The translations under genes were made by a program, and so were the position numbers. Shown piece after piece: positions 1 to 64,000 of a stretch of DNA of 64,000 bases (its first letter is position 1; each line of letters starts with the position of its first letter). This DNA is from Planctomycetota bacterium (GTDB lineage Bacteria; Planctomycetota; Phycisphaerae; Sedimentisphaerales; Anaerobacaceae): the NCBI GenBank assembly GCA_022566315.1, contig JADFJC010000004.1, positions 1 to 64,000 of the forward strand, written 5' to 3'. Below the pieces are notes generated by a model. That model saw nothing but the letters and a program-made list of their open reading frames with translations, did no database searches and was not told where the DNA came from.

Positions 1-1030
1 CGGGCTTTGCAGGACTGAGCATATGTTCTTCGAGGGCGAGCGAATTTGGCCTGTGCGCCAGATGATTTTGGCCGCCGATGATTATGCTTTGATGCTTGAA
101 AAGATTGATGCTGCCGAGACCGCTAAAGAGAAAAAGGCGATTCAAAAGGAATATGCTGTTGCCAAGAAGCAGTTTGAAGGTGCGTTGAAGAAGCTGCTGC
201 CTTATCAGCGCAGTGATTTTGAAGGTATATTTAAGGCGATGGCCGGTCTGCCGGTTACGATTCGATTGCTTGACCCGCCGCTGCACGAGTTTCTGCCGCA
301 GGACAAAAAAAGTCAGGCGGAGATGGCCAGGCGGCTTGGGGTCAAGCCGGCGGTTGTCAAGGCGAAGGTCGAGCAGTTGCATGAGTTTAATCCGATGTTG
401 GGACATCGCGGGTGCCGTTTGGCGGTAACGTATCCTGCGATTTACCGTATGCAGACAAGGGCGATAATCGAGGCGGCACTCAAGGTCAAAAAGGCCGGCA
501 AGGTTGTTCTGCCTGAGATTATGATTCCATTGGTCGGGGCCGTTTCGGAATTGAAGTTAGTCAAAGACGACATCATTGACGAAATCAAGATGGTCTTTAA
601 GGAAAAGAAGGCCAGGATAAAATATTTGATTGGTACGATGATCGAGGTTCCGAGGGCCGCGTTGACGGCTGATGAAATTGCTACCGAGGCCGATTTCTTT
701 AGCTTCGGGACGAATGACCTGACGCAGATGACGATGGGTTTTTCGCGGGATGATGCCGGGAAGTTCTTGGGCGAGTATGTCGCGAAAGGGATTTATGCGG
801 CGGACCCGTTCCAGATACTCGACCAGACAGGCGTCGGCATATTAGTAGAGATGGGGACGAAATTAGGCAGAAAGACCAAGAAGAAATTAAAGGTCGGTAT
901 CTGCGGCGAGCACGGCGGTGAGCCGAACAGTATTGACTTCTGTCACCGGGTCGGGATGGATTATGTTTCGTGCTCGCCGTTTAGAGTGCCGATTGCACGA
1001 CTGTCGGCGGCGCAGGCGGCGGTGAGGTAA
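1..1030 (+). CDS. ppdK: Pyruvate, phosphate dikinase, C-terminal part (5' end outside window)
   Basis: Interconverts pyruvate, ATP and phosphate with PEP, AMP and pyrophosphate in the cytoplasm; in anaerobes it often works in glycolysis or gluconeogenesis. The frame is open to the window edge and begins with [10 protein letters not shown], a hallmark of the PEP/pyruvate-binding TIM barrel, so the first listed Met is internal and over half of the roughly 900-residue protein is missing. Further signatures are [17 protein letters not shown] and, near the C terminus, [11 protein letters not shown] with the catalytic Cys. The end ([16 protein letters not shown]) is normal for the family. No gene follows on this strand for several kb, so it ends its transcription unit. 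The family assignment is firm. Confidence 0.97.
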
Positions 1031-1294
1031 TTTACTATTTACTATTGACGATTTACTATTGAGTCCGCCAAAAGACGGCGGATCTGCGATATTAATTATT
1101 TGGGAGAGCCGCTGAATCGCGTATGGCGGATAGCGGTTAACCGGTAAAATGGGCTTCAGCCTCCTGTAGGAGCTGAAGCCCAGCCTAATTTGACTGGAGG
1201 CGGCGGAAAGAAGGCAGAGGATTAGTGAATTAGAGATTAGAGAATTGGTTAATTGGGGGATTAGGTTATCAGGTTAACAGGAAATCAGGATGAA

Positions 1295-1336
1295 GGGTAT
1301 CAGGATAGCAGGGTATCAGGATAGCAGGGTATCAGG
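1295..1336. repeat. 16-bp tandem repeat, about 2.6 copies
   Basis: The unit GGGTATCAGGATAGCA is repeated head to tail. Related ATCAGG words precede it from about 1266. It looks like one of the degenerate word arrays typical of the gene-free parts of this window. Confidence 0.8.
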
Positions 1337-1475
1337 TAAAAGAACAGAAGACAGAAAACGGAAGGCAGATGAGTGGATGGTGGCTCGTTGCTCGTATCTC
1401 GTATTGCGTATGTCGTATTGCATATAGAGAATAACGTACAGCGTATCGTGAAAGAAATCAAAATTGTGGAGGGTT

Positions 1476-1539
1476 GTTGTATGAGCAGGATAATGTATCT
1501 AGTCCTTTTGATTAGTCAAAAGGACTATGAGCCTATTCG
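1476..1539. repeat. 64-bp hairpin repeat, copy 1
   Basis: The core at 1500-1527 is a perfect 12-bp inverted repeat (TAGTCCTTTTGA arm) with a TTAG loop. It is followed by the conserved TGAGCCTATTCG and preceded by an ATG exactly 20 nt before the inner palindrome. Only here is that ATG preceded by a good Shine-Dalgarno (GGAGG, 8 nt upstream). Read from the ATG, all three copies give a peptide containing VLLISQKDYEPIR. Confidence 0.85.
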
Positions 1540-1731
1540 AGTATTTTCGCTTTTTTTAGTAGATAAATTTTTGGTTGTTTCTTGCGTTGGGTGGATTTGG
1601 CCGGTAAAATGCTTTGAGAGGTTTGCATCACGTAGAGATATTTTAGGAAATGGTGATCCCGATTAGATAAACATCACTATCTAACAGGGTATAAGTGGGA
1701 ATGGTGGAGAAATACCATATCATAATGGCCT

Positions 1732-1795
1732 GTTGTATGGGTGGGAGAAAGCATATAGTCCTTTTGATTAGTCAAAAGGACTACGAGCCTATTCG
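1732..1795. repeat. 64-bp hairpin repeat, copy 2
   Basis: Same stem and loop as copy 1, at 1756-1783, about 256 bp downstream. The reading frame from the unit ATG (1737) ends quickly with a TAA after IRFF. The Tyr codon is TAC where copy 1 has TAT. Confidence 0.85.
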
Positions 1796-1984
1796 GTTCT
1801 TCTAACAGAAAGAGCGAGAACGCTTAGTATCAAAGCTAATAAATTGATTTATATTTATTTTGATGGAAGGTATTTTGTTTAGCGGTAGATTGTTCGTTGA
1901 TTCATTTATTTTTTAATTCGTTAAAATTCTTTTGCTTTTTACTACTTTTTCAACAGGCCTACTGTTCCTATTTTAATATGGCCT

Positions 1985-2048
1985 GTTATATGAGTGGGAG
2001 AATGCATATAGTCCTTTTGATTAGTCAAAAGGACTACGAGCCTATTCG
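1985..2048. repeat. 64-bp hairpin repeat, copy 3
   Basis: Same stem and loop, at 2009-2036, about 253 bp after copy 2. Upstream homology with copy 2 is longer (ATGGCCTGTT-TATG context), so copies 2 and 3 are the closest pair. Confidence 0.85.
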
Positions 2049-2212
2049 ATTATTTAGTAGGAATTTTTTCATTTGTATTTTTCCTTTATATTTTTCCTTT
2101 ATCTCGCTTGTTGTTTACCAGGCTTTTCTCCCTATTTTTCTCGTTGCCGTCGGCGTAAGTCGTTAGAGTTTTCTGCGGATTGGATAGAATTGGTTGGAAC
2201 CCGGCGAATACT

Positions 2213-2548
2213 TTATGAAGACAATTTAGCACTAACCAGCCGATTGAGACTAATATCCGCCTCAGCGGCCTCACGTGCGAGTTTACGATGTACTTCCGGA
2301 GGCACCCGGACCATGAATTTGCCACTGTATTTTCTGGAACTAAGCGGCTCCGGCACAGATTCACCATTGGCTTGCATATCTTCTGTAACATCGGCTACGA
2401 CCTTGCGTATTCCCCGTAGAGCTTTCTCAGGGTTGGAGGCCAGATGGCTCAAGCTTGGAAACTCCGCACACAATCCCACACACTGAGCATCCTCTTCAGA
2501 CCAAATTACCCGATATGTATAACGGTCAATCTTCGGTAGTGTTTTCAT
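2213..2548 (-). CDS. hicB: HicB-family antitoxin
   Basis: Antitoxin of a HicAB type II toxin-antitoxin module; HicB proteins bind and block the HicA ribonuclease and repress their own promoter. The 111-residue protein has the usual two parts. The N-terminal HicB fold is about residues 8-60 (YRVIWSEEDAQCVGLCAEFPS). The C-terminal ribbon-helix-helix is about residues 75-108 (GKFMVRVPPEVHRKLAREAA then SLNRLV). The ATG follows a GAGAGG Shine-Dalgarno and lies inside the 3' end of hicA with a 23-bp overlap, so the genes are co-transcribed toxin first. No damage is visible. Confidence 0.88.
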   Translation of the reverse strand: MKTLPKIDRYTYRVIWSEEDAQCVGLCAEFPSLSHLASNPEKALRGIRKVVADVTEDMQANGESVPEPLSSRKYSGKFMVRVPPEVHRKLAREAAEADISLNRLVSAKLSS

Positions 2549-2786
2549 ATTGCAACCTCTCGATAGCTTTGAGCACCTGTTTCACCTGGTACACTTTAGT
2601 CATACCTTTGTCATTTTGTATGTTGACGCGAGGATCACCTTGCCAGGGCATCCGGTAAATGCGATGACTACTTCTGCGCTGCCGTGCAGTCCCGAAGTAG
2701 TGATCACACACTTGACAAAGATCTTTGAAGCGTACTCCTTTCGGATTCTTTTGCATACCTTGCAGAATATCGTCAATCCTTACCAC
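2526..2786 (-). CDS. hicA: HicA-family toxin (mRNA interferase)
   Basis: Predicted double-stranded-RNA-binding-fold ribonuclease that cleaves mRNA until neutralised by HicB. The 86-residue protein has the HicA layout: GVRFKDLCQVCDHYF helix, the His region RRSSHRIYRMPW equivalent to the G-S-H catalytic motif, then RVNIQND and a C-terminal VYQVKQVLKAIERL helix. The start used is GTG at 2786. A consensus promoter lies so close that transcription would begin almost at this GTG, and no Shine-Dalgarno is present. The alternative internal Met at residue 11 would leave a more typical family length, so the start is uncertain but the function is well supported. Confidence 0.85.
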   Translation of the reverse strand: MVRIDDILQGMQKNPKGVRFKDLCQVCDHYFGTARQRRSSHRIYRMPWQGDPRVNIQNDKGMTKVYQVKQVLKAIERLQYENTTED

Positions 2787-2792
2787 AAATAG

Positions 2793-2821
2793 ATAGTAGC
2801 AATAATGATACTATGTGTCAA
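2793..2821 (-). promoter_or_regulatory. Sigma-70-type promoter of hicAB, near-leaderless
   Basis: On the minus strand TTGACA (2816-2821), a 17-nt spacer and TACTAT (2793-2798). The expected start point about 7 nt beyond the -10 box falls on or within 1-2 nt of the hicA GTG at 2786. Confidence 0.7.
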
Positions 2822-3018
2822 GTCTGAAATTGCAAATTTTCACGGATTTTTCCTGCAAACCCTGACTTATGCCCGATAATTTCAAGTGTGGAGTCGAATG
2901 GGCTTCCTGTACTAATTGAAAGCGGAATTAGTATGGGACAAGCGGAATGATCCGGCGATTTACCGCGGGTCTAAATATGCGGTCGCCCCGTGGCGGCGAC
3001 GGCTAAACGACCCCTCCC

Positions 3019-3687
3019 TTACGGTCGGGGCTCTGTTGTAGTTTTTGTGAAATTTAAGCTGGCGAAATCACCATGATATTTTCGAGCCGCTCGATCATAA
3101 GCGTGGGCTGCTTCGGTTTCGTTGGAGAAGTAGCCGAGGTGGTAGGTTTTTTTATTGGAGGTTATCTGGGCGGCCCATTTTTTACATCCTTTGTTCCAGT
3201 GGACGCCTTTGTATTTTGATGTTCCGTGTGAGAGCCTTCTCTGGTTCTGGCAGTTTTGGGTGAAAGTTGCAAGGCGAAGATTACTCCTGCGGTTGTTCAG
3301 GCCGTTGTGGTCGATGTGGTCAACGACGAGATGGTCGGGGGCGTTGGTGATTTGGCGGTGCATTTTGATGCTTTTGCCGTTTTCTTTTCGGACGGCGTAG
3401 TAATTTTTGTCAGTGCCTTCGGCGAACCAGGTGTATTGACTCAAGCTGGGATAGTCTTTGGTATCTACGATGGTGAATAGGCCGCGGGTAAGAGGTATGA
3501 GGCGAGGGGTGCGGTTTTGGGCTTTGGCGGCCCGTGAAGGGTGGAAGTTGGGGCATTTGTCGAGGAGGGAGCGGACTTTCCAGGTGCCTTCGGAGCATTT
3601 TTTCTGGCGGCAGATAAGAACAGCACGGCCGGTGCCGGTGGCAAAGGTCGAGAAGCAGCAATTGTCACATCGTTTTTTGTGAGACAT
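3019..3687 (-). CDS. HNH endonuclease with zinc-knuckle N terminus and AP2 DNA-binding domain
   Basis: Probable free-standing homing-type endonuclease. The N terminus (residues 1-50) has Cys pairs resembling a zinc ribbon (CDNCC, CRQKKC, KCPNFH). The middle carries an HNH nuclease core (KMHRQI, then HLVVDHIDHNGLNNRRSNLR) with the His-Asn-His arrangement. The C terminus (about 155-215) is an AP2/ERF-type domain (SKYKGVHWNKGCKKWAAQI, then YFSNETEAAHAYDRAARKYHG). HNH-AP2 fusions are typical of mobile endonuclease genes in phages and bacteria. The ATG follows AAGGA with 8-nt spacing. The gene stands alone between gene-free tracts, as expected for a selfish gene. Confidence 0.88.
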   Translation of the reverse strand: MSHKKRCDNCCFSTFATGTGRAVLICRQKKCSEGTWKVRSLLDKCPNFHPSRAAKAQNRTPRLIPLTRGLFTIVDTKDYPSLSQYTWFAEGTDKNYYAVRKENGKSIKMHRQITNAPDHLVVDHIDHNGLNNRRSNLRLATFTQNCQNQRRLSHGTSKYKGVHWNKGCKKWAAQITSNKKTYHLGYFSNETEAAHAYDRAARKYHGDFASLNFTKTTTEPRP

Positions 3688-4330
3688 AAAAAAATCCTTC
3701 GGTCGTATTTTTTTATAAATTCTAAATACTAATATCTAAATACTAAACAAGCACGAATTACCAAAATTTGAAATTCAAAACGAGATTGCCGCGCTCGCAA
3801 TGACGATTCCTATTTATGCTTTATTCCGCCACAGGCGGATCTGCGATATTGGTTATTGTCCGTTTTTAGGTCGAAAGCCGTGCGTCTATAATTAGAGCTA
3901 CCTGCACAAATGAGTCGAAATTCAGCACATTTACGCCACTGCTCGCTCTCTTAAGTCTTTACAGGGTAAGAAGTAAAAAAATTTTTAGATTTTTTGATTT
4001 TTGCTTTTAGGTATCAGCGTTTTTGATTGAAATTTGACGTCCACTGGCCGGGGGAGAATAACGTCGCCGTGCCGGCGACGGCTAAACAACCCTGGGTGAA
4101 ACCCAGGGCTAAAGGCTTATTCGAAATGACGGTGGGTAGTGGTCGCTTTCAGAGATTACAGGTCAGGTTTTATGTTGAAACTCGATGTTATAATCCTATT
4201 TTGGGGGTATTATACCATAAAGAGCGGAGTTTTTCAAGAGGATTTTTGCGAGAGAAAACAGGCAAAGACGGGCATTGACGTAAATGGGCAGGCCTGATAT
4301 AATTTACCCTTTGGCGGGGGGAAGATTTGT
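3688..4330. other. Gene-free tract between the HNH gene and tRNA-His
   Basis: Contains TAAATACTAATATCTAAATA words, a GAGATTGCCGCGCTCGCAAT common repeat at about 3781, a CCGCCACAGGCGG hairpin near 3828, the 147-bp dispersed element (3885-4032) and a CCCTGGG/CCCAGGG hairpin near 4090 related to the REP-like hairpins around 53.3 and 53.8 kb. The forward frame 4027-4278 overlaps these repeats and looks spurious. Confidence 0.7.
3885..4032 (+). repeat. 147-bp dispersed element, copy A
   Basis: The left end TCTATAATTAGAGCTACCTG continues to CAC (23 nt). The right end is AGGTATCAGCGTTTTTGATT plus GAAA. Both ends recur exactly, in inverted orientation, at 35974-36119. Interiors are diverged but alignable over the whole length (CGAAA, CGCTC, TTTTTGCT blocks at matching offsets) and the copies differ by 2 bp in length. 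Confidence 0.75.
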
Positions 4331-4405
4331 GGTGAAAGTAGCTCAGGTGGTTAGAGCACTGGATTGTGGATCCAGGGGTCGGGGGTTCGAGTCCCCTCTT
4401 TCACC
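4331..4405 (+). tRNA. tRNA-His (GTG)
   Basis: Cloverleaf with acceptor GTGAAAG/CTTTCAC, anticodon stem CTGGA/TCCAG around loop TTGTGGA (anticodon GTG), and T arm GGGGG-TTCGAGT-CCCCT. The extra G at 4331 opposite discriminator C at 4405 is the genome-encoded G-1 that marks tRNA-His. CCA is not encoded. Confidence 0.97.
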
Positions 4406-4446
4406 CTTTTTGTAAAGAATAAACAAATAAGGAAAGGGTAACAAAA

Positions 4447-5778
4447 ATGAAAAAACTCACATCAGGCCGAAACCCATACATAGCAGCTATTTTGTTGGCT
4501 GCTGTTTTAACAGGTATTGGGTGGACAGCAACAACACGGGCGGATGCAAAACAAACAACATTGAATCGGCCGCCGGAAGGATTTGTGGCGCTGTTTAACG
4601 GCGAGGACCTGGCCGGCTGGAAAGGGCTGGTAGGTAATCCCAAAAAGCGACGCGAAATGAGCCGTGAAGAATTGGCCAAGGCCCAGGCTAAGACAGACGA
4701 GGATATGCGGGCACACTGGAAAGTGGTCGATGGTGCGCTTTGCTTTGACGGCAAAGGGCACAGTCTTTGTACGGCGAAGGACTACGGCGATTTCGAGATG
4801 TTGGTCGATTGGAAGATAGAGAAGGGTGGTGACAGCGGCATTTACCTGCGAGGTACGCCGCAGGTACAGATATGGGACACAGCGAACAGAGGAGTTGGTG
4901 CGCAGGTTGGTTCGGGGGGGTTGTATAATAACAAAAAAGGAGCGAGCAAGCCGTCAAAAAGTGCGGACAAGCCTGTCGGCGAGTGGAACACGTTCAGGAT
5001 TATTATGACAGGGGAAAAGGTAACGGTGTATCTGAACGGTGTGCTGGTGGTGAAGAACGTGGTGATGGAGAACTACTGGGAGCGGGACAAGCCGATTTAC
5101 CCCAACGGCCAGATAGAGCTTCAATCGCACGGCAGTCTGCTTTATTTCAGGAACGTATTTATTCGTGAGATAACCAACAAGCTCACCGAGCAGGAAAAGG
5201 CTGACGGCTTCAAGCTGCTCTTCAACGGCGAGAACCTGAGAGGCTGGCAGGGCAATACAAAGGGTTATGTGGCCAAGGATGGTATGATAGTTGTGGAGCC
5301 CAAGCTTGGCGGCGGTAATCTTTACACGGCGCAAGAGTACGGCGATTTCATTATGCGGTTCGAGTTCAAGCTGACGTCCGGCGCCAATAACGGTCTTGGG
5401 ATTCGCACGCCGATGAACGTCAATGCCGCGTATCAGGGGATGGAGCTGCAGATATTGGATAACACGGCGTCCAAGTATAAGAATCTCAAGCCCTATCAGT
5501 TTCACGGGTCAATTTATGGTGTCGTTTCGGCGAAGCGCGGATACCTAAAGCCGGTTGGTATGTGGAATTTTCAAGAGGTCATCGCCAAGGGCAAGCAGAT
5601 CACGGTCAAGCTCAACGGGACAACAATTGTTGATGCGGATATCCAGAAGGCCAGCACGCCGGAGACGATGGACGGAAGAGACCACCCGGGCCTGAAGCGA
5701 GACAAGGGCTATATCGCTTTTTGTGGTCACGGCGACAAGCTTGCATTTCGCAATTTGAGAATAAAAACTCTTGAATAG
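4447..5778 (+). CDS. Exported protein with two DUF1080 (3-keto-glycoside hydrolase) domains
   Basis: Predicted envelope enzyme of the DUF1080 family, some members of which cleave 3-keto-glycosides made by Gfo/Idh oxidoreductases. A signal peptide (about residues 1-35) is followed by two concanavalin-like DUF1080 units. Unit 1 (about 38-235) starts FVALFNGEDLAGWKG; unit 2 (about 250-441) starts FKLLFNGENLRGWQG. Each has a GDSGIYLRG-like or NNGLGIRTP-like strand and the terminal YFRN or AFRNLRIK strand. The start has an AAGGG Shine-Dalgarno. A Tat-exported Gfo/Idh gene begins 38 bp downstream on the same strand, consistent with one operon for oxidation and hydrolysis of a sugar. Whether both domains are catalytic is not clear. 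Confidence 0.88.
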   Translation: MKKLTSGRNPYIAAILLAAVLTGIGWTATTRADAKQTTLNRPPEGFVALFNGEDLAGWKGLVGNPKKRREMSREELAKAQAKTDEDMRAHWKVVDGALCFDGKGHSLCTAKDYGDFEMLVDWKIEKGGDSGIYLRGTPQVQIWDTANRGVGAQVGSGGLYNNKKGASKPSKSADKPVGEWNTFRIIMTGEKVTVYLNGVLVVKNVVMENYWERDKPIYPNGQIELQSHGSLLYFRNVFIREITNKLTEQEKADGFKLLFNGENLRGWQGNTKGYVAKDGMIVVEPKLGGGNLYTAQEYGDFIMRFEFKLTSGANNGLGIRTPMNVNAAYQGMELQILDNTASKYKNLKPYQFHGSIYGVVSAKRGYLKPVGMWNFQEVIAKGKQITVKLNGTTIVDADIQKASTPETMDGRDHPGLKRDKGYIAFCGHGDKLAFRNLRIKTLE

Positions 5779-5816
5779 TTATCAGAGAACTATGCAGAGC
5801 CAAAAGGGAAGAAACA

Positions 5817-7106
5817 ATGAAAAACAAAAGAATTAAAAAGGCAACGACAGTAACCCGCCGGCAGTTTTTGAAGAGTTCAGCAGTCGCTGCTGGAGCGGTT
5901 ATAGCTTTTCCAACAATCGTTCCTTCTTCGGTGTTCGGCGCAAAGGCGCCGAGCAATCGCATCACGATGGGCTGTATTGGTATGGGAGGGAAAGGCACAG
6001 GGAATATGAAGGCGTTCAAGGGCAAGTCCGAATGCGAAGTGGTTGCGGTTTGCGATGCAGACGTCAAACATATGGGGCGAGCCGGTCAGTCAGCCGGTCT
6101 TAAGGCAAGCTCCTCTTATACAGACTTTCGTGACCTGTTGGCCCGGGATGATATCGACGCCGTATCAATCGCTGCGCCTGACCATTGGCACGTGCCGATG
6201 TCGGTTGCGGCGGTCAGGGCGGGTAAAGATGTTTTTTGCGAGAAACCACTGACTCTGGCCATAGGGGAGGGACGTGTCCTGGCGGATGAGGTGAAGCGTT
6301 TTGGCCGGGTTTTTCAGACCGGCTCTCAGCAGCGGTCGGGCAGCGAGTTTCGATTCGCGTGTGAGCTGGTCCGCAACGGCCGAATCGGCAAGCTGCACAC
6401 TATAAGAGTCGGGATTCATGGTAATAACCGCAAATGTCCGCCTACGTGGGAAGCTTCGCCGGTGCCGGAAGGATTTGATTACGATATGTGGCTTGGTCCT
6501 GCGCCGTGGGAACCATATACCGAGCAGCGATGTCACTATCAATTCCGCTTCATTTTAGACTACTCCGGCGGCCAGATGACCAACTGGGGCGCTCATTATC
6601 TCGATATTGCACAATGGGGTAATGGGGCCGATGATACCGGGCCGGTTGAAATCGTCGGCAGCGGTGATTTTCCCAAGACCGGATTGTTTACAACCGCTCA
6701 AAACGAGAACATTGAGTACACATACGCCAACGGCGTTAAATTATTCCTTAAAAGCAGTAGTGGGCATACACGTTTTGAGGGTAGCGAAGGATGGGTAGAT
6801 GTAAAGCGCGGCAAAATCGATGCTGAGCCGAAGTCGCTTCTGACGAGCAAAATAGGGCCGGATGAGATTCACCTGTATAACAGTAATGACCACAAGCAGA
6901 ACTTCCTGGATTGTATTAAGAGCCGTAAGGATACAATCTGCACAGCAGAGATTGGGCATCGCACAAGTACAGTTTGTCATCTGGGTAATATTGCGATGCT
7001 GTTAGGACGAAAATTAAGGTGGGACCCACAGGCCGAACGCTTCATCAATGACTCGGCAGCCAACAATATGCTCACCCGCGGTATGCGTGCACCCTGGCGG
7101 CTTTGA
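5817..7106 (+). CDS. Tat-exported Gfo/Idh/MocA family oxidoreductase
   Basis: NAD(P)-dependent sugar dehydrogenase type protein predicted to be folded with cofactor and exported by the Tat system, as known for glucose-fructose oxidoreductase. The N terminus has the twin-arginine motif TRRQFLKSS followed by an Ala-rich segment ending near SVFGA. The Rossmann loop is GCIGMGGKGTGN (about residue 52), the nicotinamide-side motif is DVFCEKPLTLA (about 140), and the C terminus NMLTRGMRAPWRL is typical of planctomycete paralogues. It follows the DUF1080 gene closely. A second, diverged paralogue lies about 300 bp downstream. The substrate cannot be told from sequence. Confidence 0.93.
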   Translation: MKNKRIKKATTVTRRQFLKSSAVAAGAVIAFPTIVPSSVFGAKAPSNRITMGCIGMGGKGTGNMKAFKGKSECEVVAVCDADVKHMGRAGQSAGLKASSSYTDFRDLLARDDIDAVSIAAPDHWHVPMSVAAVRAGKDVFCEKPLTLAIGEGRVLADEVKRFGRVFQTGSQQRSGSEFRFACELVRNGRIGKLHTIRVGIHGNNRKCPPTWEASPVPEGFDYDMWLGPAPWEPYTEQRCHYQFRFILDYSGGQMTNWGAHYLDIAQWGNGADDTGPVEIVGSGDFPKTGLFTTAQNENIEYTYANGVKLFLKSSSGHTRFEGSEGWVDVKRGKIDAEPKSLLTSKIGPDEIHLYNSNDHKQNFLDCIKSRKDTICTAEIGHRTSTVCHLGNIAMLLGRKLRWDPQAERFINDSAANNMLTRGMRAPWRL

Positions 7107-7403
7107 ATTTATTATTGACTATTTATTATTTACTATTTAAGGCAGGTGGTGCGAGATGCTACTCTGCGAAGTTAGCTTCGCTACCTGTGGCACAAGCTAC
7201 GAAGCACGAGTATCGCACTCTAAAAGGCTTTTACCGTTCTGTCATTTCGGCCTTGAGCCGGAATCCGGAAATAAAAAAACTGGATTACCGCTTTCGCGGG
7301 AATGACAAAATGTGACAATTACTTTTTAGGAACGGCATTAAGTTTTTTCAAAAGCTGAAAATTGATTATCATTTGTTGGTTATGAGATAGTGGAGCTCTT
7401 ACT
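7107..7403. other. Intergenic hairpin repeats between the Gfo/Idh paralogues
   Basis: Holds TATTTATTATTTACTATTT words, a GGTGCGAGATGCTACTCTGC / GAGTATCGCAC inverted-repeat cluster (about 7144-7222; relatives near 8708, 11534 and 20298-20393), and a GGAATCC / CGCGGGAATGAC repeat (about 7238-7311; relatives at 35430 and 41938). No gene is seen. Confidence 0.65.
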
Positions 7404-8699
7404 ATGAAGACAAGAGGGATTAATCGACGTCAATTTATGAGGAAAGCAGCCGGTGCGTCCGTAGTTACTGTGGGTTTTCCCTGTTTAGCTGCCTCATCGG
7501 CGCTGGGTAAGGCAGGGGCCGTTGCGGCGAGCAATAGAATTGTAATGGGCGCTATTGGTGTGGGCGGGCAGGGCACGCGGCACGTGGGCGGAGGAATCTG
7601 GGTCCAGGGCGGAGGCTTTCTCAGCAAACCCGAGGTGCAGTTTGTAGCTGTCTGCGATGTAAACGCCAACAATCGCAATCGTGCCCGTGACATTGTCAAT
7701 AAGCATTACGGCAATAACGACTGTTCGAGCTATAATGATTTCAGGGAGCTTGTAGCACGGCAGGATATCGATGCGGTATTGGTTGCTACGCCTGACCACT
7801 GGCATGTCCTGACATCTATCGCTGCTGTAAAGGCCGGCATGGATGTTTATTGTGAAAAGCCGCTATCGCTTACTATCAGACAGGCCAGAGAGGTGGCTAA
7901 CGTAGTTAAAAGATACGGGCGCATATTCCAAACAGGTACTCAGCAGCGTTCGTGGCGGGAATTTCGGTTTGCCTGTGAGCTGATTCGCAACGGGTATATC
8001 GGTGAAGTAAAATCGATAACAGTCAACGTCGGCGGGCCGCCTCAATGGTCGTGTAATGCGCCTGCGGAACCGGAGCCGGAGTGGCTTGACTGGAATATGT
8101 GGCTTGGGCCGGCTCCGTGGAGGCCTTATACATCGAAGATTGCACCCGGCGGGTGGATGGGCTATCGTGACTATTCCGGCGGTGAGATGACTAACTGGGG
8201 GGCACATATGTTCGATACCGCCCAGTGGGCTATGGGGATGGACGACAGCGGGCCGGTGGAAATCATACCGCCGGACGGCAAGGATTATAAAGTGCTAACC
8301 TACAAATACGCCAACGGCACTATTATGATGCGCGATAAGATTAGCAGAAACGTGCCGGGCGTTTTGTTTACCGGGACCGAAGGTAAAATTGAGGTCAGTC
8401 GGGAGCACTTGATAACAGAGCCGGAGAGTTTGGTCAGACAAAAAATCGGCCCTGATGAAATACATCTCTATGAAAGCAAGAACCATCCGGATAATTTCCT
8501 GCAATGTATTAAAACCCGCAAGAGGCCGGCCAGTGACGCTGAAGTGGGATGTCGTTCGATTACGGTTTGCCATTTGGGTAATATAGCGTATTGGCTCAAA
8601 CGGCCGTTAAAGTGGGACCCTGAAAAAGAACGATTCTTGAACGACCCGGAAGCGGATAAAATGACAGCGAGACCTCTGCGGGCTCCCTGGCGGTTATAA
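7404..8699 (+). CDS. Tat-exported Gfo/Idh/MocA family oxidoreductase (second paralogue)
   Basis: Same architecture as the gene at 5817. It has Tat motif NRRQFMRKAAG at residues 7-17, an Ala-rich signal, Rossmann loop GAIGVGGQGTRHVGG (about 48), DVYCEKPLSLT (about 148) and a C-terminal PLRAPWRL. The match extends along the whole length, but the N-terminal cofactor loop is longer (VGGGIWVQGGGFLSK), so it is a diverged paralogue rather than a recent duplicate. It probably oxidises a related sugar in the envelope together with the DUF1080 protein. Confidence 0.93.
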   Translation: MKTRGINRRQFMRKAAGASVVTVGFPCLAASSALGKAGAVAASNRIVMGAIGVGGQGTRHVGGGIWVQGGGFLSKPEVQFVAVCDVNANNRNRARDIVNKHYGNNDCSSYNDFRELVARQDIDAVLVATPDHWHVLTSIAAVKAGMDVYCEKPLSLTIRQAREVANVVKRYGRIFQTGTQQRSWREFRFACELIRNGYIGEVKSITVNVGGPPQWSCNAPAEPEPEWLDWNMWLGPAPWRPYTSKIAPGGWMGYRDYSGGEMTNWGAHMFDTAQWAMGMDDSGPVEIIPPDGKDYKVLTYKYANGTIMMRDKISRNVPGVLFTGTEGKIEVSREHLITEPESLVRQKIGPDEIHLYESKNHPDNFLQCIKTRKRPASDAEVGCRSITVCHLGNIAYWLKRPLKWDPEKERFLNDPEADKMTARPLRAPWRL

Positions 8700-8749
8700 A
8701 GTCTTCAGTGGTGCGAAATATCGCACTCTACATGGCTAAAAAAAGTGAT

Positions 8750-8778
8750 TTGACGGCAATTGAGGGTTGTGGTATTAT
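8750..8778 (+). promoter_or_regulatory. Sigma-70-type promoter upstream of the small gene and dcd
   Basis: TTGACG (8750-8755), 17-nt spacer, TATTAT (8773-8778). It lies about 110 bp before the next start codon, so the transcript has a leader of about 100 nt. Confidence 0.55.
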
Positions 8779-8887
8779 TTAGATTGAGGTAAAAAAGAAA
8801 CGCATGCATCAAGTTTGGGAAATTGAAAAAATAATTGGATTCTTACTGACTTGAGATGTAAAGGGATATAAAAGAAAAGGAGTTTTA

Positions 8888-9130
8888 ATGAACAGAGTAA
8901 AAGCAAGGATTGTACGGGGGTCTATCAGGTCTGAGCGTATTGCTTATATTACAACAGCAGGGGGTGGGCACGCTGAAGTTCTTTTAAGCGCTTCCCAAAC
9001 TGGTTCCAATCATGTTCTCGCAGTTGAGGTAGCCAGAGATAAAAACAATGTTTTAATTGAATTGCCTCAAGAGACATCTTCGGGAGATTGGAGAGTTTGG
9101 GTGAATAAAAACCAAATACTCAGTGAATAG
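8888..9130 (+). CDS. Small protein of unknown function, coupled to dCTP deaminase
   Basis: 80 residues, not recognised. The ATG has a strong AAAAGGAG Shine-Dalgarno 7 nt upstream. The composition is normal for a soluble protein with alternating strands (RIAYITTAGGGHAEVLLS, VLAVEVARDKNNVLIELP) and a final WRVWVNKNQILSE. The stop codon lies 1 nt before the most likely dcd ATG (or overlaps an alternative GTG), so the pair is translationally coupled under the promoter at 8750. A role with nucleotide metabolism is suggested only by that coupling. Confidence 0.7.
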   Translation: MNRVKARIVRGSIRSERIAYITTAGGGHAEVLLSASQTGSNHVLAVEVARDKNNVLIELPQETSSGDWRVWVNKNQILSE

Positions 9131-9131
9131 A

Positions 9132-9689
9132 ATGATACTAACGGACCGCGAAATCCAAGTATTTTTAGCTAACCGGCAGATTAGTATAAAGCCGAAACCA
9201 GACTTGGTCCGGTATAGCTCCACTTCTGTTGATCTAACTTTAGCAAAACAGTTTCGGGTGTGGGATTTCAATCAAATTGAGAAAACCAAAGGTGAAATCA
9301 TTACGCCAGGACCAAAGTTTAGGTATCCTGAGTTTCGGGACAAATATACCAAAAGCATAAATATCCCATCTGGTAAAGGTTATGTATTAGCGCCTGAAGC
9401 TTTTGTTCTGGCGTGGACACATGAAACGATTGACCTTCCAAATCATTCAAGAATCGCTGCAAGGATTGAGGGAAAAAGTTCATTAGCCAGACTCGGTTTA
9501 GCCGTGCATGTTACTGCACCAACGATACACGCTGGATTTGAGGGATCTCTCCAGTTGGAGTTATGTAATCACGGCCCGGTTAGTATCCGTTTGACTCCTG
9601 GTATGCCAATCTGCCAATTAATCTTTGAGATGACTCTTGGCACACCAGCCAAGGGGTATTCTGGCATATTTTTAAGGCAAAAAAAATAG
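9132..9689 (+). CDS. dcd: dCTP deaminase / dUTPase-superfamily protein
   Basis: Predicted to deaminate dCTP to dUTP, feeding dTMP synthesis. Family signatures are MILTDREIQ at the N terminus, SSTSVDLTLA, the core ARIEGKSSLARLGL (about residue 115) and the trimer-fold strand IHAGFEGSLQLELCN, where most Dcd proteins have I-D-P-G-F-E-G. The Asp-Pro to His-Ala change is a deviation worth noting. I start at the ATG at 9132 because family members begin with MILSDREI; a GTG at 9123 would add three residues and overlap the previous stop. A strong hairpin terminator follows. Confidence 0.85.
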   Translation: MILTDREIQVFLANRQISIKPKPDLVRYSSTSVDLTLAKQFRVWDFNQIEKTKGEIITPGPKFRYPEFRDKYTKSINIPSGKGYVLAPEAFVLAWTHETIDLPNHSRIAARIEGKSSLARLGLAVHVTAPTIHAGFEGSLQLELCNHGPVSIRLTPGMPICQLIFEMTLGTPAKGYSGIFLRQKK

Positions 9690-9752
9690 TTTTTCCATGG
9701 GAGAACAAGGAAAAGCCACTTATTGTTTTTCAAGCGAAAGATTCGATTTTTT

Positions 9753-9805
9753 ACCCACACCAATTAGACGTGAGCTTAAGTTCAATTGGTGTGGGTTCTT
9801 TGTTG
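9753..9805 (+). terminator. Strong hairpin terminator after dcd
   Basis: Perfect 13-bp stem ACCCACACCAATT (9753-9765) with AATTGGTGTGGGT (9784-9796), 18-nt loop, followed by TTCTTTGTT. Confidence 0.7.
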
Positions 9806-9991
9806 CGCTCCGACTAAAGGGCAACGCAATATTGTACTAAAGAAAACAGCGTAATATCTTGTTGATATTAGCATAATAGCAGCATAGAATCAGCCCCGAT
9901 AGGCGGTATCGGGATTTCGTCCGCCAAATGAGCGGCGGATAAATGTTGTATGGCTATGCCACAGGTATTATTATGTTGGGAGAATTGCGCG

Positions 9992-11092
9992 GTGCGAAAG
10001 ATATGTTTTTTATTAGTCATCGTAACCTGCATAGCTCATAAAGCTGAGGCGGGGCTTGAGTTAATCCGTGTTAGTGAGGACGGCAGGCGCTTGGTCGGCG
10101 CTGAATCCGGTGAGAGGTTCTTTGCATGGGGCTTTAACTATGACCATGACGACTCCGGGAGGCTTCTGGAAGACTACTGGTACGAAGAGTGGCCGACTGT
10201 TGTGGAAGATTTCAAAGAGATGAAGGCACTCGGAGCCAATGTTGTCAGAATTCACCCTCAACTTGCGAAATTCATGAAGACGGCAAAAGAACCTAACGAG
10301 GCAGCTTTGAAACAGCTTGTTCGTTTAGTGAGACTGGCAGAGAAGACGGGGCTTTACCTCGATATTACAGGACTGGGCTGTTATCACAAGAAGGACGTGC
10401 CCAAATGGTATGATTCAATGGATGAAGCCGGGCGATGGGAGGTCCAGGCTTTGTTCTGGGAGGCGATTGCGGAGAATTGCGCTGAAAGTCCAGCTGTTTT
10501 CTGTTACGACCTTATGAACGAGCCTATCCTGCCGGGTGAGAAAAAGGAGACCGAGTGGTTAGCGGGCGAGTTCGGAGGCAAGTATTTTGTTCAGCGGATT
10601 AGCCTTGACCTTGCAGGGCGTACGAGAAAGCAAGTCGCCAGAATGTGGGTCGATAAGCTCGTTGCGGCTATTCGAAAGCACGACAAGGGTCACATGATAA
10701 CAGTAGGGGTGATACCCTGGGCTCATACTTTTCCAAAAGCCAAGCCGCTTTTCTATTCGAAGGAAGTTGGTGAAAATCTTGATTTTGTAAGCGTTCACTT
10801 TTATCCTAAAAAAGGTGAAGTTCAAAAGGCACTGTCAGCACTTGCGGTCTATGATGTTGGTAAACCGTTGGTCATAGAGGAAGTATTTCCGCTGTACTGT
10901 GGCGAGGAGGAGTTTGATGTTTTCGTCGAAGAATCGCTTGATATTGTCGATGGTTACATCGGCTTTTATTGGGGCAAAACCATCGAAGAGTACTCGGCGC
11001 CAAACGCCAGTATAGCCGGAGCGATTATGAGAAACTGGCTGGAATACTTCCGCGCTAAAGGGCCGGAGATTCTCGGGGCTCGCAGCCCATAA
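9992..11092 (+). CDS. Secreted GH5-like glycoside hydrolase
   Basis: Probable secreted beta-glycanase of the GH5/GH-A clan TIM-barrel type. A signal peptide (VRKICFLLVIVTCIAHKAEA) follows the GTG at 9992, which has GGGAG 9 nt upstream; the ATG at 9950 would put 14 unlikely residues before the signal. Clan GH-A markers are VVRIHPQL after strand 2, the acid/base motif CYDLMNEP (about residue 175) and the nucleophile region KPLVIEEVFPL (about 295). GFNYDHDDSGR near the N terminus is also usual. The substrate cannot be read from sequence; mannan or beta-glucan are options. Confidence 0.8.
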   Translation: MRKICFLLVIVTCIAHKAEAGLELIRVSEDGRRLVGAESGERFFAWGFNYDHDDSGRLLEDYWYEEWPTVVEDFKEMKALGANVVRIHPQLAKFMKTAKEPNEAALKQLVRLVRLAEKTGLYLDITGLGCYHKKDVPKWYDSMDEAGRWEVQALFWEAIAENCAESPAVFCYDLMNEPILPGEKKETEWLAGEFGGKYFVQRISLDLAGRTRKQVARMWVDKLVAAIRKHDKGHMITVGVIPWAHTFPKAKPLFYSKEVGENLDFVSVHFYPKKGEVQKALSALAVYDVGKPLVIEEVFPLYCGEEEFDVFVEESLDIVDGYIGFYWGKTIEEYSAPNASIAGAIMRNWLEYFRAKGPEILGARSP

Positions 11093-11287
11093 GGCCGGCA
11101 ATGAGAATACAAAAATCAAAGTTAAAAACGCAAAATTGTGGAGGCCCCTTCGACTACGCTCAGGTCAGGCCCTTCGGGCGAATGTTTAAATAGATTTCTC
11201 GACAAGCTCGAAATGACGGAAGGAATTAAGAATGGAGAATTTAGAATTGGTGGGGCAAGCCCCACCCTACGGATATGCCGGTATAAA

Positions 11288-11527
11288 ATGATAAGACCAA
11301 TTCAACCACATAACCCATTCACAGCGGACGCTGAGAAACGTTGGAAGGTTATTCCAGAATGGGCACAGCGGGAAATCCTCTTCAACGTATTCTGTAGTAG
11401 ATGCTTGGGTTCAGTACCCATTGTCCTTGAGAAAGCAGAAATGAGGCGAGACGAATTGCTCCTAAGGGGTAAATGCCAGCATTGCGGCAAAGACATCTGC
11501 CGTGTTGTTGAACCTGAGAACGAATAG
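11288..11527 (+). CDS. Small zinc-ribbon protein of unknown function
   Basis: 79 residues with two Cys pairs, CSRCLG and CQHCGKDIC, forming a likely zinc ribbon. It starts MIRPIQPHNPFTADAEKRW. The open frame extends upstream to 11138, but that part is translated intergenic repeat (TTCGACTACGCTCAGG and CTCGACAAGCTCG type), so the ATG at 11288 is the better start. It stands alone between two repeat-rich spacers. Function unknown. Confidence 0.65.
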   Translation: MIRPIQPHNPFTADAEKRWKVIPEWAQREILFNVFCSRCLGSVPIVLEKAEMRRDELLLRGKCQHCGKDICRVVEPENE

Positions 11528-11773
11528 TCAAAGTGATGCGAAATGCTACTCTGCGAGTCAGCCGCCCCAGGGACATAATCACTGGACGCTTAGACTGTTG
11601 GTTGAGAAAATGGTTACGTTGGAAGTTATCGAGCATTGCAGTAAGGATACTGTCCATCGTGCTACCGAGGATTTTTATTTTTTTCAAATATTTTCCTTGA
11701 TGTGGTAGCACGGATTTGATATTTTTATGCGCAAGCTTTAGCAAGGAATATTAGTTCTTTTGAGGAGTTAGTT

Positions 11774-12487
11774 ATGACAGCGGAAATGAGCGCTCTTGTT
11801 ATCACCGCTGCATCCATAGGCTTCTTGCACACTGTATTAGGCCCAGACCATTATCTTCCTTTTATCATGATGTCATGGGCGCGAAAATGGTCACGAGTCA
11901 AAACTATCTTCATAACCTTTTTGTGCGGGCTTGGGCACATAGCAAGCTCAGTGGTGCTGGGTCTGATAGGGGTGTCGATGGGCCTGGCGGTCAAAAAGCT
12001 GGAGTTCATCGAATCGGCCCGTGGCAACTTGGCAGCGTGGCTGCTTATCGCCTTCGGATTAGCATATTTGGTCTGGGGATTGCGGCGGGCGTACCGGAAC
12101 CAGCCCCATAAGCATACTCACGTTCACACAGGCGAGACCGCGCATGGGCACCCACATAGTCATCATCTGGAGCACAGTCATGTTCACAACGGCAAAAGCG
12201 ATTCAAGCATCACCCCCTGGGCGCTGTTTGCCATTTTTGTTTTCGGGCCTTGTGAGCCTTTGATTCCCATACTGATGTATCCGGCTGCGAAAAACGGTTT
12301 CTTTGAGGTACTGCTGGTCGTCTTTGTGTTTGGCATTGCAACCATTGTTACTATGTTGGGGGCAGTTCTTCTTGCCGGTACGGGAGTGAATTTTCTACCT
12401 TTGGCCAAGGTGCAGCGCTTCGCTCACGTTATAGCGGGAGCAACTATACTTTTGTGCGGCTTGTCCATTCATTTTCTGGGGCTGTGA
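11774..12487 (+). CDS. NicO/UreH-like membrane transporter with His-rich loop
   Basis: Integral membrane protein of the LysE/NicO-UreH superfamily, predicted to move nickel or cobalt across the inner membrane. About six transmembrane segments are visible. Helix 1 carries HTVLGPDHYLPF, matching the family's H-x5-D-H metal motif. The cytoplasmic loop (about residues 110-142) is packed with His (HTHVHTGE, HPHSHHLEHSHVH), typical for metal sensing or buffering. FGPCEPLIP in the second half is a further family motif. The nickel regulator gene nikR lies about 9 kb downstream, not in the same operon. The substrate is inferred. Confidence 0.82.
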   Translation: MTAEMSALVITAASIGFLHTVLGPDHYLPFIMMSWARKWSRVKTIFITFLCGLGHIASSVVLGLIGVSMGLAVKKLEFIESARGNLAAWLLIAFGLAYLVWGLRRAYRNQPHKHTHVHTGETAHGHPHSHHLEHSHVHNGKSDSSITPWALFAIFVFGPCEPLIPILMYPAAKNGFFEVLLVVFVFGIATIVTMLGAVLLAGTGVNFLPLAKVQRFAHVIAGATILLCGLSIHFLGL

Positions 12488-12623
12488 GAAACTACAGTCG
12501 AGAAAAGAACTACCTTCAAACAGTAGATGCCCCTCTATCCGCAGAAAGCGTTTAAAATGGCTTGCAGTGATAGCAAACAAGTCTTAAAATGCACCTGTCA
12601 AATCAATAAAACAGGGGAACAAA

Positions 12624-14153
12624 ATGTTAGCCAGACTGCATAGCGTTACGCTCGAAGGGATTGAGGGAATAATCTGCGAGGTTGAGGTAGATGTTGCGCG
12701 GGGCGGCTTTGAGAAATCTGTTATCGTAGGTCTGCCGGATGCTGCGGTGAAGGAAAGTATCGAGAGGGTCAAAAGCGCAATTGTTAACAGCGGCTTTAGG
12801 CATCCCAAAACCCAATCGTTAATAAATTTAGCGCCGGCTGATGTGAAAAAGGCAGGACCTGCCTTCGATTTGCCTATTGCCCTTGGTATGCTCATTGGCC
12901 AGGGGACTATGGTCAGTTCTGTTCTTAATGATGCCATTATCGTCGGCGAATTAGCTTTAGACGGCAGGGTCAGGCCGGTCAACGGCTTATTGAGTATGGC
13001 GATGACGGCTGCGGCAAACGGTTTTAGCCGAATGATAGTCCCTTTGGAAAATGCCAGAGAAGCTGCGGTGGTTGCCGGCATTGATGTTTTTGGTGTCGGC
13101 TCGCTCGCCCAGGCGGCAGGCTTTCTTACAGGGCAGTTGGAGTTAGAGACAACTACTGTTGATGTTGAAGAACTTTTTAGCGTATCATCAAATTACGAAG
13201 TTGATTTTGCAGATGTTAAGGGTCAGGAAAACGTCAAGCGGGCACTGACGGTTACAGCAGCCGGCGGTCATAACATAATGATGATAGGTCCGCCGGGTGC
13301 AGGAAAGACGATGCTGGCGCAAAGATTGGCGACGATTCTGCCGCCTTTGAGTCTGGAAGAATCGATCGAGACGACCTGTGTGTATTCCTCGGTAGGTTTG
13401 TTGGGTAAAAACAAGGCGTTGTTAGCGACTCGTCCTGTGCGAATGCCGCATCACTCAGCGAGCGGGCCGGCCCTGATTGGTGGCGGTACGATGCCTCGGC
13501 CGGGGGAATTGTCGCTGGCTCATTTCGGGATATTGTTTTTAGATGAATTTGTCGAATTTCCACGGCACGTTCTTGAGATGATTCGTCAGCCGTTGGAGGA
13601 TGGTTTTGTTATTGTCTCACGTGCGAAAAAGACCATCAAATTTCCTGCACAATTTATGCTTGTAGCGGCGATGAATCCCTGTCCGTGCGGTTATTTCGGC
13701 AGTGATGCGAGAAGATGTAAGTGCACGCCGGGGCAGATAGGTCGGTACCTGTCAAAGGTGTCCGGGCCTTTGGTGGACAGGATTGATATTCATATTGACG
13801 TGCCTGCGATAAGTTTCAGCAAGCTGCGCTCGAAGTCAAGCCGGCTCGACTCGGCTGTAATGAGGCAGGATGTTCTCAGGGCCGGGGGCGTTCAAGCCAG
13901 GCGGTTCGGTGACGGCGTGATTATGACAAACGCAAGGATGAGTCATAAACAGGTAGAGAAGTTCTGTAAGCTCGATTCCGCAAGCGAACTTATCCTGAAA
14001 CAGGCGATGATAGAATTCGGGCTGAGCGCCCGTGCCCACGATAAGATTTGCAAAGTCGCCCGCACAATAGCGGATTTAGCTTCTGTTGAGCAGATTCAGC
14101 CGGAACACATTGCAGAGGCTGTCAGTTATCGAAGATTAGACCGAAAATTATAG
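12624..14153 (+). CDS. comM: YifB/ComM-family Mg-chelatase-like AAA+ ATPase
   Basis: Hexameric helicase-like ATPase; ComM promotes branch migration during natural transformation. The full-length 509-residue protein has an N-terminal Lon-protease-like fold (about 1-170, EVDVARGGFEKSVIVGLPD), a Mg-chelatase AAA+ core with Walker A GPPGAGKTMLA (about 222) and Walker B ILFLDEFVEF, then the Cys-rich MNPCPCGYFG insert and the C-terminal lid. It stands as a single gene with no neighbours of related function. Confidence 0.93.
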   Translation: MLARLHSVTLEGIEGIICEVEVDVARGGFEKSVIVGLPDAAVKESIERVKSAIVNSGFRHPKTQSLINLAPADVKKAGPAFDLPIALGMLIGQGTMVSSVLNDAIIVGELALDGRVRPVNGLLSMAMTAAANGFSRMIVPLENAREAAVVAGIDVFGVGSLAQAAGFLTGQLELETTTVDVEELFSVSSNYEVDFADVKGQENVKRALTVTAAGGHNIMMIGPPGAGKTMLAQRLATILPPLSLEESIETTCVYSSVGLLGKNKALLATRPVRMPHHSASGPALIGGGTMPRPGELSLAHFGILFLDEFVEFPRHVLEMIRQPLEDGFVIVSRAKKTIKFPAQFMLVAAMNPCPCGYFGSDARRCKCTPGQIGRYLSKVSGPLVDRIDIHIDVPAISFSKLRSKSSRLDSAVMRQDVLRAGGVQARRFGDGVIMTNARMSHKQVEKFCKLDSASELILKQAMIEFGLSARAHDKICKVARTIADLASVEQIQPEHIAEAVSYRRLDRKL

Positions 14154-14452
14154 CTGCGTTTAGTTTGGGACAGAAAGTTATTTCTGTGTTGTTAAGTCGA
14201 AAAGAGACAAAGAATAAAGTTCTCACCTTTTTTTCAACGGTTTCTATTGTTCATTTGTATTAGGATACAGAAACTCTGATTTTTATAGGCCGATGCTGTA
14301 AAGCGAATAAAGTTTCTTTTGTTTTTATTTCTTAACTTGGCTGAAACTTATGCCGATAAAACATCTGGAAGTTGCGCGGCAACCCGTTTTGTAATGAGTT
14401 TTTAAAATTGGAAGCTTAAACGCTTTGTTGACTTAAAAAAAAGGAGATTAAA
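14154..14452. other. Intergenic region, nothing recognised
   Basis: About 300 bp of AT-rich sequence without a credible gene, known riboswitch or clear terminator. A good Shine-Dalgarno (AAGGAG) for the next gene sits at its end. Confidence 0.5.
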
Positions 14453-14788
14453 ATGGGGATTCAAGAGTGGTCTGAAGATATTATTCTCGTTGACTTACCT
14501 CAAGAGCCGGAGATGGGAGAGGAGCTCAAAACCGTTACGGAGATGGTGCGTGATAGAGGTGACTGTGACGTGGTAATAGACTTTTCCAGCGTGGATATTG
14601 TAACTTCCTCCAGCCTCTCGAAGCTGCTGAAGTTGCGAAAGATGTTAACCGATTGTGGTCATCAGCTTGTTTTCTGCAGCGTTGCGGCGGCAACGAAAGG
14701 TATCTTTATGGTAACCGGCCTTGACGGGATTTTTGAGTTTGCTGACGATAAGTTTGTGGCCCTGGCAGGTTTGCAGATGGTCAGTTAG
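14453..14788 (+). CDS. STAS-domain protein (anti-sigma-factor antagonist type)
   Basis: Single STAS domain of 111 residues, the size of SpoIIAA/RsbV-type anti-anti-sigma factors. The central strand-helix (CDVVIDFSSVDIVTSSSLSKLL) carries a Ser run at the place where family members have the phosphorylated Ser. LVFCSVAAATKGIFMVTGLD and IFEFADD complete the fold. No partner kinase or sigma factor gene is nearby. It might instead act as an adaptor in another signalling complex. Confidence 0.85.
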   Translation: MGIQEWSEDIILVDLPQEPEMGEELKTVTEMVRDRGDCDVVIDFSSVDIVTSSSLSKLLKLRKMLTDCGHQLVFCSVAAATKGIFMVTGLDGIFEFADDKFVALAGLQMVS

Positions 14789-14956
14789 CAGGTTAGCGTA
14801 GTTCCCATTTTACAGAAGGAAAGAGAAGTGGGAGCTTTACAACTGGGTTATCCTGTGTTAGTATGAGGTTTTCTTGTTGAGCCGGCTACGAAGGCCGCTG
14901 ATTAGAGCGGTGTTCGTAATCTGCTCGCAGGGTTCTTATAAAAGCAGGACGTTAGT

Positions 14957-15667
14957 ATGGATAAAGAAACTCTGCGGCAAATCGAGCAGATAATAGGTTA
15001 CGAGTTTTCCGATAAGCATCTTTTAGCCAAAGCATTTACTCATTCCTCTGCGGTCGATAATCGCCTTTTAAGTAACGAAAGGCTGGAGTTCCTTGGAGAT
15101 GCTGTTTTAGCTGTGGTCATCTGTCAAACACTCTTCGAGCGGTTTTCAGGTTATCTTGAGGGTGACTTAACGAAAATTAAGAGTATGCTTGTATCTCGCG
15201 GGACATGCGCTAAGGTTTCGAGGCATCTCGGCCTGCAAAATTTTCTGATCGTCGGCAAGGGGATGGTCTCCAGCCGGGCTTTGTCAGGTTCTCTTGCCGC
15301 CGGTGTGCTGGAGACGATTATCGCTGCGGTTTATATTGACGGGGGATTTGACGCCGCCAGCGGTTTCATCCTGAGAACTTTTGGTTCGTTAATTGCACAA
15401 GCCGATGCGGGACAAGCTCAGGGTAACTATAAGTCGTTACTGCAGCAGCACGCCCAGGAACAGTCTAATGTTACGCCTGTCTATGCGCTTCTTGATGAAA
15501 AGGGCCCCGACCACAACAAAGCTTTTGAGCTGGGGGTGGTTATCGATGACCGTCATTTCCCAGGCGCCTGGGGGACAAACAAAAAAGAAGCGGAGCAAAA
15601 AGCCGCTTTCAATGCTCTTGTCGAATTGGGTGTGCTTGAGAAGACCTCTGAAGAAGACAGCGAATAA
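14957..15667 (+). CDS. rnc: Ribonuclease III
   Basis: Cleaves double-stranded RNA in rRNA and mRNA processing. The nuclease domain (about 5-150) shows the signature NERLEFLGDAVL (about residue 40) and the second catalytic region GVLETIIAAVYIDGG. The C-terminal dsRNA-binding domain (about 160-230) includes NYKSLLQQHAQEQ and the KKEAEQKAAFNALVELG helix. Length 236 is normal. The start ATG follows a weak GCAGGA. It is isolated from lepA or era, its common partners elsewhere. Confidence 0.96.
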   Translation: MDKETLRQIEQIIGYEFSDKHLLAKAFTHSSAVDNRLLSNERLEFLGDAVLAVVICQTLFERFSGYLEGDLTKIKSMLVSRGTCAKVSRHLGLQNFLIVGKGMVSSRALSGSLAAGVLETIIAAVYIDGGFDAASGFILRTFGSLIAQADAGQAQGNYKSLLQQHAQEQSNVTPVYALLDEKGPDHNKAFELGVVIDDRHFPGAWGTNKKEAEQKAAFNALVELGVLEKTSEEDSE

Positions 15668-15766
15668 ATCGTATCTCGTCGCTCGTATCTCGTGGTTCAT
15701 AGTTTATTGTTCATAGGCTGCGAACTATGAACGCCGATTTTCGATATGAGATGGTGTTTCCGGCAG

Positions 15767-16018
15767 TTACTCTATAACCAGCCACGCAAAGGTACACAGG
15801 ACCAATGCAGTGATGGACATAAAAACAACAATTGAGCCGAATAGAATCACAGCTTCTTTGAGGAAGTTGGCGGCTTTTATTTCCGGCAGCTTTGTGGCTT
15901 TATAGACGATGGCTATCGCCGCTACCAAAGGCAGCAGCCACAGCATGGATTGCGGGTCTGCGCCGATCTTTTCCGGTGTAGTAAAGGTCGCCATTACAAG
16001 AGCAGATATTATCGACAT
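15767..16018 (-). CDS. Small membrane protein of unknown function
   Basis: 83 residues with two predicted transmembrane helices (SMLWLLPLVAAIAIVYKAT and AVILFGSIVVFMSITALVL). It begins 1 bp after the stop of the gene at 16020-16424 and is the last gene of a three-gene operon read leftward from 18817. No domain recognised. The tight operon position makes it a real gene. Confidence 0.7.
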   Translation of the reverse strand: MSIISALVMATFTTPEKIGADPQSMLWLLPLVAAIAIVYKATKLPEIKAANFLKEAVILFGSIVVFMSITALVLCTFAWLVIE

Positions 16019-16019
16019 T

Positions 16020-16424
16020 TTAGTCTCCGGCGGTTTCTATTTTGTGCAGATGAGCCAAATAAACGGCGTTTACAATGCACAAAAGGTTGAGCAAACCTGC
16101 GATGCTGGTGTATATCTGTCCTATTTCATTCGGTCTGCCAAAGACGGGATAGTATCCTTTCGTGGCCCAGTACCCCAAAACCGCGACAATCGGCGAATTC
16201 ATAATTTGTGCCACATACCACGGCTTTGCCCCGACAGGATTGATAATTCCTATTGAGCCGACGTATAAGCCTGCGCAGAAGGTCAGGACGATAGTTGCGG
16301 ATATAATAAGAGCGCGTTTTTTTTCCTTTATCAGGAAATGTCCGGCGCCCGGGATGAGCCAGGCGAGCAGTCCGACGGTCAGCAGAAACAGTTTATGTTT
16401 TTTTTTCGAGCGTGGTGCCGTCAC
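16020..16424 (-). CDS. DUF6677-like membrane protein
   Basis: 134 residues with about four hydrophobic segments. The N terminus after a basic stretch (RSKKKHK) reads LLAWLIPGAGHFLIKEKKRA, the P-G-x-G-H type hairpin seen in small TM2/DUF6677-like proteins of Planctomycetes (family name from memory). It overlaps the SurA-like gene by 4 bp (ATGA-type coupling) and is followed 1 bp later by the 83-residue membrane protein. A link to envelope biogenesis is inferred from the operon. Confidence 0.65.
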   Translation of the reverse strand: MTAPRSKKKHKLFLLTVGLLAWLIPGAGHFLIKEKKRALIISATIVLTFCAGLYVGSIGIINPVGAKPWYVAQIMNSPIVAVLGYWATKGYYPVFGRPNEIGQIYTSIAGLLNLLCIVNAVYLAHLHKIETAGD

Positions 16425-18817
16425 GATGCTGCCTCCGATTCTGCGGGTGTATTAGGCTCCGACGATTCTTCATCAGCCTCCGATACCGATAGCCTAAAGT
16501 TCATACGTTTTAATATATTTTCGGGATTAAAGTGGACCGCCGCCATGGTCTCGGATTGAACATAATCTTCTCTTTGTAATCGCGTTACTTTGATTCGTTC
16601 GTACTCCTGGAGGGTAAGGCGTTTAACAGAAATATTTTTTATACAATAGAAGCTCATACCCGGCTTGAACTCCATAACCAGAGGGACGGTGTCAACAGTG
16701 TTGCTGTCCTGCGGTACGAGCGAATAAAGCTGCTCTACGAAGCGGCGCTGGTTCTTACGCCCGTTCAGGAAGAGCTGTGCCGTCGGGTTGCCTGCAGTTT
16801 GCACAGTCAGAGTTTGTATTGTCGCTCTTGATATTCTTCGCAGGCCTGTAAGATTTTGCAGCTTGAAGGGTTTGGTGGCGTTTTGTTCGGCATTTGTGGT
16901 CCCGGAGGTGTTAGGGTCGTTTTGGTCCTGGCTGTTTTGCTGTCCGTAGAGTTCGTTAAATTTATCAAGAGCGCTGTCCCAGCCGTCTTTTACCGCCAGG
17001 TCAATGAACTCTTCGGCCTTGCTTTTTGTGGTCTCTATTGCAGCGAGTTTCTTTAAGTCTTCGGTAACTTTTTCTCTTACCGAATAAATATTTTCGTCTG
17101 TATCTTGGCCTTCGGCTCCGCTCAGGGCAGAAGACTGGTTTGGGTCGAATTCAAGTGCGCTTGTACTAAAGGTTTGGTTAAGGCTTTCTGGTTCGGCGGC
17201 TTTTATGGCTTTAATCACTCGAACAACGGCCATTATTTGTCCGGAGGTGTCCTGGAGTCCACTCCAGGCCGTCCCCCACAGGTCTTTGAGGGGGCCGATA
17301 TTTTCATACATTCCGGGCTTCGGCACATCAAAGGGCCCAAGTTCACTGGCGGCTAAATCATCGACGGCAAAAACAATTCGTTGTCTCAGCGGTGAGTTCG
17401 GGTCATTCGGGTCGGATGGCACTTGCTCATCGACGGCAAAAACAATCTGAGTCAATGAGACCGGATTTCGCCCTTGGCCCTCTAAATACAACCTTGTAAG
17501 ATATTCATTTGTCTGCATATCGATTGAGCTAAGCAGCCCAGTTTGGCCTGCATATATCTTGATATTGTGCTTTTTGCTTAAATCCTCGGCGGTGGTTTGA
17601 TAATCGCCGGCCATCTCCTTAAACTGTTCGGCAGTCAGATTCACAGGCTCTATGTCGGTGCTTTCCGGAGAGGGTTCGGTAATTGTTTTGGCCTCCTGCA
17701 GTATTCTATTTGCTGTGGAATTTATTTTGCTGTTCATAAGCCGTTGTGAAATGGTATCTGTAACCTCGGCATAGCTTTTAATTCGTTGGGTCGGCTGTGA
17801 GTTCGGGTCATTCGGGTCGGATGGCAATTGCTCGGTGAATAACTGTTCTCTATATCTTTGGTAATAATCTTCCTTCTCCTGGTTAGTGGGGGGCGTTATT
17901 ATCGTCCGAACATCGTCGAGCCTGACGACCACGTATTCAAGCTGGACTCTGTCCGGCAGCTTATATCCGAAGCCGTAGGGATTTTCATCGCTTACGTTGG
18001 AAGGCAAGAATTTCTTGTATTTGTCAAAATGTCCCTTCTCGACGCTCGATACTGGATTCTCGATGCTCGATGCAAACACAGCGGAATCGAATTCCACCAC
18101 TTCAACGTCAAGGCTTTCTTGCTCGGTGGCGACAGCCTGGGTTATCTGTGAGCTTGTAACATCTTCGTTTAAGCAAATCAACTGGGCGTACTGCATTACG
18201 GCTAACAATTGGCTGAATATTGTCAGGAGCTGCTCCTGCGGGAGGCCGTATTGGTTTATTAGAAATCCAATTCGCTGCGAGTATGTCTGGCCGTTGAAAA
18301 GCTGTGGTATTACTTTTCCGAGCAGTTCGCCGGCCTGCTCGTTTGGCACCCTGATGCCTGCGAGCTGTGCTTCGTTTTTCAGTAACATCCAGTATATACT
18401 GGATGGCACTGAGCGTCTGTATATATCGTTGATTTGTTTGTCACTGATTCTGTACTGGTATGTTCTGATCGTTTGCTTTATACGGTTGATAAGTGCGGGC
18501 GAAGTTTGCTGCTCTGCAAACAGCAGTTCGCCTAAGAAAATCCCCCGTAAGTCCTGGTTCCTTAGCAGGACATTTGCCTGGAGCGCTCTGAGGACATCCA
18601 GTTCCCGTCGTGCCAGGGATAAATCGTCGTCTGTTATTTTCCTGTTATCTGCGAACTCTGCCACCGTCCTGTGCAGCCCAGCTCTTCTTTGACTGAGTTG
18701 TGAAATATACGAGCCTCCCACAAAGCCGACCATAATAACGATGACCACAACAGCCATCACTTTTTTGTTATTTTTTCGAAACCACTTGACTAAATTCATA
18801 TATTTACTCCGAATCAA
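16421..18817 (-). CDS. Large SurA/PpiD N-terminal-like periplasmic protein
   Basis: Probable membrane-anchored folding factor of 798 residues. A basic start (MNLVKWFRKNNKK) precedes one transmembrane helix (VMAVVVIVIMVGFVGGSYI), then a long periplasmic part with a SurA-type N-terminal helical region (about 50-250; FADNRKITDDDLSLARRELD resembles the SurA_N entry). I see no clear parvulin catalytic domain. Low-complexity SDPNDPNS-QRI segments occur twice. Two repeat-derived insertions are visible: SSIENPVSSVEKG (DNA 18037-18073) and a tandem copy of IVFAVD flanking one SDPNDPNS segment (DNA 17358-17446). The start could be Met1 or Met7. It leads the operon with the two small membrane genes. Confidence 0.7.
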   Translation of the reverse strand: MIRSKYMNLVKWFRKNNKKVMAVVVIVIMVGFVGGSYISQLSQRRAGLHRTVAEFADNRKITDDDLSLARRELDVLRALQANVLLRNQDLRGIFLGELLFAEQQTSPALINRIKQTIRTYQYRISDKQINDIYRRSVPSSIYWMLLKNEAQLAGIRVPNEQAGELLGKVIPQLFNGQTYSQRIGFLINQYGLPQEQLLTIFSQLLAVMQYAQLICLNEDVTSSQITQAVATEQESLDVEVVEFDSAVFASSIENPVSSVEKGHFDKYKKFLPSNVSDENPYGFGYKLPDRVQLEYVVVRLDDVRTIITPPTNQEKEDYYQRYREQLFTEQLPSDPNDPNSQPTQRIKSYAEVTDTISQRLMNSKINSTANRILQEAKTITEPSPESTDIEPVNLTAEQFKEMAGDYQTTAEDLSKKHNIKIYAGQTGLLSSIDMQTNEYLTRLYLEGQGRNPVSLTQIVFAVDEQVPSDPNDPNSPLRQRIVFAVDDLAASELGPFDVPKPGMYENIGPLKDLWGTAWSGLQDTSGQIMAVVRVIKAIKAAEPESLNQTFSTSALEFDPNQSSALSGAEGQDTDENIYSVREKVTEDLKKLAAIETTKSKAEEFIDLAVKDGWDSALDKFNELYGQQNSQDQNDPNTSGTTNAEQNATKPFKLQNLTGLRRISRATIQTLTVQTAGNPTAQLFLNGRKNQRRFVEQLYSLVPQDSNTVDTVPLVMEFKPGMSFYCIKNISVKRLTLQEYERIKVTRLQREDYVQSETMAAVHFNPENILKRMNFRLSVSEADEESSEPNTPAESEAAS
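17358..17446. repeat. 20-bp direct repeat bounding an in-frame 69-bp segment
   Basis: TCATCGACGGCAAAAACAAT occurs at 17358-17377 and 17427-17446, an offset of 69 bp (23 codons). The enclosed codons specify the VPSDPNDPNSPLRQR segment, which resembles a second copy encoded near 17780-17830. This looks like an in-frame tandem duplication. Confidence 0.85.
18037..18073. repeat. TCGATACTGGATTCTCGATG word repeat inside the SurA-like gene
   Basis: A run of CTCGACGCTCGATACTGGAT and related words, same family as those inside hemL and murE. On the coding strand it reads as SSIENPVSSVE. Confidence 0.85.
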
Positions 18818-18920
18818 GTTCTAAAACCCCGTCAGTTTAGCAAATCGCACAGACATTGCAAGAAAAATAGCCTCCGCCGGCCTGTTTAAAAGTTTTGTGG
18901 CTGCAGCTTATACAAATAGT

Positions 18921-18949
18921 TTGAATTTTGCTGCCAAGGGTCTTATTAT
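18921..18949 (+). promoter_or_regulatory. Sigma-70-type promoter of hemL, near-leaderless
   Basis: TTGAAT (18921-18926), 17-nt spacer, TATTAT (18944-18949). Only 10 nt separate the -10 box from the hemL ATG at 18960, leaving an expected leader of about 3 nt and no Shine-Dalgarno. Confidence 0.55.
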
Positions 18950-18959
18950 TTAAACTCAG

Positions 18960-20297
18960 ATGATGGACGAACGAAGCAAATATAACAAATCGGCACAGGC
19001 CTTTGCTGAGGCATGTAATTATGTGCCAGGCGGTGTAAATTCGCCGGTGCGGGCCTTCGGGGGTGTTGATATTGGTCCTGTTTTCATTGCCGGTGCAAAA
19101 GGTTCAAAAATCTACGATATTGACGGCAATGAGTACATAGACTACGTCGGCTCGTGGGGCCCGATGATACTCGGACACGCCCATCCGAAAGTGTTGAAGG
19201 CTATTGTTACAGCGTCGCAGAAGGGCACATCATTCGGGGCGCCGACATTGGCTGAGACCGCCTTAGCTAAGAAAATAATCGCCGCTTTCGATTCCATTGA
19301 GAAGGTCCGGCTGGTAAGCAGCGGCACAGAGGCGGTAATGACCGCTATCCGGCTGGTTCGTGGATATACGAAAAAGGATTTAATAATCAAGATGGCCGGC
19401 TGTTATCACGGGCACAGCGATTCGTTGCTGGTGGCTGCGGGTTCCGGCCTTGCCGAGGGTGCCATCGCTTCGAGTGGGGGCGTTCCTGATTCGATTGCAA
19501 AGTTGACCATCATAATTGACTATAACGATATTGAGGCGGTAACAAGGGCATTCCAAATGTACAAGGGGAAAATCGCGGCGGTTCTGGTTGAGCCTGTCGC
19601 CGCAAATATGGGCGTGGTGCCGCCGATTGATGGGTACTTGCAGGCGATGCGGAATTTGTGCGACCAGAACGATTCGCTTTTGATATTTGACGAAGTAATA
19701 ACCGGTTTTCGCTTAGCTCTCGGGGGAGCGCAGGAGCTTTTCGGAGTCAAAGCTGATATAACCTGTTTAGGCAAGATAATAGGAGGGGGCCTGCCCGCAG
19801 CGGCACTTGGCGGTCGAGCCGATATTATGGACATGCTCGCTCCGCTCGGGCCGGTCTATCAGGCAGGAACACTCAGTGGTAATCCACTCGCTACCGCGGC
19901 AGCAAATGCTACACTGGACATACTCGATACTCGATGCTGGATGCTTGATTCTCGACGAGTATCGAGTTACGAGTATCTGGAATCGAGAACAGCCCTGCTG
20001 GAAGCCGGTCTGGCTGATGCCGCTAAAGAGGCCGATATTGCCGTTACAATTAATCGCCTCGGCTCGATTATGAGTTGTTTCTTCACCGGCAAGCCGGTAC
20101 AAAACTTTGCCGATGTTCAGTCAACCGATATAAAACGGTTCAAGAAATTCTTCGCCCGGATGTTAGAGCAGGGGATTTATCTTGCACCAAGCGCTTATGA
20201 GGCGATGTTTGTTTCGTTAGCTCACAGCAAAGCGGACATTGAGAAGACTATTGAAGCAGCAAAAAATAGTTTCCAAAGGATAAAAGATGAGAAATAG
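18960..20297 (+). CDS. hemL: Glutamate-1-semialdehyde 2,1-aminomutase with repeat insertion
   Basis: PLP enzyme making 5-aminolevulinate for tetrapyrroles by the C5 pathway. Signatures are YVPGGVNSPVRAF near the N terminus, GTEAVMTAIRLVRG, YHGHSD, the cofactor Asp in LIFDEVITGFR, the catalytic Lys in TCLGKIIGGGLP (about residue 270) and NPLATAAA. After NPLATAAANATLDI the family normally goes straight into the helix before RTALLEAGL; here about a dozen extra residues (LDTRCWMLDSRRVSSYEYLE) are encoded by a TCGATGCTGGATGC-type repeat, in frame. No other heme genes are adjacent. Confidence 0.95.
   Translation: MMDERSKYNKSAQAFAEACNYVPGGVNSPVRAFGGVDIGPVFIAGAKGSKIYDIDGNEYIDYVGSWGPMILGHAHPKVLKAIVTASQKGTSFGAPTLAETALAKKIIAAFDSIEKVRLVSSGTEAVMTAIRLVRGYTKKDLIIKMAGCYHGHSDSLLVAAGSGLAEGAIASSGGVPDSIAKLTIIIDYNDIEAVTRAFQMYKGKIAAVLVEPVAANMGVVPPIDGYLQAMRNLCDQNDSLLIFDEVITGFRLALGGAQELFGVKADITCLGKIIGGGLPAAALGGRADIMDMLAPLGPVYQAGTLSGNPLATAAANATLDILDTRCWMLDSRRVSSYEYLESRTALLEAGLADAAKEADIAVTINRLGSIMSCFFTGKPVQNFADVQSTDIKRFKKFFARMLEQGIYLAPSAYEAMFVSLAHSKADIEKTIEAAKNSFQRIKDEK
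19921..19986. repeat. Palindromic TCGATACTCGATGC word repeat inside hemL
   Basis: Tandem TACTCGATACTCGATGCTGG type words followed by an inverted arm (GATACTCG opposed to CGAGTATC). Fully inside the reading frame without breaking it. Confidence 0.88.
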
Positions 20298-20546
20298 TAG
20301 GGCACTCGTGCTACGTAGCGATTCATCCTTCGCAGTCCCGATTTTATCGGGACGGAGAACGGAGCTACTTCGCAGAGTAGCAATCTCACCGCACCAATTG
20401 CCCGGGAGAGAAAGATTGGCCCTTTCAACGGGTTCCAGTATCAGGCTCGAAATCAATTGGTGCGGGGCAAAGAAATTTCTTGCATTTATGGCAGAAATAA
20501 GGCATAATAGTGGGAGAATAGCCGATATTTTTTAGGAGATTAACAG

Positions 20547-21260
20547 ATGAACGAGAACCAGGCCGGCCCAAATAGTTTGCTGGATACCACCGATTGTCTT
20601 GAAGCGGTCGGTGTGTTCAGGGGATGGAAAAACTTTTTCTTTATCATTATAGTTTTGTGTCTTCTGGTGTTGCAGATATGCTTTTGGGCTGTAAATACCG
20701 GCTACATTCCCGCAAAGAAGTGTCCCGGTAACAAGGCCCAGAGTAACGAGGCTGCTGCTGTGGGCCTGGGTGAGGATGTACCGGACGTTAACGAGGCTGC
20801 GAACGAAGTGTCTGCCGAGCAAAGTGAACCGGCCCTAACGGACTCCCTATTTGGCATAACCTTCAAACATTTAGCGATGGTCATCCGCGTTGTTAATGCC
20901 GTACTTGTATTGACCGGAACGCTTTATTGTCTGACAATGCTTTTGGCCTTGAAGATTTCGTTGGTAGGCAGGCTTGGCGGAATAAACCATATTTGCCGAG
21001 CATTTTTCCTCTCGCTGGTTATGCTTGTTCTGCTGCTTCCCTGGCAGAGAGTCTTTGGCGGTGTAGTTCTTGGAGCGATATATTTGCCCTGCGAGCTGGT
21101 GGAGTGGTGTTCTGCTGAAAGCAGCGAGATATTCTGTATTGTCCTTCGCTATTTGCGGTTTACCGGCTACTGGCTGGTGATACTGTTATTGCTTATCTTT
21201 TCACAGCTCCGCAGCGGCCGCTGGACAAAGACGATTCTTCGCCGGCTCGAGGTGATATAA
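20547..21260 (+). CDS. Membrane protein of unknown function
   Basis: 237 residues with about four transmembrane segments: near residue 30 (FFFIIIVLCLLVLQICFW), 112-135 (VVNAVLVLTGTLYCLTMLL), about 150 (FFLSLVMLVLLLPW) and the C terminus (YWLVILLLLIF). Between the first two lies an acidic, Ala/Glu-rich linker (about 60-100). A Shine-Dalgarno (AGGAG) precedes the ATG. The layout suggests an inner-membrane protein with an extracytoplasmic acidic loop. No family recognised. Confidence 0.7.
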   Translation: MNENQAGPNSLLDTTDCLEAVGVFRGWKNFFFIIIVLCLLVLQICFWAVNTGYIPAKKCPGNKAQSNEAAAVGLGEDVPDVNEAANEVSAEQSEPALTDSLFGITFKHLAMVIRVVNAVLVLTGTLYCLTMLLALKISLVGRLGGINHICRAFFLSLVMLVLLLPWQRVFGGVVLGAIYLPCELVEWCSAESSEIFCIVLRYLRFTGYWLVILLLLIFSQLRSGRWTKTILRRLEVI

Positions 21261-21471
21261 GAGTTTCCATTCTGGGACCATTCAGCCCCCCCCTGAAGCG
21301 GGAATCTGATAAAATGTGTCCCTTAATAAAGATGGCTGAAGTGGAACGGCGAAACGATTGATAATTGATTATTTTGTGTCTGTGCCGTTCTCTGTGGTTA
21401 ATCTCTTTTCATACGATGCCTTGTGGTTCACCCCGCAGGAGATTTATCCTTACTAAATAAAGGGAACAAAA

Positions 21472-21888
21472 ATGGGCCGAATTGAACGTATAGGAGTTTC
21501 ACTTGATAAAGAGCTGCTTTCGATGTTTGATGAGCTTATTGCCAAACAGGGCTATCAGAGCCGGTCCGAGGCGATACGTGACCTTGTACGCCGAGGGTTG
21601 AGTGAAGAGCGGCTCGGCGACCCAAAAGCCAAGGGGGTAGCTGCTGTATTTCTGGTTTACGACCATCACTCGACAAAGCTCACGGACAGGCTGATAGGTC
21701 TGCAACATTCGCATACTCTGGGTTCGTCCCTTCAAGTGATTTCCTCTCTGCACATTCACCTGGATGAGCACGATTGTCTGGAGGTGATTGTGCTTCGAGG
21801 ACATGTCGGGGAAATCAATAAGGTGGCGGAAAACATGTTGAGCATGAAGGGTGTCAAATTAGGCCGCCTTAATATCGTGGCAACTTAA
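21472..21888 (+). CDS. nikR: NikR-family nickel-responsive regulator
   Basis: Nickel-dependent transcriptional repressor. The N-terminal ribbon-helix-helix (about 1-45) reads RIGVSLDKELLSMFDELI then SRSEAIRDLVRRGL. The C-terminal ACT-like metal domain keeps the ligands of the high-affinity site: H in YDHH / LQHSHT, the H-x-H of SLHIHLDEHDC and the following Cys. Length 138 is standard. It stands alone ahead of tRNA-Val; the likely target in this window is the NicO/UreH-like transporter at 11774, but I could not find a clear NikR operator there. Confidence 0.93.
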   Translation: MGRIERIGVSLDKELLSMFDELIAKQGYQSRSEAIRDLVRRGLSEERLGDPKAKGVAAVFLVYDHHSTKLTDRLIGLQHSHTLGSSLQVISSLHIHLDEHDCLEVIVLRGHVGEINKVAENMLSMKGVKLGRLNIVAT

Positions 21889-21962
21889 TTTGCGATTCTT
21901 TCTTCATAGAATGAATTGACGATTTGCGATTTACGATTTATAATCCCCGTCGAAAATTAAAG

Positions 21963-22036
21963 GGGCGATTAGCTCAGTTGGTTAGAGCGCACGGATCACA
22001 CCCGTGAGGCCACTGGTTCGAGTCCAGTATCGCCCA
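21963..22036 (+). tRNA. tRNA-Val (CAC)
   Basis: Acceptor GGGCGAT/ATCGCCC with discriminator A, anticodon stem CACGG/CCGTG around loop ATCACAC (anticodon CAC), T arm ACTGG-TTCGAGT-CCAGT. CCA is not encoded. Confidence 0.95.
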
Positions 22037-22134
22037 GTTTTTTGACAATTTCGAAATCCGGGATTCGACCCGGCAACGCTGGGTTCTGATTTATACCCGC
22101 CGGTGGCGGGTCGGAATTTTCTGTAGAGGCGTCT

Positions 22135-22827
22135 TTGGATAATCCGACAAAAAAGCATGTCCCACTGACCAGAATCCAGAAGCTCATCGGCGAAAGGATG
22201 TTAAAGTCCAAGCTGAGCAAGCCCTGTTTTTACGTTGGGTCGAAGGCGGATATTACTGACCTTATGGCCATTCGGCCCAAACTCAGAAAGTCGCTGGGCG
22301 TCAAAATAACAACGAACACTTTCTATATTCGTGCTCTGGGTCTGGCGGTGCAAAAGTATCCTCTCGCGGTAGGTAAGTTTGATGGTAACAATATAAGGAT
22401 AGCCGAACGTGTGAATGTTGGCTTTGCGGTTAATGCTCCGCAGGGCCTTGTTGTGCCGGTGGTGAAAGATGCCGGGGAAAAAACATTACCGGAAATTGCC
22501 CGTGAGGAGGCATCGCTGACCAATAAAGCACGTGATAATCAATTGAAGCTTGAGGATATAGAAGGCGAAACAATAGCGTTGAGCAATCTTGGTGCGTATG
22601 GCATTGATTCTTTTTTGGGAATCGTACCGCCGCCGACCAGCACTATATTAGCTGTTGGTAATGTCATTCATACCCCGATGTATCGGGGCGAAAATGATAA
22701 AATAACGGTGCGAAAAATAATCAGCCTGTCTCTTGCTGTTGACCGGAGAGTTATAACCGAGACCTATGCTGCCGAGTTTCTAAGTTTCATTACGGAACAA
22801 TTAGAAAACCCGCAACGGTTGATTTGA
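22135..22827 (+). CDS. Stand-alone E2-type acyltransferase domain lacking the catalytic His
   Basis: Matches the catalytic domain of 2-oxoacid dehydrogenase E2 (chloramphenicol-acetyltransferase fold) over about 225 residues: PLTRIQKLIGERMLKSK at the start, VGFAVNAPQGLVVPVVKDA, and IALSNLGAYGIDSFLGIVPP. No lipoyl or E1/E3-binding domain precedes it. The terminal motif, D-H-R-x(2)-D-G in active E2, reads VDRRVITETYAAEF here: the acid-base His is Arg and the Asp-Gly pair is Thr-Glu. It is therefore probably not an active E2. The start is a TTG at 22135 with TAGAGG 5 nt upstream; no in-frame ATG lies earlier. No E1 or E3 genes are nearby. Confidence 0.8.
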   Translation: MDNPTKKHVPLTRIQKLIGERMLKSKLSKPCFYVGSKADITDLMAIRPKLRKSLGVKITTNTFYIRALGLAVQKYPLAVGKFDGNNIRIAERVNVGFAVNAPQGLVVPVVKDAGEKTLPEIAREEASLTNKARDNQLKLEDIEGETIALSNLGAYGIDSFLGIVPPPTSTILAVGNVIHTPMYRGENDKITVRKIISLSLAVDRRVITETYAAEFLSFITEQLENPQRLI

Positions 22828-22835
22828 CAGGAATT

Positions 22836-23732
22836 CTATTCTACTATCACCGTTTCATCAGGCGGTATGCCAAGTCGTTCGAATCTTTTAGCACGGCTTT
22901 TTTCGTCACCGGTGTTAATTTCCCGGGCGAGTTTTCCCACTCTGAGCGCATGTTCTCTGGGAACGACCAGCACGCCATCACCATCAGCTACTATTAGATC
23001 GCCGGGGTAAACAAGGACGCCGGCACAATTAATGGGAAAGTTGTAGGATTCGGCAATGAGTCTTCCGGGTCGAACTCCGCGGGAGCTGTATCCGTTTTTA
23101 CAATAGACCGAAATCTTCTTGACCTTAACAATCTCATCGGTGTCCCGTGCGCCACCGTTTGTTACGACTCCTACGACACCTTTTTCCGCCCAGCCGAGAC
23201 TATTATTAGAGCCGATAAAACCACATTCGGGGATTCCACCGGCATCGATAACGACGATGTCTCCGGGTTTTGCCGTCCTAAGCCAGGCATCAGGGGCTCT
23301 TTTATATTGCTGAGATTTGAATCTCTTAAATCCTTCAAGGTCAGGAAACGAGTTTTGTCCGACTCTAACGTCGGTAGGCACATGGCGAACGGTAATGGCA
23401 AATCCTACTACTCTGTGGGAAAATTTTTCTACATCCCGCCACAGGGGCCGGATATCCTTGTCCATTAAACCGATATCCTGCAGGCCAATCAGGTCCATAC
23501 CATCAAGCACATCCGTGAGTCGCAAATCCTTGTACAATTCAAGGATTTCTTTTCGTGCCTGTTTGCTGTCATCGAAACTTTTATTCTTCAGCAGTCTGAC
23601 GCCTTTAGGTGTTGTAAGTTTCAGTGCGTTTGATTTTTGCGCTTCGGTGACAGGAATACCTGATACCAAAATAAGTAATATCAGCGTGATAAGACTGACG
23701 CATTTTGATTTACATTTAGTTGAGCAATACAT
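22836..23732 (-). CDS. Exported RraA-family protein
   Basis: RraA-like fold (4-hydroxy-4-methyl-2-oxoglutarate aldolase / RNase E regulator superfamily). The conserved core is in the second half: KPGDIVVIDAGGIPECGFIGSN, GVVTNGGARDTDEI with the R-D pair used by aldolase members, and CAGVLVYPGDLIVADGDGVLVVP. The N terminus from the ATG at 23732 is a signal peptide (SLITLILLILVSGIPVTEA), and that ATG has AGGAGG 5 nt upstream, so the longer frame from 23786 is not used. Export is unusual, since characterised RraA proteins are cytoplasmic. About 95 residues precede the core. Confidence 0.85.
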   Translation of the reverse strand: MYCSTKCKSKCVSLITLILLILVSGIPVTEAQKSNALKLTTPKGVRLLKNKSFDDSKQARKEILELYKDLRLTDVLDGMDLIGLQDIGLMDKDIRPLWRDVEKFSHRVVGFAITVRHVPTDVRVGQNSFPDLEGFKRFKSQQYKRAPDAWLRTAKPGDIVVIDAGGIPECGFIGSNNSLGWAEKGVVGVVTNGGARDTDEIVKVKKISVYCKNGYSSRGVRPGRLIAESYNFPINCAGVLVYPGDLIVADGDGVLVVPREHALRVGKLAREINTGDEKSRAKRFERLGIPPDETVIVE

Positions 23733-23861
23733 AGCGACCTCCTGATAATGGTTTATAAAATTTTTGCTACCTAATTCGAGAGACACAGGTTACACTAAAA
23801 CCTGTCCAAAAACAATGCAAGTATTTTTTTGTTTAAGAACCCGCAGTAAGGAGTGAGAAAA

Positions 23862-24779
23862 ATGAATTGGGATTTTAGAATTGCTTTTGTCTGTGTTGTT
23901 ACTGCGATAATATTAACAGTAACGGCCCCGGATGGAAAGGCAGTGAGTTTGTATAAAGTCGAGCCACTCTGGGCGGATGGTGCCCCGGGCGCTAAAGGCG
24001 ATGAGGACGGCGACAAACCTACGCTGACGATTTACCTGACACCAAGGGAAAAAGCGACCGGAGCCGCTGTGGTTATTTGTCCCGGCGGTGGTTACGGACA
24101 TCTGGCTATGGACCATGAGGGGCACAAAATCGCACAGTGGCTCAATTCGTTCGGTGTCGCCGGTTTTATCCTCAAGTACCGCCATCGCAACAGCGGTACC
24201 GGTTATGGTCATCCGGCGCCGTTACAGGACGCCCAGCGAGCGATCAGAATGGTGCGCAGTCGGGCTAAAGAGTGGAACATCGACCCCGGTCGTATCGGGA
24301 TTCTCGGCTTTTCAGCGGGGGGACACCTCGCGTCGAGTGCAGGTACGCATTTTCAAAAGCGTTACAGCGAAGCAAAAGACGCAATTGATGAAGTCAGTTG
24401 CAGGCCTGATTTTATGATACTTATATATCCGGTCATTTCATTTACCGAATGGTGCGCTCACAGCGGCTCCAGGCGGAATTTGCTGGGTAACAATCCGGAC
24501 AAAGAGCTTGTTGAGAATCTATCCAATGAAAGGCAGGTTACGCCGGAAACCCCGCCTACGTTCCTGGTCCATGCCAACAATGATAAGGGTGTGCCGCCGG
24601 AGAACAGTATCTATTTTTATCTTGCTCTGCGGAAGGCCAAGGTCCCGGCTGAGATGCACATCTACGAAAAGGGCGGCCACGGTTTTGGCCTCGGCAAACA
24701 GAATACAGCCGAATCAAGCTGGCCGGTCCGATGTGAAGATTGGATGCGAGGACAGGGACTTTTGGATAAGAAAAAATAA
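23862..24779 (+). CDS. Exported alpha/beta hydrolase (carbohydrate-esterase-like)
   Basis: Probable secreted esterase of the acetyl-xylan-esterase/BD-FAE-like group. A signal peptide (about 1-27) is followed by VEPLWADGAPGAKGDEDGDK, a typical entry for this group. The oxyanion region is VICPGGGYGHLAMDHEG, the nucleophile elbow GILGFSAGGHLASS (about residue 150), and the His of the triad lies in EKGGHGFGLG near the C terminus with the Asp in FLVHANNDKGVPPENS. The ATG at 23862 is chosen for its AAGGAG at 8 nt. It diverges from the RraA-like gene, and a shared regulatory region is possible. Confidence 0.88.
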   Translation: MNWDFRIAFVCVVTAIILTVTAPDGKAVSLYKVEPLWADGAPGAKGDEDGDKPTLTIYLTPREKATGAAVVICPGGGYGHLAMDHEGHKIAQWLNSFGVAGFILKYRHRNSGTGYGHPAPLQDAQRAIRMVRSRAKEWNIDPGRIGILGFSAGGHLASSAGTHFQKRYSEAKDAIDEVSCRPDFMILIYPVISFTEWCAHSGSRRNLLGNNPDKELVENLSNERQVTPETPPTFLVHANNDKGVPPENSIYFYLALRKAKVPAEMHIYEKGGHGFGLGKQNTAESSWPVRCEDWMRGQGLLDKKK

Positions 24780-24803
24780 AATTAAGCAAAGATGGTTCTG
24801 CGC

Positions 24804-25868
24804 CTAATTGGTATCTGGCTGGTCAGTCTTTGTTTGTGTCAATTCTGAGGATTGTGTTTCTGAATCAGATTGTGGGATTGATTTGATTTCGATTGGAGGC
24901 TGGGTCTGATTTTCATCTACGCCGACAGGTTGCGTGCTCGGTTGTGGTGGCACCTGCGAAGCAGGCTGTGGTGACGGAGTAGAGATAGTCGAGAGTTGTT
25001 CTTGATTTTCATCATCGCCGGCAGGCTGGTCTTGAATTTCACTGATAGTAACAGGCTGTGCATCTGGAGGTGTCGATGGCTGGAATTGGGCGTGTATGAG
25101 CTCGGCTGCCTTTCTGTAGTCTTCTGCACCGTGGCAGTTTTGCTCGTACTCGAAAATTGTTTTGCCATAGCTGGGTGCCTCGGCGAGCTTGATATTTCTT
25201 CGGATATGAACCGGTAAGATTTGGGCCTGCGCCCAGGGGCAGTTGGTCCGGCGTGCCTTGTCGAGGAATTGCTCGACGTCGGCCCTGACTTCATTTGGAA
25301 GAGAGGCCCTGCCATCGAATATGCACAGCAAAATCCATTTGACTTTCAGATTGGGGTTGATTCTTTTGTTTACAAGCTCAATGGTCTGCAGCAGTTTTCC
25401 AAATCCCCGCAGTGCCAGGAAATGCGGCTGAAGCGGGATGAGGACATCATCGGCGGCAGCGAGGGCATTGAGGCTAAGCAGTCCAAGTGAAGGGGCGCAG
25501 TCGATAAGACAATAATCGAATTTATCCTGGCTTGATTGAAGGGCCTCTCTCAGGATGGTTTCTCTGCCGACTACGCTTACCAGTTCGCTTTCGGCGCCGA
25601 CGAGGTTGATATTTGCGGGCAGCAGCCAAAGATTCGGCCTCATGAGCAGAATTTGCTTTTCAAATTCAGCGGACTGAGTGAGGACCTGATAAGAGCCGAA
25701 CTGGACGATTTGCGGCTCAAGGCCGAGGTGGATTGTCAGATGCGCCTGAGGGTCAAAGTCAATAACGACCACCCTCGAGCCGGCGGCGGCAAGAGCTGCT
25801 GCGATATTGACCACCGTTGTGGTTTTTCCCACGCCACCTTTCTGGTTTAATACTGCAATGGTTCTCAT
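24804..25868 (-). CDS. ParA/Soj-family ATPase with Pro/Gln-rich tail
   Basis: Walker-type partition ATPase that uses ATP-dependent dimerisation on DNA to segregate chromosome or cargo. The deviant Walker A KGGVGKTTTVVNIAAAL is at residues 10-26, Walker A' is VIDFDPQAHLT and Walker B is YCLIDCAPSLGLL. The ATPase domain ends near 255. About 95 residues follow that are rich in Pro, Gln, Ser and Thr (tandem QPVTISEIQDQPAGDDENQ / QPVGVDENQTQPPIEIKS), absent from typical Soj. No parB gene follows in the window. Confidence 0.9.
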   Translation of the reverse strand: MRTIAVLNQKGGVGKTTTVVNIAAALAAAGSRVVVIDFDPQAHLTIHLGLEPQIVQFGSYQVLTQSAEFEKQILLMRPNLWLLPANINLVGAESELVSVVGRETILREALQSSQDKFDYCLIDCAPSLGLLSLNALAAADDVLIPLQPHFLALRGFGKLLQTIELVNKRINPNLKVKWILLCIFDGRASLPNEVRADVEQFLDKARRTNCPWAQAQILPVHIRRNIKLAEAPSYGKTIFEYEQNCHGAEDYRKAAELIHAQFQPSTPPDAQPVTISEIQDQPAGDDENQEQLSTISTPSPQPASQVPPQPSTQPVGVDENQTQPPIEIKSIPQSDSETQSSELTQTKTDQPDTN

Positions 25869-25879
25869 AGGAAAGAACT

Positions 25880-26037
25880 AAAGTGCCTAAAGTGACAGCT
25901 TTGCTGTCATTCTGAACGCAGCGCAGCGAAGTGAAGAATCTCTTTTTCGTTGACCAGATCCTTCGGCTTCGCCTCAGGATGACACTTACGTGTCACTTTA
26001 GTTCACTTTAGGCACTCCAAATTTTAGTCACTTTAGT
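25880..26037. repeat. Large inverted repeat of the AAAGTGCCTAAAGTG family enclosing a common mobile repeat
   Basis: The left arm CTAAAGTGCCTAAAGTGACA and the right arm TGTCACTTTAGTTCACTTTA form a long stem. Nested inside is the widespread GTCATTCTGAACGCAGCG ... AGGATGACA hairpin. Similar arms occur at 30435, 35755 and 40988. Confidence 0.8.
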
Positions 26038-26438
26038 TTCTTCAGGATGGCATCAAGCACGCCATTAACGAAGGCCGGTGACTTATCGGTGCTGAACTTT
26101 TTGGCAAGCTCAATGGCCTCATTTATCACAACTTTGGGCGGGATATCAGGACAGAATTTCAACTGATAAACCGCCAATCTCAAGATGCTTTTGTCAACAG
26201 GTGAGAGTCTCGCGAATTGCCACTTTATAGTCGAGACAATTATCGGCCCGTCGCACTGTTCCAAATTTTCCCACGTTCCTTTTGTCCAATCCGAGGCGAG
26301 TTTGCGTACGAAATCGTCTTCATCTGCTTCTCTGAAGAACCGGTCTAAAAACTCGAATAGGTCAGGACCCTGCACATCGAGCTGATACAACGCCTGCATT
26401 GTCAGCTCTCTGGCCTTTGTTCTTCTGTCCATATTCAT
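26028..26438 (-). CDS. nusB: Transcription antitermination factor NusB
   Basis: Binds boxA RNA with S10/NusE and promotes rRNA antitermination. The all-helical 136-residue protein has the family start RRTKARELTMQALYQLD, KWQFARLSPVDKSILRLAVYQL in the middle and PPKVVINEAIELAKKFSTDKSPAFVNGVLDAI at the end. It lies 51 bp after ribH in the ribH-nusB order common in bacteria. Confidence 0.96.
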   Translation of the reverse strand: MNMDRRTKARELTMQALYQLDVQGPDLFEFLDRFFREADEDDFVRKLASDWTKGTWENLEQCDGPIIVSTIKWQFARLSPVDKSILRLAVYQLKFCPDIPPKVVINEAIELAKKFSTDKSPAFVNGVLDAILKKLK

Positions 26439-26489
26439 CGTAGTTCGTAGTTCGTAGTTTGTAGTCTATGAACTATGAAATCATAACTA

Positions 26490-26957
26490 TCAACTTAATT
26501 GTTCCATCACGTTGACCATTTCCATAGCTGTTTGTGCTGCGTCTGCCCCGGCGTTGCCCATTTTTGTCCCGGCCCTTTCGACTGCCTGTTCGAGTGTATC
26601 GCAGGTCAGGACGCCAAATACGGTGGGGGTGGGTGAATCGTAGTTGATTTGTCCGATACCGCGGGATACCTGCTGGCAGATATAATCATAATGGGCGGTT
26701 TGGCCTCGTATGACCGCGCCGAGGCAGAGGACCGCAACGTATTTGCCGCTGTTGGCAAGTTTTTTCGAAGCCTGCGTAATTTCACAGGCACCCGGCACCC
26801 AGACCACGGATATCTGTTCATCGGCGGCACCATGACGCTGGAGAGAGTCTATCGCGCCGGCAAGCAGTTTTGAGGTTATGAACTCATTAAACCTGCTGAC
26901 TACAATAACGTAATTGCCCTTGCTGGCTGTTATGCGGCCTTTTATTTCTTTAATCAT
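26490..26957 (-). CDS. ribH: 6,7-dimethyl-8-ribityllumazine synthase
   Basis: Makes the lumazine precursor of riboflavin in a 60-mer or pentamer. Signatures are [29 protein letters not shown] and [17 protein letters not shown] with the catalytic His, followed by [17 protein letters not shown]. 155 residues, standard. First gene of the ribH-nusB unit. I saw no FMN riboswitch in the 360 bp upstream. Confidence 0.97.
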
Positions 26958-27329
26958 AATTTCACTTCTCCAAATTATATCAAGACTCCAATTATATCTA
27001 TGTGTACCTGACTCGATTCACGTGTAGTTACGGACCGCCTGGGGACCCCGCAAAGCGGGAACCCTGACAGCTATACATTATAAGACTTTCGTTGGCTGGT
27101 TTCCAGAAAAACAACTCAACACCAGAAGAGCTGCGATTAATACCATTTTGGCCTCAGAAGCTAACCTACTCAACTATAAGAGTTTATACGCCGAATTTCC
27201 AGCAAAATTTTACTGAAGACAAAAAGGTCTTGAGCCGACAAAAAACCGCTAACCTGAGTATGTTTTGTGGGCGATAACCACGCTGGATGAACTCTTAACC
27301 GTCGGGGGTAAACAGGGCAAGGTGTGATT

Positions 27330-28706
27330 ATGCTTTTTGAAAGTATGGAATTTAGCTCCTATGACAAAGCCGAGCGGAAGGCGCGGAGGGCTTTCGAGCT
27401 TTATGAAGACGGCAAAATGCCACAGGCCCTCGATGAGCTGGAGACGGCGCTTGAGATAAATCCTTCCAACAGTTCGTGGCATTTCAACAAGGCTCTGACG
27501 CTGGATTCTATAAATCGGTTTGAGGATGCGATAGACGAATACGAAATCGCCTTGCAGTTGAACCCAAACGATTTAGAGATATTAAATTCGCTGGCGGTCG
27601 ATTATACCCGCACGTGCCAATATGACCTGGCTATTGATACCTTTGAGCGTATCCAGGAATTTGACCCCGAGTTCGAGCCGTGCTACTGCAATCGGATAAT
27701 CACCTATACGGAAATGAGTCTGCACGACTTGGCCGAGCAGATGTTTTACTTGGCCCAGCAGATAAAACCGTATTGTGCGTTGTGCTATTATAATATCGGG
27801 AACAGTCTTTTTGCACGGGGCCAGTATAAAAAAGCTATTCGCTGCTGGCTGCGAACTGCCGAGCTTGAGCCGAGTCATCCACAAATCAACTACCGAATCG
27901 CTCAGGCTTATTGGTCGGACAGCCAGACTGAACGAAGCCGGGAGCATTTCCTGACGGAGCTTCGTATCAACCCGGGCGATATCGATGTTATTTTCGATTT
28001 CGGATTGTTCCTGCTCGAGACCGGCGATATCGAATCGGCAAAGGAAAAGTTTAACAGAATACTTGAGCTTGAGCCGGATTTTGCAGCCGCCTTGTTTTAT
28101 CTTGGAGAGATTGCTTTTAGCAACCGAGATTATGAGCGGGCGACCGAACTATTCAGTCAGGCACTTCAAAAGAACAATACACTTGCAGGGCCTTGCTACA
28201 GGCTGGCCCAGTATGCGTTGATGAAAGAGCAAGAGATAAAAGCAAGGGCTTATCTGGTTTCGGAGCTGGAAACTTGTCCAGAGGATGTGGAAATCCTGGT
28301 TTCCATGGGGTCGATGTTTTTGAGAATTGGTGAGTTTGATTATGCGACGCATTGTCTGCTGCGGGCTGTCGATATCGATGGTGCTAATGTGGATGCCTAT
28401 TACTATCTTGGCGCTGTCAGGGCTGTAAAAGGGGAGTTTGGAGATGCTGCGGAATTTTTTGCCCATGCGGTCGATATCAAAAGTGAGCATATTCCCACTT
28501 TAAGAGATTCGGCTTTTGTTTACCTGGCAATGGGCAGATTGGCCGACGCTGCCAAGAGCATTAAGAAGGCACGTTCTTTAGCGGGTAACGACCCACAGCT
28601 AAAAGCACTTGGCCGACGAATTCATCTGGCCCTGCTATGGCGGCGGATAGCGGATTTTCTTTCTCGATTCAAACCTCGATTCGTCTTTAGAAAATCACCG
28701 CGCTAA
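27330..28706 (+). CDS. TPR-repeat protein
   Basis: About ten tetratricopeptide units cover residues 10-430, for example ARRAFELYEDGKMPQALDELE, AIDEYEIALQLNPNDLEIL and CYYNIGNSLFARGQYKKAIRC. A short basic tail ends RFKPRFVFRKSPR. No signal peptide or catalytic domain is visible, so it is probably a cytoplasmic scaffold. The ATG at 27330 is preferred over a GTG two codons earlier because of CAAGG spacing. Confidence 0.88.
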   Translation: MLFESMEFSSYDKAERKARRAFELYEDGKMPQALDELETALEINPSNSSWHFNKALTLDSINRFEDAIDEYEIALQLNPNDLEILNSLAVDYTRTCQYDLAIDTFERIQEFDPEFEPCYCNRIITYTEMSLHDLAEQMFYLAQQIKPYCALCYYNIGNSLFARGQYKKAIRCWLRTAELEPSHPQINYRIAQAYWSDSQTERSREHFLTELRINPGDIDVIFDFGLFLLETGDIESAKEKFNRILELEPDFAAALFYLGEIAFSNRDYERATELFSQALQKNNTLAGPCYRLAQYALMKEQEIKARAYLVSELETCPEDVEILVSMGSMFLRIGEFDYATHCLLRAVDIDGANVDAYYYLGAVRAVKGEFGDAAEFFAHAVDIKSEHIPTLRDSAFVYLAMGRLADAAKSIKKARSLAGNDPQLKALGRRIHLALLWRRIADFLSRFKPRFVFRKSPR

Positions 28707-28718
28707 ATGTGCCTTTAT

Positions 28719-30104
28719 CTAATCTGGCAAAAGAGTCCTTAGAATGCGAACTCCTGCTTCATCTACGCTTGATGTGGAATTACTGAGAATAACCACTCCT
28801 ACCCGATGCTTCTTGTTGAACCCCATGTAGCTCTTATATCCACCTGTTCCACCATTGTGCCAAACAATGGAATCGTCTGGGCAATTGGGGCCCTGGATGT
28901 GCCATCCCATAGCAATGCTCATTGTCGGTTTAATTTTGTGCCGCACGACTTGGGTAGTTTCCATCGCCTTGTTGAGCGGTGTTTGTGTTATGCCTATATT
29001 GGCCAACAAGAATTTTAGCAGGTCGTTGACAGTGGATCGCAAAGCACCCGCACCGGCCAGAGTAGGGATGTCCCAATTTGTTGCAGGAAAGGACAGGTAC
29101 AGGGAAGAAATCGTGAACACACCTTGGTAGCCCTGGGCAAGCCGGGATTTTTGGTCACGTGACAGCGTTATCCGCGTATCGTTCATAGCTAAAGGAGTGC
29201 AGATACGGCTTAAAACCATATCTTCGTATGTTTTTGTTTGGCTACATGCCAAGATGTGACCCAGTAGCCCCATACCTACATTTGAGTAGCTGTATTTAGT
29301 ACCTGGTTTGGTTTTCAAGCTGTGTTTGGAAAGAAACGCATAGAGTCGCGACGGGGTATAACTTGCATAGGGGTTCTTAACAAAATCAAGGCTAAGATAA
29401 TCTTTGAAGTTGTTCAGATTGTTCGGTATTCGTGGCAAGCCTGACATATGAGAGACCAAATCAATTAGTGTTATTTCCGTGTCGTCATACACGGGCATTT
29501 GAATTGAAGGAGGTAGGAATTTTTGCACTGTGTCTGTGAGGCTAACCAACCCATCTTTGTCCATATTGGCAAGCAGTAATGCTGTAAACACCTTAGTGAT
29601 CGAGCCGATTTCGTAAATAGTATCACCGTCAGGTTGATGATTACTATTAGTATTTACTCTACCGTAGCCAAAAACCACTGTACCTTCTCCACCAATGATG
29701 CCTACCGAAACTCCAACGCTCTTATTAGTGTCTATAAGTGGCTGGATGACTTCATCAACTTTGACTTTGAATTCCGAATAGATATTGTTCGCATCATTGC
29801 CTGGCACCGCTGATTCGAAATAGCTGGAATAGGCGTTGCCGTCGCGGTACAATGAAAACTGAATTGGCAGCTGCCAAAGCAGAGTTACACCTGCAAAGAA
29901 GAATATCCAGCCTTGTAGGGATTGCAGAATAACTGCTCGCTGCTTTATAGGCTTGTTAAACTTTTTGGCTGAAATGAGGCGGATTTTGCGGTAAAGGTGT
30001 CTTTCCCAAACTTTTGTCCTCCTGGGGAATACCGCACAAGGAAGCCCTGTCAAAATCCAAGATAATCCGACAGCCATCAATATCAAAGGGACATAAATTG
30101 GCAC
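28719..30104 (-). CDS. Membrane-anchored serine beta-lactamase/D-Ala-D-Ala carboxypeptidase-like protein
   Basis: Class C beta-lactamase-fold hydrolase (Pfam Beta-lactamase group; peptidase or esterase relatives). The N terminus has two transmembrane segments (VPLILMAVGLSWILTGLP and GWIFFFAGVTLLW) with a basic loop between them. The catalytic part starts near residue 105, with the S-x-x-K motif in EIGSITKVFTALLL (about 175) and the Y-x-N motif in TKYSYSNVGMGLLGHI. The third motif region is WHNGGTGGYKSYMGF (H-x-G type). The active domain probably faces outside the inner membrane. The substrate is unknown. Confidence 0.87.
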   Translation of the reverse strand: MPIYVPLILMAVGLSWILTGLPCAVFPRRTKVWERHLYRKIRLISAKKFNKPIKQRAVILQSLQGWIFFFAGVTLLWQLPIQFSLYRDGNAYSSYFESAVPGNDANNIYSEFKVKVDEVIQPLIDTNKSVGVSVGIIGGEGTVVFGYGRVNTNSNHQPDGDTIYEIGSITKVFTALLLANMDKDGLVSLTDTVQKFLPPSIQMPVYDDTEITLIDLVSHMSGLPRIPNNLNNFKDYLSLDFVKNPYASYTPSRLYAFLSKHSLKTKPGTKYSYSNVGMGLLGHILACSQTKTYEDMVLSRICTPLAMNDTRITLSRDQKSRLAQGYQGVFTISSLYLSFPATNWDIPTLAGAGALRSTVNDLLKFLLANIGITQTPLNKAMETTQVVRHKIKPTMSIAMGWHIQGPNCPDDSIVWHNGGTGGYKSYMGFNKKHRVGVVILSNSTSSVDEAGVRILRTLLPD

Positions 30105-30313
30105 AGTTAGTTCCTTGTCTTATAAATTTCTTGAATGTAACAAGCGTAATTTTAACCAACGCCGTTTAATTATAGAGGCATTGTGCCATTAGGCAACAAC
30201 AACCTCAAAAGTCATTGACCACAGGGTAACAGAGGGGATAGTGTTTTTTTGCTGAAGACAGGTTAAGAAACAATTTGCAAAATTTTGGCAGATAAGTTAG
30301 CCTATTGCTTACC

Positions 30314-30397
30314 GGCCGAGTGGCGGAATGGCAGACGCTGGGGACTTAAAATCCCCTGCCCGTTATGGGCGTGTGGGTTCGAATCCCACCTCGGCTA
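30314..30397 (+). tRNA. tRNA-Leu (TAA)
   Basis: Type II tRNA with a long variable arm. Acceptor GGCCGAG/CTCGGCT (G-U at the first pair), anticodon stem GGGGA/TCCCC around loop CTTAAAA (anticodon TAA), T arm GTGGG-TTCGAAT-CCCAC, discriminator A. CCA is not encoded. Confidence 0.93.
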
Positions 30398-30434
30398 TTG
30401 TTCGTATCTCGTTCTAATAAACAAAGGAAATAGA

Positions 30435-30530
30435 AAGTGAACCAAAGTGACTAAAGTGCTTAAAATCTAACACACTTAATTCTAATAACTTTAGGCATTT
30501 TAGCTCACTTTAGGCACTTTGAACTTTTGA
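30435..30530. repeat. AAAGTGACTAAAGTG / CACTTTAGGCACTTT inverted repeat
   Basis: Left arm words AAAGTGAACCAAAGTGACTA, right arm words TTTAGCTCACTTTAGGCACT. Same family as 25880-26037 and 40988-41086. Located between tRNA-Leu and the citrate-synthase-like gene, so it may act on the RNA as a hairpin. Confidence 0.75.
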
Positions 30531-30542
30531 TGGAGATAAATA

Positions 30543-31874
30543 ATGGCCAATAAGAACCTTAAGCTTGTGGATGTAGGAAAACCCAATCTGTATCGTCAGA
30601 TGTTTCCATATACTGAATTTCCCAGGGTAATCTTCGATAAGCAGAAAGTTAAGTATGAGATACCGGAGAAGATATGGATAACCGATACGACGTTCCGTGA
30701 CGGTCAACAGGCCCGGCCGCCTTATAAGTCGGAGCAAATCCTCAAGATTTACGACTTGCTGCACGAGATAGACGGTGGGACAGGCCTGATTCGCCAGTGT
30801 GAGTTCTTTCTATATTCAAATCGTGACAGAGAAGCGATAGAACTGTGCAAAGAGCGAGGTTACAAGTTTCCAGAGATAACAGGGTGGATAAGGGCTGTGG
30901 CCGCTGATTTTAAATTGGTCTCACAAATGGGACTTGACGAAACGGGCATTCTGACCTCGGCAAGCGACTATCATATATTCCTGAAGCTGCGAAAGACACG
31001 GGCACAGGCGATGAACGCATATCTTGATATTGCCAAAGCGGCGTTAGACAGCGGCGTTACTCCACGTTGCCACTTTGAGGATATAACGCGAGCTGATTAT
31101 AAAGGTTTTGTTCTGCCGTTTGCCGCTGAGCTGATGAAACTTTCCGAAGAATATGATAAGCCGGTCAAGATTCGGCTTTGTGATACGCTTGGCTTTGGCC
31201 TGCCGTGGGCGGAGGTTTCTCTGCCGCGGAGCGTTCCGAAACTTGTCCACGGGCTTCGGAAAATCGGCGTTCCGTCCGAATGGCTCGAATGGCACGGTCA
31301 TAACGATTTACACAAGGTACAGGTGAACGCTGCAACGGCGTGGCTTTACGGGTGCAGCGCCGCCAACGCTGCGATATTCGGCTGCGGTGAGCGAACGGGC
31401 AATCCGCCGCTCGAAGCATTGGTTGTTGAACACGCCCAGTTGAAGGGGATGACCCAGGGCGTCAACTATGCGGCGATAACTGAATTAGCTGAGTACGCCA
31501 GGAAGGAATTAGGTCATGAGATTCCGCAGAACTATCCGTTGGTTGGACAAGACTTCAATGTTACCCGGGCCGGCATTCACGCAGACGGCTTATCAAAAAA
31601 CGAGGAAATATACAACTGCTTCGATACCCAAAAGTTACTCAACCGCCCTGTCGGTGTAGCAATTACCGACAAGACCGGCGCCGCGGGTATCAAGCACTGG
31701 GTAGAGGCCAAATACGAGATTCAAATCCCCAAGCATGACCCATGCATAACCAAAATCAAAGACAAAATTGATGCTGAGTATGTGGCTAACAGGGTATCGG
31801 TGATATCAGACGAGGAGATGTTCGAGTGGGCACGGGAAGCTTTCAGTGGTAATTTGCCGCCGTTAAGAGAATAA
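30543..31874 (+). CDS. HMGL-family acyltransferase, probable Re-citrate synthase
   Basis: Claisen-condensing enzyme of the DRE-TIM isopropylmalate/homocitrate synthase family. The metal-site motif is ITDTTFRDGQQARPPY (about residue 46; DRE-type R-D). LEWHGHNDLHKV gives the H-x-H metal ligands, and GCSAANAAIFGCGERTGNPPLE is the family's second signature. IRQCEFFLYSNRDREAI and the N-terminal PNLYRQMFPYTE are, from memory, typical of the Re-citrate synthase group of Clostridium kluyveri and other strict anaerobes rather than of LeuA. 443 residues with no LeuA regulatory domain. Homocitrate synthase is the main alternative. Its stop codon overlaps a hairpin element. Confidence 0.75.
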   Translation: MANKNLKLVDVGKPNLYRQMFPYTEFPRVIFDKQKVKYEIPEKIWITDTTFRDGQQARPPYKSEQILKIYDLLHEIDGGTGLIRQCEFFLYSNRDREAIELCKERGYKFPEITGWIRAVAADFKLVSQMGLDETGILTSASDYHIFLKLRKTRAQAMNAYLDIAKAALDSGVTPRCHFEDITRADYKGFVLPFAAELMKLSEEYDKPVKIRLCDTLGFGLPWAEVSLPRSVPKLVHGLRKIGVPSEWLEWHGHNDLHKVQVNAATAWLYGCSAANAAIFGCGERTGNPPLEALVVEHAQLKGMTQGVNYAAITELAEYARKELGHEIPQNYPLVGQDFNVTRAGIHADGLSKNEEIYNCFDTQKLLNRPVGVAITDKTGAAGIKHWVEAKYEIQIPKHDPCITKIKDKIDAEYVANRVSVISDEEMFEWAREAFSGNLPPLRE

Positions 31875-31978
31875 GGACTGGTAAAGAAATTAGGTTTCGT
31901 TTTTGGCTGAGCGAGGACAAGGCTGACACCGCCAGCCGCAGCCAGCCAAAAATGGAAGATAATTTATTTACAAGTCCT
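31874..31978. mobile_element. 105-bp MITE-like hairpin element
   Basis: 19-bp near-perfect terminal inverted repeats (AGGACTGGTAAAGAAATTA against TAATTTATTTACAAGTCCT, 17 of 19 complementary) enclose a second inner inverted repeat (GTTTTTGGCTG / CAGCCAAAAAT). A lone copy of the right end is at 34328-34346. No target-site duplication is clear, so a terminator-like RNA hairpin is the alternative. Confidence 0.6.
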
Positions 31979-32049
31979 AAGTGGATGAGGGGAGGGGTGG
32001 ATGAGTAAATTATTTTACATATAATCGCATCGACGCATTTACGCTGATT

Positions 32050-32838
32050 ATGCCGGATAAAAAGATCAAGGCAGTACTGTTCGACCTCGGCGAGACCCTG
32101 GTGAACTTTGGTAAAATCAAGGTGGGCCGGCTCTTTCGGCAAGGTGCGAGATTATCGTACGATTTTCTCAAAAGCTGCGGCCAGCCGGTCGGCAATTTCC
32201 AATATTACTGCTGGAGAAACCTGCTCGCACTGCGCATACGAGGCTTGCTTTCCAATATAACGAAAAATGATTTTAATTCCCTGGCTTTGTTAAGGGGGTT
32301 CGGTATAAAAAAAGGTATCAGGCTCGACGGAAAACAATGGCGACATTTTGGATGGCTTTGGTATGAACCTTTGAGTAAAGTCGCCACGACCGAGCCGAAA
32401 ATAAAAGATACCTTAACCACACTCAAAAATTCCGGACTTAAGCTCGGCATAGTTTCCAATACTTTTGTGAACGGCTGTTCTCTGGAAAAACATCTGAAGC
32501 AATTGGGTATATTAGATTTCTTTACGGTCAGGATATATTCGTACGAATTTGATTTTCGTAAACCGGATGTTCGAATCTTCAAGATTGCCGCCGAGAGGGT
32601 TGGCGAGGCGATGGAAAACATATTGTTCGTAGGAGATCGAATTAATAAAGACATTAGACCTGCGATAAAAAGCGGTATGCAGGCAGTGCTTAAAAGTGCT
32701 TACACCAATGCCGGAAAGAAAATCCCCAAAGGCACCTGGAAAATCAATCAGCTTTCCGAACTGCCGGCCCTGATAGAAAAAATCAACGCAGGAAGCAGTT
32801 CATTAAATTGTCATTCTGAACGAAGCACAGCGAAGTGA
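32050..32838 (+). CDS. HAD-superfamily hydrolase
   Basis: Phosphatase-like HAD protein, subfamily IA. Motif I is AVLFDLGETLVNF (residues 9-21), motif II is LGIVSNTF (about 137), motif III is the Lys in FRKPDVRIF, and motif IV is ILFVGDRINKDIRPA. A helical cap lies between motifs I and II. 262 residues. The last residues (SSSLNCHSERSTAK) are encoded by the common TCATTCTGAACGAAGC repeat, so the native C terminus probably ended near LPALIEKINAG. Confidence 0.85.
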   Translation: MPDKKIKAVLFDLGETLVNFGKIKVGRLFRQGARLSYDFLKSCGQPVGNFQYYCWRNLLALRIRGLLSNITKNDFNSLALLRGFGIKKGIRLDGKQWRHFGWLWYEPLSKVATTEPKIKDTLTTLKNSGLKLGIVSNTFVNGCSLEKHLKQLGILDFFTVRIYSYEFDFRKPDVRIFKIAAERVGEAMENILFVGDRINKDIRPAIKSGMQAVLKSAYTNAGKKIPKGTWKINQLSELPALIEKINAGSSSLNCHSERSTAK

Positions 32839-32890
32839 AGAATCTCTTTTTTTCGCGTGCCAGATCTTTCGGCTCCGACTCAAAATGACA
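32808..32890. repeat. Common GTCATTCTGA...AATGACA hairpin repeat
   Basis: TGTCATTCTGAACGAAGC on the left and CGACTCAAAATGACA on the right. The widespread repeat family also occurs at about 25907, 33255-33370, 49671 and 61790. Its left end forms the last codons of the HAD gene. Confidence 0.85.
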
Positions 32891-32958
32891 AAAGAATGTA
32901 ACGGCCAGATTAAAAATCTATAGCTGAAAAAAGGTCTTACAGCAATAATTGAGCAGTT

Positions 32959-33255
32959 ATGCAAGCCCCGAATCAATATCACGTTTACATTATGACCAAT
33001 AAATCCGGAACACTTTATATCGGCATAACCAACAACATAAGAAAGAGAGTTTATGAGCATAAGAATAAACTAATTCCGGGTTTTACTAAAAAGTATAATA
33101 TCAATTGCTTGATTTATTTCGAGACTTTCGGTGATGTGTATTCTGCTATCGCCAGAGAGAAAACCATCAAGGGTTGGTTGCGCAAAAAGAAAATTGAATT
33201 GATACGGGAAACCAATCCCGATTGGAAAGACTTGGCTAACGATTGGTATGATTGA
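32959..33255 (+). CDS. GIY-YIG nuclease-family protein
   Basis: Small UvrC-like single-domain nuclease of 98 residues. The signature is YHVYIMTNKSGTLYIGITNN, with G-I-Y replaced by V-Y-I, then the Arg in IRKRVYEHK and the metal-ligand Glu region IAREKTIKGW. The typical end NPDWKDLANDWYD is present. Such genes are frequent, often solitary and probably mobile. It lies between two copies of the common hairpin repeat. Confidence 0.9.
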   Translation: MQAPNQYHVYIMTNKSGTLYIGITNNIRKRVYEHKNKLIPGFTKKYNINCLIYFETFGDVYSAIAREKTIKGWLRKKKIELIRETNPDWKDLANDWYD

Positions 33256-33517
33256 GATTCTTCGCTGCGCTCAGAATGACAAATAGTAGTTATGCCTTTT
33301 TGTCATCCTGTAGAATGACAGGTGGTAGTTATGTCTCTTTGTCATCCTGAGCGATAGCGAAGGATCTGGCCTCAAAACAGGAATAATACATGACAAACAG
33401 ACTATAATCTGATAATATAAATCCCACGGATGCCGTCCTGAATTAGCCGAAGGGTATCTGAGGTAAACTCGCACATTAGAACGAAATTCACCCAAAGCCG
33501 TCAGAAGCAATTTTTTA
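33256..33517. other. Repeat-rich spacer upstream of the pseudopilin gene
   Basis: Two or three back-to-back copies of the TTCTTCGCTGCGCTCAGAAT / GTCATCCTGAGCGATAGC repeat (33255-33370), then about 140 bp without recognisable features. No gene. Confidence 0.7.
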
Positions 33518-33545
33518 TTGACTTGTGCGCCCACAGACGTATAAT
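33518..33545 (+). promoter_or_regulatory. Strong sigma-70-type promoter of the pseudopilin gene
   Basis: TTGACT (33518-33523), 16-nt spacer, perfect TATAAT (33540-33545), followed about 30 nt later by a GGAAGGAGAA Shine-Dalgarno and the ATG at 33584. Confidence 0.7.
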
Positions 33546-33583
33546 AATAGTATTACAATTTATTAAACGAGGAAGGAGAACCT

Positions 33584-34300
33584 ATGAACCGGCAAAGAAG
33601 AGGATTTACGTTAATCGAGTTGCTGGTGGTTATCGCCATTATTGCGCTGCTTATGGGGATATTGATGCCGGCATTGCAAAGGGTCAAGAAGCAGGCACAA
33701 GCCACAATTTGTCTTAGCAATCTCAGGCAGATCGGCTTAGCCGCCATGCTCTATTCCCAGGACTACGATTTGTTCATCCCTCGCGGCTCCACCGGTAATA
33801 ATCCCATTTGGTTTATGCAGTACCTGCCTTACGTGGGCCAACAGCACAACAAAGGCGATTACAAAAGCGTAAAGATATACCGCTGCAAAAGCTTTCCAAC
33901 AACTGGTTTTGGTTTATACAACATTTCCAATTCCAGACAGACTGTCTGTTACGTCATCAACGACTGGACTTTTTCAAGCAGAACCGACAACGATGGAACC
34001 AGTATTGGAAGGGCCACCAAACTTTCAGTGTTCAGGAGACCGGCCTATACGGTATATATGGCCGACAACGAAGATGGCGATTGGCGTCCCATCATTGAGA
34101 GCGAAAACAGCAGGGAGATCATACGCTGTGATATTTTTATTCGTACGCATCTACCGGATTCGGAAAGCCACCATATAAACAACGGACGACGAGTAGCTCG
34201 TGCGCGGCACGCGAACGGCTGCAATGCCTTGTTCCTCGACTGGCACTCCGAATACGTCAAAGCCGAAGATATGACCATAGACAGGTGGCGAGATAAATAA
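33584..34300 (+). CDS. Type II secretion/type IV pilin-like pseudopilin
   Basis: Exported filament-type protein. A short basic leader ending in Gly precedes the prepilin peptidase site RRGFTLIELLVVIAIIALLM, with Glu at +5 and the long hydrophobic helix. ICLSNLRQIGLAAMLYSQDY is the usual second segment in planctomycete pseudopilins (DUF1559-like). The C terminus RARHANGCNALFLDWHSEYV resembles the 'H-x9-DG' tail of this lineage, with D-W in place of D-G. 238 residues. Planctomycetes carry many such genes scattered singly; this one has its own promoter. Confidence 0.92.
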   Translation: MNRQRRGFTLIELLVVIAIIALLMGILMPALQRVKKQAQATICLSNLRQIGLAAMLYSQDYDLFIPRGSTGNNPIWFMQYLPYVGQQHNKGDYKSVKIYRCKSFPTTGFGLYNISNSRQTVCYVINDWTFSSRTDNDGTSIGRATKLSVFRRPAYTVYMADNEDGDWRPIIESENSREIIRCDIFIRTHLPDSESHHINNGRRVARARHANGCNALFLDWHSEYVKAEDMTIDRWRDK

Positions 34301-34502
34301 TTATCAACTTCGCAAACTTCCTCGCGCTAATTTATTTACAAGTCCTTAGGGTAAAACTCCCGCAAGAACGAACGTCTTGCTCTCCTCCAAAATGATACCT
34401 CCTCAGGATGAGTTCACCCCTTAAATGCCCTGCTGGGCGCTTTAAATTGAAAGCGGAGGGGAAGCAACTGAAGCTGAGGAAACCAAACTAAATCCAAAAA
34501 AA

Positions 34503-34745
34503 TTAGAAGAAATTTGCCCACTTTTTACCTATCAAGCCAAAACGACGGCGAAGCGCAGCAAGGTAATCTCTATTGACCTCGCTTTGCTGGCTTCTGGGAA
34601 GAGTAAAAGCGTGTATATTGCCATCTTGGTCTGGTCCGACAAACGACCCATGTGAACCCTTATCTTTATCGGGGACCCAATAGATACCTAATTCTTTGAG
34701 TTGCTTCCTAATGTGGCAAAACTTTATGCGAGGGCGGCCTGACAT
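34503..34745 (-). CDS. HicA-like toxin (second hic module)
   Basis: 80-residue HicA/YcfA-type protein, predicted mRNA interferase. The His motif is KGSHGSFVGPDQDG (G-S-H), followed by IHAFTLPRSQQSEVNRDYLAALRRRFGL, where the HicA core is expected. It lies downstream of its antitoxin and overlaps it by 22 bp, the reverse gene order of the module at 2213-2786. The C terminus (GKKWANFF) is ordinary. Confidence 0.75.
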   Translation of the reverse strand: MSGRPRIKFCHIRKQLKELGIYWVPDKDKGSHGSFVGPDQDGNIHAFTLPRSQQSEVNRDYLAALRRRFGLIGKKWANFF

Positions 34746-35140
34746 TCATCCATGACCTCTTTTGTACCAACAATATAATCAATCCTCCTGCCAATATTCA
34801 GAGGTTCCACAAAACCAAGATGCCGATTTGCTTGACTAATAATACGGTCTACCAATTCGTCAGGAAGTTTGTGCTTAGCTTTTTTGGCTCGCTCATATTT
34901 TTGCCATACATTTGGAGGAGCAAAAAATTGCAACTGTGCACCAGTTTCCTCGCATACCTCGATTTGATTTTCAATCAGTTGCAATAATTCGCCGACAGCG
35001 CCCTCAACAGTCTTGTCTTGTCCAAATATATCCAATTCTAAGCAATGAGCAGTAAAATAGCTTTTGTCATATTGTGACGGATATACACATATCCTGAATG
35101 ACATTGATTTTGATATAACTCGTTTAGCTGACTTAGCCAT
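34724..35140 (-). CDS. HicB-like antitoxin (second hic module)
   Basis: 138 residues. After a basic N terminus the HicB fold appears: FRICVYPSQYDKSYFTAHCLELDIFGQDKTVEGAVGEL in register with HicB families. The second half (about 75-138) differs from a ribbon-helix-helix and is not recognised, so DNA binding is uncertain. A second start at Met13 is possible. A promoter lies at 35182-35210 and a GGAGG is 14 nt before the first ATG. The first gene of the pair, with the HicA-like toxin after it. Confidence 0.7.
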   Translation of the reverse strand: MAKSAKRVISKSMSFRICVYPSQYDKSYFTAHCLELDIFGQDKTVEGAVGELLQLIENQIEVCEETGAQLQFFAPPNVWQKYERAKKAKHKLPDELVDRIISQANRHLGFVEPLNIGRRIDYIVGTKEVMDECQAALA

Positions 35141-35181
35141 CTTGCCGTCCTATACCTCCTCAACCCCTTGCTTCTAAATAT

Positions 35182-35210
35182 ACGATAACAGAAAAAAACA
35201 GTGCAGTCAA
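35182..35210 (-). promoter_or_regulatory. Sigma-70-type promoter of the second hic module
   Basis: On the minus strand TTGACT (35205-35210), 17-nt spacer, TATCGT (35182-35187), about 40 bp before the antitoxin ATG. Confidence 0.5.
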
Positions 35211-35860
35211 GTGTTTTTTCGCTATCCGACGTATAAATATCGGCCAATATCCCTGAAAACTTGCTTTAATAAAAGCCAAAAATTGCTGTCCTTTTTCATT
35301 TTTTTCTACCAAAAACTTCCTCAGAATTTTCTGTAAAACTTCAACAGAGGGGTTTACGCCGTTATATTTAGCCCAGCAATTTATTGCGGGGTTTGTTTAG
35401 CCGTCGTCGGCACGACGACGCCCCAATGTCATTCCTGCGGATGCAGGAATCCATATTTATTCTCTTAATCCAGTTTATCCCCGGGAGCTATTCACCTGAC
35501 TCGCAACAGGGGAACTAAGCTCATTTGCTTTCTTAGTTTACCCCCAAGAGCTTGTCCCCGGTGTGTGCTTGCTTGCTTTTCTGCCGGGGATATAAACTTA
35601 CTTGTTTCTCTGCCGGGGGTCGTCCGTCGTCTCGCATCCAGCAACCCTGTCCCGGCGCGCCGGGATCGAGCATCCAGTATCTCGGAGCTCTGCGGAGACC
35701 CCTTAGGGGAAGAAACCAATCTCTAATCTCTAATCCACTCAAGAATCCAACTTTAGCTCACTTTAGGCACTTTAGCTCACTCCTCACTAACGAGCATCCA
35801 GCATCTCACCTGGTAAATCCGTGAAATCCGCGGCTACTTACTATTGAACTATCAGTGTGA

Positions 35861-35905
35861 ACCTGTGCCATAGGTACCTGTGCCATAGGTACTTGTGCCA
35901 TAGGT
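35861..35905. repeat. 15-bp tandem repeat, three units
   Basis: ACCTGTGCCATAGGT at 35861-35875 and 35876-35890, then ACTTGTGCCATAGGT at 35891-35905. A separate repeated GTGTCCTAAGAGTCAG word follows twice up to 35960. Confidence 0.88.
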
Positions 35906-35973
35906 ATCCGTGTCAATCCGTGTCCTAAGAGTCAGCGTTAGTCAGTGTCCTAAGAGTCAGTATTCGTCCGTGT

Positions 35974-36119
35974 TTTCAATCAAAAACGCTGATACCTCAG
36001 AGCAAAAATTAAATTTTTCATAAATTTTTATCTTCCTTTTCCAAAACGAGTTACGAGCGACGAGCGACGAGAAACGGTTATATTTTCGCATCAAACGTGC
36101 AGGTAGCTCTAATTATAGA
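35974..36119 (-). repeat. 147-bp dispersed element, copy B (inverted)
   Basis: Inverted homologue of 3885-4032. Its ends match exactly (24 nt at the AGGTATCAGCG end, 23 nt at the CTACCTGCAC end) and its diverged interior is of equal length. Its middle additionally carries GTCGCTCGTCGCTCG words. Confidence 0.75.
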
Positions 36120-36375
36120 GGCCCTACTTTTTTCGCCTCCGGCAAAAAGCATTATCTGTCAAGCCAGACAAGGTTTTGAACATTTAATTTTGTGTAATTT
36201 GGATTCTTGCCCGCCTCAGGCGGGTGAATTTAGGATTTAGTGCTTAGGATTTCGGATTTATGTTTCTAAAGAGTAGCAACTGTCATCTGTCGTCTGTCGT
36301 CCGTCTTCTGTCGTCTGTCTTCTGCCCTCGCCCCTCTACATCTGTCGAGAGTTCTCTACAAATCAGCTACTTTTT

Positions 36376-36720
36376 ATGCAAAACAAACCCAATCTTGTCC
36401 GCCGTAGGCGGATTGCAAACTCAGTATGTACAAGGAATTATGAAATTTTTCTCCCGCTGGCGGGGCAAAAAAACAAACCCAATTCAAACCCAATCAAACC
36501 CAATTTAAAAAGAGCCAAAATGAATATAAACTCACTTATAACAAAGGATTACAGAAAAAAAGATGATTTCGCAGTCCGAATAAACAAACCCAATTCAAAC
36601 CCAATTTCCGTAAAGCCCAAAATGAACGCAAACTTATATGTTATAAAGGAATATGAAAATGAAACCGTCTTAAGGCTCGAACAAAACAAACCCAAACAAA
36701 CCCAATTTCTGTACCATTGG
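36376..36720 (+). repeat. Low-complexity CAAACCCAAT array, 'NKPNSNPI / NKPKQTQ' repeat
   Basis: Two to three units of about 110 bp, each containing AAACAAACCCAATTCAAACC followed by a segment that reads MNxNxxxxKxYxxxxxxxR in one frame. The open frame 36376-36786 gives NKPNSNPIKPNLKRAKMN and NKPNSNPISVKPKMNANL then ENETVLRLEQNKPKQTQ. From memory, near-identical strings occur many times in Phycisphaerae genomes as short hypothetical proteins. I treat it as a dispersed repeat, not a gene. Confidence 0.75.
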
Positions 36721-36782
36721 CTCCGTTTATTGTTTATAATTGTCGCTAAGTGCTGCTGGGAATTTGATAAGGAATTTTGTGT

Positions 36783-38132
36783 ATGAGTATGACGGGTGCG
36801 GCTTATCAGAAGTGTATTAATCCGGATTGCGGGGCCGAGTTCGACTGTGGTCAGGCGATGTTTAAGTGTCCTCAATGCGGCGAGCTGTTGGATATACGTT
36901 ATAATTGGGACAAGATTGAGGTTCCCGGTAAATTAAGTGATTTTGCTAAACGCTGGGCGAACAAGGACAGGCCTTTGGATTTTTCCGGCGTCTGGCGATT
37001 CCGCGAGCTGTTGAGCTTCTGTGAAGATAAATATAAAGTAACCATCGGTGAAGGCCAGACAATCCTGCAGCAAAATGACGCTGTGGCTGAATATGCCGAA
37101 GTAAATCCGGGACGTTTATATCTGCAATATGAAGGGCTGAATCCGTCCGGCTCGTTCAAAGATAACGGGATGGCGGCGGCGTTCAGTCACGCAAAAATGG
37201 TCGGGGCAGCTTCGAGCGCGTGCGCATCGACGGGCAATACCTCGGCATCGGTGGCTTTGTATGCACATAGCTGCGGCGTGAAATGCACGGTGTTTATCGG
37301 TTCCGGTCGAATCGCATTCGGCAAACTCAGCCAGTCAATGGATTACGGTGCGCAGACGATTCAAATACTCGGCGACTTCGATGACTGTATGCGCCAGGTT
37401 CAGGATGTCTGCACAAAGCTGGGACTGTACCTGCTCAATTCGCTAAACCCATTCCGACTCGAAGGGCAAAAGGCCATAATGTATCGAATCATCGAAGGCT
37501 TAGGCTGGACTACCCCGGACTGGATTGTTGTGCCCGGCGGAAACCTTGGTAATTCCAGCGCTTTCGGCAAGGCCTTTTACGAATTGAAGCAGCTTGGCTT
37601 GATCGAGCGAATACCGCGAATGGCAATTATTAACGCTACCGGCGCCGACACCTTGACCGACTTAGTTAATAACAAAAAGCTGACCTGGAACGATGGTAAA
37701 GTTGACCAGACAATTATCGATGAATATTACGCTGACCTGACGGCTCGTAACTTTTCGCCGCATACTTGTGCTTCGGCGATAGAAATATCACGGCCCGTTA
37801 ATCTGAAAAAATGCCTTCGGTCAATCGAGATATGTGATGGCGTTGTACGCGCGGTAACGGACGAAGAGATTGTCGATGCCAAAGCGATTATCGGCAAATA
37901 CGGTTTGGGCTGTGAGCCGGCTTCGGCGGTGACAATAGCCGGCCTGAAACACCTTAGAGCTGAGAATATAATCGGCGGCGATGAGCGGATTGCGTGCGTT
38001 TTGACAGGCCATCCGTTAAAAGACCCCAACGTAACGGTCAACTACCACAAAGAAAAGCAGGGCCAATTCAACAATCCACCCATAGAGGCACCGAACGACC
38101 TCGATGCGATTATAAAGCTGATAAAAAATTAG
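36783..38132 (+). CDS. thrC: Threonine synthase
   Basis: PLP enzyme converting O-phosphohomoserine to threonine. The N terminus has a zinc-ribbon-like segment ([10 protein letters not shown] ... [10 protein letters not shown]) found in one threonine-synthase branch. PLP-binding Lys is in [18 protein letters not shown] (about residue 120) and the phosphate-binding loop is [35 protein letters not shown] is the usual strand-loop after the Lys. The ATG at 36783 has AAGGA 9 nt upstream; an alternative GTG two codons earlier is less likely. Its upstream DNA is the repeat zone. Confidence 0.93.
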
Positions 38133-38469
38133 CAGATTGAAAAATCAGGACTCTATATTGCTGCATTGCGTAAGCCGGCAATTATAAAGCCGATGGTAAG
38201 AGCGGGACAGTATCAATAGTTTCTGTCTGCAAATAGTAGGAGGCATATACCGGAAGATGACTATGACCTTTTCAAGAGAACTCGTATGGAAGTTCAAAAC
38301 GAGCAGAGAATACGAGAATTTTTATTTTAGCATTTGTCAAAGCCTGTCAGGTTGGCAGAGGAAGAGTGCCTTCGCTGGGATTTTGGCAGGCGGTGGCCGT
38401 CTCGGACCTCACATCTTAACCTCATTTATAATAAGTACTTGCGCTAATATAGTTGTGTAAAAAGGCATT

Positions 38470-38485
38470 TGGCACGATATTTGCA
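38470..38485 (+). promoter_or_regulatory. Consensus sigma-54 (-24/-12) promoter
   Basis: TGGCACG-N4-TTGCA: GG at 38471-38472 and GC at 38483-38484 with exactly 10 nt between them, a full match to the RpoN consensus. A start point about 12 nt beyond the GC (near 38496) leaves about 15 nt of leader containing AAGGA before the ATG at 38511. Confidence 0.72.
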
Positions 38486-38510
38486 CAGATTGAGAAAGGA
38501 ATATACGGAT

Positions 38511-38924
38511 ATGGTGTCGAATCTATCAAAACTCGAAGAAATCAATGTACTTGCCAGTGAGGCGAACTGGGCATGGCCGGAGGCGGTGCGTTATATATTT
38601 CGGCCAATAGGCGTTAATCTGCTGATGGCTGAGAACGCAGTAGAGTTCGTCAATATTATCGAGAGGAAACGGATTCATACGACAATCGTGGATATGGACT
38701 CGGAAGAGTCCAATGGGCTGGCAATGATAAAGATTATTCGAATGGATTATCCACTGCTGCCGTGCATTCTGTTGACCAGCACGGCAGGTGAGTCTTTGCT
38801 TGGTAAGGCATTACGACTTGATGTTTTCAGCGTGATTGATAAGCCGGTTGATATGAGTGTTCTTCGGGAACAATTGAACAGATTGTTTGTTAAAAAGTAT
38901 GACAGTGATATTTTCGCACAGTAA
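38511..38924 (+). CDS. Stand-alone response-regulator receiver domain
   Basis: Single CheY-like receiver without an output domain, 137 residues from the ATG at 38511. That start is chosen because the sigma-54 promoter at 38470 and an AAGGA lie just upstream; the longer frame from 38469 would start at the promoter. The phospho-acceptor region is HTTIVDMDSEESNGLAMI. The Thr switch is in LPCILLTSTAGES and the Lys in VFSVIDKPVDMSVL. groES follows 72 bp later on the same strand, so it may be co-transcribed with the chaperonin genes. No kinase is nearby. Confidence 0.83.
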   Translation: MVSNLSKLEEINVLASEANWAWPEAVRYIFRPIGVNLLMAENAVEFVNIIERKRIHTTIVDMDSEESNGLAMIKIIRMDYPLLPCILLTSTAGESLLGKALRLDVFSVIDKPVDMSVLREQLNRLFVKKYDSDIFAQ

Positions 38925-38996
38925 TAGATTGTGTAACGTTTCTAATAAGAATGAAGTAAAAGATTAAAGAAGTTTTTTGAAAGGAGTAAGTACGAA

Positions 38997-39287
38997 ATGA
39001 AGATTCGACCATTGGCAGATAAGGTGCTTGTTCAGCGTCTCGAAGCGGAAACCAAGACGACAGGCGGGATAGTCCTGCCGGATAGTGCCAAAGAAAAACC
39101 ACAAAGAGGCAAAATTATCAGCGTTGGTGATGGTAAGGTGCTCGACGACGGGACGGTAAGAAAATTGCAGGTGAAAAAGGGTGATAAGGTGCTTTTCACG
39201 AGCTACGCCGGGACAGAAGTTAAGATAGACGGTAAAGAGTATCTGATTATGAGTGAATCGGATATTATGGCAGTGATTGAAAAGTAA
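38997..39287 (+). CDS. groES: Co-chaperonin GroES
   Basis: Caps the GroEL barrel. The 96-residue protein starts [18 protein letters not shown]. The mobile loop is [19 protein letters not shown] and the family core is [20 protein letters not shown]. It precedes groEL by 74 bp. There is no CIRCE/HrcA inverted repeat (TTAGCACTC-N9-GAGTGCTAA) upstream; instead the nearest promoter-like sequence is the sigma-54 site at 38470. Confidence 0.97.
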
Positions 39288-39361
39288 GCAGAAATCAGCA
39301 ACGGCGACAGGAAAGCACACAAAGAAAATAAAATAATCAATAGAAAAGGAGAAATAAAGCT

Positions 39362-40984
<1,623 letters not shown>

Positions 40985-40987
40985 CAA

Positions 40988-41086
40988 GAAGAGTGCCTAA
41001 AGTGCCTAAAGTTAAAAGTGCCTAAAGTTGAAAGATAGTCCATAGCTTTAGTTCACTTTAGGCACTTTAGCTCACTTTAGCTCACT
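40988..41086. repeat. AAAGTGCCTAAAGTG inverted repeat after groEL
   Basis: Left arm GAGTGCCTAAAGTGCCTAAA with further units, right arm CACTTTAGGCACTTTAGC. It forms a long imperfect hairpin immediately after groEL and may serve as its terminator. Same family as 25880-26037. Confidence 0.8.
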
Positions 41087-41092
41087 TTACTT

Positions 41093-41374
41093 ATGAGTTT
41101 TCGGTTTTACACAAATGTAATTTCTCAAGCGACCAGAAACTTCGCGGCAGGACTTTTTATCGTAGGGTTGCTGCTAATCGGATTTGGATTTCTGGTTTAT
41201 ATCCTGCGAGATTTGTTTGCAATACTTGCCTCTATAGTATTCTTCGTCGTCGGTTTGGTTTGTGGAACTACCGCCGTCAAAATCTTTTTAGCACAGAGAA
41301 AATTAGACAAAATGAGCTCCGAGGACGGCATAACAGGCTACAGAAGGAACGTCCGAATTCATACCGAAGAATAG
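41093..41374 (+). CDS. Small membrane protein of unknown function
   Basis: 93 residues with two hydrophobic helices (GLFIVGLLLIGFGFLVYIL and LFAILASIVFFVVGLVCGTT) and a charged C-terminal tail. The start has no Shine-Dalgarno because the repeat family runs up to the ATG. No family recognised. Real coding is likely from composition and length of the hydrophobic segments. Confidence 0.6.
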   Translation: MSFRFYTNVISQATRNFAAGLFIVGLLLIGFGFLVYILRDLFAILASIVFFVVGLVCGTTAVKIFLAQRKLDKMSSEDGITGYRRNVRIHTEE

Positions 41375-41412
41375 TTAACTGGTGAGTAGTGAGTATGCAA
41401 CTCACCAATTAA

Positions 41413-41817
41413 TCAATTAGCGCTGACCACTTTTTCCTGCCTTAGCTGAAGGACAGAGTTGAGGACATCCTGTATGCTGATTATGCCAACCAGCTTGCCA
41501 TTTGATGTAACGGGGACCCTTCTAAAGATGTTCTTTCCCAAAAAGTTACAGATGTTCAGCAGGGCATGATTATCTTCAAAACAAACCGCAGGCTCTGTCA
41601 TATAGTCACTAACTGTTTTATCCTCCGCCCGTTCAGCTTCGTAGAACAAATCTACAACATCTTTTTCTGAAAGAATTCCGGCCAAAGTCATGTCATCTTC
41701 AACCACAGGCAGGCCCGATATGTTGTTTTCCACCAGAAGTTTTACAGCCTCAAATATGGGGGCGTCTTTTTTCACGCTAATTACATTTGTACTCATAACG
41801 TCTCTTGCTCTGAGCAT
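41413..41817 (-). CDS. CBS-domain pair protein
   Basis: 134 residues forming one Bateman module, which senses adenine nucleotides in many proteins. Unit 1 reads ARDVMSTNVISVKKDAPIFEA ... GILSEKDVVDLF; unit 2 reads VSDYMTEPAVCFEDNHALLNI ... GIISIQDVLNSV. No other domain. It is the last gene after mraY on this strand, separated by a MITE-like element; any role in wall synthesis is speculative. Confidence 0.92.
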   Translation of the reverse strand: MLRARDVMSTNVISVKKDAPIFEAVKLLVENNISGLPVVEDDMTLAGILSEKDVVDLFYEAERAEDKTVSDYMTEPAVCFEDNHALLNICNFLGKNIFRRVPVTSNGKLVGIISIQDVLNSVLQLRQEKVVSAN

Positions 41818-41914
41818 TGCTAACTCCTCTTTTTTTACAGTGTTTGCAGGTATTCTATAAATTCGGCTTAAATTAATGAGAACTTGAGATTGAGATGGCG
41901 GTTTTCTTAGTTAG

Positions 41915-42031
41915 TTCCTGTTGCGGAAACAGTATTTGTCATTTCCGCGAAAGCGGGAATCCAGCTTTTTCGCTCTGGACCCCTGCTTCCGCAGGGGTGA
42001 CATCGTCAGTTTTTGTTTTCCGCAACAGGAA
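41915..42031. mobile_element. 117-bp MITE-like element with 15-bp perfect terminal inverted repeats
   Basis: TTCCTGTTGCGGAAA (41915-41929) and TTTCCGCAACAGGAA (42017-42031) enclose the common GTCATTTCCGCGAAAGCGGG repeat. TAGTTAG flanks both sides (41908-41914 and 42033-42039), like a target-site duplication. Confidence 0.65.
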
Positions 42032-42171
42032 GTAGTTAGGTGTTGATTCAGATTAGATGTAAAGGCAAATAACTTCAGGCGAAGAGATTATCGGGCGTTC
42101 GATTTGCGATTTTTATTATATTATCAGGTGCTCAATCGGGAATAGGCAATTTTCGAGATTTGTCGGTGGCG

Positions 42172-43311
42172 TCATCGGATTTTTAGTGTGGCTAATGCCA
42201 GAGCGGCAAAGGCGGCGGATAAAAGCCAAAAGCGCACTACCACCTGCGGCTCACTCCAGCCAATCAGATGAAAATGGTGATGTATAGGTGCACATCTAAA
42301 AAGCCGTTTGCCCCCGGTGTATTTGAAATAGCCGACCTGGAGTACTACACTGAGCAATTCAATGACGAATACGCCGCCGATAATTAAGAGCAGGATTTCA
42401 TTTCTTGTTACCAGCGCACCATAGCCCATTGCGGCACCTAATGGAAGTGAGCCGACATCGCCCATAAAGGTCTGGGCAGGGTGGCAGTTGAACCACAAGA
42501 AACCGAGGACGGCCCCTAAGATTGCCGAATAAAAGATGCTCAGCTCGCCGGCCTGTGGTATAGCAGGCAGCAGAAGATAACTTGCCCAGGTAACAGGGGT
42601 GGTTCGTGACATTGTTTCAGAGGCGACAAAGCACAGCAGTGCAAGTACCAGCGAGACCATTCCAACGCAGCCGGCAGCCAGTCCGTCCATACCGTCAGTT
42701 AGGTTGACGGCATTGCTGGTGGCCGAGATGTAAAAAATCGCTACGAGTATGAACATCCAGTTTGCTAACGGCAGGCCATGCTTATAGAACGGCAGCCAGA
42801 ATAATTTGGCGTCGTCTATATTAACGAAGTCGGCATATAAAAACGACGCTATCAGTACTGCACCGCCGATTTGAAAGATGAGCTTTTCCCAGGGTTTTAA
42901 TCCGTTTCTGGTTCGGTGCCGGACATCGACGGTGAGTTTTAGCCAGTCGTCAACGCCGCCCAAAACGCCGAACCATATCACCAGCACAATAGCTTTCTGA
43001 ACAAAGGGGTTGTCCAGCTTTGCCCATAATAAGGTGGTTGAGACAGCCGAGAGAATGATAATCAGGCCGCCCATAGTGGGTGTATTTGCCTTTTCTTTGG
43101 TCAGTTCGTTGAGGGTGGCGTGATGAAACTCCGGCCGGTCTCCGATTTTTTTGCGCATCAGCCAGCGAATAATTTTAGGGCCGATTAGAAGGGCAATAAG
43201 TAAGCTGGTCAGAGTCGCCGATACCGAGCGAAACACTACGGTCTGGTAGGCGTAGAAGCCGAGCTGGTGCGTAAAAACATCTCGTAAATACCATAACAAG
43301 TGGTATATCAT
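42172..43311 (-). CDS. mraY: Phospho-N-acetylmuramoyl-pentapeptide-transferase
   Basis: Inner-membrane enzyme forming lipid I from UDP-MurNAc-pentapeptide and undecaprenyl phosphate. About ten transmembrane helices. Signatures are KANTPTMGGLIIILSA, the Asp pair in GVLGGVDDWLKL, NAVNLTDGMDGLAAG, HPAQTFMGDVGSLPLGAA and the C-terminal CAPIHHHFHLIGW with the HHH motif. 379 residues. Follows murF by 100 bp, as in normal dcw clusters. Confidence 0.97.
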   Translation of the reverse strand: MIYHLLWYLRDVFTHQLGFYAYQTVVFRSVSATLTSLLIALLIGPKIIRWLMRKKIGDRPEFHHATLNELTKEKANTPTMGGLIIILSAVSTTLLWAKLDNPFVQKAIVLVIWFGVLGGVDDWLKLTVDVRHRTRNGLKPWEKLIFQIGGAVLIASFLYADFVNIDDAKLFWLPFYKHGLPLANWMFILVAIFYISATSNAVNLTDGMDGLAAGCVGMVSLVLALLCFVASETMSRTTPVTWASYLLLPAIPQAGELSIFYSAILGAVLGFLWFNCHPAQTFMGDVGSLPLGAAMGYGALVTRNEILLLIIGGVFVIELLSVVLQVGYFKYTGGKRLFRCAPIHHHFHLIGWSEPQVVVRFWLLSAAFAALALATLKIR

Positions 43312-43411
43312 TTTTTCATTTCAAAATTCAAAAGTTAAAGGTCAAAATTGTGGAATCCAGCGCTTAACTTTTAAGTGCCGGACGACATCCTTAATTTTGC
43401 GTTTTACATTT

Positions 43412-44821
43412 TTAATTTTTCATTTCAATCGGCAGTTCTTTTAGTTTCTCGACGGCCATTTCCAGTTTTGCGGTTCGCGAACCTTTCACTAATATTATAT
43501 CGTAATCTTTGATGAATTCGTGCAGATTATTACAGGCTGAAATGGTATCTTCGAAACATTTTATTTGCAGGGACTGGGCTTCGCGGGAATCCGAATTGTA
43601 TTCGGCGGTAGTTTTTGCGGCTTCAGCGGCGATTTTCGCAAACTTGCCGACAGCTACGAGCAGTCCCACGTTGGCCTTTGCGATAGAGTTACCCAGCTCG
43701 TTATGCAGGTATTCCGTCTGCTGCCCGAGTTCGGCCATATCGCCGCAGATAAAGACCAATCTGCGATTTCGAGTTGGGTCGAGGCCGGCCAATATATTCA
43801 GCGCATTTCTCATTGAGGCGGGGTTTGCGTTGTAGCAATCATTCAATACCGTTAGCGTCCCGATTTGCAGCAGTTCGGCGCGCATAGAAATGGGTGAGAG
43901 GGTCTTGACAGCCTTTGCGAAATCCCCGATAGCCAGGCCAAACTGGCTGCAAACAGCCCAGGCGGCAAGTGCATTTTCGAGGTTTCCCGAGCCGGCCAAC
44001 GGTAAGTAAACTTCCGTATCGTCGATAGTGAACCGGCTGGCTGAGGCCTCGTAGCTGATATTGCGTGCCTGGTAGTCGGAGCCATCTGATTTGCCGAACG
44101 TTATGAATTTGGCGCCTTTGGCCCGGCAGGCGTTTACCAACCGGTCGAAATCAGCGTTGATTATCAGAACACCATCGGGCGTAAGTCCTTCGGATATAGA
44201 TAGCTTCTCCTGTATAATTGTCTGCAAGTTAGCGAATCCTTCCAAGTGGGCGGGATGAACATTAGTTACCACTGCGATGTCCGGGGCGGCGATGCCGGTC
44301 AGGTGAGCTATTTCGCCGGGATGATTGCTGCCGAGTTCGGCGATGACTATCTGGTGCTCCGGGTCTGCGCCGAGCAGGGTCAGGGGCAGACCTATCTTAT
44401 TATTAAAACTCTTAGGCGACTGATAGACGCGGAAACGTTGACTTAAGGCCTGATAGGCTATCTGCCTTGTTGTTGTTTTGCCTGCTGAGCCTGTTATCGC
44501 AATCACTTTGTAAGCTGCCCGTCGGCGGTATTCTCCGGCAAGGTCGCCGAGGGCTTTTATGGTATCGGCAACTTTGAGTATGGGTTTGTCGGTACATTTG
44601 ATGCCTTTACTGACCACGGCACAGACGGCGCCTTTTGCGAAAGCGTCAGCTACATAATCGTGGCCGTCGAAATTCTCGCCGGCGATTGCAAAGAAACAAT
44701 CGCCGGATTTGGTTGTTCGTGAGTCGATACTTACGCCGGTGAAATCTCGTATTGCGTATTGCGACACGGCAGGACGAGTCTTTATTATTCCGGCTAAATC
44801 TGCTATCGAAAACTCTTTCAT
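43412..44821 (-). CDS. murF: UDP-N-acetylmuramoyl-tripeptide--D-alanyl-D-alanine ligase
   Basis: Adds D-Ala-D-Ala to the UDP-MurNAc-tripeptide. Mur-ligase pattern: N-terminal VSIDSRTTKSGDCFFAIAGENFDGHDYV, ATP loop AITGSAGKTTTRQIAY (about residue 110), YQSPKSFNNKIGLPLTLL specific to MurF, and VLNDCYNANPASMRNALN. C-terminal VLVKGSRTAKLEMAVE. 469 residues. Between it and murE lies a 1.2-kb island of opposite-strand genes, interrupting the usual murE-murF adjacency. Confidence 0.97.
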   Translation of the reverse strand: MKEFSIADLAGIIKTRPAVSQYAIRDFTGVSIDSRTTKSGDCFFAIAGENFDGHDYVADAFAKGAVCAVVSKGIKCTDKPILKVADTIKALGDLAGEYRRRAAYKVIAITGSAGKTTTRQIAYQALSQRFRVYQSPKSFNNKIGLPLTLLGADPEHQIVIAELGSNHPGEIAHLTGIAAPDIAVVTNVHPAHLEGFANLQTIIQEKLSISEGLTPDGVLIINADFDRLVNACRAKGAKFITFGKSDGSDYQARNISYEASASRFTIDDTEVYLPLAGSGNLENALAAWAVCSQFGLAIGDFAKAVKTLSPISMRAELLQIGTLTVLNDCYNANPASMRNALNILAGLDPTRNRRLVFICGDMAELGQQTEYLHNELGNSIAKANVGLLVAVGKFAKIAAEAAKTTAEYNSDSREAQSLQIKCFEDTISACNNLHEFIKDYDIILVKGSRTAKLEMAVEKLKELPIEMKN

Positions 44822-44872
44822 TTTTGGTTTCTCGATAATTTGCTTCTATAATTCCGGCGATGCAAATGTTTG

Positions 44873-44901
44873 TTGATGCAATTAAGTAATTATGCTATAA
44901 T
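44873..44901 (+). promoter_or_regulatory. Sigma-70-type promoter of the three-gene island, leaderless
   Basis: TTGATG (44873-44878), 17-nt spacer, perfect TATAAT (44896-44901). The next ATG is at 44909, only 7 nt beyond the -10 box, so transcription should start at or 1 nt before the start codon. Confidence 0.68.
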
Positions 44902-44908
44902 TTTGTAG

Positions 44909-45235
44909 ATGGTCAAGGATTTTGAAATCATTGGTGATATTAAATCGGACACACAACGTTACGTTCTGTGCGTTAGCAACGAGAACTATTCTGCGTCAAT
45001 CGAAGCACGTAAGATATATCAGTGCGTTCCAGACCTTCAAGCTGAAGCTCATGGGCAGGTCCGGGTTATTGATGAGCCGGGAAAAGATTACCTTTATCCC
45101 CGGGGTCTTTTCCTTTTCATCGAGATTCCGAAAGAAGCCATACGAGCATTTGCGCAGGAGTCGTATAGGATACGAAATAAGACAGTTTTTTACCTATTCG
45201 AGAATTTCTGCCCGCACCGTGATGTTCTGCAATAG
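44909..45235 (+). CDS. Small protein of unknown function, first gene of the island
   Basis: 108 residues, not recognised. Soluble, mixed charged, with strands KDFEIIGDIKSDTQRYVLCVS and GLFLFIEIPKEAIRAFAQES, ending FENFCPHRDVLQ. It heads a compact operon (gaps of 11 and 17 bp) with a DUF4258 protein and a YgiT-type zinc-finger protein, so it may be a third component of a toxin-antitoxin-like unit. The ATG is appropriate for leaderless translation from the promoter at 44873. Confidence 0.65.
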   Translation: MVKDFEIIGDIKSDTQRYVLCVSNENYSASIEARKIYQCVPDLQAEAHGQVRVIDEPGKDYLYPRGLFLFIEIPKEAIRAFAQESYRIRNKTVFYLFENFCPHRDVLQ

Positions 45236-45246
45236 GGGAACAAGAC

Positions 45247-45528
45247 ATGTTCGGCCGAATTTTGAACCGTATGCGAGAAAAAATTCGCAAGCGTCAGTAT
45301 ATTATGACGTACCATGCCAGACGAGAGATGCATCATGATGATTTAACTATTTATGATATCGAACGAGTAATCCTTACAGGAAAGATACTCGAACGTCAAA
45401 AAGATATAGCAACTGGTGAATGGAAATACCGTATCGCAGGCAAAACAGTTGAAAGCGGCAAAATCGAAGTGGTTGCAAAGTTAAGTCCAACCGGCAAACT
45501 GGTTATTATTACCATATATGCACTATAA
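45247..45528 (+). CDS. DUF4258-family protein, putative toxin of a type II-like module
   Basis: 93 residues. DUF4258 proteins have a BECR-like small nuclease fold and commonly pair with a YgiT/MqsA-type zinc-finger antitoxin. The pattern is YIMTYHARREMHHDDLTIYDIERVI then GKILERQKD, WKYRIAGKT and a final VVAKLSPTGKLVIITIYAL, which is the DUF4258 layout (H-A-x3-M-x-x-D-x-I). The gene has GGGGAACAAG upstream and lies 17 bp before its presumed antitoxin. Confidence 0.82.
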   Translation: MFGRILNRMREKIRKRQYIMTYHARREMHHDDLTIYDIERVILTGKILERQKDIATGEWKYRIAGKTVESGKIEVVAKLSPTGKLVIITIYAL

Positions 45529-45545
45529 GAATAAGGACAAGACAA

Positions 45546-45773
45546 ATGATATGTGATATTTGTGGACATAAGGGAGCACATGCTCGTAGAGTTGCCGAAA
45601 CCTACGGCAAAGGAAGGAATTTACTGGTAATAGAAAACATCCCTATGGTCAGTTGCCCTTATTGTGGGCAAAGTTACTTTACAGCAGAAACACTCCATGA
45701 AATAGAGCGTATTAAACTCCATCATAAGAGCTTTGCCGTTGAACGTCCTGTGGAAGTCGCCAAGTTTGGGTAA
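45546..45773 (+). CDS. YgiT/MqsA-type zinc-finger antitoxin
   Basis: 75-residue protein whose two Cys pairs (MICDICGHKG and VSCPYCGQSYF) form the zinc-binding N-terminal domain of YgiT/MqsA antitoxins. Between them comes the typical VIENIPMVSC strand. It ends with a short helix region (LHEIERIKLHHKSFAVERPVEVAKF) and lacks the C-terminal helix-turn-helix of full MqsA. Third gene of the leaderless operon, so it would neutralise the DUF4258 product. Confidence 0.83.
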   Translation: MICDICGHKGAHARRVAETYGKGRNLLVIENIPMVSCPYCGQSYFTAETLHEIERIKLHHKSFAVERPVEVAKFG

Positions 45774-46038
45774 GGGATTATGTTGCTTTTACATAGGCAA
45801 AAAATCCGAGTTTAGCGGCGCTCCCCAGATGTAGTATATGAGGTTGTTACGATCGAATGAAACGTTAATCCTTTTGAAATGTCTTCGCAAACAAGGCTGT
45901 TTCCTGAAACGAGAGTCGAATTTTTCATCGAAAATTTTAAAGTTCACCCGCATCCACTTGATAATTATCCAACCATTCTGTAAAATTAAAGTGTGAACTT
46001 GATTATCGTATCCATTGCTTTTATTTTTCTCACCAGTT

Positions 46039-47604
46039 CTATTTCCCGAGCAGTCTATTTCTTTGTTTCTTAAGGCATTTCTGAGCGATTTGCTTGTCAC
46101 TGAAATCGAATTTTTGCGTTCCGATTATCTGATAGGTTTCGTGGCCTTTGCCTGCTATGAGCACGATATCGTCCTTTTCGGCGGATTCTATTGCCAACTC
46201 GATGGCCTTTTTTCTGTCCGGCTCAATTATAATCTCGATGCTGGATGCTGGATTCTCGATACTCGTCGAAAAAGAGAATCGAGAAGCGAAGCCGGCGACA
46301 ATTTCATCTATGATGTCTTCGGGTTTTTCAGTTCGAGGGTTGTCGCTGGTAACGATTATAAAATCAGCTAACTGTTCAGCGACCCTTGCCATGCGTGGGC
46401 GCTTGGTTCTGTCCCTGTCTCCGCCGCAGCCGAAAACGACCCGCAAGTTACCCTTGCACAGAGGCTTTAGTGTCGAGAGGACATTTTTTAAGGCGTCGTC
46501 GGTGTGAGCGTAATCGACCAGCACCGAAAAATCACCCGGCCAATCGATTTTTTCTAATCGGCCTGGTATTGTTTGCAAAGCTGATAAACCGGCTGCTATC
46601 GTTTTTAAATCGAAGCCGGCTGCAAGACACAGGCCGGCTGCCGCTAAAGAATTGCTGACGTTATATCGGCCAAGCAAGGGAGTCCTCACTTCGATGCTCG
46701 ATGCTCGATGCTCGATACTCGGCGAGCATCTGGTATCTAATATCGAGTATCGAGTTCCGCTCATATCCATCGACTCGATATGGGCGGTGATGTCCGCCGG
46801 CTCGTCAATGGCATACCATAAGATATTGGCTTGGGTTTGCTTAGCGATAAGCTCGGCCTGCGGCGATTGTTTATTCAACACCGCCACAGCATCCGGGGAA
46901 AGAGTAGAAAAAAGTCTGGTTTTGGCAGCTAAGTAATCTTCTTCGGTTTTATGATAGTCCAGATGGTCGCCGGCGAGGTTAGTGAAAGCGGCGGCTTTGA
47001 AGTTGACTGCGGCCAGGCGGTTTTGAGAAAGGGCGTGGCTGCTGGCCTCGATGACCATATACTTTGCGCCGTTTTTTAGCATTTGCTCTTGTCCGGCGGC
47101 AATAGTCAGGCAATCTGGTGTTGTCAAAGATGCTTGTCTGCTATCCCCGGAGCAGGTATCGTAAATGACGGTGCCGATAAGGCCGCACTTCTGGCCTGCC
47201 TTCTGGATACAGGAGCGTACCAGATAGGCAACGGTAGTCTTGCCGTTTGTGCCGGTAACCGCGAGGTTCGTTAATTGCGAAGCCGGTTTGCCCCTGCCTG
47301 CCTGTGCCAGGAGTGCTGCCGCTTCTGCGGAATCGTCAACAACTATGGTCTCGATACTCAATGCTCGATGCTTGAGGCTGCCACCCGTTGTCTGTCTTCT
47401 GTCCTCTATCCTCTGTCCTCTATCCTTTTGGCACACGATATATTCGGCGCCGTTTGCAAGGGCCTGGTCGATGAAATCGTGGCCGTCGTAAACAGTACCT
47501 TCAACAGCCACAAAGATATCACCGTTCCCGATGGCACGCGAATCCACACAAATACTCGGCGCGTTGTCCGAAGAAACCAGGTTTAGCAACTCATCAAAAT
47601 TCAT
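46039..47604 (-). CDS. murE: UDP-N-acetylmuramoyl-tripeptide synthase MurE with three repeat insertions
   Basis: Adds the third amino acid of the peptidoglycan stem. Signatures are ICVDSRAIGNGDIFVAVEG, ATP loop AVTGTNGKTTVAYLVRS (about 114), TTPDCL, NLAGDHLDYHKTEEDY, VDYAHTDDALKNVL and VTSDNPRTEKPEDII; D-N-P-R indicates meso-diaminopimelate. The protein is intact but carries three odd segments that match intergenic repeats: DRGQRIEDRRQTTGGSLKHR (about residues 61-85), YSILDTRCSPSIEHRASSIE (about 284-305) and STSIENPASSIEI (about 445-458). Each falls where Mur ligases have surface loops. murE, the island, murF and mraY follow in that order. Confidence 0.95.
   Translation of the reverse strand: MNFDELLNLVSSDNAPSICVDSRAIGNGDIFVAVEGTVYDGHDFIDQALANGAEYIVCQKDRGQRIEDRRQTTGGSLKHRALSIETIVVDDSAEAAALLAQAGRGKPASQLTNLAVTGTNGKTTVAYLVRSCIQKAGQKCGLIGTVIYDTCSGDSRQASLTTPDCLTIAAGQEQMLKNGAKYMVIEASSHALSQNRLAAVNFKAAAFTNLAGDHLDYHKTEEDYLAAKTRLFSTLSPDAVAVLNKQSPQAELIAKQTQANILWYAIDEPADITAHIESMDMSGTRYSILDTRCSPSIEHRASSIEVRTPLLGRYNVSNSLAAAGLCLAAGFDLKTIAAGLSALQTIPGRLEKIDWPGDFSVLVDYAHTDDALKNVLSTLKPLCKGNLRVVFGCGGDRDRTKRPRMARVAEQLADFIIVTSDNPRTEKPEDIIDEIVAGFASRFSFSTSIENPASSIEIIIEPDRKKAIELAIESAEKDDIVLIAGKGHETYQIIGTQKFDFSDKQIAQKCLKKQRNRLLGK
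46232..46287. repeat. TCGATGCTGGATGC word repeat inside murE, site 3
   Basis: TCTCGATGCTGGATGCTGGA words followed by an inverted arm (GATTCTCGATACTCG against GAGAATCGAGAAG). Reads as FSTSIENPASSIEI on the coding strand and keeps the frame. Confidence 0.85.
46690..46756. repeat. TCGATGCTCGATACTCG palindromic repeat inside murE, site 2
   Basis: Three CGATGCT words, then CTCGATACTC opposed to GAGTATCGAG about 24 nt later, a clear stem. Same family as the hemL insertion. Confidence 0.88.
47350..47430. repeat. Compound word repeat inside murE, site 1
   Basis: TCGATACTCAATGCTCGATG words joined to CTGTCTTCTGTCCTCTATCC words. The second type also occurs free in the gene-free zone at 36285-36335. 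Reads as DRGQRIEDRRQTTGG-SLKHRALSIE on the coding strand. Confidence 0.85.
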
Positions 47605-47826
47605 AATCTTGTGCAGAAGATTTTCTGTTTATTGTAGCTAAAAGCACAGGTAATTCAACCGTAGCGTTCTTGCTTTGTTAAGGGCAGGCTTTTCGCGGGA
47701 ATGACAGGGAAATGATTGTCTAAAAACTTTATAATAGTAGCTTAGAGCCCTTGCTGGATTATTTGTGTCTATGTCGGAATTATTTTAGTGAGAAATTGCC
47801 TTTACGGGTTATAATCTGGCTTTGAG

Positions 47827-47864
47827 CCCCGTTAGAGGCCTGGCTGAAAAAGTCTCTAACGGGG
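47827..47864. terminator. Bidirectional hairpin between murE and the transglutaminase gene
   Basis: Perfect 11-bp stem CCCCGTTAGAG (47827-47837) with CTCTAACGGGG (47854-47864) and a 16-nt loop. It lies between divergent genes, so it may be a repeat rather than a terminator; no T run follows. The rest of 47605-47962 holds no gene, only a GCGGGAATGACAGG repeat remnant near 47692. Confidence 0.45.
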
Positions 47865-47962
47865 GTGAACTCCAGCAAATGCCGGGAGTATTAGAATAGT
47901 CGGCGTTTTAGAGAAATGTCTGATTAAGAGTTCTGCACATATTTGAGAAGGGGAATTTGATT

Positions 47963-49615
47963 ATGAAAGTCAAGTTTATTTTAGGGATTTGTTTGGTGTT
48001 GGCGGCTGTTACCGCAACGGGCTGCCGTAAAAAAACGCCGGCGCCACAGGGGCAATCTATGCAACAGATGGAGTCATCGGAGCAGTTTGCGACTGAACAG
48101 GCTGCCTCAGATAAATCCGTAACAGAAGAGCCGATGGCAGTCAAACTTGCACAGCAGGTAGAAGAACCCGTATCGGTCGAGGCCGGATATGAACAGGCTC
48201 AGCCGGAGGAAACGGAGTACTTTGCCGTTTTCATGGAGGGCAAAAAGATCGGCTACGCTATACAAAATCGGGTTGTAGCTGACGGACAAGTAATCACCAG
48301 CGAGAAAGTCAGGATGACGATAAGTCGAGCTGGTGTTTCGATAACTATCGAGATGACGGAAACCAGTATAGAGACGACCGAGGGGACTCCAGTAGGTTTT
48401 GAGGTTGTGCAGCAATTGGGCGCAATGATGATGAAGGTGTCGGGGAAGGTGGACGAGGAGGGGAATGTGAATCTGACGACAACGTCAATGGGGGCTGAGG
48501 AGAAGAGCACACTTGAATGGCCAGGCGGCGCGGTTATGGCTGAGGGGTTACGTTTGCTGGAGTTAAAAAATGGTCTGAAGGAGGGGACAGAGTATTCCGT
48601 TAAGATATTCAGTCCGGGAATTTTGCAGGCTGTTGATGCTCAGATACGTATCGGGTCGAAACAAAACGTTGACTTGTTAGGGCGAGTCGTGACTTTGACG
48701 GGAGTTATGACTACTCTTAATATGCCTGGTGCCGGTCCAATCGTCAGTACCAGCTATGTTGATGACGACTTTCGTATGCAAAAGACCATTACATCGATAG
48801 CTATGATGAGAATTGAGATGATTGCTTGTGCCAAAGAGTTTGCATTGGGTCAAAACGACGTACTGGAATTGATTGACAAGATGTTTCTGGCCAGTCCGGA
48901 GCCGTTGAATAATGTTGGTTCAGTCAGGTCGATTACTTATCATTTGAGCCCGGTAGAAGAAACAGATAGTTTTATAATACCATCCAACGACAATCAACGC
49001 GTGCGGGAACTTAGAGATGGTACCAAAATCGTAACAGTCGAGCCTGTTGCCGCGTCGGCAGGTGTAAGGTTTCCTTATAGAGGCGGTAACGAGACCATCT
49101 TAGCTGCGACCAGGCCCACGAGGTTTCTGCAGAGCAACCGCAAGGAGATAATCGACCTTGCTCGACGCGCGGTGGGTCGTACTAAAGATGCCGCCGAGGC
49201 CGTCAGGAGGATTGAAGCGTTTGTGGCTGAATACGTCGAGAACAGGAGCCTGTCGGTCGGCTATGCCTCAGCGGCGGAGGTTGCGGCCAGCAGGCAGGGA
49301 GATTGCTCGGAATTTGCGGTACTGACGGCGGCGATGTGCCGGGCTGTTGGGATACCGGCTCAGATGGTTGTAGGGGTCGCGTATGTAGAAGACTTTGCCG
49401 GCTTTCAGGGCTTTGGCGGGCATGCGTGGGTGCAAGCATACGTCGGCGGTAAGTGGGTCGGACTGGATGCGGCTTTTAAGGCTGCCGGGCGAGGCGGCTA
49501 TGATGCCGGCCATATCGCTCTGGCTTCAGGCAATGGCGAGCCGGCAGACTTTTTCAATTTAGCGAGCACATTAGGCCGGTTTAAGATTGAAAAGGTGATA
49601 GTCGAAAAGAGATAG
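47963..49615 (+). CDS. Exported transglutaminase-like cysteine protein
   Basis: Papain-fold transglutaminase-core protein, probably a peptidase or amidase of the envelope. The signal ends with ATGCRKK, a near-lipobox, so a lipoprotein is possible. The mid part (about 80-330) is a beta-rich domain (ITYHLSP near its end). The transglutaminase core is C-terminal, with catalytic Cys in RQGDCSEFAVLTAAMCRAVGI, His in GFGGHAWVQAYVGGKW and Asp in VGLDAAFK. 550 residues. The ATG at 47963 has AAGGGG upstream. It is divergent from murE, which suggests but does not show a wall role. Confidence 0.9.
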   Translation: MKVKFILGICLVLAAVTATGCRKKTPAPQGQSMQQMESSEQFATEQAASDKSVTEEPMAVKLAQQVEEPVSVEAGYEQAQPEETEYFAVFMEGKKIGYAIQNRVVADGQVITSEKVRMTISRAGVSITIEMTETSIETTEGTPVGFEVVQQLGAMMMKVSGKVDEEGNVNLTTTSMGAEEKSTLEWPGGAVMAEGLRLLELKNGLKEGTEYSVKIFSPGILQAVDAQIRIGSKQNVDLLGRVVTLTGVMTTLNMPGAGPIVSTSYVDDDFRMQKTITSIAMMRIEMIACAKEFALGQNDVLELIDKMFLASPEPLNNVGSVRSITYHLSPVEETDSFIIPSNDNQRVRELRDGTKIVTVEPVAASAGVRFPYRGGNETILAATRPTRFLQSNRKEIIDLARRAVGRTKDAAEAVRRIEAFVAEYVENRSLSVGYASAAEVAASRQGDCSEFAVLTAAMCRAVGIPAQMVVGVAYVEDFAGFQGFGGHAWVQAYVGGKWVGLDAAFKAAGRGGYDAGHIALASGNGEPADFFNLASTLGRFKIEKVIVEKR

Positions 49616-49670
49616 CAGAATGACAGCATGGGCTAAAGCCCATCCTACCCACTATCTCAAAACACAATTT

Positions 49671-49741
49671 GTCATTCTGAGCGCAGCGAAGAATCTCTTA
49701 TTTTAAGCCGACCAGACCCTTCGCTTCGCTCAGGGTGATAG
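49671..49741. repeat. Common GTCATTCTGAGCGCAGCG hairpin repeat
   Basis: Intergenic copy between the transglutaminase and recJ genes, with GCTTCGCTCAGGGTGATAG as the opposing arm. Preceded at about 49632 by a GGGCTAAAGCCC hairpin. Confidence 0.85.
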
Positions 49742-49756
49742 TTTTGAGATAGTTTC

Positions 49757-51580
49757 TTATTCGAACTGGATGTCTGTGAGGACGAATTCGACGTTGGTGT
49801 TTGCATTATAAGTATTGAGCTGGGGCTGATATGCAACGTTGAAGAATTCGTGCTCGAGCAGCTTCTTTTCCAATTTTCCGAACCTAAATCCGATGCAGCG
49901 CACCGCGGCTGTACTGTCGGTTATCGCAATTTGAAGATGCTCGCGTCCAGAGCCGACTCTTTTTGGCGGAGAGGCCAGGCGGACTCCTTTCGTAGCGAAA
50001 ATTGGTTTGGGATTACCTTCACCGAAGGGGCCGAGCATTTGCAGCTCGCTAACCATTTCTTTTCGAAACTCAGCTAATGGAACCGCCGCATCGATGTCAA
50101 GTTTAGCGGACACGTCATTTTCATTCAGGTTTTGTTTTGCGTAGGTTTCGAATTCTGCTGCGAACCGTTCTATTTTTTCGGTTTCGATAGTTATTCCGGC
50201 GGCCATTTTGTGGCCACCGAAGCTGACTAAGTGGTGCGAGCAGGCCTTGATTGCGCTGAGCAAGCAAAAACCGTGGATTGAACGGGCGGAACCCTGAGCG
50301 ATGCCGTTTCCGGCGGCGCCGGCGTTAATCATAATCGTCGGGCGATAAAATTTATCGACTATTCTCGATGCGACAATGCCTATTACGCCGGTGTGCCAGT
50401 TTTCGTTTGCAAGGACGATGCTTTTTCGGTCGGGGTGGTGGAGGTTTCGCTCAATTATCATTTCGCAAGCCTGCTTAAATATCCTTCGCTCATATTGCTG
50501 GCGTTGTTTGTTTTGCTCTTTGAGATATTCGGCTATTTGCATCGAGCGAATCGGCTTCTCGGATGTCAGCAGCTCCACCGCTAATCGGGCGTGTCCCATT
50601 CGCCCTGCGGCGTTTAGCATTGGCGCAAGGCGAAAGCCGATGTGGAAACTATCGAGGCGATGCCCGGTCAGTCCGGCCGATTCAATCAGGGCCTGTATGC
50701 CGGAAAGTTTGCACTCCGGCAGCGACTTTAATCCGAAGCTCGTCAGCACCCTGTTTTCACCCCGTAGGTCAACAATATCAGCGATGGTTCCCATTGCCGC
50801 TAAGCTCGTTGCGTTGAGCATAAATTCGCGTAAACTCGGTTCAAGTCTTCGGCCCGAATTGAATTCGTTGGCAATGGCCCAGGCTAACTTAAATGCGACC
50901 ATAGCGCCGGCTGAGTTCTGGTTTGGATAGGATTTTTTTAGGGCAGGATGCACGATGGAGACGGCTTTAGGAAAATCGGGGTCAGGCTGGTGATGGTCGG
51001 TTATTATCAAATCGAGGCCTAATTGTCCGGCGAGTTCGGCGGAGCTAAATGCCGTAATGCCGCAATCGACAGTAACCAGAAGTTTGGTGCCGGATTTTTC
51101 CAGTGTCCGGATAGCTTCGGCGTTTAGGCCGTAGCCTTCATCGATGCGATGAGGGATATAATAATCGACGTCGGCACCAAGCAGCGTTAGAAGCTGCCAG
51201 AGAATTGCGACGCCTGTAATGCCGTCCACGTCGTAGTCGCCATAAACGGTAATTTTTTCCTTGTTTGCAATGGCCAGTTTTATTCGTTGAACCGCCGGTT
51301 CGATTCCCGGCATTTCGGCAGGGTCGATAAGCTGCGTCAGTTTGGGCCTTAAGAAAACAGAAGCGCTTTGGGCGTCGGTTAATCCGCGATTGATTAAGAC
51401 CTGTGCTAAAAGAGGTGAAACCTTGAGCGATTTGGCAAGCTGTGCAGAGCGGTCGTCCGGGGGCCGGATTACCCATTGTTTTTTACGATAGCTGTCGAGT
51501 TTGGATTGACGCCCGATAGGTACAAGACGCGTTTTATCGTGTTTGTAGTCTGTTTGCATCCGTGCAGGAAGTTGCATCAA
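49757..51580 (-). CDS. recJ: Single-stranded-DNA exonuclease RecJ
   Basis: 5'-3' ssDNA exonuclease of recombination and mismatch repair. DHH-phosphoesterase motifs are YGDYDVDGITG (about residue 116), LVTVDCGITAF and LIITDHHQPDP. The DHHA1 part has SIVLANENWHTGVIGIVASR and SFGGHKMAAGI, and the C-terminal OB-fold ends YNANTNVEFVLTDIQF. 607 residues, slightly long. The exact start is unclear: Met at residue 2 or 8 are alternatives. Confidence 0.96.
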   Translation of the reverse strand: MMQLPARMQTDYKHDKTRLVPIGRQSKLDSYRKKQWVIRPPDDRSAQLAKSLKVSPLLAQVLINRGLTDAQSASVFLRPKLTQLIDPAEMPGIEPAVQRIKLAIANKEKITVYGDYDVDGITGVAILWQLLTLLGADVDYYIPHRIDEGYGLNAEAIRTLEKSGTKLLVTVDCGITAFSSAELAGQLGLDLIITDHHQPDPDFPKAVSIVHPALKKSYPNQNSAGAMVAFKLAWAIANEFNSGRRLEPSLREFMLNATSLAAMGTIADIVDLRGENRVLTSFGLKSLPECKLSGIQALIESAGLTGHRLDSFHIGFRLAPMLNAAGRMGHARLAVELLTSEKPIRSMQIAEYLKEQNKQRQQYERRIFKQACEMIIERNLHHPDRKSIVLANENWHTGVIGIVASRIVDKFYRPTIMINAGAAGNGIAQGSARSIHGFCLLSAIKACSHHLVSFGGHKMAAGITIETEKIERFAAEFETYAKQNLNENDVSAKLDIDAAVPLAEFRKEMVSELQMLGPFGEGNPKPIFATKGVRLASPPKRVGSGREHLQIAITDSTAAVRCIGFRFGKLEKKLLEHEFFNVAYQPQLNTYNANTNVEFVLTDIQFE

Positions 51581-51753
51581 GAGTTCATCCTGTTCTTTAC
51601 TTTTTTTCGCTTTTCCTTAAGCCGGGGCTGCAACCGGTACCGATAATAACCAAGGTTCCGGCAGCAGTTAAACCGGTTTTAATGAAACTTCTTCTATTCA
51701 TTGACTTGTAGAAAATCTCTGCCATGATATGAATAAAGGCAAATTGTGTTCTT

Positions 51754-52080
51754 TTAGAGCAGCTCGTCGATTGCGGCGGCGAGGTCTTTCTTGCTGGTTA
51801 AGCCGACCCATTTTTTTTGCACCTGGCCGTCCTTGAATAAAATGATGGTCGGTATCGCGCTTATGCCGAACTCCATTGCACTGTCGCGGGCGTCATCAGT
51901 GTTGAGCTTGCAGATTTTGGCCTTGTCTGCATATTCGTCTGCGATTTCCTGGATAAGTGGCGCTATCATCTTGCAGGGACCGCACCAGGGCGCCCAGAAA
52001 TCAACCAGCACCGGTACATCAGAACTATGAACAGTCTGGTCAAAAGTAGCATCCGTCAACTCAATTACATTACCAGCCAT
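51754..52080 (-). CDS. trxA: Thioredoxin
   Basis: 108-residue cytoplasmic thiol reductant with active site WAPWCGPCKMIAPL (W-C-G-P-C-K), the cis-Pro loop ISAIPTIILFKDGQ and ending DLAAAIDELL. It lies about 160 bp downstream of trxB on the same strand. Confidence 0.98.
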   Translation of the reverse strand: MAGNVIELTDATFDQTVHSSDVPVLVDFWAPWCGPCKMIAPLIQEIADEYADKAKICKLNTDDARDSAMEFGISAIPTIILFKDGQVQKKWVGLTSKKDLAAAIDELL

Positions 52081-52243
52081 TACTTTATCCTTTCAACCAA
52101 GATTTCGCAGAAAATTACTTTCCGGCCATATCGCCGAGTCATTTGGTCGTCATAATACCTGAATAGCTCGCCGGCGTCAACAAAAATTGTTATTATGTTG
52201 TGCATAGTGGTCTGCTTGGTAATTTACGAGTTTTTTTATTGAT

Positions 52244-53239
52244 TTACCATCCGCCCGGCTGGAGCAGGTCGCTGACCGGCTCGTTCCACCAGGCCGGGTC
52301 TCTGAAATACTGCTTTAGCATCATAGCGGCGACGACGCCGTCCCCGACGGCTGTGGCCAGTTGCATAGCCGCTCCGATTCTGCAATCACCGGCCACGAAG
52401 ACGCCCGGTACGCTTGTTCGGAGATATGCGCAGTCGCACTTGATAAATCCTCTGTCGGTCAGCTCCACAAAACCTTTTAAAAAGCCGGTATTCGGTACCA
52501 TGCCGATGAAGATGAATACGCCGTCGCAGGGATAGTCTTCTTCCTGGCCGGTTTTAACGTTTTTGAGCTTGGCCGACTGGACTTTGCCTTGCCCTTCGAT
52601 GGCGGTCGCTACGGTACTGTATTTGATAATCAGATTTGAATTCGGCTCGTTGGCTTTTTCCAGCAACTCCTCGATGAGAATTTTGGCTGCCCTGAATTCA
52701 TCCCTGCGGTGGAGCATCGTTACTTTTTGTGCGAATTTGGTCAGGTGCAGAGTTTCTTCGACTGCGGTATTGCCTCCGCCGACAGCAACGACTTCTCTGC
52801 CCTTATAGAACGGTGCATCGCAGGTCCCACAATAGCTGACGCCTGCACCGGCGTTGCGGAATTCTTCTTCGCCGGGGACGCCGAGTTTACGATAGTCACT
52901 GCCCGGCGTTAAAATGACAGTTCTTGCGGTGTATTTGTCTTCGTCACAGTAAACAGCGATATTTCCGTCCTGTAGTTTCTCTAAGCCGGATACTTCGCAG
53001 CCGGTCTTTATCTCGGCTCCGAAGTTTTCGACCTGCTTTTGCATTTGCATGATTAAACCGGCACCGTCGATGCGTTCGATTCCGGGATAATTTTCGATTC
53101 TATCGGTGTTAATGATTTGTCCACCTGGCATGAACTTCTCAAGTATCAAGGTTTTCATCCTATCGCGGGCGGTGTAAAGTGCCGCCCCCAGCCCAGCCGG
53201 CCCGGCACCAACTATAATGCAGTCATAAGTATCAGACAT
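52244..53239 (-). CDS. trxB: Thioredoxin reductase
   Basis: FAD-dependent NADPH:thioredoxin reductase. FAD motif GAGPAGLGAALYTARD at residue 12, redox CxxC in SYCGTCDAPFYKG (about 137), NADPH motif VVAVGGGNTAVEETL and the C-terminal VFVAGDCRIGAAMQLATAVGDG. 331 residues. Upstream of trxA, giving a complete thioredoxin system. Confidence 0.97.
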   Translation of the reverse strand: MSDTYDCIIVGAGPAGLGAALYTARDRMKTLILEKFMPGGQIINTDRIENYPGIERIDGAGLIMQMQKQVENFGAEIKTGCEVSGLEKLQDGNIAVYCDEDKYTARTVILTPGSDYRKLGVPGEEEFRNAGAGVSYCGTCDAPFYKGREVVAVGGGNTAVEETLHLTKFAQKVTMLHRRDEFRAAKILIEELLEKANEPNSNLIIKYSTVATAIEGQGKVQSAKLKNVKTGQEEDYPCDGVFIFIGMVPNTGFLKGFVELTDRGFIKCDCAYLRTSVPGVFVAGDCRIGAAMQLATAVGDGVVAAMMLKQYFRDPAWWNEPVSDLLQPGGW

Positions 53240-53282
53240 AAGAAATATCCTTTTTTAGATTCTTCATTTGCAAAGGTTAAAA

Positions 53283-53301
53283 CCCCCGGTGAAACCGGGG
53301 G
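53283..53301. repeat. REP-like hairpin at the 3' end of the transposase pseudogene
   Basis: CCCCCGG (53283-53289), TGAAA loop, CCGGGGG (53295-53301), followed by CTAAAT. The transposase stop codon (complement 53302-53304) is part of the repeat. Inverted relative to the copies at 53776-53823. Confidence 0.85.
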
Positions 53302-53757
53302 CTAAATATTATTTTTATGGCCTTGCACGTATTTTATTCTTTGCTCCAAGGTCGTTCTGTCGAAACAAAATCTTTTGTCGTATCCATTTGTCCAGAGTCT
53401 GCCATTATGGCCCAAAGCTTTCAGCGCGAGTCGCGCAGCCTTCTTGTAATAAGCAACAATCTTACTTATTGGTTGTGGAACATATTGTGCAACCACGTGG
53501 ACATGCGTTGGATGCACAGCTAACGCATATATGCGTTGACCTTGTGATGCTGCTTCCTCAGTGATGGCTTTTCGCACCACTTGTTGTTGAGCTTTTGATA
53601 ATCGAACTGCATCTTGCAGTTGTGCTCGTTTATTAGTTTGCATCAAGTCTTTGTTTCCGGGATAAATTCTGCCGTTTTTTACGTAGCCGCGTTCGTCACC
53701 CTGCAGCCAGGTTCCGTAAGTTGTTCAGGTAATCATATATCCTAATGTTTTCGCCAT
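53302..53757 (-). pseudogene. REP-associated tyrosine transposase (Y1/IS200-like) with in-frame TGA
   Basis: Y1-type HUH transposase of the RAYT group. The full frame from the ATG at 53757 reads MAKTLGYMIT, then TGA (complement 53725-53727), then TTYGTWLQGDERGYVKNGRI and on to the end. Relatives have Trp at the TGA position (ITWTTYGTWLQGD, from memory), so a TGG-to-TGA nonsense change explains it. After it the HUH motif HPTHVHVVAQY and the YYKKAARLALKALGHNGRLW and YDKRFCFD regions are intact. Other genes here end with TGA, so it is not a Trp codon in this organism. Re-initiation at TTG/ATG 53646 would give a 114-residue fragment lacking the N-terminal strand. REP-like hairpins flank the gene. 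Confidence 0.85.
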
Positions 53758-53775
53758 ACCTTCCTTTGTATTTAG

Positions 53776-53823
53776 CCCCCAGTTTTACTGGGGGTTTTAC
53801 TTAGCCCCCGGTTTTACCGGGGG
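53776..53823. repeat. Pair of REP-like hairpins between the transposase and rmuC
   Basis: Hairpin 1: CCCCCAG (53776-53782), TTTTA loop, CTGGGGG (53788-53794). Hairpin 2: CCCCCGG (53805-53811), TTTTA loop, CCGGGGG (53817-53823). The second covers the last codons of rmuC and the space between them holds its stop. Confidence 0.87.
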
Positions 53824-55152
53824 TTCTTGACTGTTTCCCTCGTTGTTCATTTCGTTTTGACCTTCTTCGGCCTCAGGTGCCTGAATCATCCTTGTTGTCT
53901 TGTCTATTGTTTGGAGTGTTTGTATTTCATCTCCTGTTGCAGCACCAAGTTCCCGGAATCTGCGGGCTGTTACCAAAATCCTGCTTTCAAACGACCCCAC
54001 AGCCTTGTTGTATCCATCTACGGCATTGTCTAAACCCTTGCGAATATCGTTCAGGTGGTTAGCAAAAGCACGCACTCTATCGTACAGTTCATTCCCCAAT
54101 TTGCCGATAATCTGCGCACTTTCAGCAAGTTGCTTTTGTTTCCAATCGTAGGCTATTCCCCGCAACAAGGCAATTAAAGTCGTTGGCGAGGACAACCACA
54201 CCCGTCGTTGCACGCCAAATTCGATTAGGTGCGGGTCCTCCTGGAGTGCTGCGCTGAAAAACACTTCCCCGGGCAAGAACAGAACTACATATTCAGGACC
54301 CGGCTGGAACTGCTCCCAGTATCCCTTGGAGCCCAAATTGGAAATATGCGTCCGTACGCGTGCGGCATGCTCCTTCAGTTTGCTTCGCCTGGTCTCGTTA
54401 TCATCTGTTTCTGTAGCTTGGATATAGGCATCGAGCGCTACCTTGGAATCAACAACTATCATTCGTTTGTTTGGTAGTCTAATCACCATGTCCGGCTGTA
54501 AACGCCCCGTTTCCGTGGTGACCGACTTTTGTTCCATGAAGTCACAATACTGCAGCATGCCTGCTAGCTCGACGACATTTCGCAGTTGCATTTGTCCCCA
54601 CAGACCCCCGACGGTGGGCCTTCGCAATGCGCTCACCAGATTAGCTGTTTCCTTTTTCAGTTGCGCCTCTGAGGTAAGAAGCGATTCGATCTTCTCCCTC
54701 ACCCCCGAGTGGTCTTTTCCAATCTGTCTGAGTGCATCATCTACGTTCTTGAGGGAATCTTTCAGGGGCTTAACCAGTTCATCTACGGCCTGCTTGCGTT
54801 TCTCGATGTCTCCTCTCGCACCTTCTTGGAATTTCTCCAGGTTTGCCTTCGCCAATTCTAGGAACTGGGTATTGTTGTTCTTCAAAGCCTCAGCAGACAG
54901 GGCTTTGAAAGCGTCAGAGAGTTTTTCCTTCGCGTCGTTCAAGAAAGCAAGTTTTTCTTCTGCAGTTTTTTGCTGTTCACTGAGCGTAGCGAGATCGACT
55001 GTCAGTTTTGTGCATTCCTCTTGGAGTTGAGAGATTTGACCTTCTTTTTGCATTATGGCCGAATCATGCTGCTTAGTTTCCTTATGCTTCAAAAAGAAAA
55101 CGAGAACACAACCACATATCAGGCCAATCGCAAAAGTCAACGCATATTCCAT
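53797..55152 (-). CDS. rmuC: RmuC-family DNA recombination protein
   Basis: Membrane-anchored coiled-coil protein with a nuclease-like (PD-(D/E)xK type) domain, proposed to limit inversions at short repeats. The start at 55152 (GGAG upstream) gives an N-terminal transmembrane helix (YALTFAIGLICGCVLVFFL). A coiled coil (about 30-180) follows, then the RmuC domain: GGLWGQMQLRNVVELAGML, MIVVDSKVALDAYIQATE and EYVVLFLPGEVFFSAAL. The C terminus SQEPPVKPGAK is translated REP hairpin DNA and carries the stop codon. A longer frame up to 55227 adds 25 unlikely residues. Confidence 0.93.
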   Translation of the reverse strand: MEYALTFAIGLICGCVLVFFLKHKETKQHDSAIMQKEGQISQLQEECTKLTVDLATLSEQQKTAEEKLAFLNDAKEKLSDAFKALSAEALKNNNTQFLELAKANLEKFQEGARGDIEKRKQAVDELVKPLKDSLKNVDDALRQIGKDHSGVREKIESLLTSEAQLKKETANLVSALRRPTVGGLWGQMQLRNVVELAGMLQYCDFMEQKSVTTETGRLQPDMVIRLPNKRMIVVDSKVALDAYIQATETDDNETRRSKLKEHAARVRTHISNLGSKGYWEQFQPGPEYVVLFLPGEVFFSAALQEDPHLIEFGVQRRVWLSSPTTLIALLRGIAYDWKQKQLAESAQIIGKLGNELYDRVRAFANHLNDIRKGLDNAVDGYNKAVGSFESRILVTARRFRELGAATGDEIQTLQTIDKTTRMIQAPEAEEGQNEMNNEGNSQEPPVKPGAK

Positions 55153-55312
55153 AATTTCATCTCCGTAATTCACAATTAAACAATTGCTTTGATTATAGAT
55201 TCTGAGGGGCTGTTTGTCAAAGACCAATGGTAGCCGTTAAGCGGCAGAAGAAAAATATTGATATGCAAGTTGAACCTTTGTATTGTCCTGAGGACAAATA
55301 ATAGAACCGGCT

Positions 55313-55954
55313 ATGCCTGGGCTATTTGCGATGGAAGCAATAGAATCTGTTATATTTGATTGGGGAGGTGTTCTGATAGATGACCCTGCACCGGGTCTGA
55401 TGCAGTATTGCGCACAAGCCTTAGCTGTCTCGAAAGAAGACTATATAAAGGCACATAGCAAATTCGCAGTGGATTTCGAAAAAAACTTAATCAACGAAGA
55501 TACATTCTGGGAAAGGATATGCGGCGAATTAGGTGTATCTAAGCCGAAAGTCCCCTCATTATGGGCGGATGCCTTCAAAGCTGCTTATGTGCCCAGAAAA
55601 GATATGTTTTCTTTAGCTGACCGGTTACGGAAAAACGGCTACAAGACCGCGCTTTTATCCAACACCGAAGTGGCGGCGATGCAGTACTTTCATCAGTTGC
55701 AATATAATATGTTCGATGTATTGGTCTTTTCGTGTGCCGAGGGGGCAAGAAAGCCCGAGAGGAAAATCTATGAACTAACAATCCAGAGACTCGGCTCGCG
55801 ACCCGAGCAATCAGTATTCATAGATGACAAACCAGAGTACATAAACGGTGCAAAAGAGGCAGGGCTAAATACGATTCTTTTCGAAAACATCGACCAGCTT
55901 AAGAATGCCTTGGCCAAACTCGGAGCACAAAGGCGGGCTGTAAATAAATCTTGA
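55313..55954 (+). CDS. HAD-superfamily hydrolase, subfamily IA
   Basis: 213-residue HAD phosphatase-like protein. Motif I SVIFDWGGVLIDDP (about residue 13; D-W-G), motif II KTALLSNTEVAAMQ, motif III Lys in ARKPERKIYEL, motif IV VFIDDKPEYINGAKEAG. The small alpha-helical cap (about 20-90) is of the YihX/epoxide-hydrolase-N type. The start could be Met1 (55313) or Met7. Isolated gene ahead of a toxin-antitoxin remnant. Confidence 0.87.
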   Translation: MPGLFAMEAIESVIFDWGGVLIDDPAPGLMQYCAQALAVSKEDYIKAHSKFAVDFEKNLINEDTFWERICGELGVSKPKVPSLWADAFKAAYVPRKDMFSLADRLRKNGYKTALLSNTEVAAMQYFHQLQYNMFDVLVFSCAEGARKPERKIYELTIQRLGSRPEQSVFIDDKPEYINGAKEAGLNTILFENIDQLKNALAKLGAQRRAVNKS

Positions 55955-55998
55955 TATGAAAGTGTTGTTTGTAGTACAATTAGACAAGAGGTGTTACT

Positions 55999-56190
55999 AT
56001 GAACGATATCCAATATATTGTTGACGACAAGGGCATTAAACGGGCAGTCATTATTGATTTGGACAAGTTTCGTGACCTATGGGAAGATTTCTATGACAGT
56101 CTAATTGCCCGCAGTCGGGCTGATGAACCCCGCGAGTCGCTCAATACTGTAAAAAAACATCTGTCCCGAGCGGGAAAGCTAAATGGCTGA
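55999..56190 (+). CDS. Antitoxin (Phd/YefM-like) of a RelBE-type pair
   Basis: 63 residues. The pattern is MNDIQYIVDDKGIKRAVIID LDKFRDLWEDFYDSL followed by ARSRADEPRESLNTVKKHL; this is the antitoxin type that precedes RelE-like toxins with the same D-E-P...S-L tail. It ends in the ATGGCTGA overlap with the downstream relE remnant, so the two were translationally coupled. It is intact even though its toxin is broken. Confidence 0.8.
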   Translation: MNDIQYIVDDKGIKRAVIIDLDKFRDLWEDFYDSLIARSRADEPRESLNTVKKHLSRAGKLNG

Positions 56191-56444
56191 TTACCGGATA
56201 ACTTTTGCTCGCTCAGCACGGAAAGAGTTACAGGCCCTTGATGCTGCGAATGTTGGCAGGATATTTGCTAATGATTGAAGCTTTAGCGAGCCGACCAAGA
56301 CCAGCCAAGTGTGTAAAATTACGCGGCAAAAATAATCTATGGCGTATAAGGGTCGGTGTTTATCGTGTTGTTTATACCATCGATGACCGAAAGAAGCTGG
56401 TAGATATAATTGCTGTAAGACATCGCAAAGATGTTTATAGATAA
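56183..56444 (+). pseudogene. RelE/ParE-type toxin gene with a +1 frameshift
   Basis: From the ATG at 56183 the frame reads MADYRITFARSARKELQALD then AANVGRIFAND and stops at 56276-56278. Continuing in the +1 frame gives IEALASRPRPAKCVKLRGK, NNLWRIRVGVYRVVYTIDD and IIAVRHRKDVYR, the complete RelE-like remainder. One extra base at about 56273 explains the break: removing it restores ...IFAN-IEALAS. All expected toxin motifs (R-S-A-R-K-E-L, L-R-G, W-R-I-R-V-G-x-Y-R-V) are present in the two parts, so it is a recent inactivation or a sequencing error. Confidence 0.88.
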
Positions 56445-56651
56445 TACCGAGTTGATATGGACATCTCACTGCGGTTTACCACGCCATCACACACCGGTAA
56501 GGTATTCTTGATATGCCGGATCGAACTTTGTATGGTTATCGAAAGAAGCTCTTATTTAGGGTGTTATTAAGGACTGGGGTTTGAAGTTATTGACTCCTAC
56601 GGTGAATTTGAAGTCGAATTTAAGTCGTCCTAAAAGTGAGTGTTAAATCAT

Positions 56652-57083
56652 ATGGCGAATTACCATCTGGTAATTTTGAAGAAGCCTTATCTGGATGCGA
56701 TTTTAGATGGTCATAAGCAAATCGAATCGCGTTTTACCAAAACAAGACACGGCGCTTTTGGGCGGGTATTAGCCGGCGATAAATTATTTCTGAAGGTAAG
56801 CTCCGGACCTGTCTGTGCGAGGGCGACTGTTACAGCGGTTAAGAATTTCGAGAACCTGACGCCGGGACAAATAATCGAAATAAAACAACGTTATAATCAC
56901 TTTATCAAAGGCAGTGATGAATATTGGCACAGTAAAATGGACTCCAAGTTCGGTTTTTTGGCCTGGCTGACGGACGTAAAGCCAATCGAACCTGTACGAA
57001 TACACAAAAAAGATTGGCGGGCGTGGGTGGTTCTGACAGAGAAAGAGGACTTCGGCCTGTTGAAAACATACGGACTAAAATAA
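56652..57083 (+). CDS. ASCH-domain-like protein
   Basis: 143 residues. The start VILKKPYLDAILDGHKQIESRFTK is the entry of ASCH/PUA-like RNA-binding folds, followed by VLAGDKLFLKVSSGPVCARATVTAV. The C-terminal half (DSKFGFLAWLTDVKPIEPVRI) is compatible. ASCH proteins bind RNA, and some are nucleases or hydrolases. No partner gene is evident. The ATG at 56652 is preferred over a GTG at 56640. Confidence 0.78.
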   Translation: MANYHLVILKKPYLDAILDGHKQIESRFTKTRHGAFGRVLAGDKLFLKVSSGPVCARATVTAVKNFENLTPGQIIEIKQRYNHFIKGSDEYWHSKMDSKFGFLAWLTDVKPIEPVRIHKKDWRAWVVLTEKEDFGLLKTYGLK

Positions 57084-57251
57084 CTCCGAACGGTGTTTTC
57101 TTCATATTTTTATAGATTTTTATTACGAGCCGCAATAAAGTCCCCCTTTGCGTTCGTCTGTACCTGTGCGAATCTGGTATATTTAAATAGTGACAAGACT
57201 TTTGCAAAACTTTAGATAGTAAGAAACCGCAATTTTTGAAAGGAACAGGAA

Positions 57252-58010
57252 ATGTTAAAGAAGATTATTCTGGGTATTGCTGCGATGGTTATCTTAGCAG
57301 GAGTTATGAGCATAACAGCCCAGGAAGCAAATGATGAGTCCGGCAGAAGGCAACGCAGAGGTACAGGCAGAGGTAACCGTTCTATGCGGTCCGGCCAAAG
57401 TCAGTTTGCTCAGGATGGCTCGTTCATAGAAAGTCCACTTTTGTCAAAGACAGAAGAAGAGAAGAAGATTCTGAGCGTACTTGATGATATGGACCGGAAC
57501 CAGCGCCGGGGGATGATGAATGTTCCTGTGGAGGACGGCAGATTGCTGCGGTTGCTCACGGAAGCGATCGGAGCCAAGCATGTTGTCGAGATAGGTACAT
57601 CCAACGGTTACTCTGGCATCTGGTTTTGCCTTGCCCTGCGGACGACCGGTGGAAAGCTGACCACTCACGATATCGACGAGGGCCGAGCCGCACTTGCCCG
57701 CGAGAACTTCAAGCGGGCCGGTGTCGATAAGCTTGTTACCCTCGTCTTTGGTGATGCCCATGAGACAGTTAAAAATCTCAAAGGACCTATCGATATTCTT
57801 TTCCTTGATGCAGACAAGCCTGGTTATATCGACTACTTGAATAAACTGCTGCCGTTAGTTCGTCCGGGCGGACTTGTCATTGCCCATAACATGAATCCAC
57901 GAATGGCAGACCCAAAATACGTCAAGGCCATCACTACGAATCCGGACCTGGAGACGCTTCTGCTGCATAAAGACATTGGCGGCATCAGCGTAACACTTAA
58001 GAAGCGTTAG
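57252..58010 (+). CDS. O-methyltransferase with N-terminal signal peptide
   Basis: SAM-dependent methyltransferase of the COMT/YrrM (Methyltransf_3) type. Signal-like N terminus (about 1-23, IILGIAAMVILAGVMSITAQ) then an Arg/Gly-rich linker (RRQRRGTGRGNRSMRSGQ). The Rossmann part starts around 85: motif I VVEIGTSNGYSGIWFCLAL, KLTTHDIDEGRAALA, GDAHETV and IDILFLDADKPGYIDYLNKL. A Shine-Dalgarno (AAAGGAAC) precedes the ATG. A leader on an enzyme that needs cytoplasmic SAM is unusual. Its 5' end resembles that of the gene at 62236. Confidence 0.87.
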   Translation: MLKKIILGIAAMVILAGVMSITAQEANDESGRRQRRGTGRGNRSMRSGQSQFAQDGSFIESPLLSKTEEEKKILSVLDDMDRNQRRGMMNVPVEDGRLLRLLTEAIGAKHVVEIGTSNGYSGIWFCLALRTTGGKLTTHDIDEGRAALARENFKRAGVDKLVTLVFGDAHETVKNLKGPIDILFLDADKPGYIDYLNKLLPLVRPGGLVIAHNMNPRMADPKYVKAITTNPDLETLLLHKDIGGISVTLKKR

Positions 58011-58074
58011 AACTGATAGTTGAATCCGGCAATATCGGGCAAATTCCACAACCTTTATGTGAAGGAGATAAGTT

Positions 58075-58998
58075 ATGCCTTACAATCGAAAGGGTTTCTC
58101 GCGCCGAGAGTTTTTGTCACGTGGTATCCGTGTTACCACCGTTGCTGTTGCGACCACAGCTTTGGCTTCGTGCAATTTCCTCGGGACAAGAGACGCAACG
58201 AAACGCGACACAAGAACGCGATTTGGACTCACCACCTACCAGTGGGGCAAAGACTGGAATATACCTACCCTTATCGCCAACTGCTGCACGGCCAGAGCGT
58301 TTGGCGTCGAGCTGCGAACCAGCCAATCATACGCTCACGGCGTTGAACTGGAACTGAGCGCTCAGCAGCGTCGCGAAGTGAGGAAACGTTTCGAGGACAG
58401 TCCTATTACATTAGTGGGTATTGCCACCAGTGAACGGTATGATTCGCCTGAGGCCGCGAAGCTTAAAACGGCGATTGAAAATACCAAGGCCTACATCAAA
58501 CTCAGCCGTGATATAGGCGGCAGTGGTGTGAGAGTATTCCCGAACAGCTTTCACGATGGCGTCCCGCGGGCAAAAACCATTGAACAGATAGGCAATTCCC
58601 TGAATATCGTGGGTGCTTTCGCTGCCGACTATGGACAGCAGGTTCGCCTTGAAGCACACGGCAATGCGGGCGAACTGCCGGTTCTCAGGGCGATTATGGA
58701 CCACGTTGTCCAGCCGAGCGTTCGAGTAAAACTCAACTCCGATAAGAGGGATACCAAAGGCAACGGGTTCGAGCACAATTTCAACCTGGTTAAGGGTTTG
58801 TTAGGCGATACGCTGCATCTGCACAATCTCAAGAACGCCGAGTTTCCGTATCAGCTTCAAATGGACCTGCTGGTAAAGATGGGCTGGAGCGGCTGGCAGT
58901 TGCTGGAGGTAAGCGATAAGGTCCCGGACCGCGTCCAGGCACTGATTGAGCAGAGGCAGATATGGGACAGGTTGCTGAGCAGGTCTCTCATTGCTTGA
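58075..58998 (+). CDS. Tat-exported lipoprotein of the xylose-isomerase-like TIM-barrel family
   Basis: Sugar phosphate isomerase/epimerase-like barrel (AP-endonuclease-2 superfamily). N-terminal twin-arginine motif SRREFLSRG, hydrophobic stretch (VTTVAVATTALAS) and lipobox LASC, so a Tat-transported lipoprotein. Barrel part FGLTTYQWGKDWNIPTLIAN, then GVRVFPNSFHDG, VRLEAHGNAGELPVL and WQLLEVSDKVPDR; Glu and His residues at the expected metal positions. Members are linked with the Gfo/Idh and DUF1080 proteins of 3-keto-sugar pathways; the gene lies 50 kb from those. Start ATG has AAGGAG. Confidence 0.87.
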   Translation: MPYNRKGFSRREFLSRGIRVTTVAVATTALASCNFLGTRDATKRDTRTRFGLTTYQWGKDWNIPTLIANCCTARAFGVELRTSQSYAHGVELELSAQQRREVRKRFEDSPITLVGIATSERYDSPEAAKLKTAIENTKAYIKLSRDIGGSGVRVFPNSFHDGVPRAKTIEQIGNSLNIVGAFAADYGQQVRLEAHGNAGELPVLRAIMDHVVQPSVRVKLNSDKRDTKGNGFEHNFNLVKGLLGDTLHLHNLKNAEFPYQLQMDLLVKMGWSGWQLLEVSDKVPDRVQALIEQRQIWDRLLSRSLIA

Positions 58999-59057
58999 AC
59001 AGAAGCTACTGAAGCAGTATTAGCCCAAAGGAGTCGCCGGATTCGGCAAGACCTGTT

Positions 59058-60401
59058 ATGCAATTAGGTCCCAAAAGAGAACTGACACTTTTCGATTCGA
59101 CGTGTATCATCGTTGGAATCATAATCGGCGCCGGGATTTACGAAATGGCCCCGGCTATTGCCAAGGGTGCGTATTGCTGGTGGGGCGTGATGGCGATTTG
59201 GGCCGTGGGCGGGTTGCTGTCGCTGTTCGGCGCCCTTGGTTACGCCGAGCTTGCAACGATGTATCCGCGCGAAGGCGGAGATTATGTCTATCTGAGCCGA
59301 GCTTACGGCCGATGGGCGGGTTATCTATTCGGATGGTCCCAGCTTACGATTATTCGTCCCGGTGACATCGCGGGAATGGCGTTCGTGTTCGCGACATATA
59401 CGCGGGCAATGTGGAATCCGTTGGGAAGTCTGGGCAGTGCGTACAGCCAGCGGATATACGCCGGCTCAGCCATTGTTATCCTGACCGCCATCAACATCTT
59501 AGGTGTCAAGGAAGGCAAGTGGACGCAGAATCTGCTTACGAGCGTTAAAGTGTTGGGACTGTTAGCTATCGTGGCTGTGGCGGTTATTGCGCCGCGGAGT
59601 TCTGTGGCCGCTGAGGAGTTTGAGCCGTTGCCGCTGAGCCTGGCGATGATATTTGTGTTGTTTGTCTATGGCGGCTGGAATGAGATGGTTTATGTAGCCG
59701 CCGAGGTGAAGAATCCACGGCATAACATCGTCCGTGCACTGGTACTTGGGACCTGCGCTGTCATGGTGATATATTTGCTTGTGAACGGTGCATTTCTCTA
59801 CACGCTGGGCTATAATGGGTTGTCCAGTTCCGGGGCGGTTGCAGCCGACAGTATTGTAACGGTTTTTCCAGAAATCGGCGGCAGATTGATAAGCGCTCTT
59901 GTTTGTATCTCCGCATTGGGAGCCGTCAACGGTTTGATATTCACCGGCGCACGTATTTCTTATGCGATAGGTGCCGAGCATCGGGTGTTCGGAGTCTTAG
60001 GCAAATGGCACAGGCGAAGGGGGACCCCCGCATGGGCACTGCTGGTGCAGGGCGTTATCGCGGTAGGTCTGATAGCGTTCTTAGGCTCATTAATGGATAC
60101 GATACTGTACACTGCGGCAGCGGTCTATTTATTCTACCTGGCGACCAGCCTGGCGGTAATCGTTTTGCGATTCAAAGATTCGAGCGTCGAACGTCCATAT
60201 AGGGTGACGGGTTATCCTGTTACAACGCTCATCTTCTGTGCGGTGTGTGCATTTCTTATCCATAGCTCCATCTCGTACGCGTATGAAAACAAGCCGGAGA
60301 GCATTTTTGTTCTGTTGGGGATTCTCCTGGCAGGTGTGTTTCTGTACTGGTTAACCGAAGTTCGCGGTTCGGTGAGGAATAAAGGAAACGACAATGTTTA
60401 A
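59058..60401 (+). CDS. APC-superfamily amino acid permease
   Basis: Integral membrane transporter of 447 residues with about 12 transmembrane helices. The first helix motif IIVGIIIGAGIYEMAPAIAK (G-A-G-I) is the APC signature. GGDYVYLSRAYGRWAGYLFGW, VYGGWNEMVYVAAEVKNPRHN and RISYAIGAEHRVFGVLGKWHRR follow in order. The substrate is unknown. It lies 59 bp after the TIM-barrel gene and 42 bp before a methyltransferase gene, so the three may be an operon. Confidence 0.93.
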   Translation: MQLGPKRELTLFDSTCIIVGIIIGAGIYEMAPAIAKGAYCWWGVMAIWAVGGLLSLFGALGYAELATMYPREGGDYVYLSRAYGRWAGYLFGWSQLTIIRPGDIAGMAFVFATYTRAMWNPLGSLGSAYSQRIYAGSAIVILTAINILGVKEGKWTQNLLTSVKVLGLLAIVAVAVIAPRSSVAAEEFEPLPLSLAMIFVLFVYGGWNEMVYVAAEVKNPRHNIVRALVLGTCAVMVIYLLVNGAFLYTLGYNGLSSSGAVAADSIVTVFPEIGGRLISALVCISALGAVNGLIFTGARISYAIGAEHRVFGVLGKWHRRRGTPAWALLVQGVIAVGLIAFLGSLMDTILYTAAAVYLFYLATSLAVIVLRFKDSSVERPYRVTGYPVTTLIFCAVCAFLIHSSISYAYENKPESIFVLLGILLAGVFLYWLTEVRGSVRNKGNDNV

Positions 60402-60443
60402 TGTTCGACATAATATTTTTTAACCCAATTAAGGAGGTTTATT

Positions 60444-61181
60444 ATGCGAAGAATCAGCCTTTTGTTAGTGGCGGTTTTGATGCTTATTGTAACCGCGGTC
60501 GGTTCGCCGGCAGCAGTGCCCACGGACTCGTGGCAGAGCACGCGGGTTACGGACCCCAACCAGCATAAGCCAACCGGCCGTGGCGGCTATCCGTACCGCG
60601 CTATGAGTGATTATGTGCTCAGAGAACTGGATCTGAAGCCCGGTGACGTGGTTGTCGATATCGGCGCCGGTGACGGCTTTTGGGCTGAACTGATGGCTAA
60701 GTTCGTCGGCGAGCAGGGCATTATTCACGCCGCAGAAGTTGAGAAGAAGAAGATAGACCAGATGAAGAAGAAGTTCGCCGACGTACCGCAGGTCAGGCCC
60801 TACTTGTGTCCGACCGATGGTACCGGCCTGGCGGAAAACTGCTGCGAGCTGGCGTTTCTCTCCAAGACCTATCATCATTTGGACGCAGATGGCCGGGTCG
60901 ATTACCTGCGCCATTTACACAAGGTCGTCAAGCCCACGGGCCGGCTCTGCGTGATAGAAAAATATTCCCAGCTTGCGACCGTGCATAAATCACACGATAC
61001 GTCTTTGAGCCAGTTGATGGCGGTGGCTGAAGAGGCCGGCTGGATTGCCGTCCGCTACGAGCTGATGACCGGCACATACCATTACATTGCGATTTTTGTT
61101 CAGAGAGAGCTTTTTCCGCCCGAACCCTCAGCGCCAAAGAGAAGGCCCGCAAATAGACAAGCCGGGCAAAAGCGAAACTAA
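60444..61181 (+). CDS. Class I SAM methyltransferase with signal peptide
   Basis: 245 residues. An N-terminal signal (ISLLLVAVLMLIVTAVGSPAA) precedes a Rossmann methyltransferase: motif I VVVDIGAGDGFWAELMAKF (about residue 70), post-I HAAEVEKKKIDQMKKKFA, motif III CCELAFLSKTYHHLDADGR and motif IV VKPTGRLCVIEKYSQ. It has AAGGAGG 7 nt before the ATG, in a tight operon position after the permease. The substrate is unknown. It is the second leader-bearing methyltransferase in 3 kb. Confidence 0.87.
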   Translation: MRRISLLLVAVLMLIVTAVGSPAAVPTDSWQSTRVTDPNQHKPTGRGGYPYRAMSDYVLRELDLKPGDVVVDIGAGDGFWAELMAKFVGEQGIIHAAEVEKKKIDQMKKKFADVPQVRPYLCPTDGTGLAENCCELAFLSKTYHHLDADGRVDYLRHLHKVVKPTGRLCVIEKYSQLATVHKSHDTSLSQLMAVAEEAGWIAVRYELMTGTYHYIAIFVQRELFPPEPSAPKRRPANRQAGQKRN

Positions 61182-61284
61182 CATCCTGTAACATTTAATT
61201 TAGTGGTAAGATGCCCTGTGGGTTTATGCCGTTATTTTTAGCCAGGCGGTTACTTGAAGCAATACCCACAGAAGGAGGTCTGTA

Positions 61285-61755
61285 ATGAAATTGCAGACGA
61301 TAGGTCTTGTCTTCTTGTTGGGAGTTCTTGCGCTTAAATATCAGCCCCCACGACCACCAACATTAGACCCTAATACCGTACCTTTCAATTACGACCGCAA
61401 TTTATGTCTAAGCGAACCATTTGGCTATGCAATAATTCCCGTTGGCTCAACTTATGAAAATAATTTTAGGGTAACTGAACCTGAAGGCGAGCCTGTAACT
61501 ATTTCCGTTACTTCGGGCCAGAACATAGTCATTGAACCTAAACCGTATTTTAATCGTTACGACCCCAACGATTCGCTTGGAATAAGCAGGATATATCGTT
61601 ATCGCTGGCACTGGACAACAACACACAATGATATAGGGCTGCATTATGTAAATTTTCGAGTAACGGACCTGAGGGGTGCTTACGATGAAAGAACATTTCT
61701 TATATTGGTAAAGGAAGATCAGCCGTCTCCAATTATGGGATGCCATAGAAGATAA
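61285..61755 (+). CDS. Exported protein of unknown function, Ig/cadherin-like
   Basis: 156 residues with a short hydrophobic N terminus (LQTIGLVFLLGVLALKY), then a Pro-rich linker (QPPRPPTLDPN) and a beta-rich body with NFRVTEPEGEPVTISVTSGQ and HYVNFRVTDLRGAYDERTFLILV, the alternating pattern of an Ig-like/cadherin-like domain. Strong AGAAGGAGG precedes the ATG. Probably envelope-located. No precise family. Confidence 0.68.
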   Translation: MKLQTIGLVFLLGVLALKYQPPRPPTLDPNTVPFNYDRNLCLSEPFGYAIIPVGSTYENNFRVTEPEGEPVTISVTSGQNIVIEPKPYFNRYDPNDSLGISRIYRYRWHWTTTHNDIGLHYVNFRVTDLRGAYDERTFLILVKEDQPSPIMGCHRR

Positions 61756-62235
61756 GAAATAACAGCTTAGGCTACAGTTCAAGCTGCAGAGTGTTATTTC
61801 TGAGGCGCAGCCGAAGAATCTCATTAACTGAACTATAAAGGGATTCTTCACTCCGTTCAGAATGACAACCTTTTGGGTTGCTGTACGGAGAGGTTTTTTC
61901 CACTGTAAAGTTCGATAAAATAGTCTAAAAACGGGTTTTTTCTCACATTCTTACGAAATTTTCCCAAAAATGGCAATAATTTGTGCTCTGAATCCGTCTG
62001 TATATGTGAGAGCCAGGCCTGAGAAGAGACAAATTGGGAAAGCAGCAAAAATGCTGAAGAAAGTTAGTACAAATATTAAAGCGGCGGTTGTGCTGATAGT
62101 AACCGAAAATGCTGCTGCCCTGCGGATGTTTGTCAGAAATGTAACAAATTCAGTTTTTAAATCCGTCTCTAAATCTGCCACTGGCGGACGAAGCGGTGGG
62201 ACAAAAAGAGGCCATAACTCGGAAAGGAACAGAAA
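61756..62235. other. Spacer with a common repeat and a decayed gene start
   Basis: Holds a GGCGCAGCCGAAGAATC / TTCTTCACTCCGTTCAGAAT repeat (61790-61866). At 62051-62125 there is a segment resembling the start of the gene at 62236 (shared GGTTGTGCTGATAG and GAAAAT; MLKK start, AAVVLIVTEN). The frame 61970-62242 crossing it has no recognisable domain and is treated as a relic. Confidence 0.6.
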
Positions 62236-63333
62236 GTGTTGAAGATCATTACATTGAGCATTGCAACAGTGGTTGTGCTGATAGGAGTTGAAAATCTTAT
62301 CGCTCAGGAAGGAACAGACGAGCCTCAAACAGAGCCAAGACAAAGGCAGGTGCAGGAAGGCCGACAAAGGCAAAGGGGCCGGATGGAACAGCCTCGCAGA
62401 CAACAAGTTGACCGCGAAGCGCAGGCCAAACGTGCCGAGGCCATGCAAATGAAGCGCCGGCAGGAGGCCCTGCAAAAGAAACGTCAGCAAGAAGCGGCCA
62501 AGAAAATCGAGGCAATGAGAAAGAAGCGTCAGCAAGGGGCGGCTAAGAAAGGCGCACCCAAAGCCAGAATAAGCCGTGAGCCGCAGCAAACTCGTCCAGG
62601 GCAAAATCGACCTATGCAACAGATGTTTGGCAGATGGTTGGAGGAGCTTACAAAGGCCTATCGCGACAACGACAGGCAAAAGATGGGACAATTACTCAGA
62701 AAGATGCAGCAACTGAGGCAAAAATCGCAGCAAGCAAGAACTACTGCTGGCCAGCGAGGTCCGGGCTTCCAAGACAGAGGTATGGGCGGATGGGGTCGAG
62801 GCTACCAAGGCAGAGGTATGATGGGTAGGGGCGGCCAAGGCTTCCAAGGCAGAGGTATGGGTGGATGGGGTCGAGGCTACCAGAGCAGAGGTATGATGGG
62901 CAGGGGCGGCCAAGGCTTCCAAGGCAGAGGTATGGGTGGATGGGGTCGAGGCTTCCAAGGCAGAGGTATGATGGGCCAAGGCGGAGGTATGACCAGTGGA
63001 AGGGACAGGGGTTTCCACCAAGGCAGGGGTATGGGCAGGTGGGATCCGGCTATGCCGCCACCTCCAGATGTGAGACCGTTCCCGCAGAGATCGCCCGAAG
63101 ATGTAATAAGGCCTGTGCCGCCAATGCAGCGTAGAGGCATGGGCAGATGGGAGCGAGACTTACCAGAGCCAAAGGAAGATGAAGATGTAGTCAGGCCGAT
63201 GCAACGTAGAGGTATGGGTGGTTGGGGCCAAGGCAGAGGTATGATGAACAGGGATGGGCAAGGTTTCTCGCCCAGAGGTATGAGCAGGCGGCCGAGGCCG
63301 AGATTCCCAGAACCAAAGCCGGAGAATGATTAG
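62236..63333 (+). CDS. Exported Gly/Arg/Met-rich repeat protein
   Basis: 365 residues, no enzyme domain. Signal peptide (IITLSIATVVVLIGVENLIAQ) from a GTG start with AAAGGAAC upstream. A basic, Gln/Arg/Lys-rich coiled region (about 30-115, KRRQEALQKKRQQEAAKKIE), then a short conserved segment (MFGRWLEELTKAYRDNDRQK). Three 25-residue tandem units GFQGRGMGGWGRGYQGRGMM-GRGGQ follow (DNA 62767-62991, 75 bp each). The tail has further RRGMG-WxR motifs and Pro/Arg. Likely an intrinsically disordered, RNA-, anion- or wall-binding envelope protein. Its signal is similar to that of the methyltransferase at 57252. Confidence 0.8.
   Translation: MLKIITLSIATVVVLIGVENLIAQEGTDEPQTEPRQRQVQEGRQRQRGRMEQPRRQQVDREAQAKRAEAMQMKRRQEALQKKRQQEAAKKIEAMRKKRQQGAAKKGAPKARISREPQQTRPGQNRPMQQMFGRWLEELTKAYRDNDRQKMGQLLRKMQQLRQKSQQARTTAGQRGPGFQDRGMGGWGRGYQGRGMMGRGGQGFQGRGMGGWGRGYQSRGMMGRGGQGFQGRGMGGWGRGFQGRGMMGQGGGMTSGRDRGFHQGRGMGRWDPAMPPPPDVRPFPQRSPEDVIRPVPPMQRRGMGRWERDLPEPKEDEDVVRPMQRRGMGGWGQGRGMMNRDGQGFSPRGMSRRPRPRFPEPKPEND
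62767..62991 (+). repeat. 75-bp tandem repeat, three units, inside the Gly/Arg-rich gene
   Basis: Each 75-bp unit encodes GFQ[GD]RGMGGWGRG[YF]Q then x-RGMMG and three or four more residues. Units 1 and 2 differ at few bases; unit 3 is more diverged (MMGQGGG). Confidence 0.9.
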
Positions 63334-63674
63334 GGTAATCCCGATGTATCGGGATGGTTGGGTAAAGTTCGCGTTAAGAAATAAGTGAAAGAATAATGGT
63401 TCGACAAGCTCACCATCCTGAGCAAAGTCGAAGGATTAGAGGGCTGTTTAGCACATAATAACCACCCTCCTTAAAAGGGCTGGATGCGTTTTCTTATATG
63501 CGCGTCCAGTCTTTATTTATTATGTTGTATGGAATCAGTGTTCAGCGTATAGCGTTTAGCGTTTAGCGTGTAGTTTCTTTTTTCTATCCGCTGTACGCTC
63601 TATGCTATTCGCTACTATTTTTTCTTTGCGGGACTCTTAATCGTCGCTCGTCGCACGGGTCACGAGCGACGGGC
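63334..63674. other. Gene-free spacer with word repeats
   Basis: Contains GGTTCGACAAGCTCACCATC repeat remnants (63393-63437), a terminator-like hairpin, AGCGTATAGCGTTTAGCG words opposed to CGCTGTACGCTCTATGC (63537-63615) and CGTCGCTCGTCGC / GCGACGGGC words (63642-63672). No gene. Confidence 0.7.
63478..63520 (+). terminator. Probable terminator of the Gly/Arg-rich gene region
   Basis: Stem CTGGATGCG / CGCGTCCAG (nine pairs, one G-T) with a 10-nt loop, followed by TCTTTATTTATTATG. Confidence 0.55.
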
Positions 63675-64000
63675 TTAGTGCCAATCGCTTGGGTAGTAGA
63701 TAGATTCAGGCTGAATGTGAAACTTTCTGCACAGTCCATCCAGGAGTGTTTCTATCCTCTTTATCTGGCAATCGGTTAGGTGTGTGGTTTTGCCGTCGGC
63801 TATGACACAAATTCGGATAGTTTGACTGCTGCCGTACCAGGTTTGGTCTGGAATGAGCGGCCATTGTCTTTGCCACTTTTCTGTTGGCTGTATTTGTCCG
63901 TCTTCGCCGTCACGGCCGTTGCATAAACAGAAGTGGAAGTTGGCATCCTCAGGACCAGCCAGGCCACTGAGCAGGGCCAATTGCTCTATATTGCCGGCAT
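63675..64000 (-). CDS. Probable peptidoglycan-recognition/N-acetylmuramoyl-L-alanine amidase, C-terminal part
   Basis: The frame is open to the window end, so the N terminus is missing. The 108 visible residues fit the second half of an Amidase_2/PGRP fold: NFHFCLCNGRDGEDGQIQPT then W, corresponding to the H-F-V-I-G-N-G-x-G-x-x-D-G strand of the family, then IRICVIADGK and LTDCQIKRIETLLDGLCRKFH-IQPESIYY. Zn-ligand residues cannot be verified in this part. The assignment rests on this pattern only. Confidence 0.55.
   Translation of the reverse strand, partial: AGNIEQLALLSGLAGPEDANFHFCLCNGRDGEDGQIQPTEKWQRQWPLIPDQTWYGSSQTIRICVIADGKTTHLTDCQIKRIETLLDGLCRKFHIQPESIYYPSDWH

Follow-up and report, generated by a model that had tools for sequence, protein, structure and literature searches.

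What are the three evenly spaced, hairpin-like repeats near the beginning of this planctomycetal contig: genes for a micropeptide, a family of small RNAs, sites of recombination or transposition, or something else? The window, that is, the whole 64,000-nucleotide stretch of DNA that was analysed, corresponds to contig C142 of its own genome (G000), a 4.2-Mb assembly in 244 contigs. The repeat features are the following.

Start 1469: 77-nt repeat unit of copy 1
1500-1527 (28-bp core; about 38 bp with outer arms, 1495-1532), plus strand: palindrome copy 1
1725-1801, plus strand: repeat unit of copy 2
1756-1783 (28-bp core; about 38 bp with outer arms, 1751-1788), plus strand: palindrome copy 2
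1978-2054, plus strand: repeat unit of copy 3
2009-2036 (28-bp core; about 38 bp with outer arms, 2004-2041), plus strand: palindrome copy 3

The repeat and its distribution

The even spacing that drew attention to this locus is real: the 77-nt units start at 1469, 1725 and 1978, that is, at intervals of 256 and 253, and each contains, as originally described, a perfect 12-bp inverted repeat with a TTAG loop, the palindrome core being the 28 bp TAGTCCTTTTGATTAGTCAAAAGGACTA. The spacers, claimed to be unrelated, are largely so, but pairs of window copies remain alike for 25-55 bp on the left side of the core and for 12-28 bp on its right. The region around all three repeats is poor in genes and is bounded by the end of a gene at 23-1030 (plus strand) and by a HicB-family gene at 2213-2548 (minus strand; PF05534, E 9.9e-16). 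The latter is overlapped by a small frame at 2526-2786, a candidate partner with no family confirmed. About 1 kb from the repeats, at 3022-3687 on the minus strand, there is a homing-endonuclease-like frame (PADLOC HEase profile, E 2.9e-5), and intergenic repeats of the GTATTGCGTATA..CGTACAGCGTATCG kind, with matches in many genomes of the family, occupy positions 1384-1446.

The search for further copies that the original prediction had proposed recovered 13 exact and one 3-mismatch forward copies of the 28-mer in the 4.2-Mb genome, the exact copies on eight contigs (C17, C78, C79, C142, C145, C205, C226 and C238) and the 3-mismatch copy on a ninth. Because the reversed control pattern has no match in the same genome, the repeat is far beyond chance. 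Using a pattern with Y/R at four arm places and two loop places and at most 3 mismatches, the palindrome was detected in 16 of the 89 genomes of the family, representing 11 of the 45 genera, at 1-14 copies per genome found, with no match of the reversed control in any of them. The exact form, at up to 3 mismatches, was absent from 24 genomes of other families in the order. Among the public contigs with the same 28-mer, 12 of 13 are titled Phycisphaerae/Sedimentisphaerales and the thirteenth is labelled an ANME archaeon. The contig L046 (JANJFQ010000133.1), labelled Methanophagales archaeon, has at least 160 bp to the left and 117 bp to the right of the palindrome in common with C17 of the window's own genome and is probably a mis-binned Phycisphaerae contig.

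A shorter relative of the palindrome, TAGTC-N4-GACTA followed by YGAGC, is also spread; on C145, the long and short forms stand side by side, and in two genomes the short form makes up 60-bp tandem arrays with a conserved unit.

G004:C433 (L099 2284-2557): short-form tandem array
G028:C72 (L102 1802-1950): short-form tandem array

When open frames of at least 150 aa, rather than the output of a gene finder, are taken as neighbours, the 42 classifiable long copies lie between convergent (16), same-strand (18) and divergent (8) gene pairs, and 8 more copies are unclassified. Six of the ten copies in G012 are found between convergent genes and none between divergent ones.

A non-coding palindrome under DNA-type constraint

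In the window, the ATGs at 1481, 1737 and 1990 are in frame with VLLISQKDYEPIR, and the copies differ in this frame by silent changes only (TAT/TAC and CGA/CGG), which is what the idea of a micropeptide gene was built on. The distance from the ATG to the inner palindrome is fixed, as claimed, although it amounts to 19 nt, not 20, when counted to TAGTCC. A coding gene should keep an open frame and a start in every copy, but among 56 copies, an in-frame ATG, GTG or TTG before the upstream stop is missing in 22, the ATG itself in 35, and a stop falls inside the nine codons in 6. The common substitutions, at core positions 6, 10, 13, 16 and 19, alter the amino acid, core positions 1, 3, 4, 7, 8 and 9 and their partners are invariant across the 55 distinct copies, and the peptide variants (VLLI, VLSI, VFSI and VFLI; SQ, SR, NQ and NR) track the variation of the palindrome. 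Because the variable positions follow the palindrome and the common substitutions change the amino acid, the peptide seems conserved in the window, on this comparison of copies, only as a by-product of the conserved palindrome. The micropeptide, which changes wherever the palindrome varies, is by the same comparison refuted as a general property of the repeat family, and we regard a gene of this kind as extremely improbable.

The second idea, a family of small RNAs, can be judged from the pattern of changes in the stem, and the covariation check that had been suggested was run on an alignment of 55 distinct copies. The 17-pair palindrome, comprising the 12-pair core and five outer pairs, is 89.3% paired, with both-sided changes at eight pairs, and its covariation score was reached by none of 500 shuffles, a figure inflated by the relatedness of the copies. 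An RNA stem is expected to tolerate G.U and to avoid A.C, but the one-sided changes in the 12-pair core include 14 G.T and 14 A.C, and the outer five pairs show 28 of the former and 22 of the latter. Because G.T and A.C are equally frequent in the core, the palindrome behaves as a DNA dyad would and not as an RNA stem: its constraint is of the DNA type, like that of the half-sites of a DNA-binding protein, and a stem-constrained small RNA finds no support. The statement that no described family matches the repeat agrees with the Rfam search, in which the gathering thresholds yield three tRNAs only in the whole window and leave the repeats unmatched.

The same observations bear on the possibility that the repeat is an RNA element or a bidirectional terminator that works as a hairpin in the transcript. 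The stems are perfect over 12-17 bp, some copies score terminator-like and more than a third of the classifiable copies (16 of 42) sit between convergent genes, all as such a reading would have it. The equal counts of G.T and A.C in the core, the A/T-rich apex of the palindrome, the lack of a family match in Rfam and the fact that one of the three window copies was reported as terminator-like, on one strand, nevertheless render it highly improbable.

A linked gene for a small LuxR/GerE-type protein

The frames beside the copies include a gene that pairs of palindromes bracket in two genomes, G008 and G103 (contig CAIODZ010000004). Its product, of 80 aa, consists almost entirely of a LuxR-family GerE domain. 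A profile made from these two proteins retrieved homologues in three more genomes (G000, G012 and G033), and although these genes were found by profile and not via adjacency to the palindrome, each proved to be palindrome-adjacent. The gene of the window's own genome is located on another contig.

G000:C226:22979-23218: gene for the 80-aa protein, between an inverted pair of palindromes

Across the 89 genomes, the five-member profile gives five full-length proteins at 156-166 bits, followed by a homologue in G004 at 104 bits and by matches at 87 bits and less. The full-length gene is present once per genome where it occurs and is physically linked to the palindrome in all five of these genomes. 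A palindrome lies upstream of the gene in all five units, with gaps to the start codon of 30, 62, 69, 74 and 182 bp, and a second one 66-69 bp past the stop codon in three; in G012, both the near copy (69-bp gap), which is degenerate, and a further one 324 bp upstream have 4 mismatches. Scanning of 54 loci with LuxR homologues revealed the palindrome in six, namely, the five units with one fetched twice, and none at up to 6 mismatches in the other 48, among which some places were also fetched twice. All five gene-bearing genomes belong to the 16 of 89 that contain the palindrome, a coincidence with a probability of 1e-4, uncorrected for relatedness and for the two genomes that prompted the test; the adjacency of gene and palindrome is the stronger argument.

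The palindrome can persist without the gene, given that 11 of the 16 palindrome genomes are without its full-length form, including G016, a single contig (90% complete), and G020 (98% complete); in G035, there is a 54-residue partial match cut at the contig edge. A tblastn scan, from which the G012 unit with its 4-mismatch copies was left out, returned no decayed luxR sequence at E below 0.7 up to 600 bp away from any other copy. Upstream of three of the five gene units, a promoter scan gave no signal clearly beyond shuffles, nor did it bear out the promoter that visual inspection had suggested beside the G033 palindrome.

By both domain and fold, the 80-aa protein belongs to the LuxR/GerE-type helix-turn-helix (HTH) proteins. 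The GerE domain (PF00196; E 4.8e-16) scores 58.6 and 54.8 bits in the G008 and G103 proteins against the Pfam cut-off of 23.5. The model of the own-genome protein has five helices (pLDDT 95.5), and its top solved folds are Bacillus subtilis GerE (1fse) and the NarL-DNA complex, with Foldseek E values of 2.6e-3 to 4e-3, probability 1.00 and TM-scores by query of 0.63-0.68. The protein consists of the DNA-binding domain and a short N-terminal helix alone, with no sensor or catalytic domain visible.

An unrelated 30-bp palindrome, ATACGTAAAGCGCGTACGCGCTTTACGTAT, stands on both sides of the G004 homologue, a 109-aa frame; one of the two copies is perfect, whereas the other has one mismatch.

G004:C90 (L178 1349-1378 and 1873-1902): pair of 30-bp palindromes

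This second palindrome is dispersed as well. Among the six genomes searched, one further copy was found in G004, one in G002, two each in G003 and G005, and none in G000 and G001. One of the G003 copies occupies a seemingly orthologous place without the gene, the stretch beyond being 84% identical over 623 bp, a comparison that rests on BLAST coordinates, as MAFFT did not line up the palindromes. Thus, a second homologue is associated with a different palindrome, and the same layout with another site is what would be expected if the protein reads the palindrome.

Proposed operators, possible mobility and known systems

The explanation that we favour, with some reserve, is that the palindrome family is probably the double-stranded DNA target of the 80-aa HTH-only LuxR/GerE-type protein, dispersed as small non-coding repeats. 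Under this explanation, the protein would bind the dyad, probably as a dimer or a pair of dimers, and would probably control its own gene from the upstream copy, its own operator, so that the gene may be autoregulated. Solitary palindromes could act as decoys or as occasional operators of neighbouring genes. The copies, whose flanks range from next to nothing to about 160 bp, have been dispersed and tandemly duplicated between genes, and the three in the window are a local cluster, with the gene elsewhere, on C226. Several observations count against the explanation. At 28-38 bp, the near-perfect palindrome exceeds the 18-20 bp that the site of a LuxR-type dimer measures; the palindrome persists where the full-length gene is missing; the loop has no constant orientation relative to the gene, in addition to the lack of a clear promoter signal noted above; and locations between convergent or same-strand genes, which make up most of those classified, are poor places for operators of neighbouring genes.

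Whether such sites move can be approached through their flanks, and the idea of a recombination or transposition site may apply to the repeat, given flank modules that are shuffled around the palindrome. Window copy 1 is part of two such modules.

1408-1532, plus strand: left flank module with palindrome copy 1, 82-87% shared with C78, C79 and C238 (shorter)
1481-1691, plus strand: palindrome copy 1 with right flank, 87% over 213 columns to G003:C271

The similarity of the left module ends about 5 bp to the right of the core, and in several pairs of copies it likewise stops about 5 bp past the core, where the outer palindrome ends. One left block, present in 7 copies, is joined to several right blocks, and conversely, a 159-bp right block is common to window copy 1 and G003:C271, from another species of the genus, the left flanks of which are unlike. 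In G003, the right flank of copy 1 continues into an ORF that may be the start of a restriction enzyme, and the part of this flank at 1608-1702 has weak relatives (76-93%) in G004:C73, G005, G033 and C117 of the own genome. The four copies in the single contig of G016 share roughly 100 bp, and the two on C78 result from the tandem duplication (173 bp) of an element present only once in G003. An integron-type cassette array, suggested by the even spacing, became a less likely reading once the copies proved to be dispersed and the 173-bp spacing on C78 to be a tandem duplication. Carriage by phages or plasmids was set aside too: neither the palindrome nor a relative of the 80-aa protein was found in viral contigs, and phages and plasmids give only distant LuxR-type matches (<60% identity). 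Because no filled and empty versions of a site could be shown between close strains, transposition of the copies is something that we infer.

The alternative is a static regulon, in which the sites were conserved or evolved independently upstream of the regulated genes, with no mobility involved. The palindrome does occupy an orthologous place in G032 and G107, a third genome of that genus, G106, has a mutated copy with flanks matching on both sides, and the copies in G012 share little beyond about 40 bp of palindrome. This alternative is nonetheless unlikely, considering that flanks of 30-160 bp were copied along with the palindrome, that convergent gene pairs are so common around it and that the neighbouring genes look functionally unrelated, as far as the starts of their proteins, read with no formal test, indicate.

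A bolder proposal, possible although rather doubtful, is a minimal selfish unit that consists of the palindrome and a catalysis-free HTH protein, would spread as palindrome-gene-palindrome and decay to solitary palindromes, and would comprise at least two co-diverged lineages, a TAGTC type with the five 80-aa proteins and a ATACGTAAAGCGCG type with the G004 homologue. Lacking a transposase of its own, such a unit would depend for its movement on the host, through recombination or replication at the palindrome.

Palindromes dispersed over bacterial genomes usually have a transposase gene as their partner, as in REP/RAYT, or no partner gene. Here the linked gene encodes a small DNA-binding protein in which no catalytic domain is visible; its divergent homologue comes with a different palindrome. 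If binding is real, this would be a testable pair for the spread of operators through genomes and for the co-divergence of regulator and site, in uncultivated Phycisphaerae, of whose regulation, to our knowledge, little is known. 'Mobile promoters' are an existing concept, and the phrase did not occur in the literature searched. The literature, represented mostly by titles and the openings of abstracts, contained no account of this repeat.

The REP/RAYT layout, as set out in PMC2817692, includes a gene flanked by palindromes and dispersed solitary palindromes. The likeness extends to intergenic solo copies and compensating changes. One could therefore suppose that our palindrome is REP-like and is mobilised in trans by one of the host's Y1 (RAYT) transposases, with the LuxR gene as a passenger. 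Y1 genes are indeed present in the own genome (5, one of them within the window) and in 9 of the 11 other genomes searched, and one Y1 gene (L122) has a palindrome about 440 bp away on a single side, while another, on C205, is about 1.5 kb from two palindromes. However, the palindrome is found in a single one (L122) of the 32 Y1 loci scanned, whereas many of these loci have GC-rich hairpins of their own with a CTAA/TTAG foot, which the palindrome is without, and G016 has its four palindromes and no Y1 match, so this scenario is quite improbable. The Y1 gene in the window exemplifies the pattern.

53323-53601, minus strand: gene for a Y1 (RAYT-like) transposase
About 53283 and 53776-53830: hairpins of this gene's own, CCCCCGGT..ACCGGGGG, flanking it on either side

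Among the 32 Y1 loci, no Y1 (PF01797) gene is flanked by the repeat, and no head tetranucleotide beside a GC-rich hairpin was found; in the 55-row alignment, the outer arms GCTCR/YGAGC are part of the palindrome. Despite the like layout, the family thus falls outside REP/RAYT, because the host Y1 genes mostly have their own hairpins and the palindrome is without the REP head. The differences are that a gene for an HTH-only LuxR-type protein is present here instead of a Y1 transposase, that the GT(A/G)G head is lacking, that 1-14 copies per genome were found and that the two palindromes may be direct or inverted relative to each other.

ERIC/RU (for RU, PMC2759123) and BOX-type repeats are small, dispersed, intergenic and MITE-like, with fortuitous reading frames. 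The present repeat resembles them in these respects, and differs from them in sequence, taxon and the linked candidate DNA-binding protein. With GerE and other HTH-only LuxR-type regulators, the 80-aa protein shares the domain, a similar length and the top structural match. The sites of GerE are short and are not dispersed repeats, whereas the gene described here adjoins long, near-perfect palindromes dispersed over the genome. Our best overall reading is that of mobile-looking operator palindromes, similar to REP/RAYT in layout, with a regulator in the place of the transposase.

Follow-up and report, generated by a model that had tools for sequence, protein, structure and literature searches.

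The murE gene of the window (the whole 64,000-nucleotide stretch of DNA that was analysed) is intact and carries three in-frame segments made of tandem seven-base words, and the same three loops of MurE bear arrays of other words in other species. Comparison of the sequences shows the segments to replace native loop residues rather than to be simple insertions. The gene and its segments are listed below by window position, with the nearest relative, G003 (murE 91% identical in protein and about 88.5% in DNA), as the point of comparison.

46039-47604, minus strand: murE, 521 amino acids, intact
47389..47426: murE site 1, part a; array of TCTGTCN / TCTATCC heptamers; residues 61-72; not in G003
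47350..47377: murE site 1, part b; CTSGATN array; residues 78-85; a variant form also in G003
46690..46756: murE site 2; CTSGATN hairpin with both arms, from sequence comparison and DNA folding
46234..46284: murE site 3; CTSGATN array plus a partial second arm; common to this genome and G003

In terms of composition, the segments are built of CTSGATN words at sites 1-3 and of TCTGTCN words in addition at site 1, where S is C or G and CTSGATN reads CGAG-NAT on the other strand. An earlier, sequence-only reading of this DNA had already noted that the intact murE contains three in-frame segments derived from repeats, and the peptides that it quoted are matched exactly, with heptamer words beneath them: DRGQRIEDRRQTTGGSLKHR (residues 61-80, window 47365-47424), ILDTRCSPSIEHRASSIE (residues 288-305, window 46690-46743) and STSIENPASSIE (residues 446-457, window 46234-46269). 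Its account of their make-up is refined here, as site 1 joins two repeat types, site 2 is a two-armed hairpin and site 3 has a partial second arm. The window holds 12 CTSGATNCTSGAT pairs against a shuffle mean of 0.02, and CTSGATNCTSGATNCTSGAT has 225 matches (128+97) genome-wide against 0 for the reversed-pattern control; chance is thus excluded as the source of the words.

The product of murE contains all three Pfam Mur ligase domains, as identified by domain search, and among solved structures E. coli MurE (1e8c) is the closest in fold. The first of the observations that the sequence-only reading had named as speaking against it was not made: related MurE proteins do not share the segments, their loops being different and usually shorter. 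A protein search of the genome revealed no second MurE, the other matches being paralogues of 25-28% identity, one of which is MurF. The AlphaFold model of MurE has a mean pLDDT of 88.6, and values below 50 are confined to residues 62-81, 294-299 and 444-453, which correspond to the three inserts; the low scores are partly expected because the alignment lacks homologues there. Site 2 forms the tip of a β-hairpin in this model (strands 283-290 and 303-308). The model supports placement of the inserts in loops, presumably at the surface, by which the sequence-only reading had taken them to be tolerated.

The interval between murE and murF (window 44909-45773) holds a small cassette on the opposite strand, which resembles a toxin-antitoxin-type unit inserted between two paired cell-wall genes:

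44909-45235, opposite strand: hypothetical protein
45247-45528, opposite strand: DUF4258 protein
45546-45773, opposite strand: short CxxC protein, YgiT/MqsA-type antitoxin-like by eye

The replacement of native residues is visible in the loops themselves. At site 2, a conserved 12-residue β-hairpin tip (VFTLKYTHQSSI in G003) has become 21 residues, and the DNA of the two genomes matches up to GGAAC and rejoins shortly afterwards; at site 1 of the G002 murE, 13 native residues have become 14. The loops of hemL, a histidine kinase, an ispA-type gene, xerC and selB show native residues replaced in the same manner. The earlier description of the segments as insertions consequently stands in so far as they are repeat-derived and in frame, and gives way on the point of simple addition.

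We aligned MurE from about 40 relatives, the named ones being metagenome assemblies of Phycisphaerae / Sedimentisphaerales (Planctomycetota). The closest named relative, JAUWBX010000030.1 (87% identity), and G003 appear to be one genome. A strict scan of 42 non-redundant murE genes detected 21 period-7 arrays in 12 species, and all 21 lie inside three loops, corresponding to residues 60-86, 284-307 and 448-459 of the MurE described here; the same genes gave no arrays at lags 4, 5, 10, 11 and 13 and one at lag 8. At least eight different, unrelated-looking words make up these arrays, with the same loops occupied in different species: CTSGATN in the window genome, G003, G014 and RBG_13_46_10, and CAATACG, GAGATAC, GAAGACA, GAGTCAC, CATCGTC, CACGACG, GCGACGA and CAGACGA among other relatives. 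In relatives free of arrays the native loops are short. On a MurE tree built without the loops, the word states require at least 8, 6 and 9 changes at sites 1, 2 and 3, respectively, counts that are approximate as the tree is a quick one with many weak branches. Sites 1b and 3 are older than the split from G003, and the site-2 hairpin and the TCTGTCN array of site 1 arose later. Repeat peptides of a non-heptamer kind also occur in or near MurE loops, namely VIPAQAGIQ (L018, murE site 1) and a GFQPMNKQ-like peptide (L031).

All of the closely compared genomes are metagenome assemblies, and an assembly or binning artefact might be suspected on that ground. Assemblies made independently in different projects have arrays in these loops, always in frame, and site 3 is common to the window genome and G003, which makes such an artefact scarcely credible.

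The process is not restricted to murE. Our genome sample comprised the window and 45 further stretches (389 kb), picked around CTSGATN matches and hence biased to CTSGATN loci. It contains 54 CTSGATN elements, about 20 of them in frame inside ORFs, where the sequence-only reading had proposed looking for the words. CTSGATN arrays fall within the Pfam domains of a class III aminotransferase, HATPase_c, a polyprenyl synthase, the XerC N-domain and RecO, and further in-frame arrays are found in genes for SelB, an AAA ATPase (moxR), a mannosyltransferase-like protein and others. Arrays given by position are:

18954-20294, plus strand: ORF for a class-III aminotransferase (hemL type), with a CTSGATN hairpin at 19921..19987, in frame, absent from four same-genus homologues
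16424-18820, minus strand: ORF of 799 amino acids, with a CTSGATN array at 18036..18074, in frame, common to G003
36277..36327: TCTGTCN heptamer array, the word type of murE site 1a, elsewhere in the window
36046..36071: ACGAGNN heptamer array, in the window

Aligned same-genus homologues of hemL, the ispA-type gene, xerC, selB and an unnamed gene (L078) have native loops, some relatives lack the array in the histidine kinase, moxR and mlaA, and a sugar-transferase insert is present in G003 too. For most in-gene arrays at least one same-genus relative carries a native loop or different words. The loop of the mannosyltransferase-like protein has CTSGATN in the window genome, G002, G005 and G004, CGTATTG plus CACGACG in G003, and no array in G001, and the RecO loop bears three different repeats in three species; the peptide PVLSAVEG (L212), from a non-heptamer repeat, is also found in a RecO loop. 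These comparisons bear out the earlier claim of a spreading process, to which the word 'active' applies only over the time spanned by some 10% of DNA divergence. A coarse coding-score check of the elements not internal to ORFs turned up no conserved gene that was clearly broken; broken genes without known relatives would escape it.

An exact-lag tandem scan of the 389 kb yielded 73 arrays at lag 7 and 51 at lag 14, with 0-5 at each other lag from 4 to 15. The scan recovered 27 words, most of which differ from the word enriched by the sampling. We rejected selection for words that are open in every frame, as 12 of the 27 are stop-free on both strands compared with 47% of random heptamers. Separate observations in the window are a glycine-rich stretch encoded by a 36/75-bp tandem repeat (62764-62976) and clusters of ACTTTAGGC / CTTTAGCTC / GTTTAGC words, another repeat vocabulary, at 30488, 35750, 41046 and 63540.

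The words are distributed unevenly among genomes. CTSGATN has 148 matches in the window genome, 105 in G003 and 1-20 in four other members of the genus; it is frequent in G128 and others of the family and missing from most of the order. Other words dominate elsewhere, with ACGAGNN found 136 times in G009 and CAATACG 27 times in G128 and 0 times in the window genome. Several of the words conform to the pattern CGAG plus three bases and may be dialects of one system. In one ACGAGNN array (G009:C23:9595-9667) the variable bases alternate between ACA and CGA, which gives a 14-base super-period.

Many elements are hairpins, in which a word array is followed by a centre, often CTCG[A/T]CGAG, and then by an inverted array. 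The 27 two-armed hairpins in the stretches of the window genome are all in the order '+ then -', with 0 reversed, and DNA folding of six elements gave z values of -1.2 to -6.5. Roughly half of the elements are one-armed or have unequal arms, the number of units is variable, and lengths run from about 20 to 95 bp with a common size of 51-65 bp. Within the word, positions 1, 2, 4, 5 and 6 are nearly constant, position 3 is C, G or T, and position 7 is A, T or G, with C rare (5/294). Palindromic 4-mers are strongly depleted in the 389 kb (CTAG 0.01, GATC 0.22, CATG 0.36 and GTAC 0.49 of expectation), and a C at position 7 would create GATC. The base at position 7 tends to repeat within an arm (adjacent identity 0.51 versus 0.33 expected) and avoids matching between arms (0.174 versus a permuted mean of 0.327, 0/3000; in G003, 0.182 versus 0.326, P = 0.008), so that mismatches interrupt the stem about once in every seven bases. 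Loss of perfect palindromes is a plausible origin of this arm mismatch rule.

One word pattern runs through the elements, whether coding or non-coding, yet judged by their units they do not appear to be copies of each other: runs of at least four identical consecutive units are shared by 1 pair of elements versus 2.8 expected under a Markov null, after removal of pairs with repeated flanks. Copy-and-paste from a recent donor element was rejected on this basis. Orthologous elements of the window genome and G003 differ in length by 7 or 14 bp and have other repeats nested in them; CCCAGCATCGCTGGG... and CTCCCTATGGGACACCTTAGGTGG repeats are nested in CTSGATN elements of one genome only (L155 of G003 versus L069 of the window genome; L239 versus L083). 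DNA comparisons with relatives reveal element ends that are variable rather than fixed, and no target-site duplication was seen by eye at the resolution that divergence allows. Some junctions coincide with word-like native sequence, such as ATACTCG in hemL of all four relatives, again by eye.

The uniform orientation of the 27 hairpins and the common size and centre would suit a palindromic element of the MITE/REP/RPE kind that is non-autonomous and depends for its movement on a transposase, for example of the Y1 (IS200/RAYT) type, with the in-gene copies being insertions filtered by selection. The four Y1_Tnp matches above cut-off in the genome and the amplification of the word in the window genome and G003 relative to the rest of the genus point the same way. 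Such an element is hard to reconcile with arms that are single or unequal in about half of cases, with variable unit numbers, with units that are not copied from element to element, with the replacement of native residues and the lack of a visible target-site duplication, or with the striking of the same loops by unrelated words, and the window's own Y1 gene has no array closer to it than about 500 bp. We consider this origin unlikely.

Homogeneous arms at position 7 and orthologues differing by whole units are what would be expected of purely local slippage, in which each loop grows its array from a chance seed of its own and loci exchange no sequence, and over-representation of heptamers is documented in many bacteria (PMC4692102, PMC6749651). 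Slippage of this kind would not place one word at about 100 or more sites per genome while leaving it nearly absent from close relatives, simple slippage cannot yield inverted second arms, and it adds sequence without replacing native codons; we regard it as quite improbable as a complete account.

The near-constancy of five of the seven word positions, with two left free, alike in coding and non-coding elements, could instead indicate that a DNA- or RNA-binding protein recognizes the words, or that they function as hairpins, with selection maintaining them and the in-gene copies being useful where they lie. Heptamer arrays have been proposed as regulatory sites in Beggiatoaceae (PMC4679880). 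Between the window genome and G003, divergence is 2.8% at the constant word positions, 10.5% at positions 3 and 7 and about 7.8% in the flanks, a hint of selection on the word itself from a small, hand-checked set in which unit detection favours conserved units. Against this, the word changes completely at the same loop between related species, the position of the elements relative to genes is not fixed, and Rfam searches of six scanned sources returned tRNAs only, with no family match to the arrays. That the words serve such a function is, in our judgement, very doubtful.

The observations can be rationalized if arrays of seven-base words are written over existing sequence throughout the genome by template switching and slippage, with the products filtered for reading frame and loop position, a proposal that we judge to have an even chance of being right. 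Such a process would overwrite short stretches, both intergenic and intragenic, using CGAG-NAT and several other words in the lineage of the window genome. Hairpin-prone word arrays would be the places where, during DNA synthesis or repair, short-homology template switching and slippage make the new sequence, and the template-switch mechanism, taken alone, is held less firmly than the description and mechanism together. Within genes, an event would survive only if it left the frame intact and struck a permissive loop, with the consequence that the same three MurE loops would be overwritten repeatedly, in each species with its own word. No transposase would be needed for the writing, and we infer that the proteins merely tolerate the inserted loops. 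Weighing on the other side, most of the empty-site comparisons use relatives that are 20-25% different in protein, which blurs the junctions, and junction homology was assessed by eye; no enzyme or donor for array writing was found in our searches, and no event was caught in progress. The lower divergence of the constant word positions, a hint of selection on the word, also counts against the proposal. A diversity-generating retroelement was dropped as the source, the sole RVT_1 match in the 92% complete genome looking by eye like a group II intron maturase-type protein. A more radical version is that a dedicated activity writes degenerate words de novo into the genomes of this family, each word with a constant core and one or two free positions, together with deliberately non-matching inverted arms, and continually rewrites the loops of essential enzymes in a dialect particular to each species; this we would treat as a long shot.

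Core proteins of free-living bacteria are here seen to gain loop sequence repeatedly from genomic word repeats, at the same loops in many species. The murE arrays amount to a replicated natural experiment on where an essential enzyme accepts arbitrary sequence in its loops. They also make the origin and spread of bacterial heptamer repeats amenable to comparative study, in which the arm mismatch rule and the apparent non-copy nature of the elements are constraints for any mechanism.

In terms of known systems, heptanucleotide repeats of bacteria include the cyanobacterial STRR and TAACTGA of Beggiatoaceae (PMC4679880), GGGNATC of Xanthomonas/Nostoc (PMC4692102) and GATAGRA of Chloroflexus (PMC6749651). 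The arrays described here resemble them in the seven-base unit, tandem and dispersed with few units per array, in lineage-specific words, as borne out by the lag-7 excess and the 27 words, and in occasional inverted pairs or ORF locations. These repeats are the precedent in structure. The known arrays are explicitly stated to be mainly intergenic or at the ORF periphery (PMC4679880), with insertions into ORFs described as succeeding mostly at the edge of the protein, whereas about 20 of the 54 elements sampled here are internal to ORFs, mid-protein in conserved enzymes and recurrently in the same loops. Two free word positions and an arm mismatch rule were not seen described for heptamer repeats. 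The CTSGATN word repeat was not found in a relevant context in the literature searched, nor, in that literature, which was mostly without subscription papers, was the combination of features with fixed-loop recurrence and changing words.

Other palindromic repeats offer partial parallels. The arrays are similar to REP/BIME-RAYT systems in being short, numerous and palindromic, with a Y1 transposase in the genome, but a REP structure with GTAG/CGTC tags was not identified, and the Y1 gene in the window has no array beside it. That gene (53323-53601, minus strand) is a Y1 (IS200-type) transposase-like ORF situated between short inverted CCCCCGGTNNNACCGGGGG-type repeats ('aaacccccggtgaaaccgggggc' and relatives), which are possibly a separate REP-like family. 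The precise insertion with target-site duplication and fixed ends that characterizes MITEs and transposons was not observed at the resolution set by divergence. PARCEL repeats (PMC2996958) are likewise palindromic DNA translated as protein and spread within and between genomes; these are amphipathic and form 25-residue tandem domains in proteins without assigned function, whereas the arrays here occupy single loops of core enzymes. The closest precedent in effect, cited in the sequence-only reading, is that of the Rickettsia palindromic elements (RPEs; Ogata et al. 2000, reviewed in PMC2229807 and PMC10969869), which are in-frame hairpin repeats in conserved genes. Like RPEs, the present elements are short repeats, some of them two-armed and capable of forming hairpins and others one-armed, that occur between genes and in frame in conserved protein genes (murE three times, hemL, the histidine kinase, the ispA-type gene, xerC, selB, recO, moxR and others), where they are tolerated. 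The analogy does not extend to membership: RPEs are units of 105-146 bp (about 150 bp) with a recognisable family sequence (PMC2229807), whereas the elements described here are degenerate heptamer arrays of about 20-95 bp that share only a word and a centre, are often one-armed, have no master copy, use many words and replace the native residues of the loops in which they lie.
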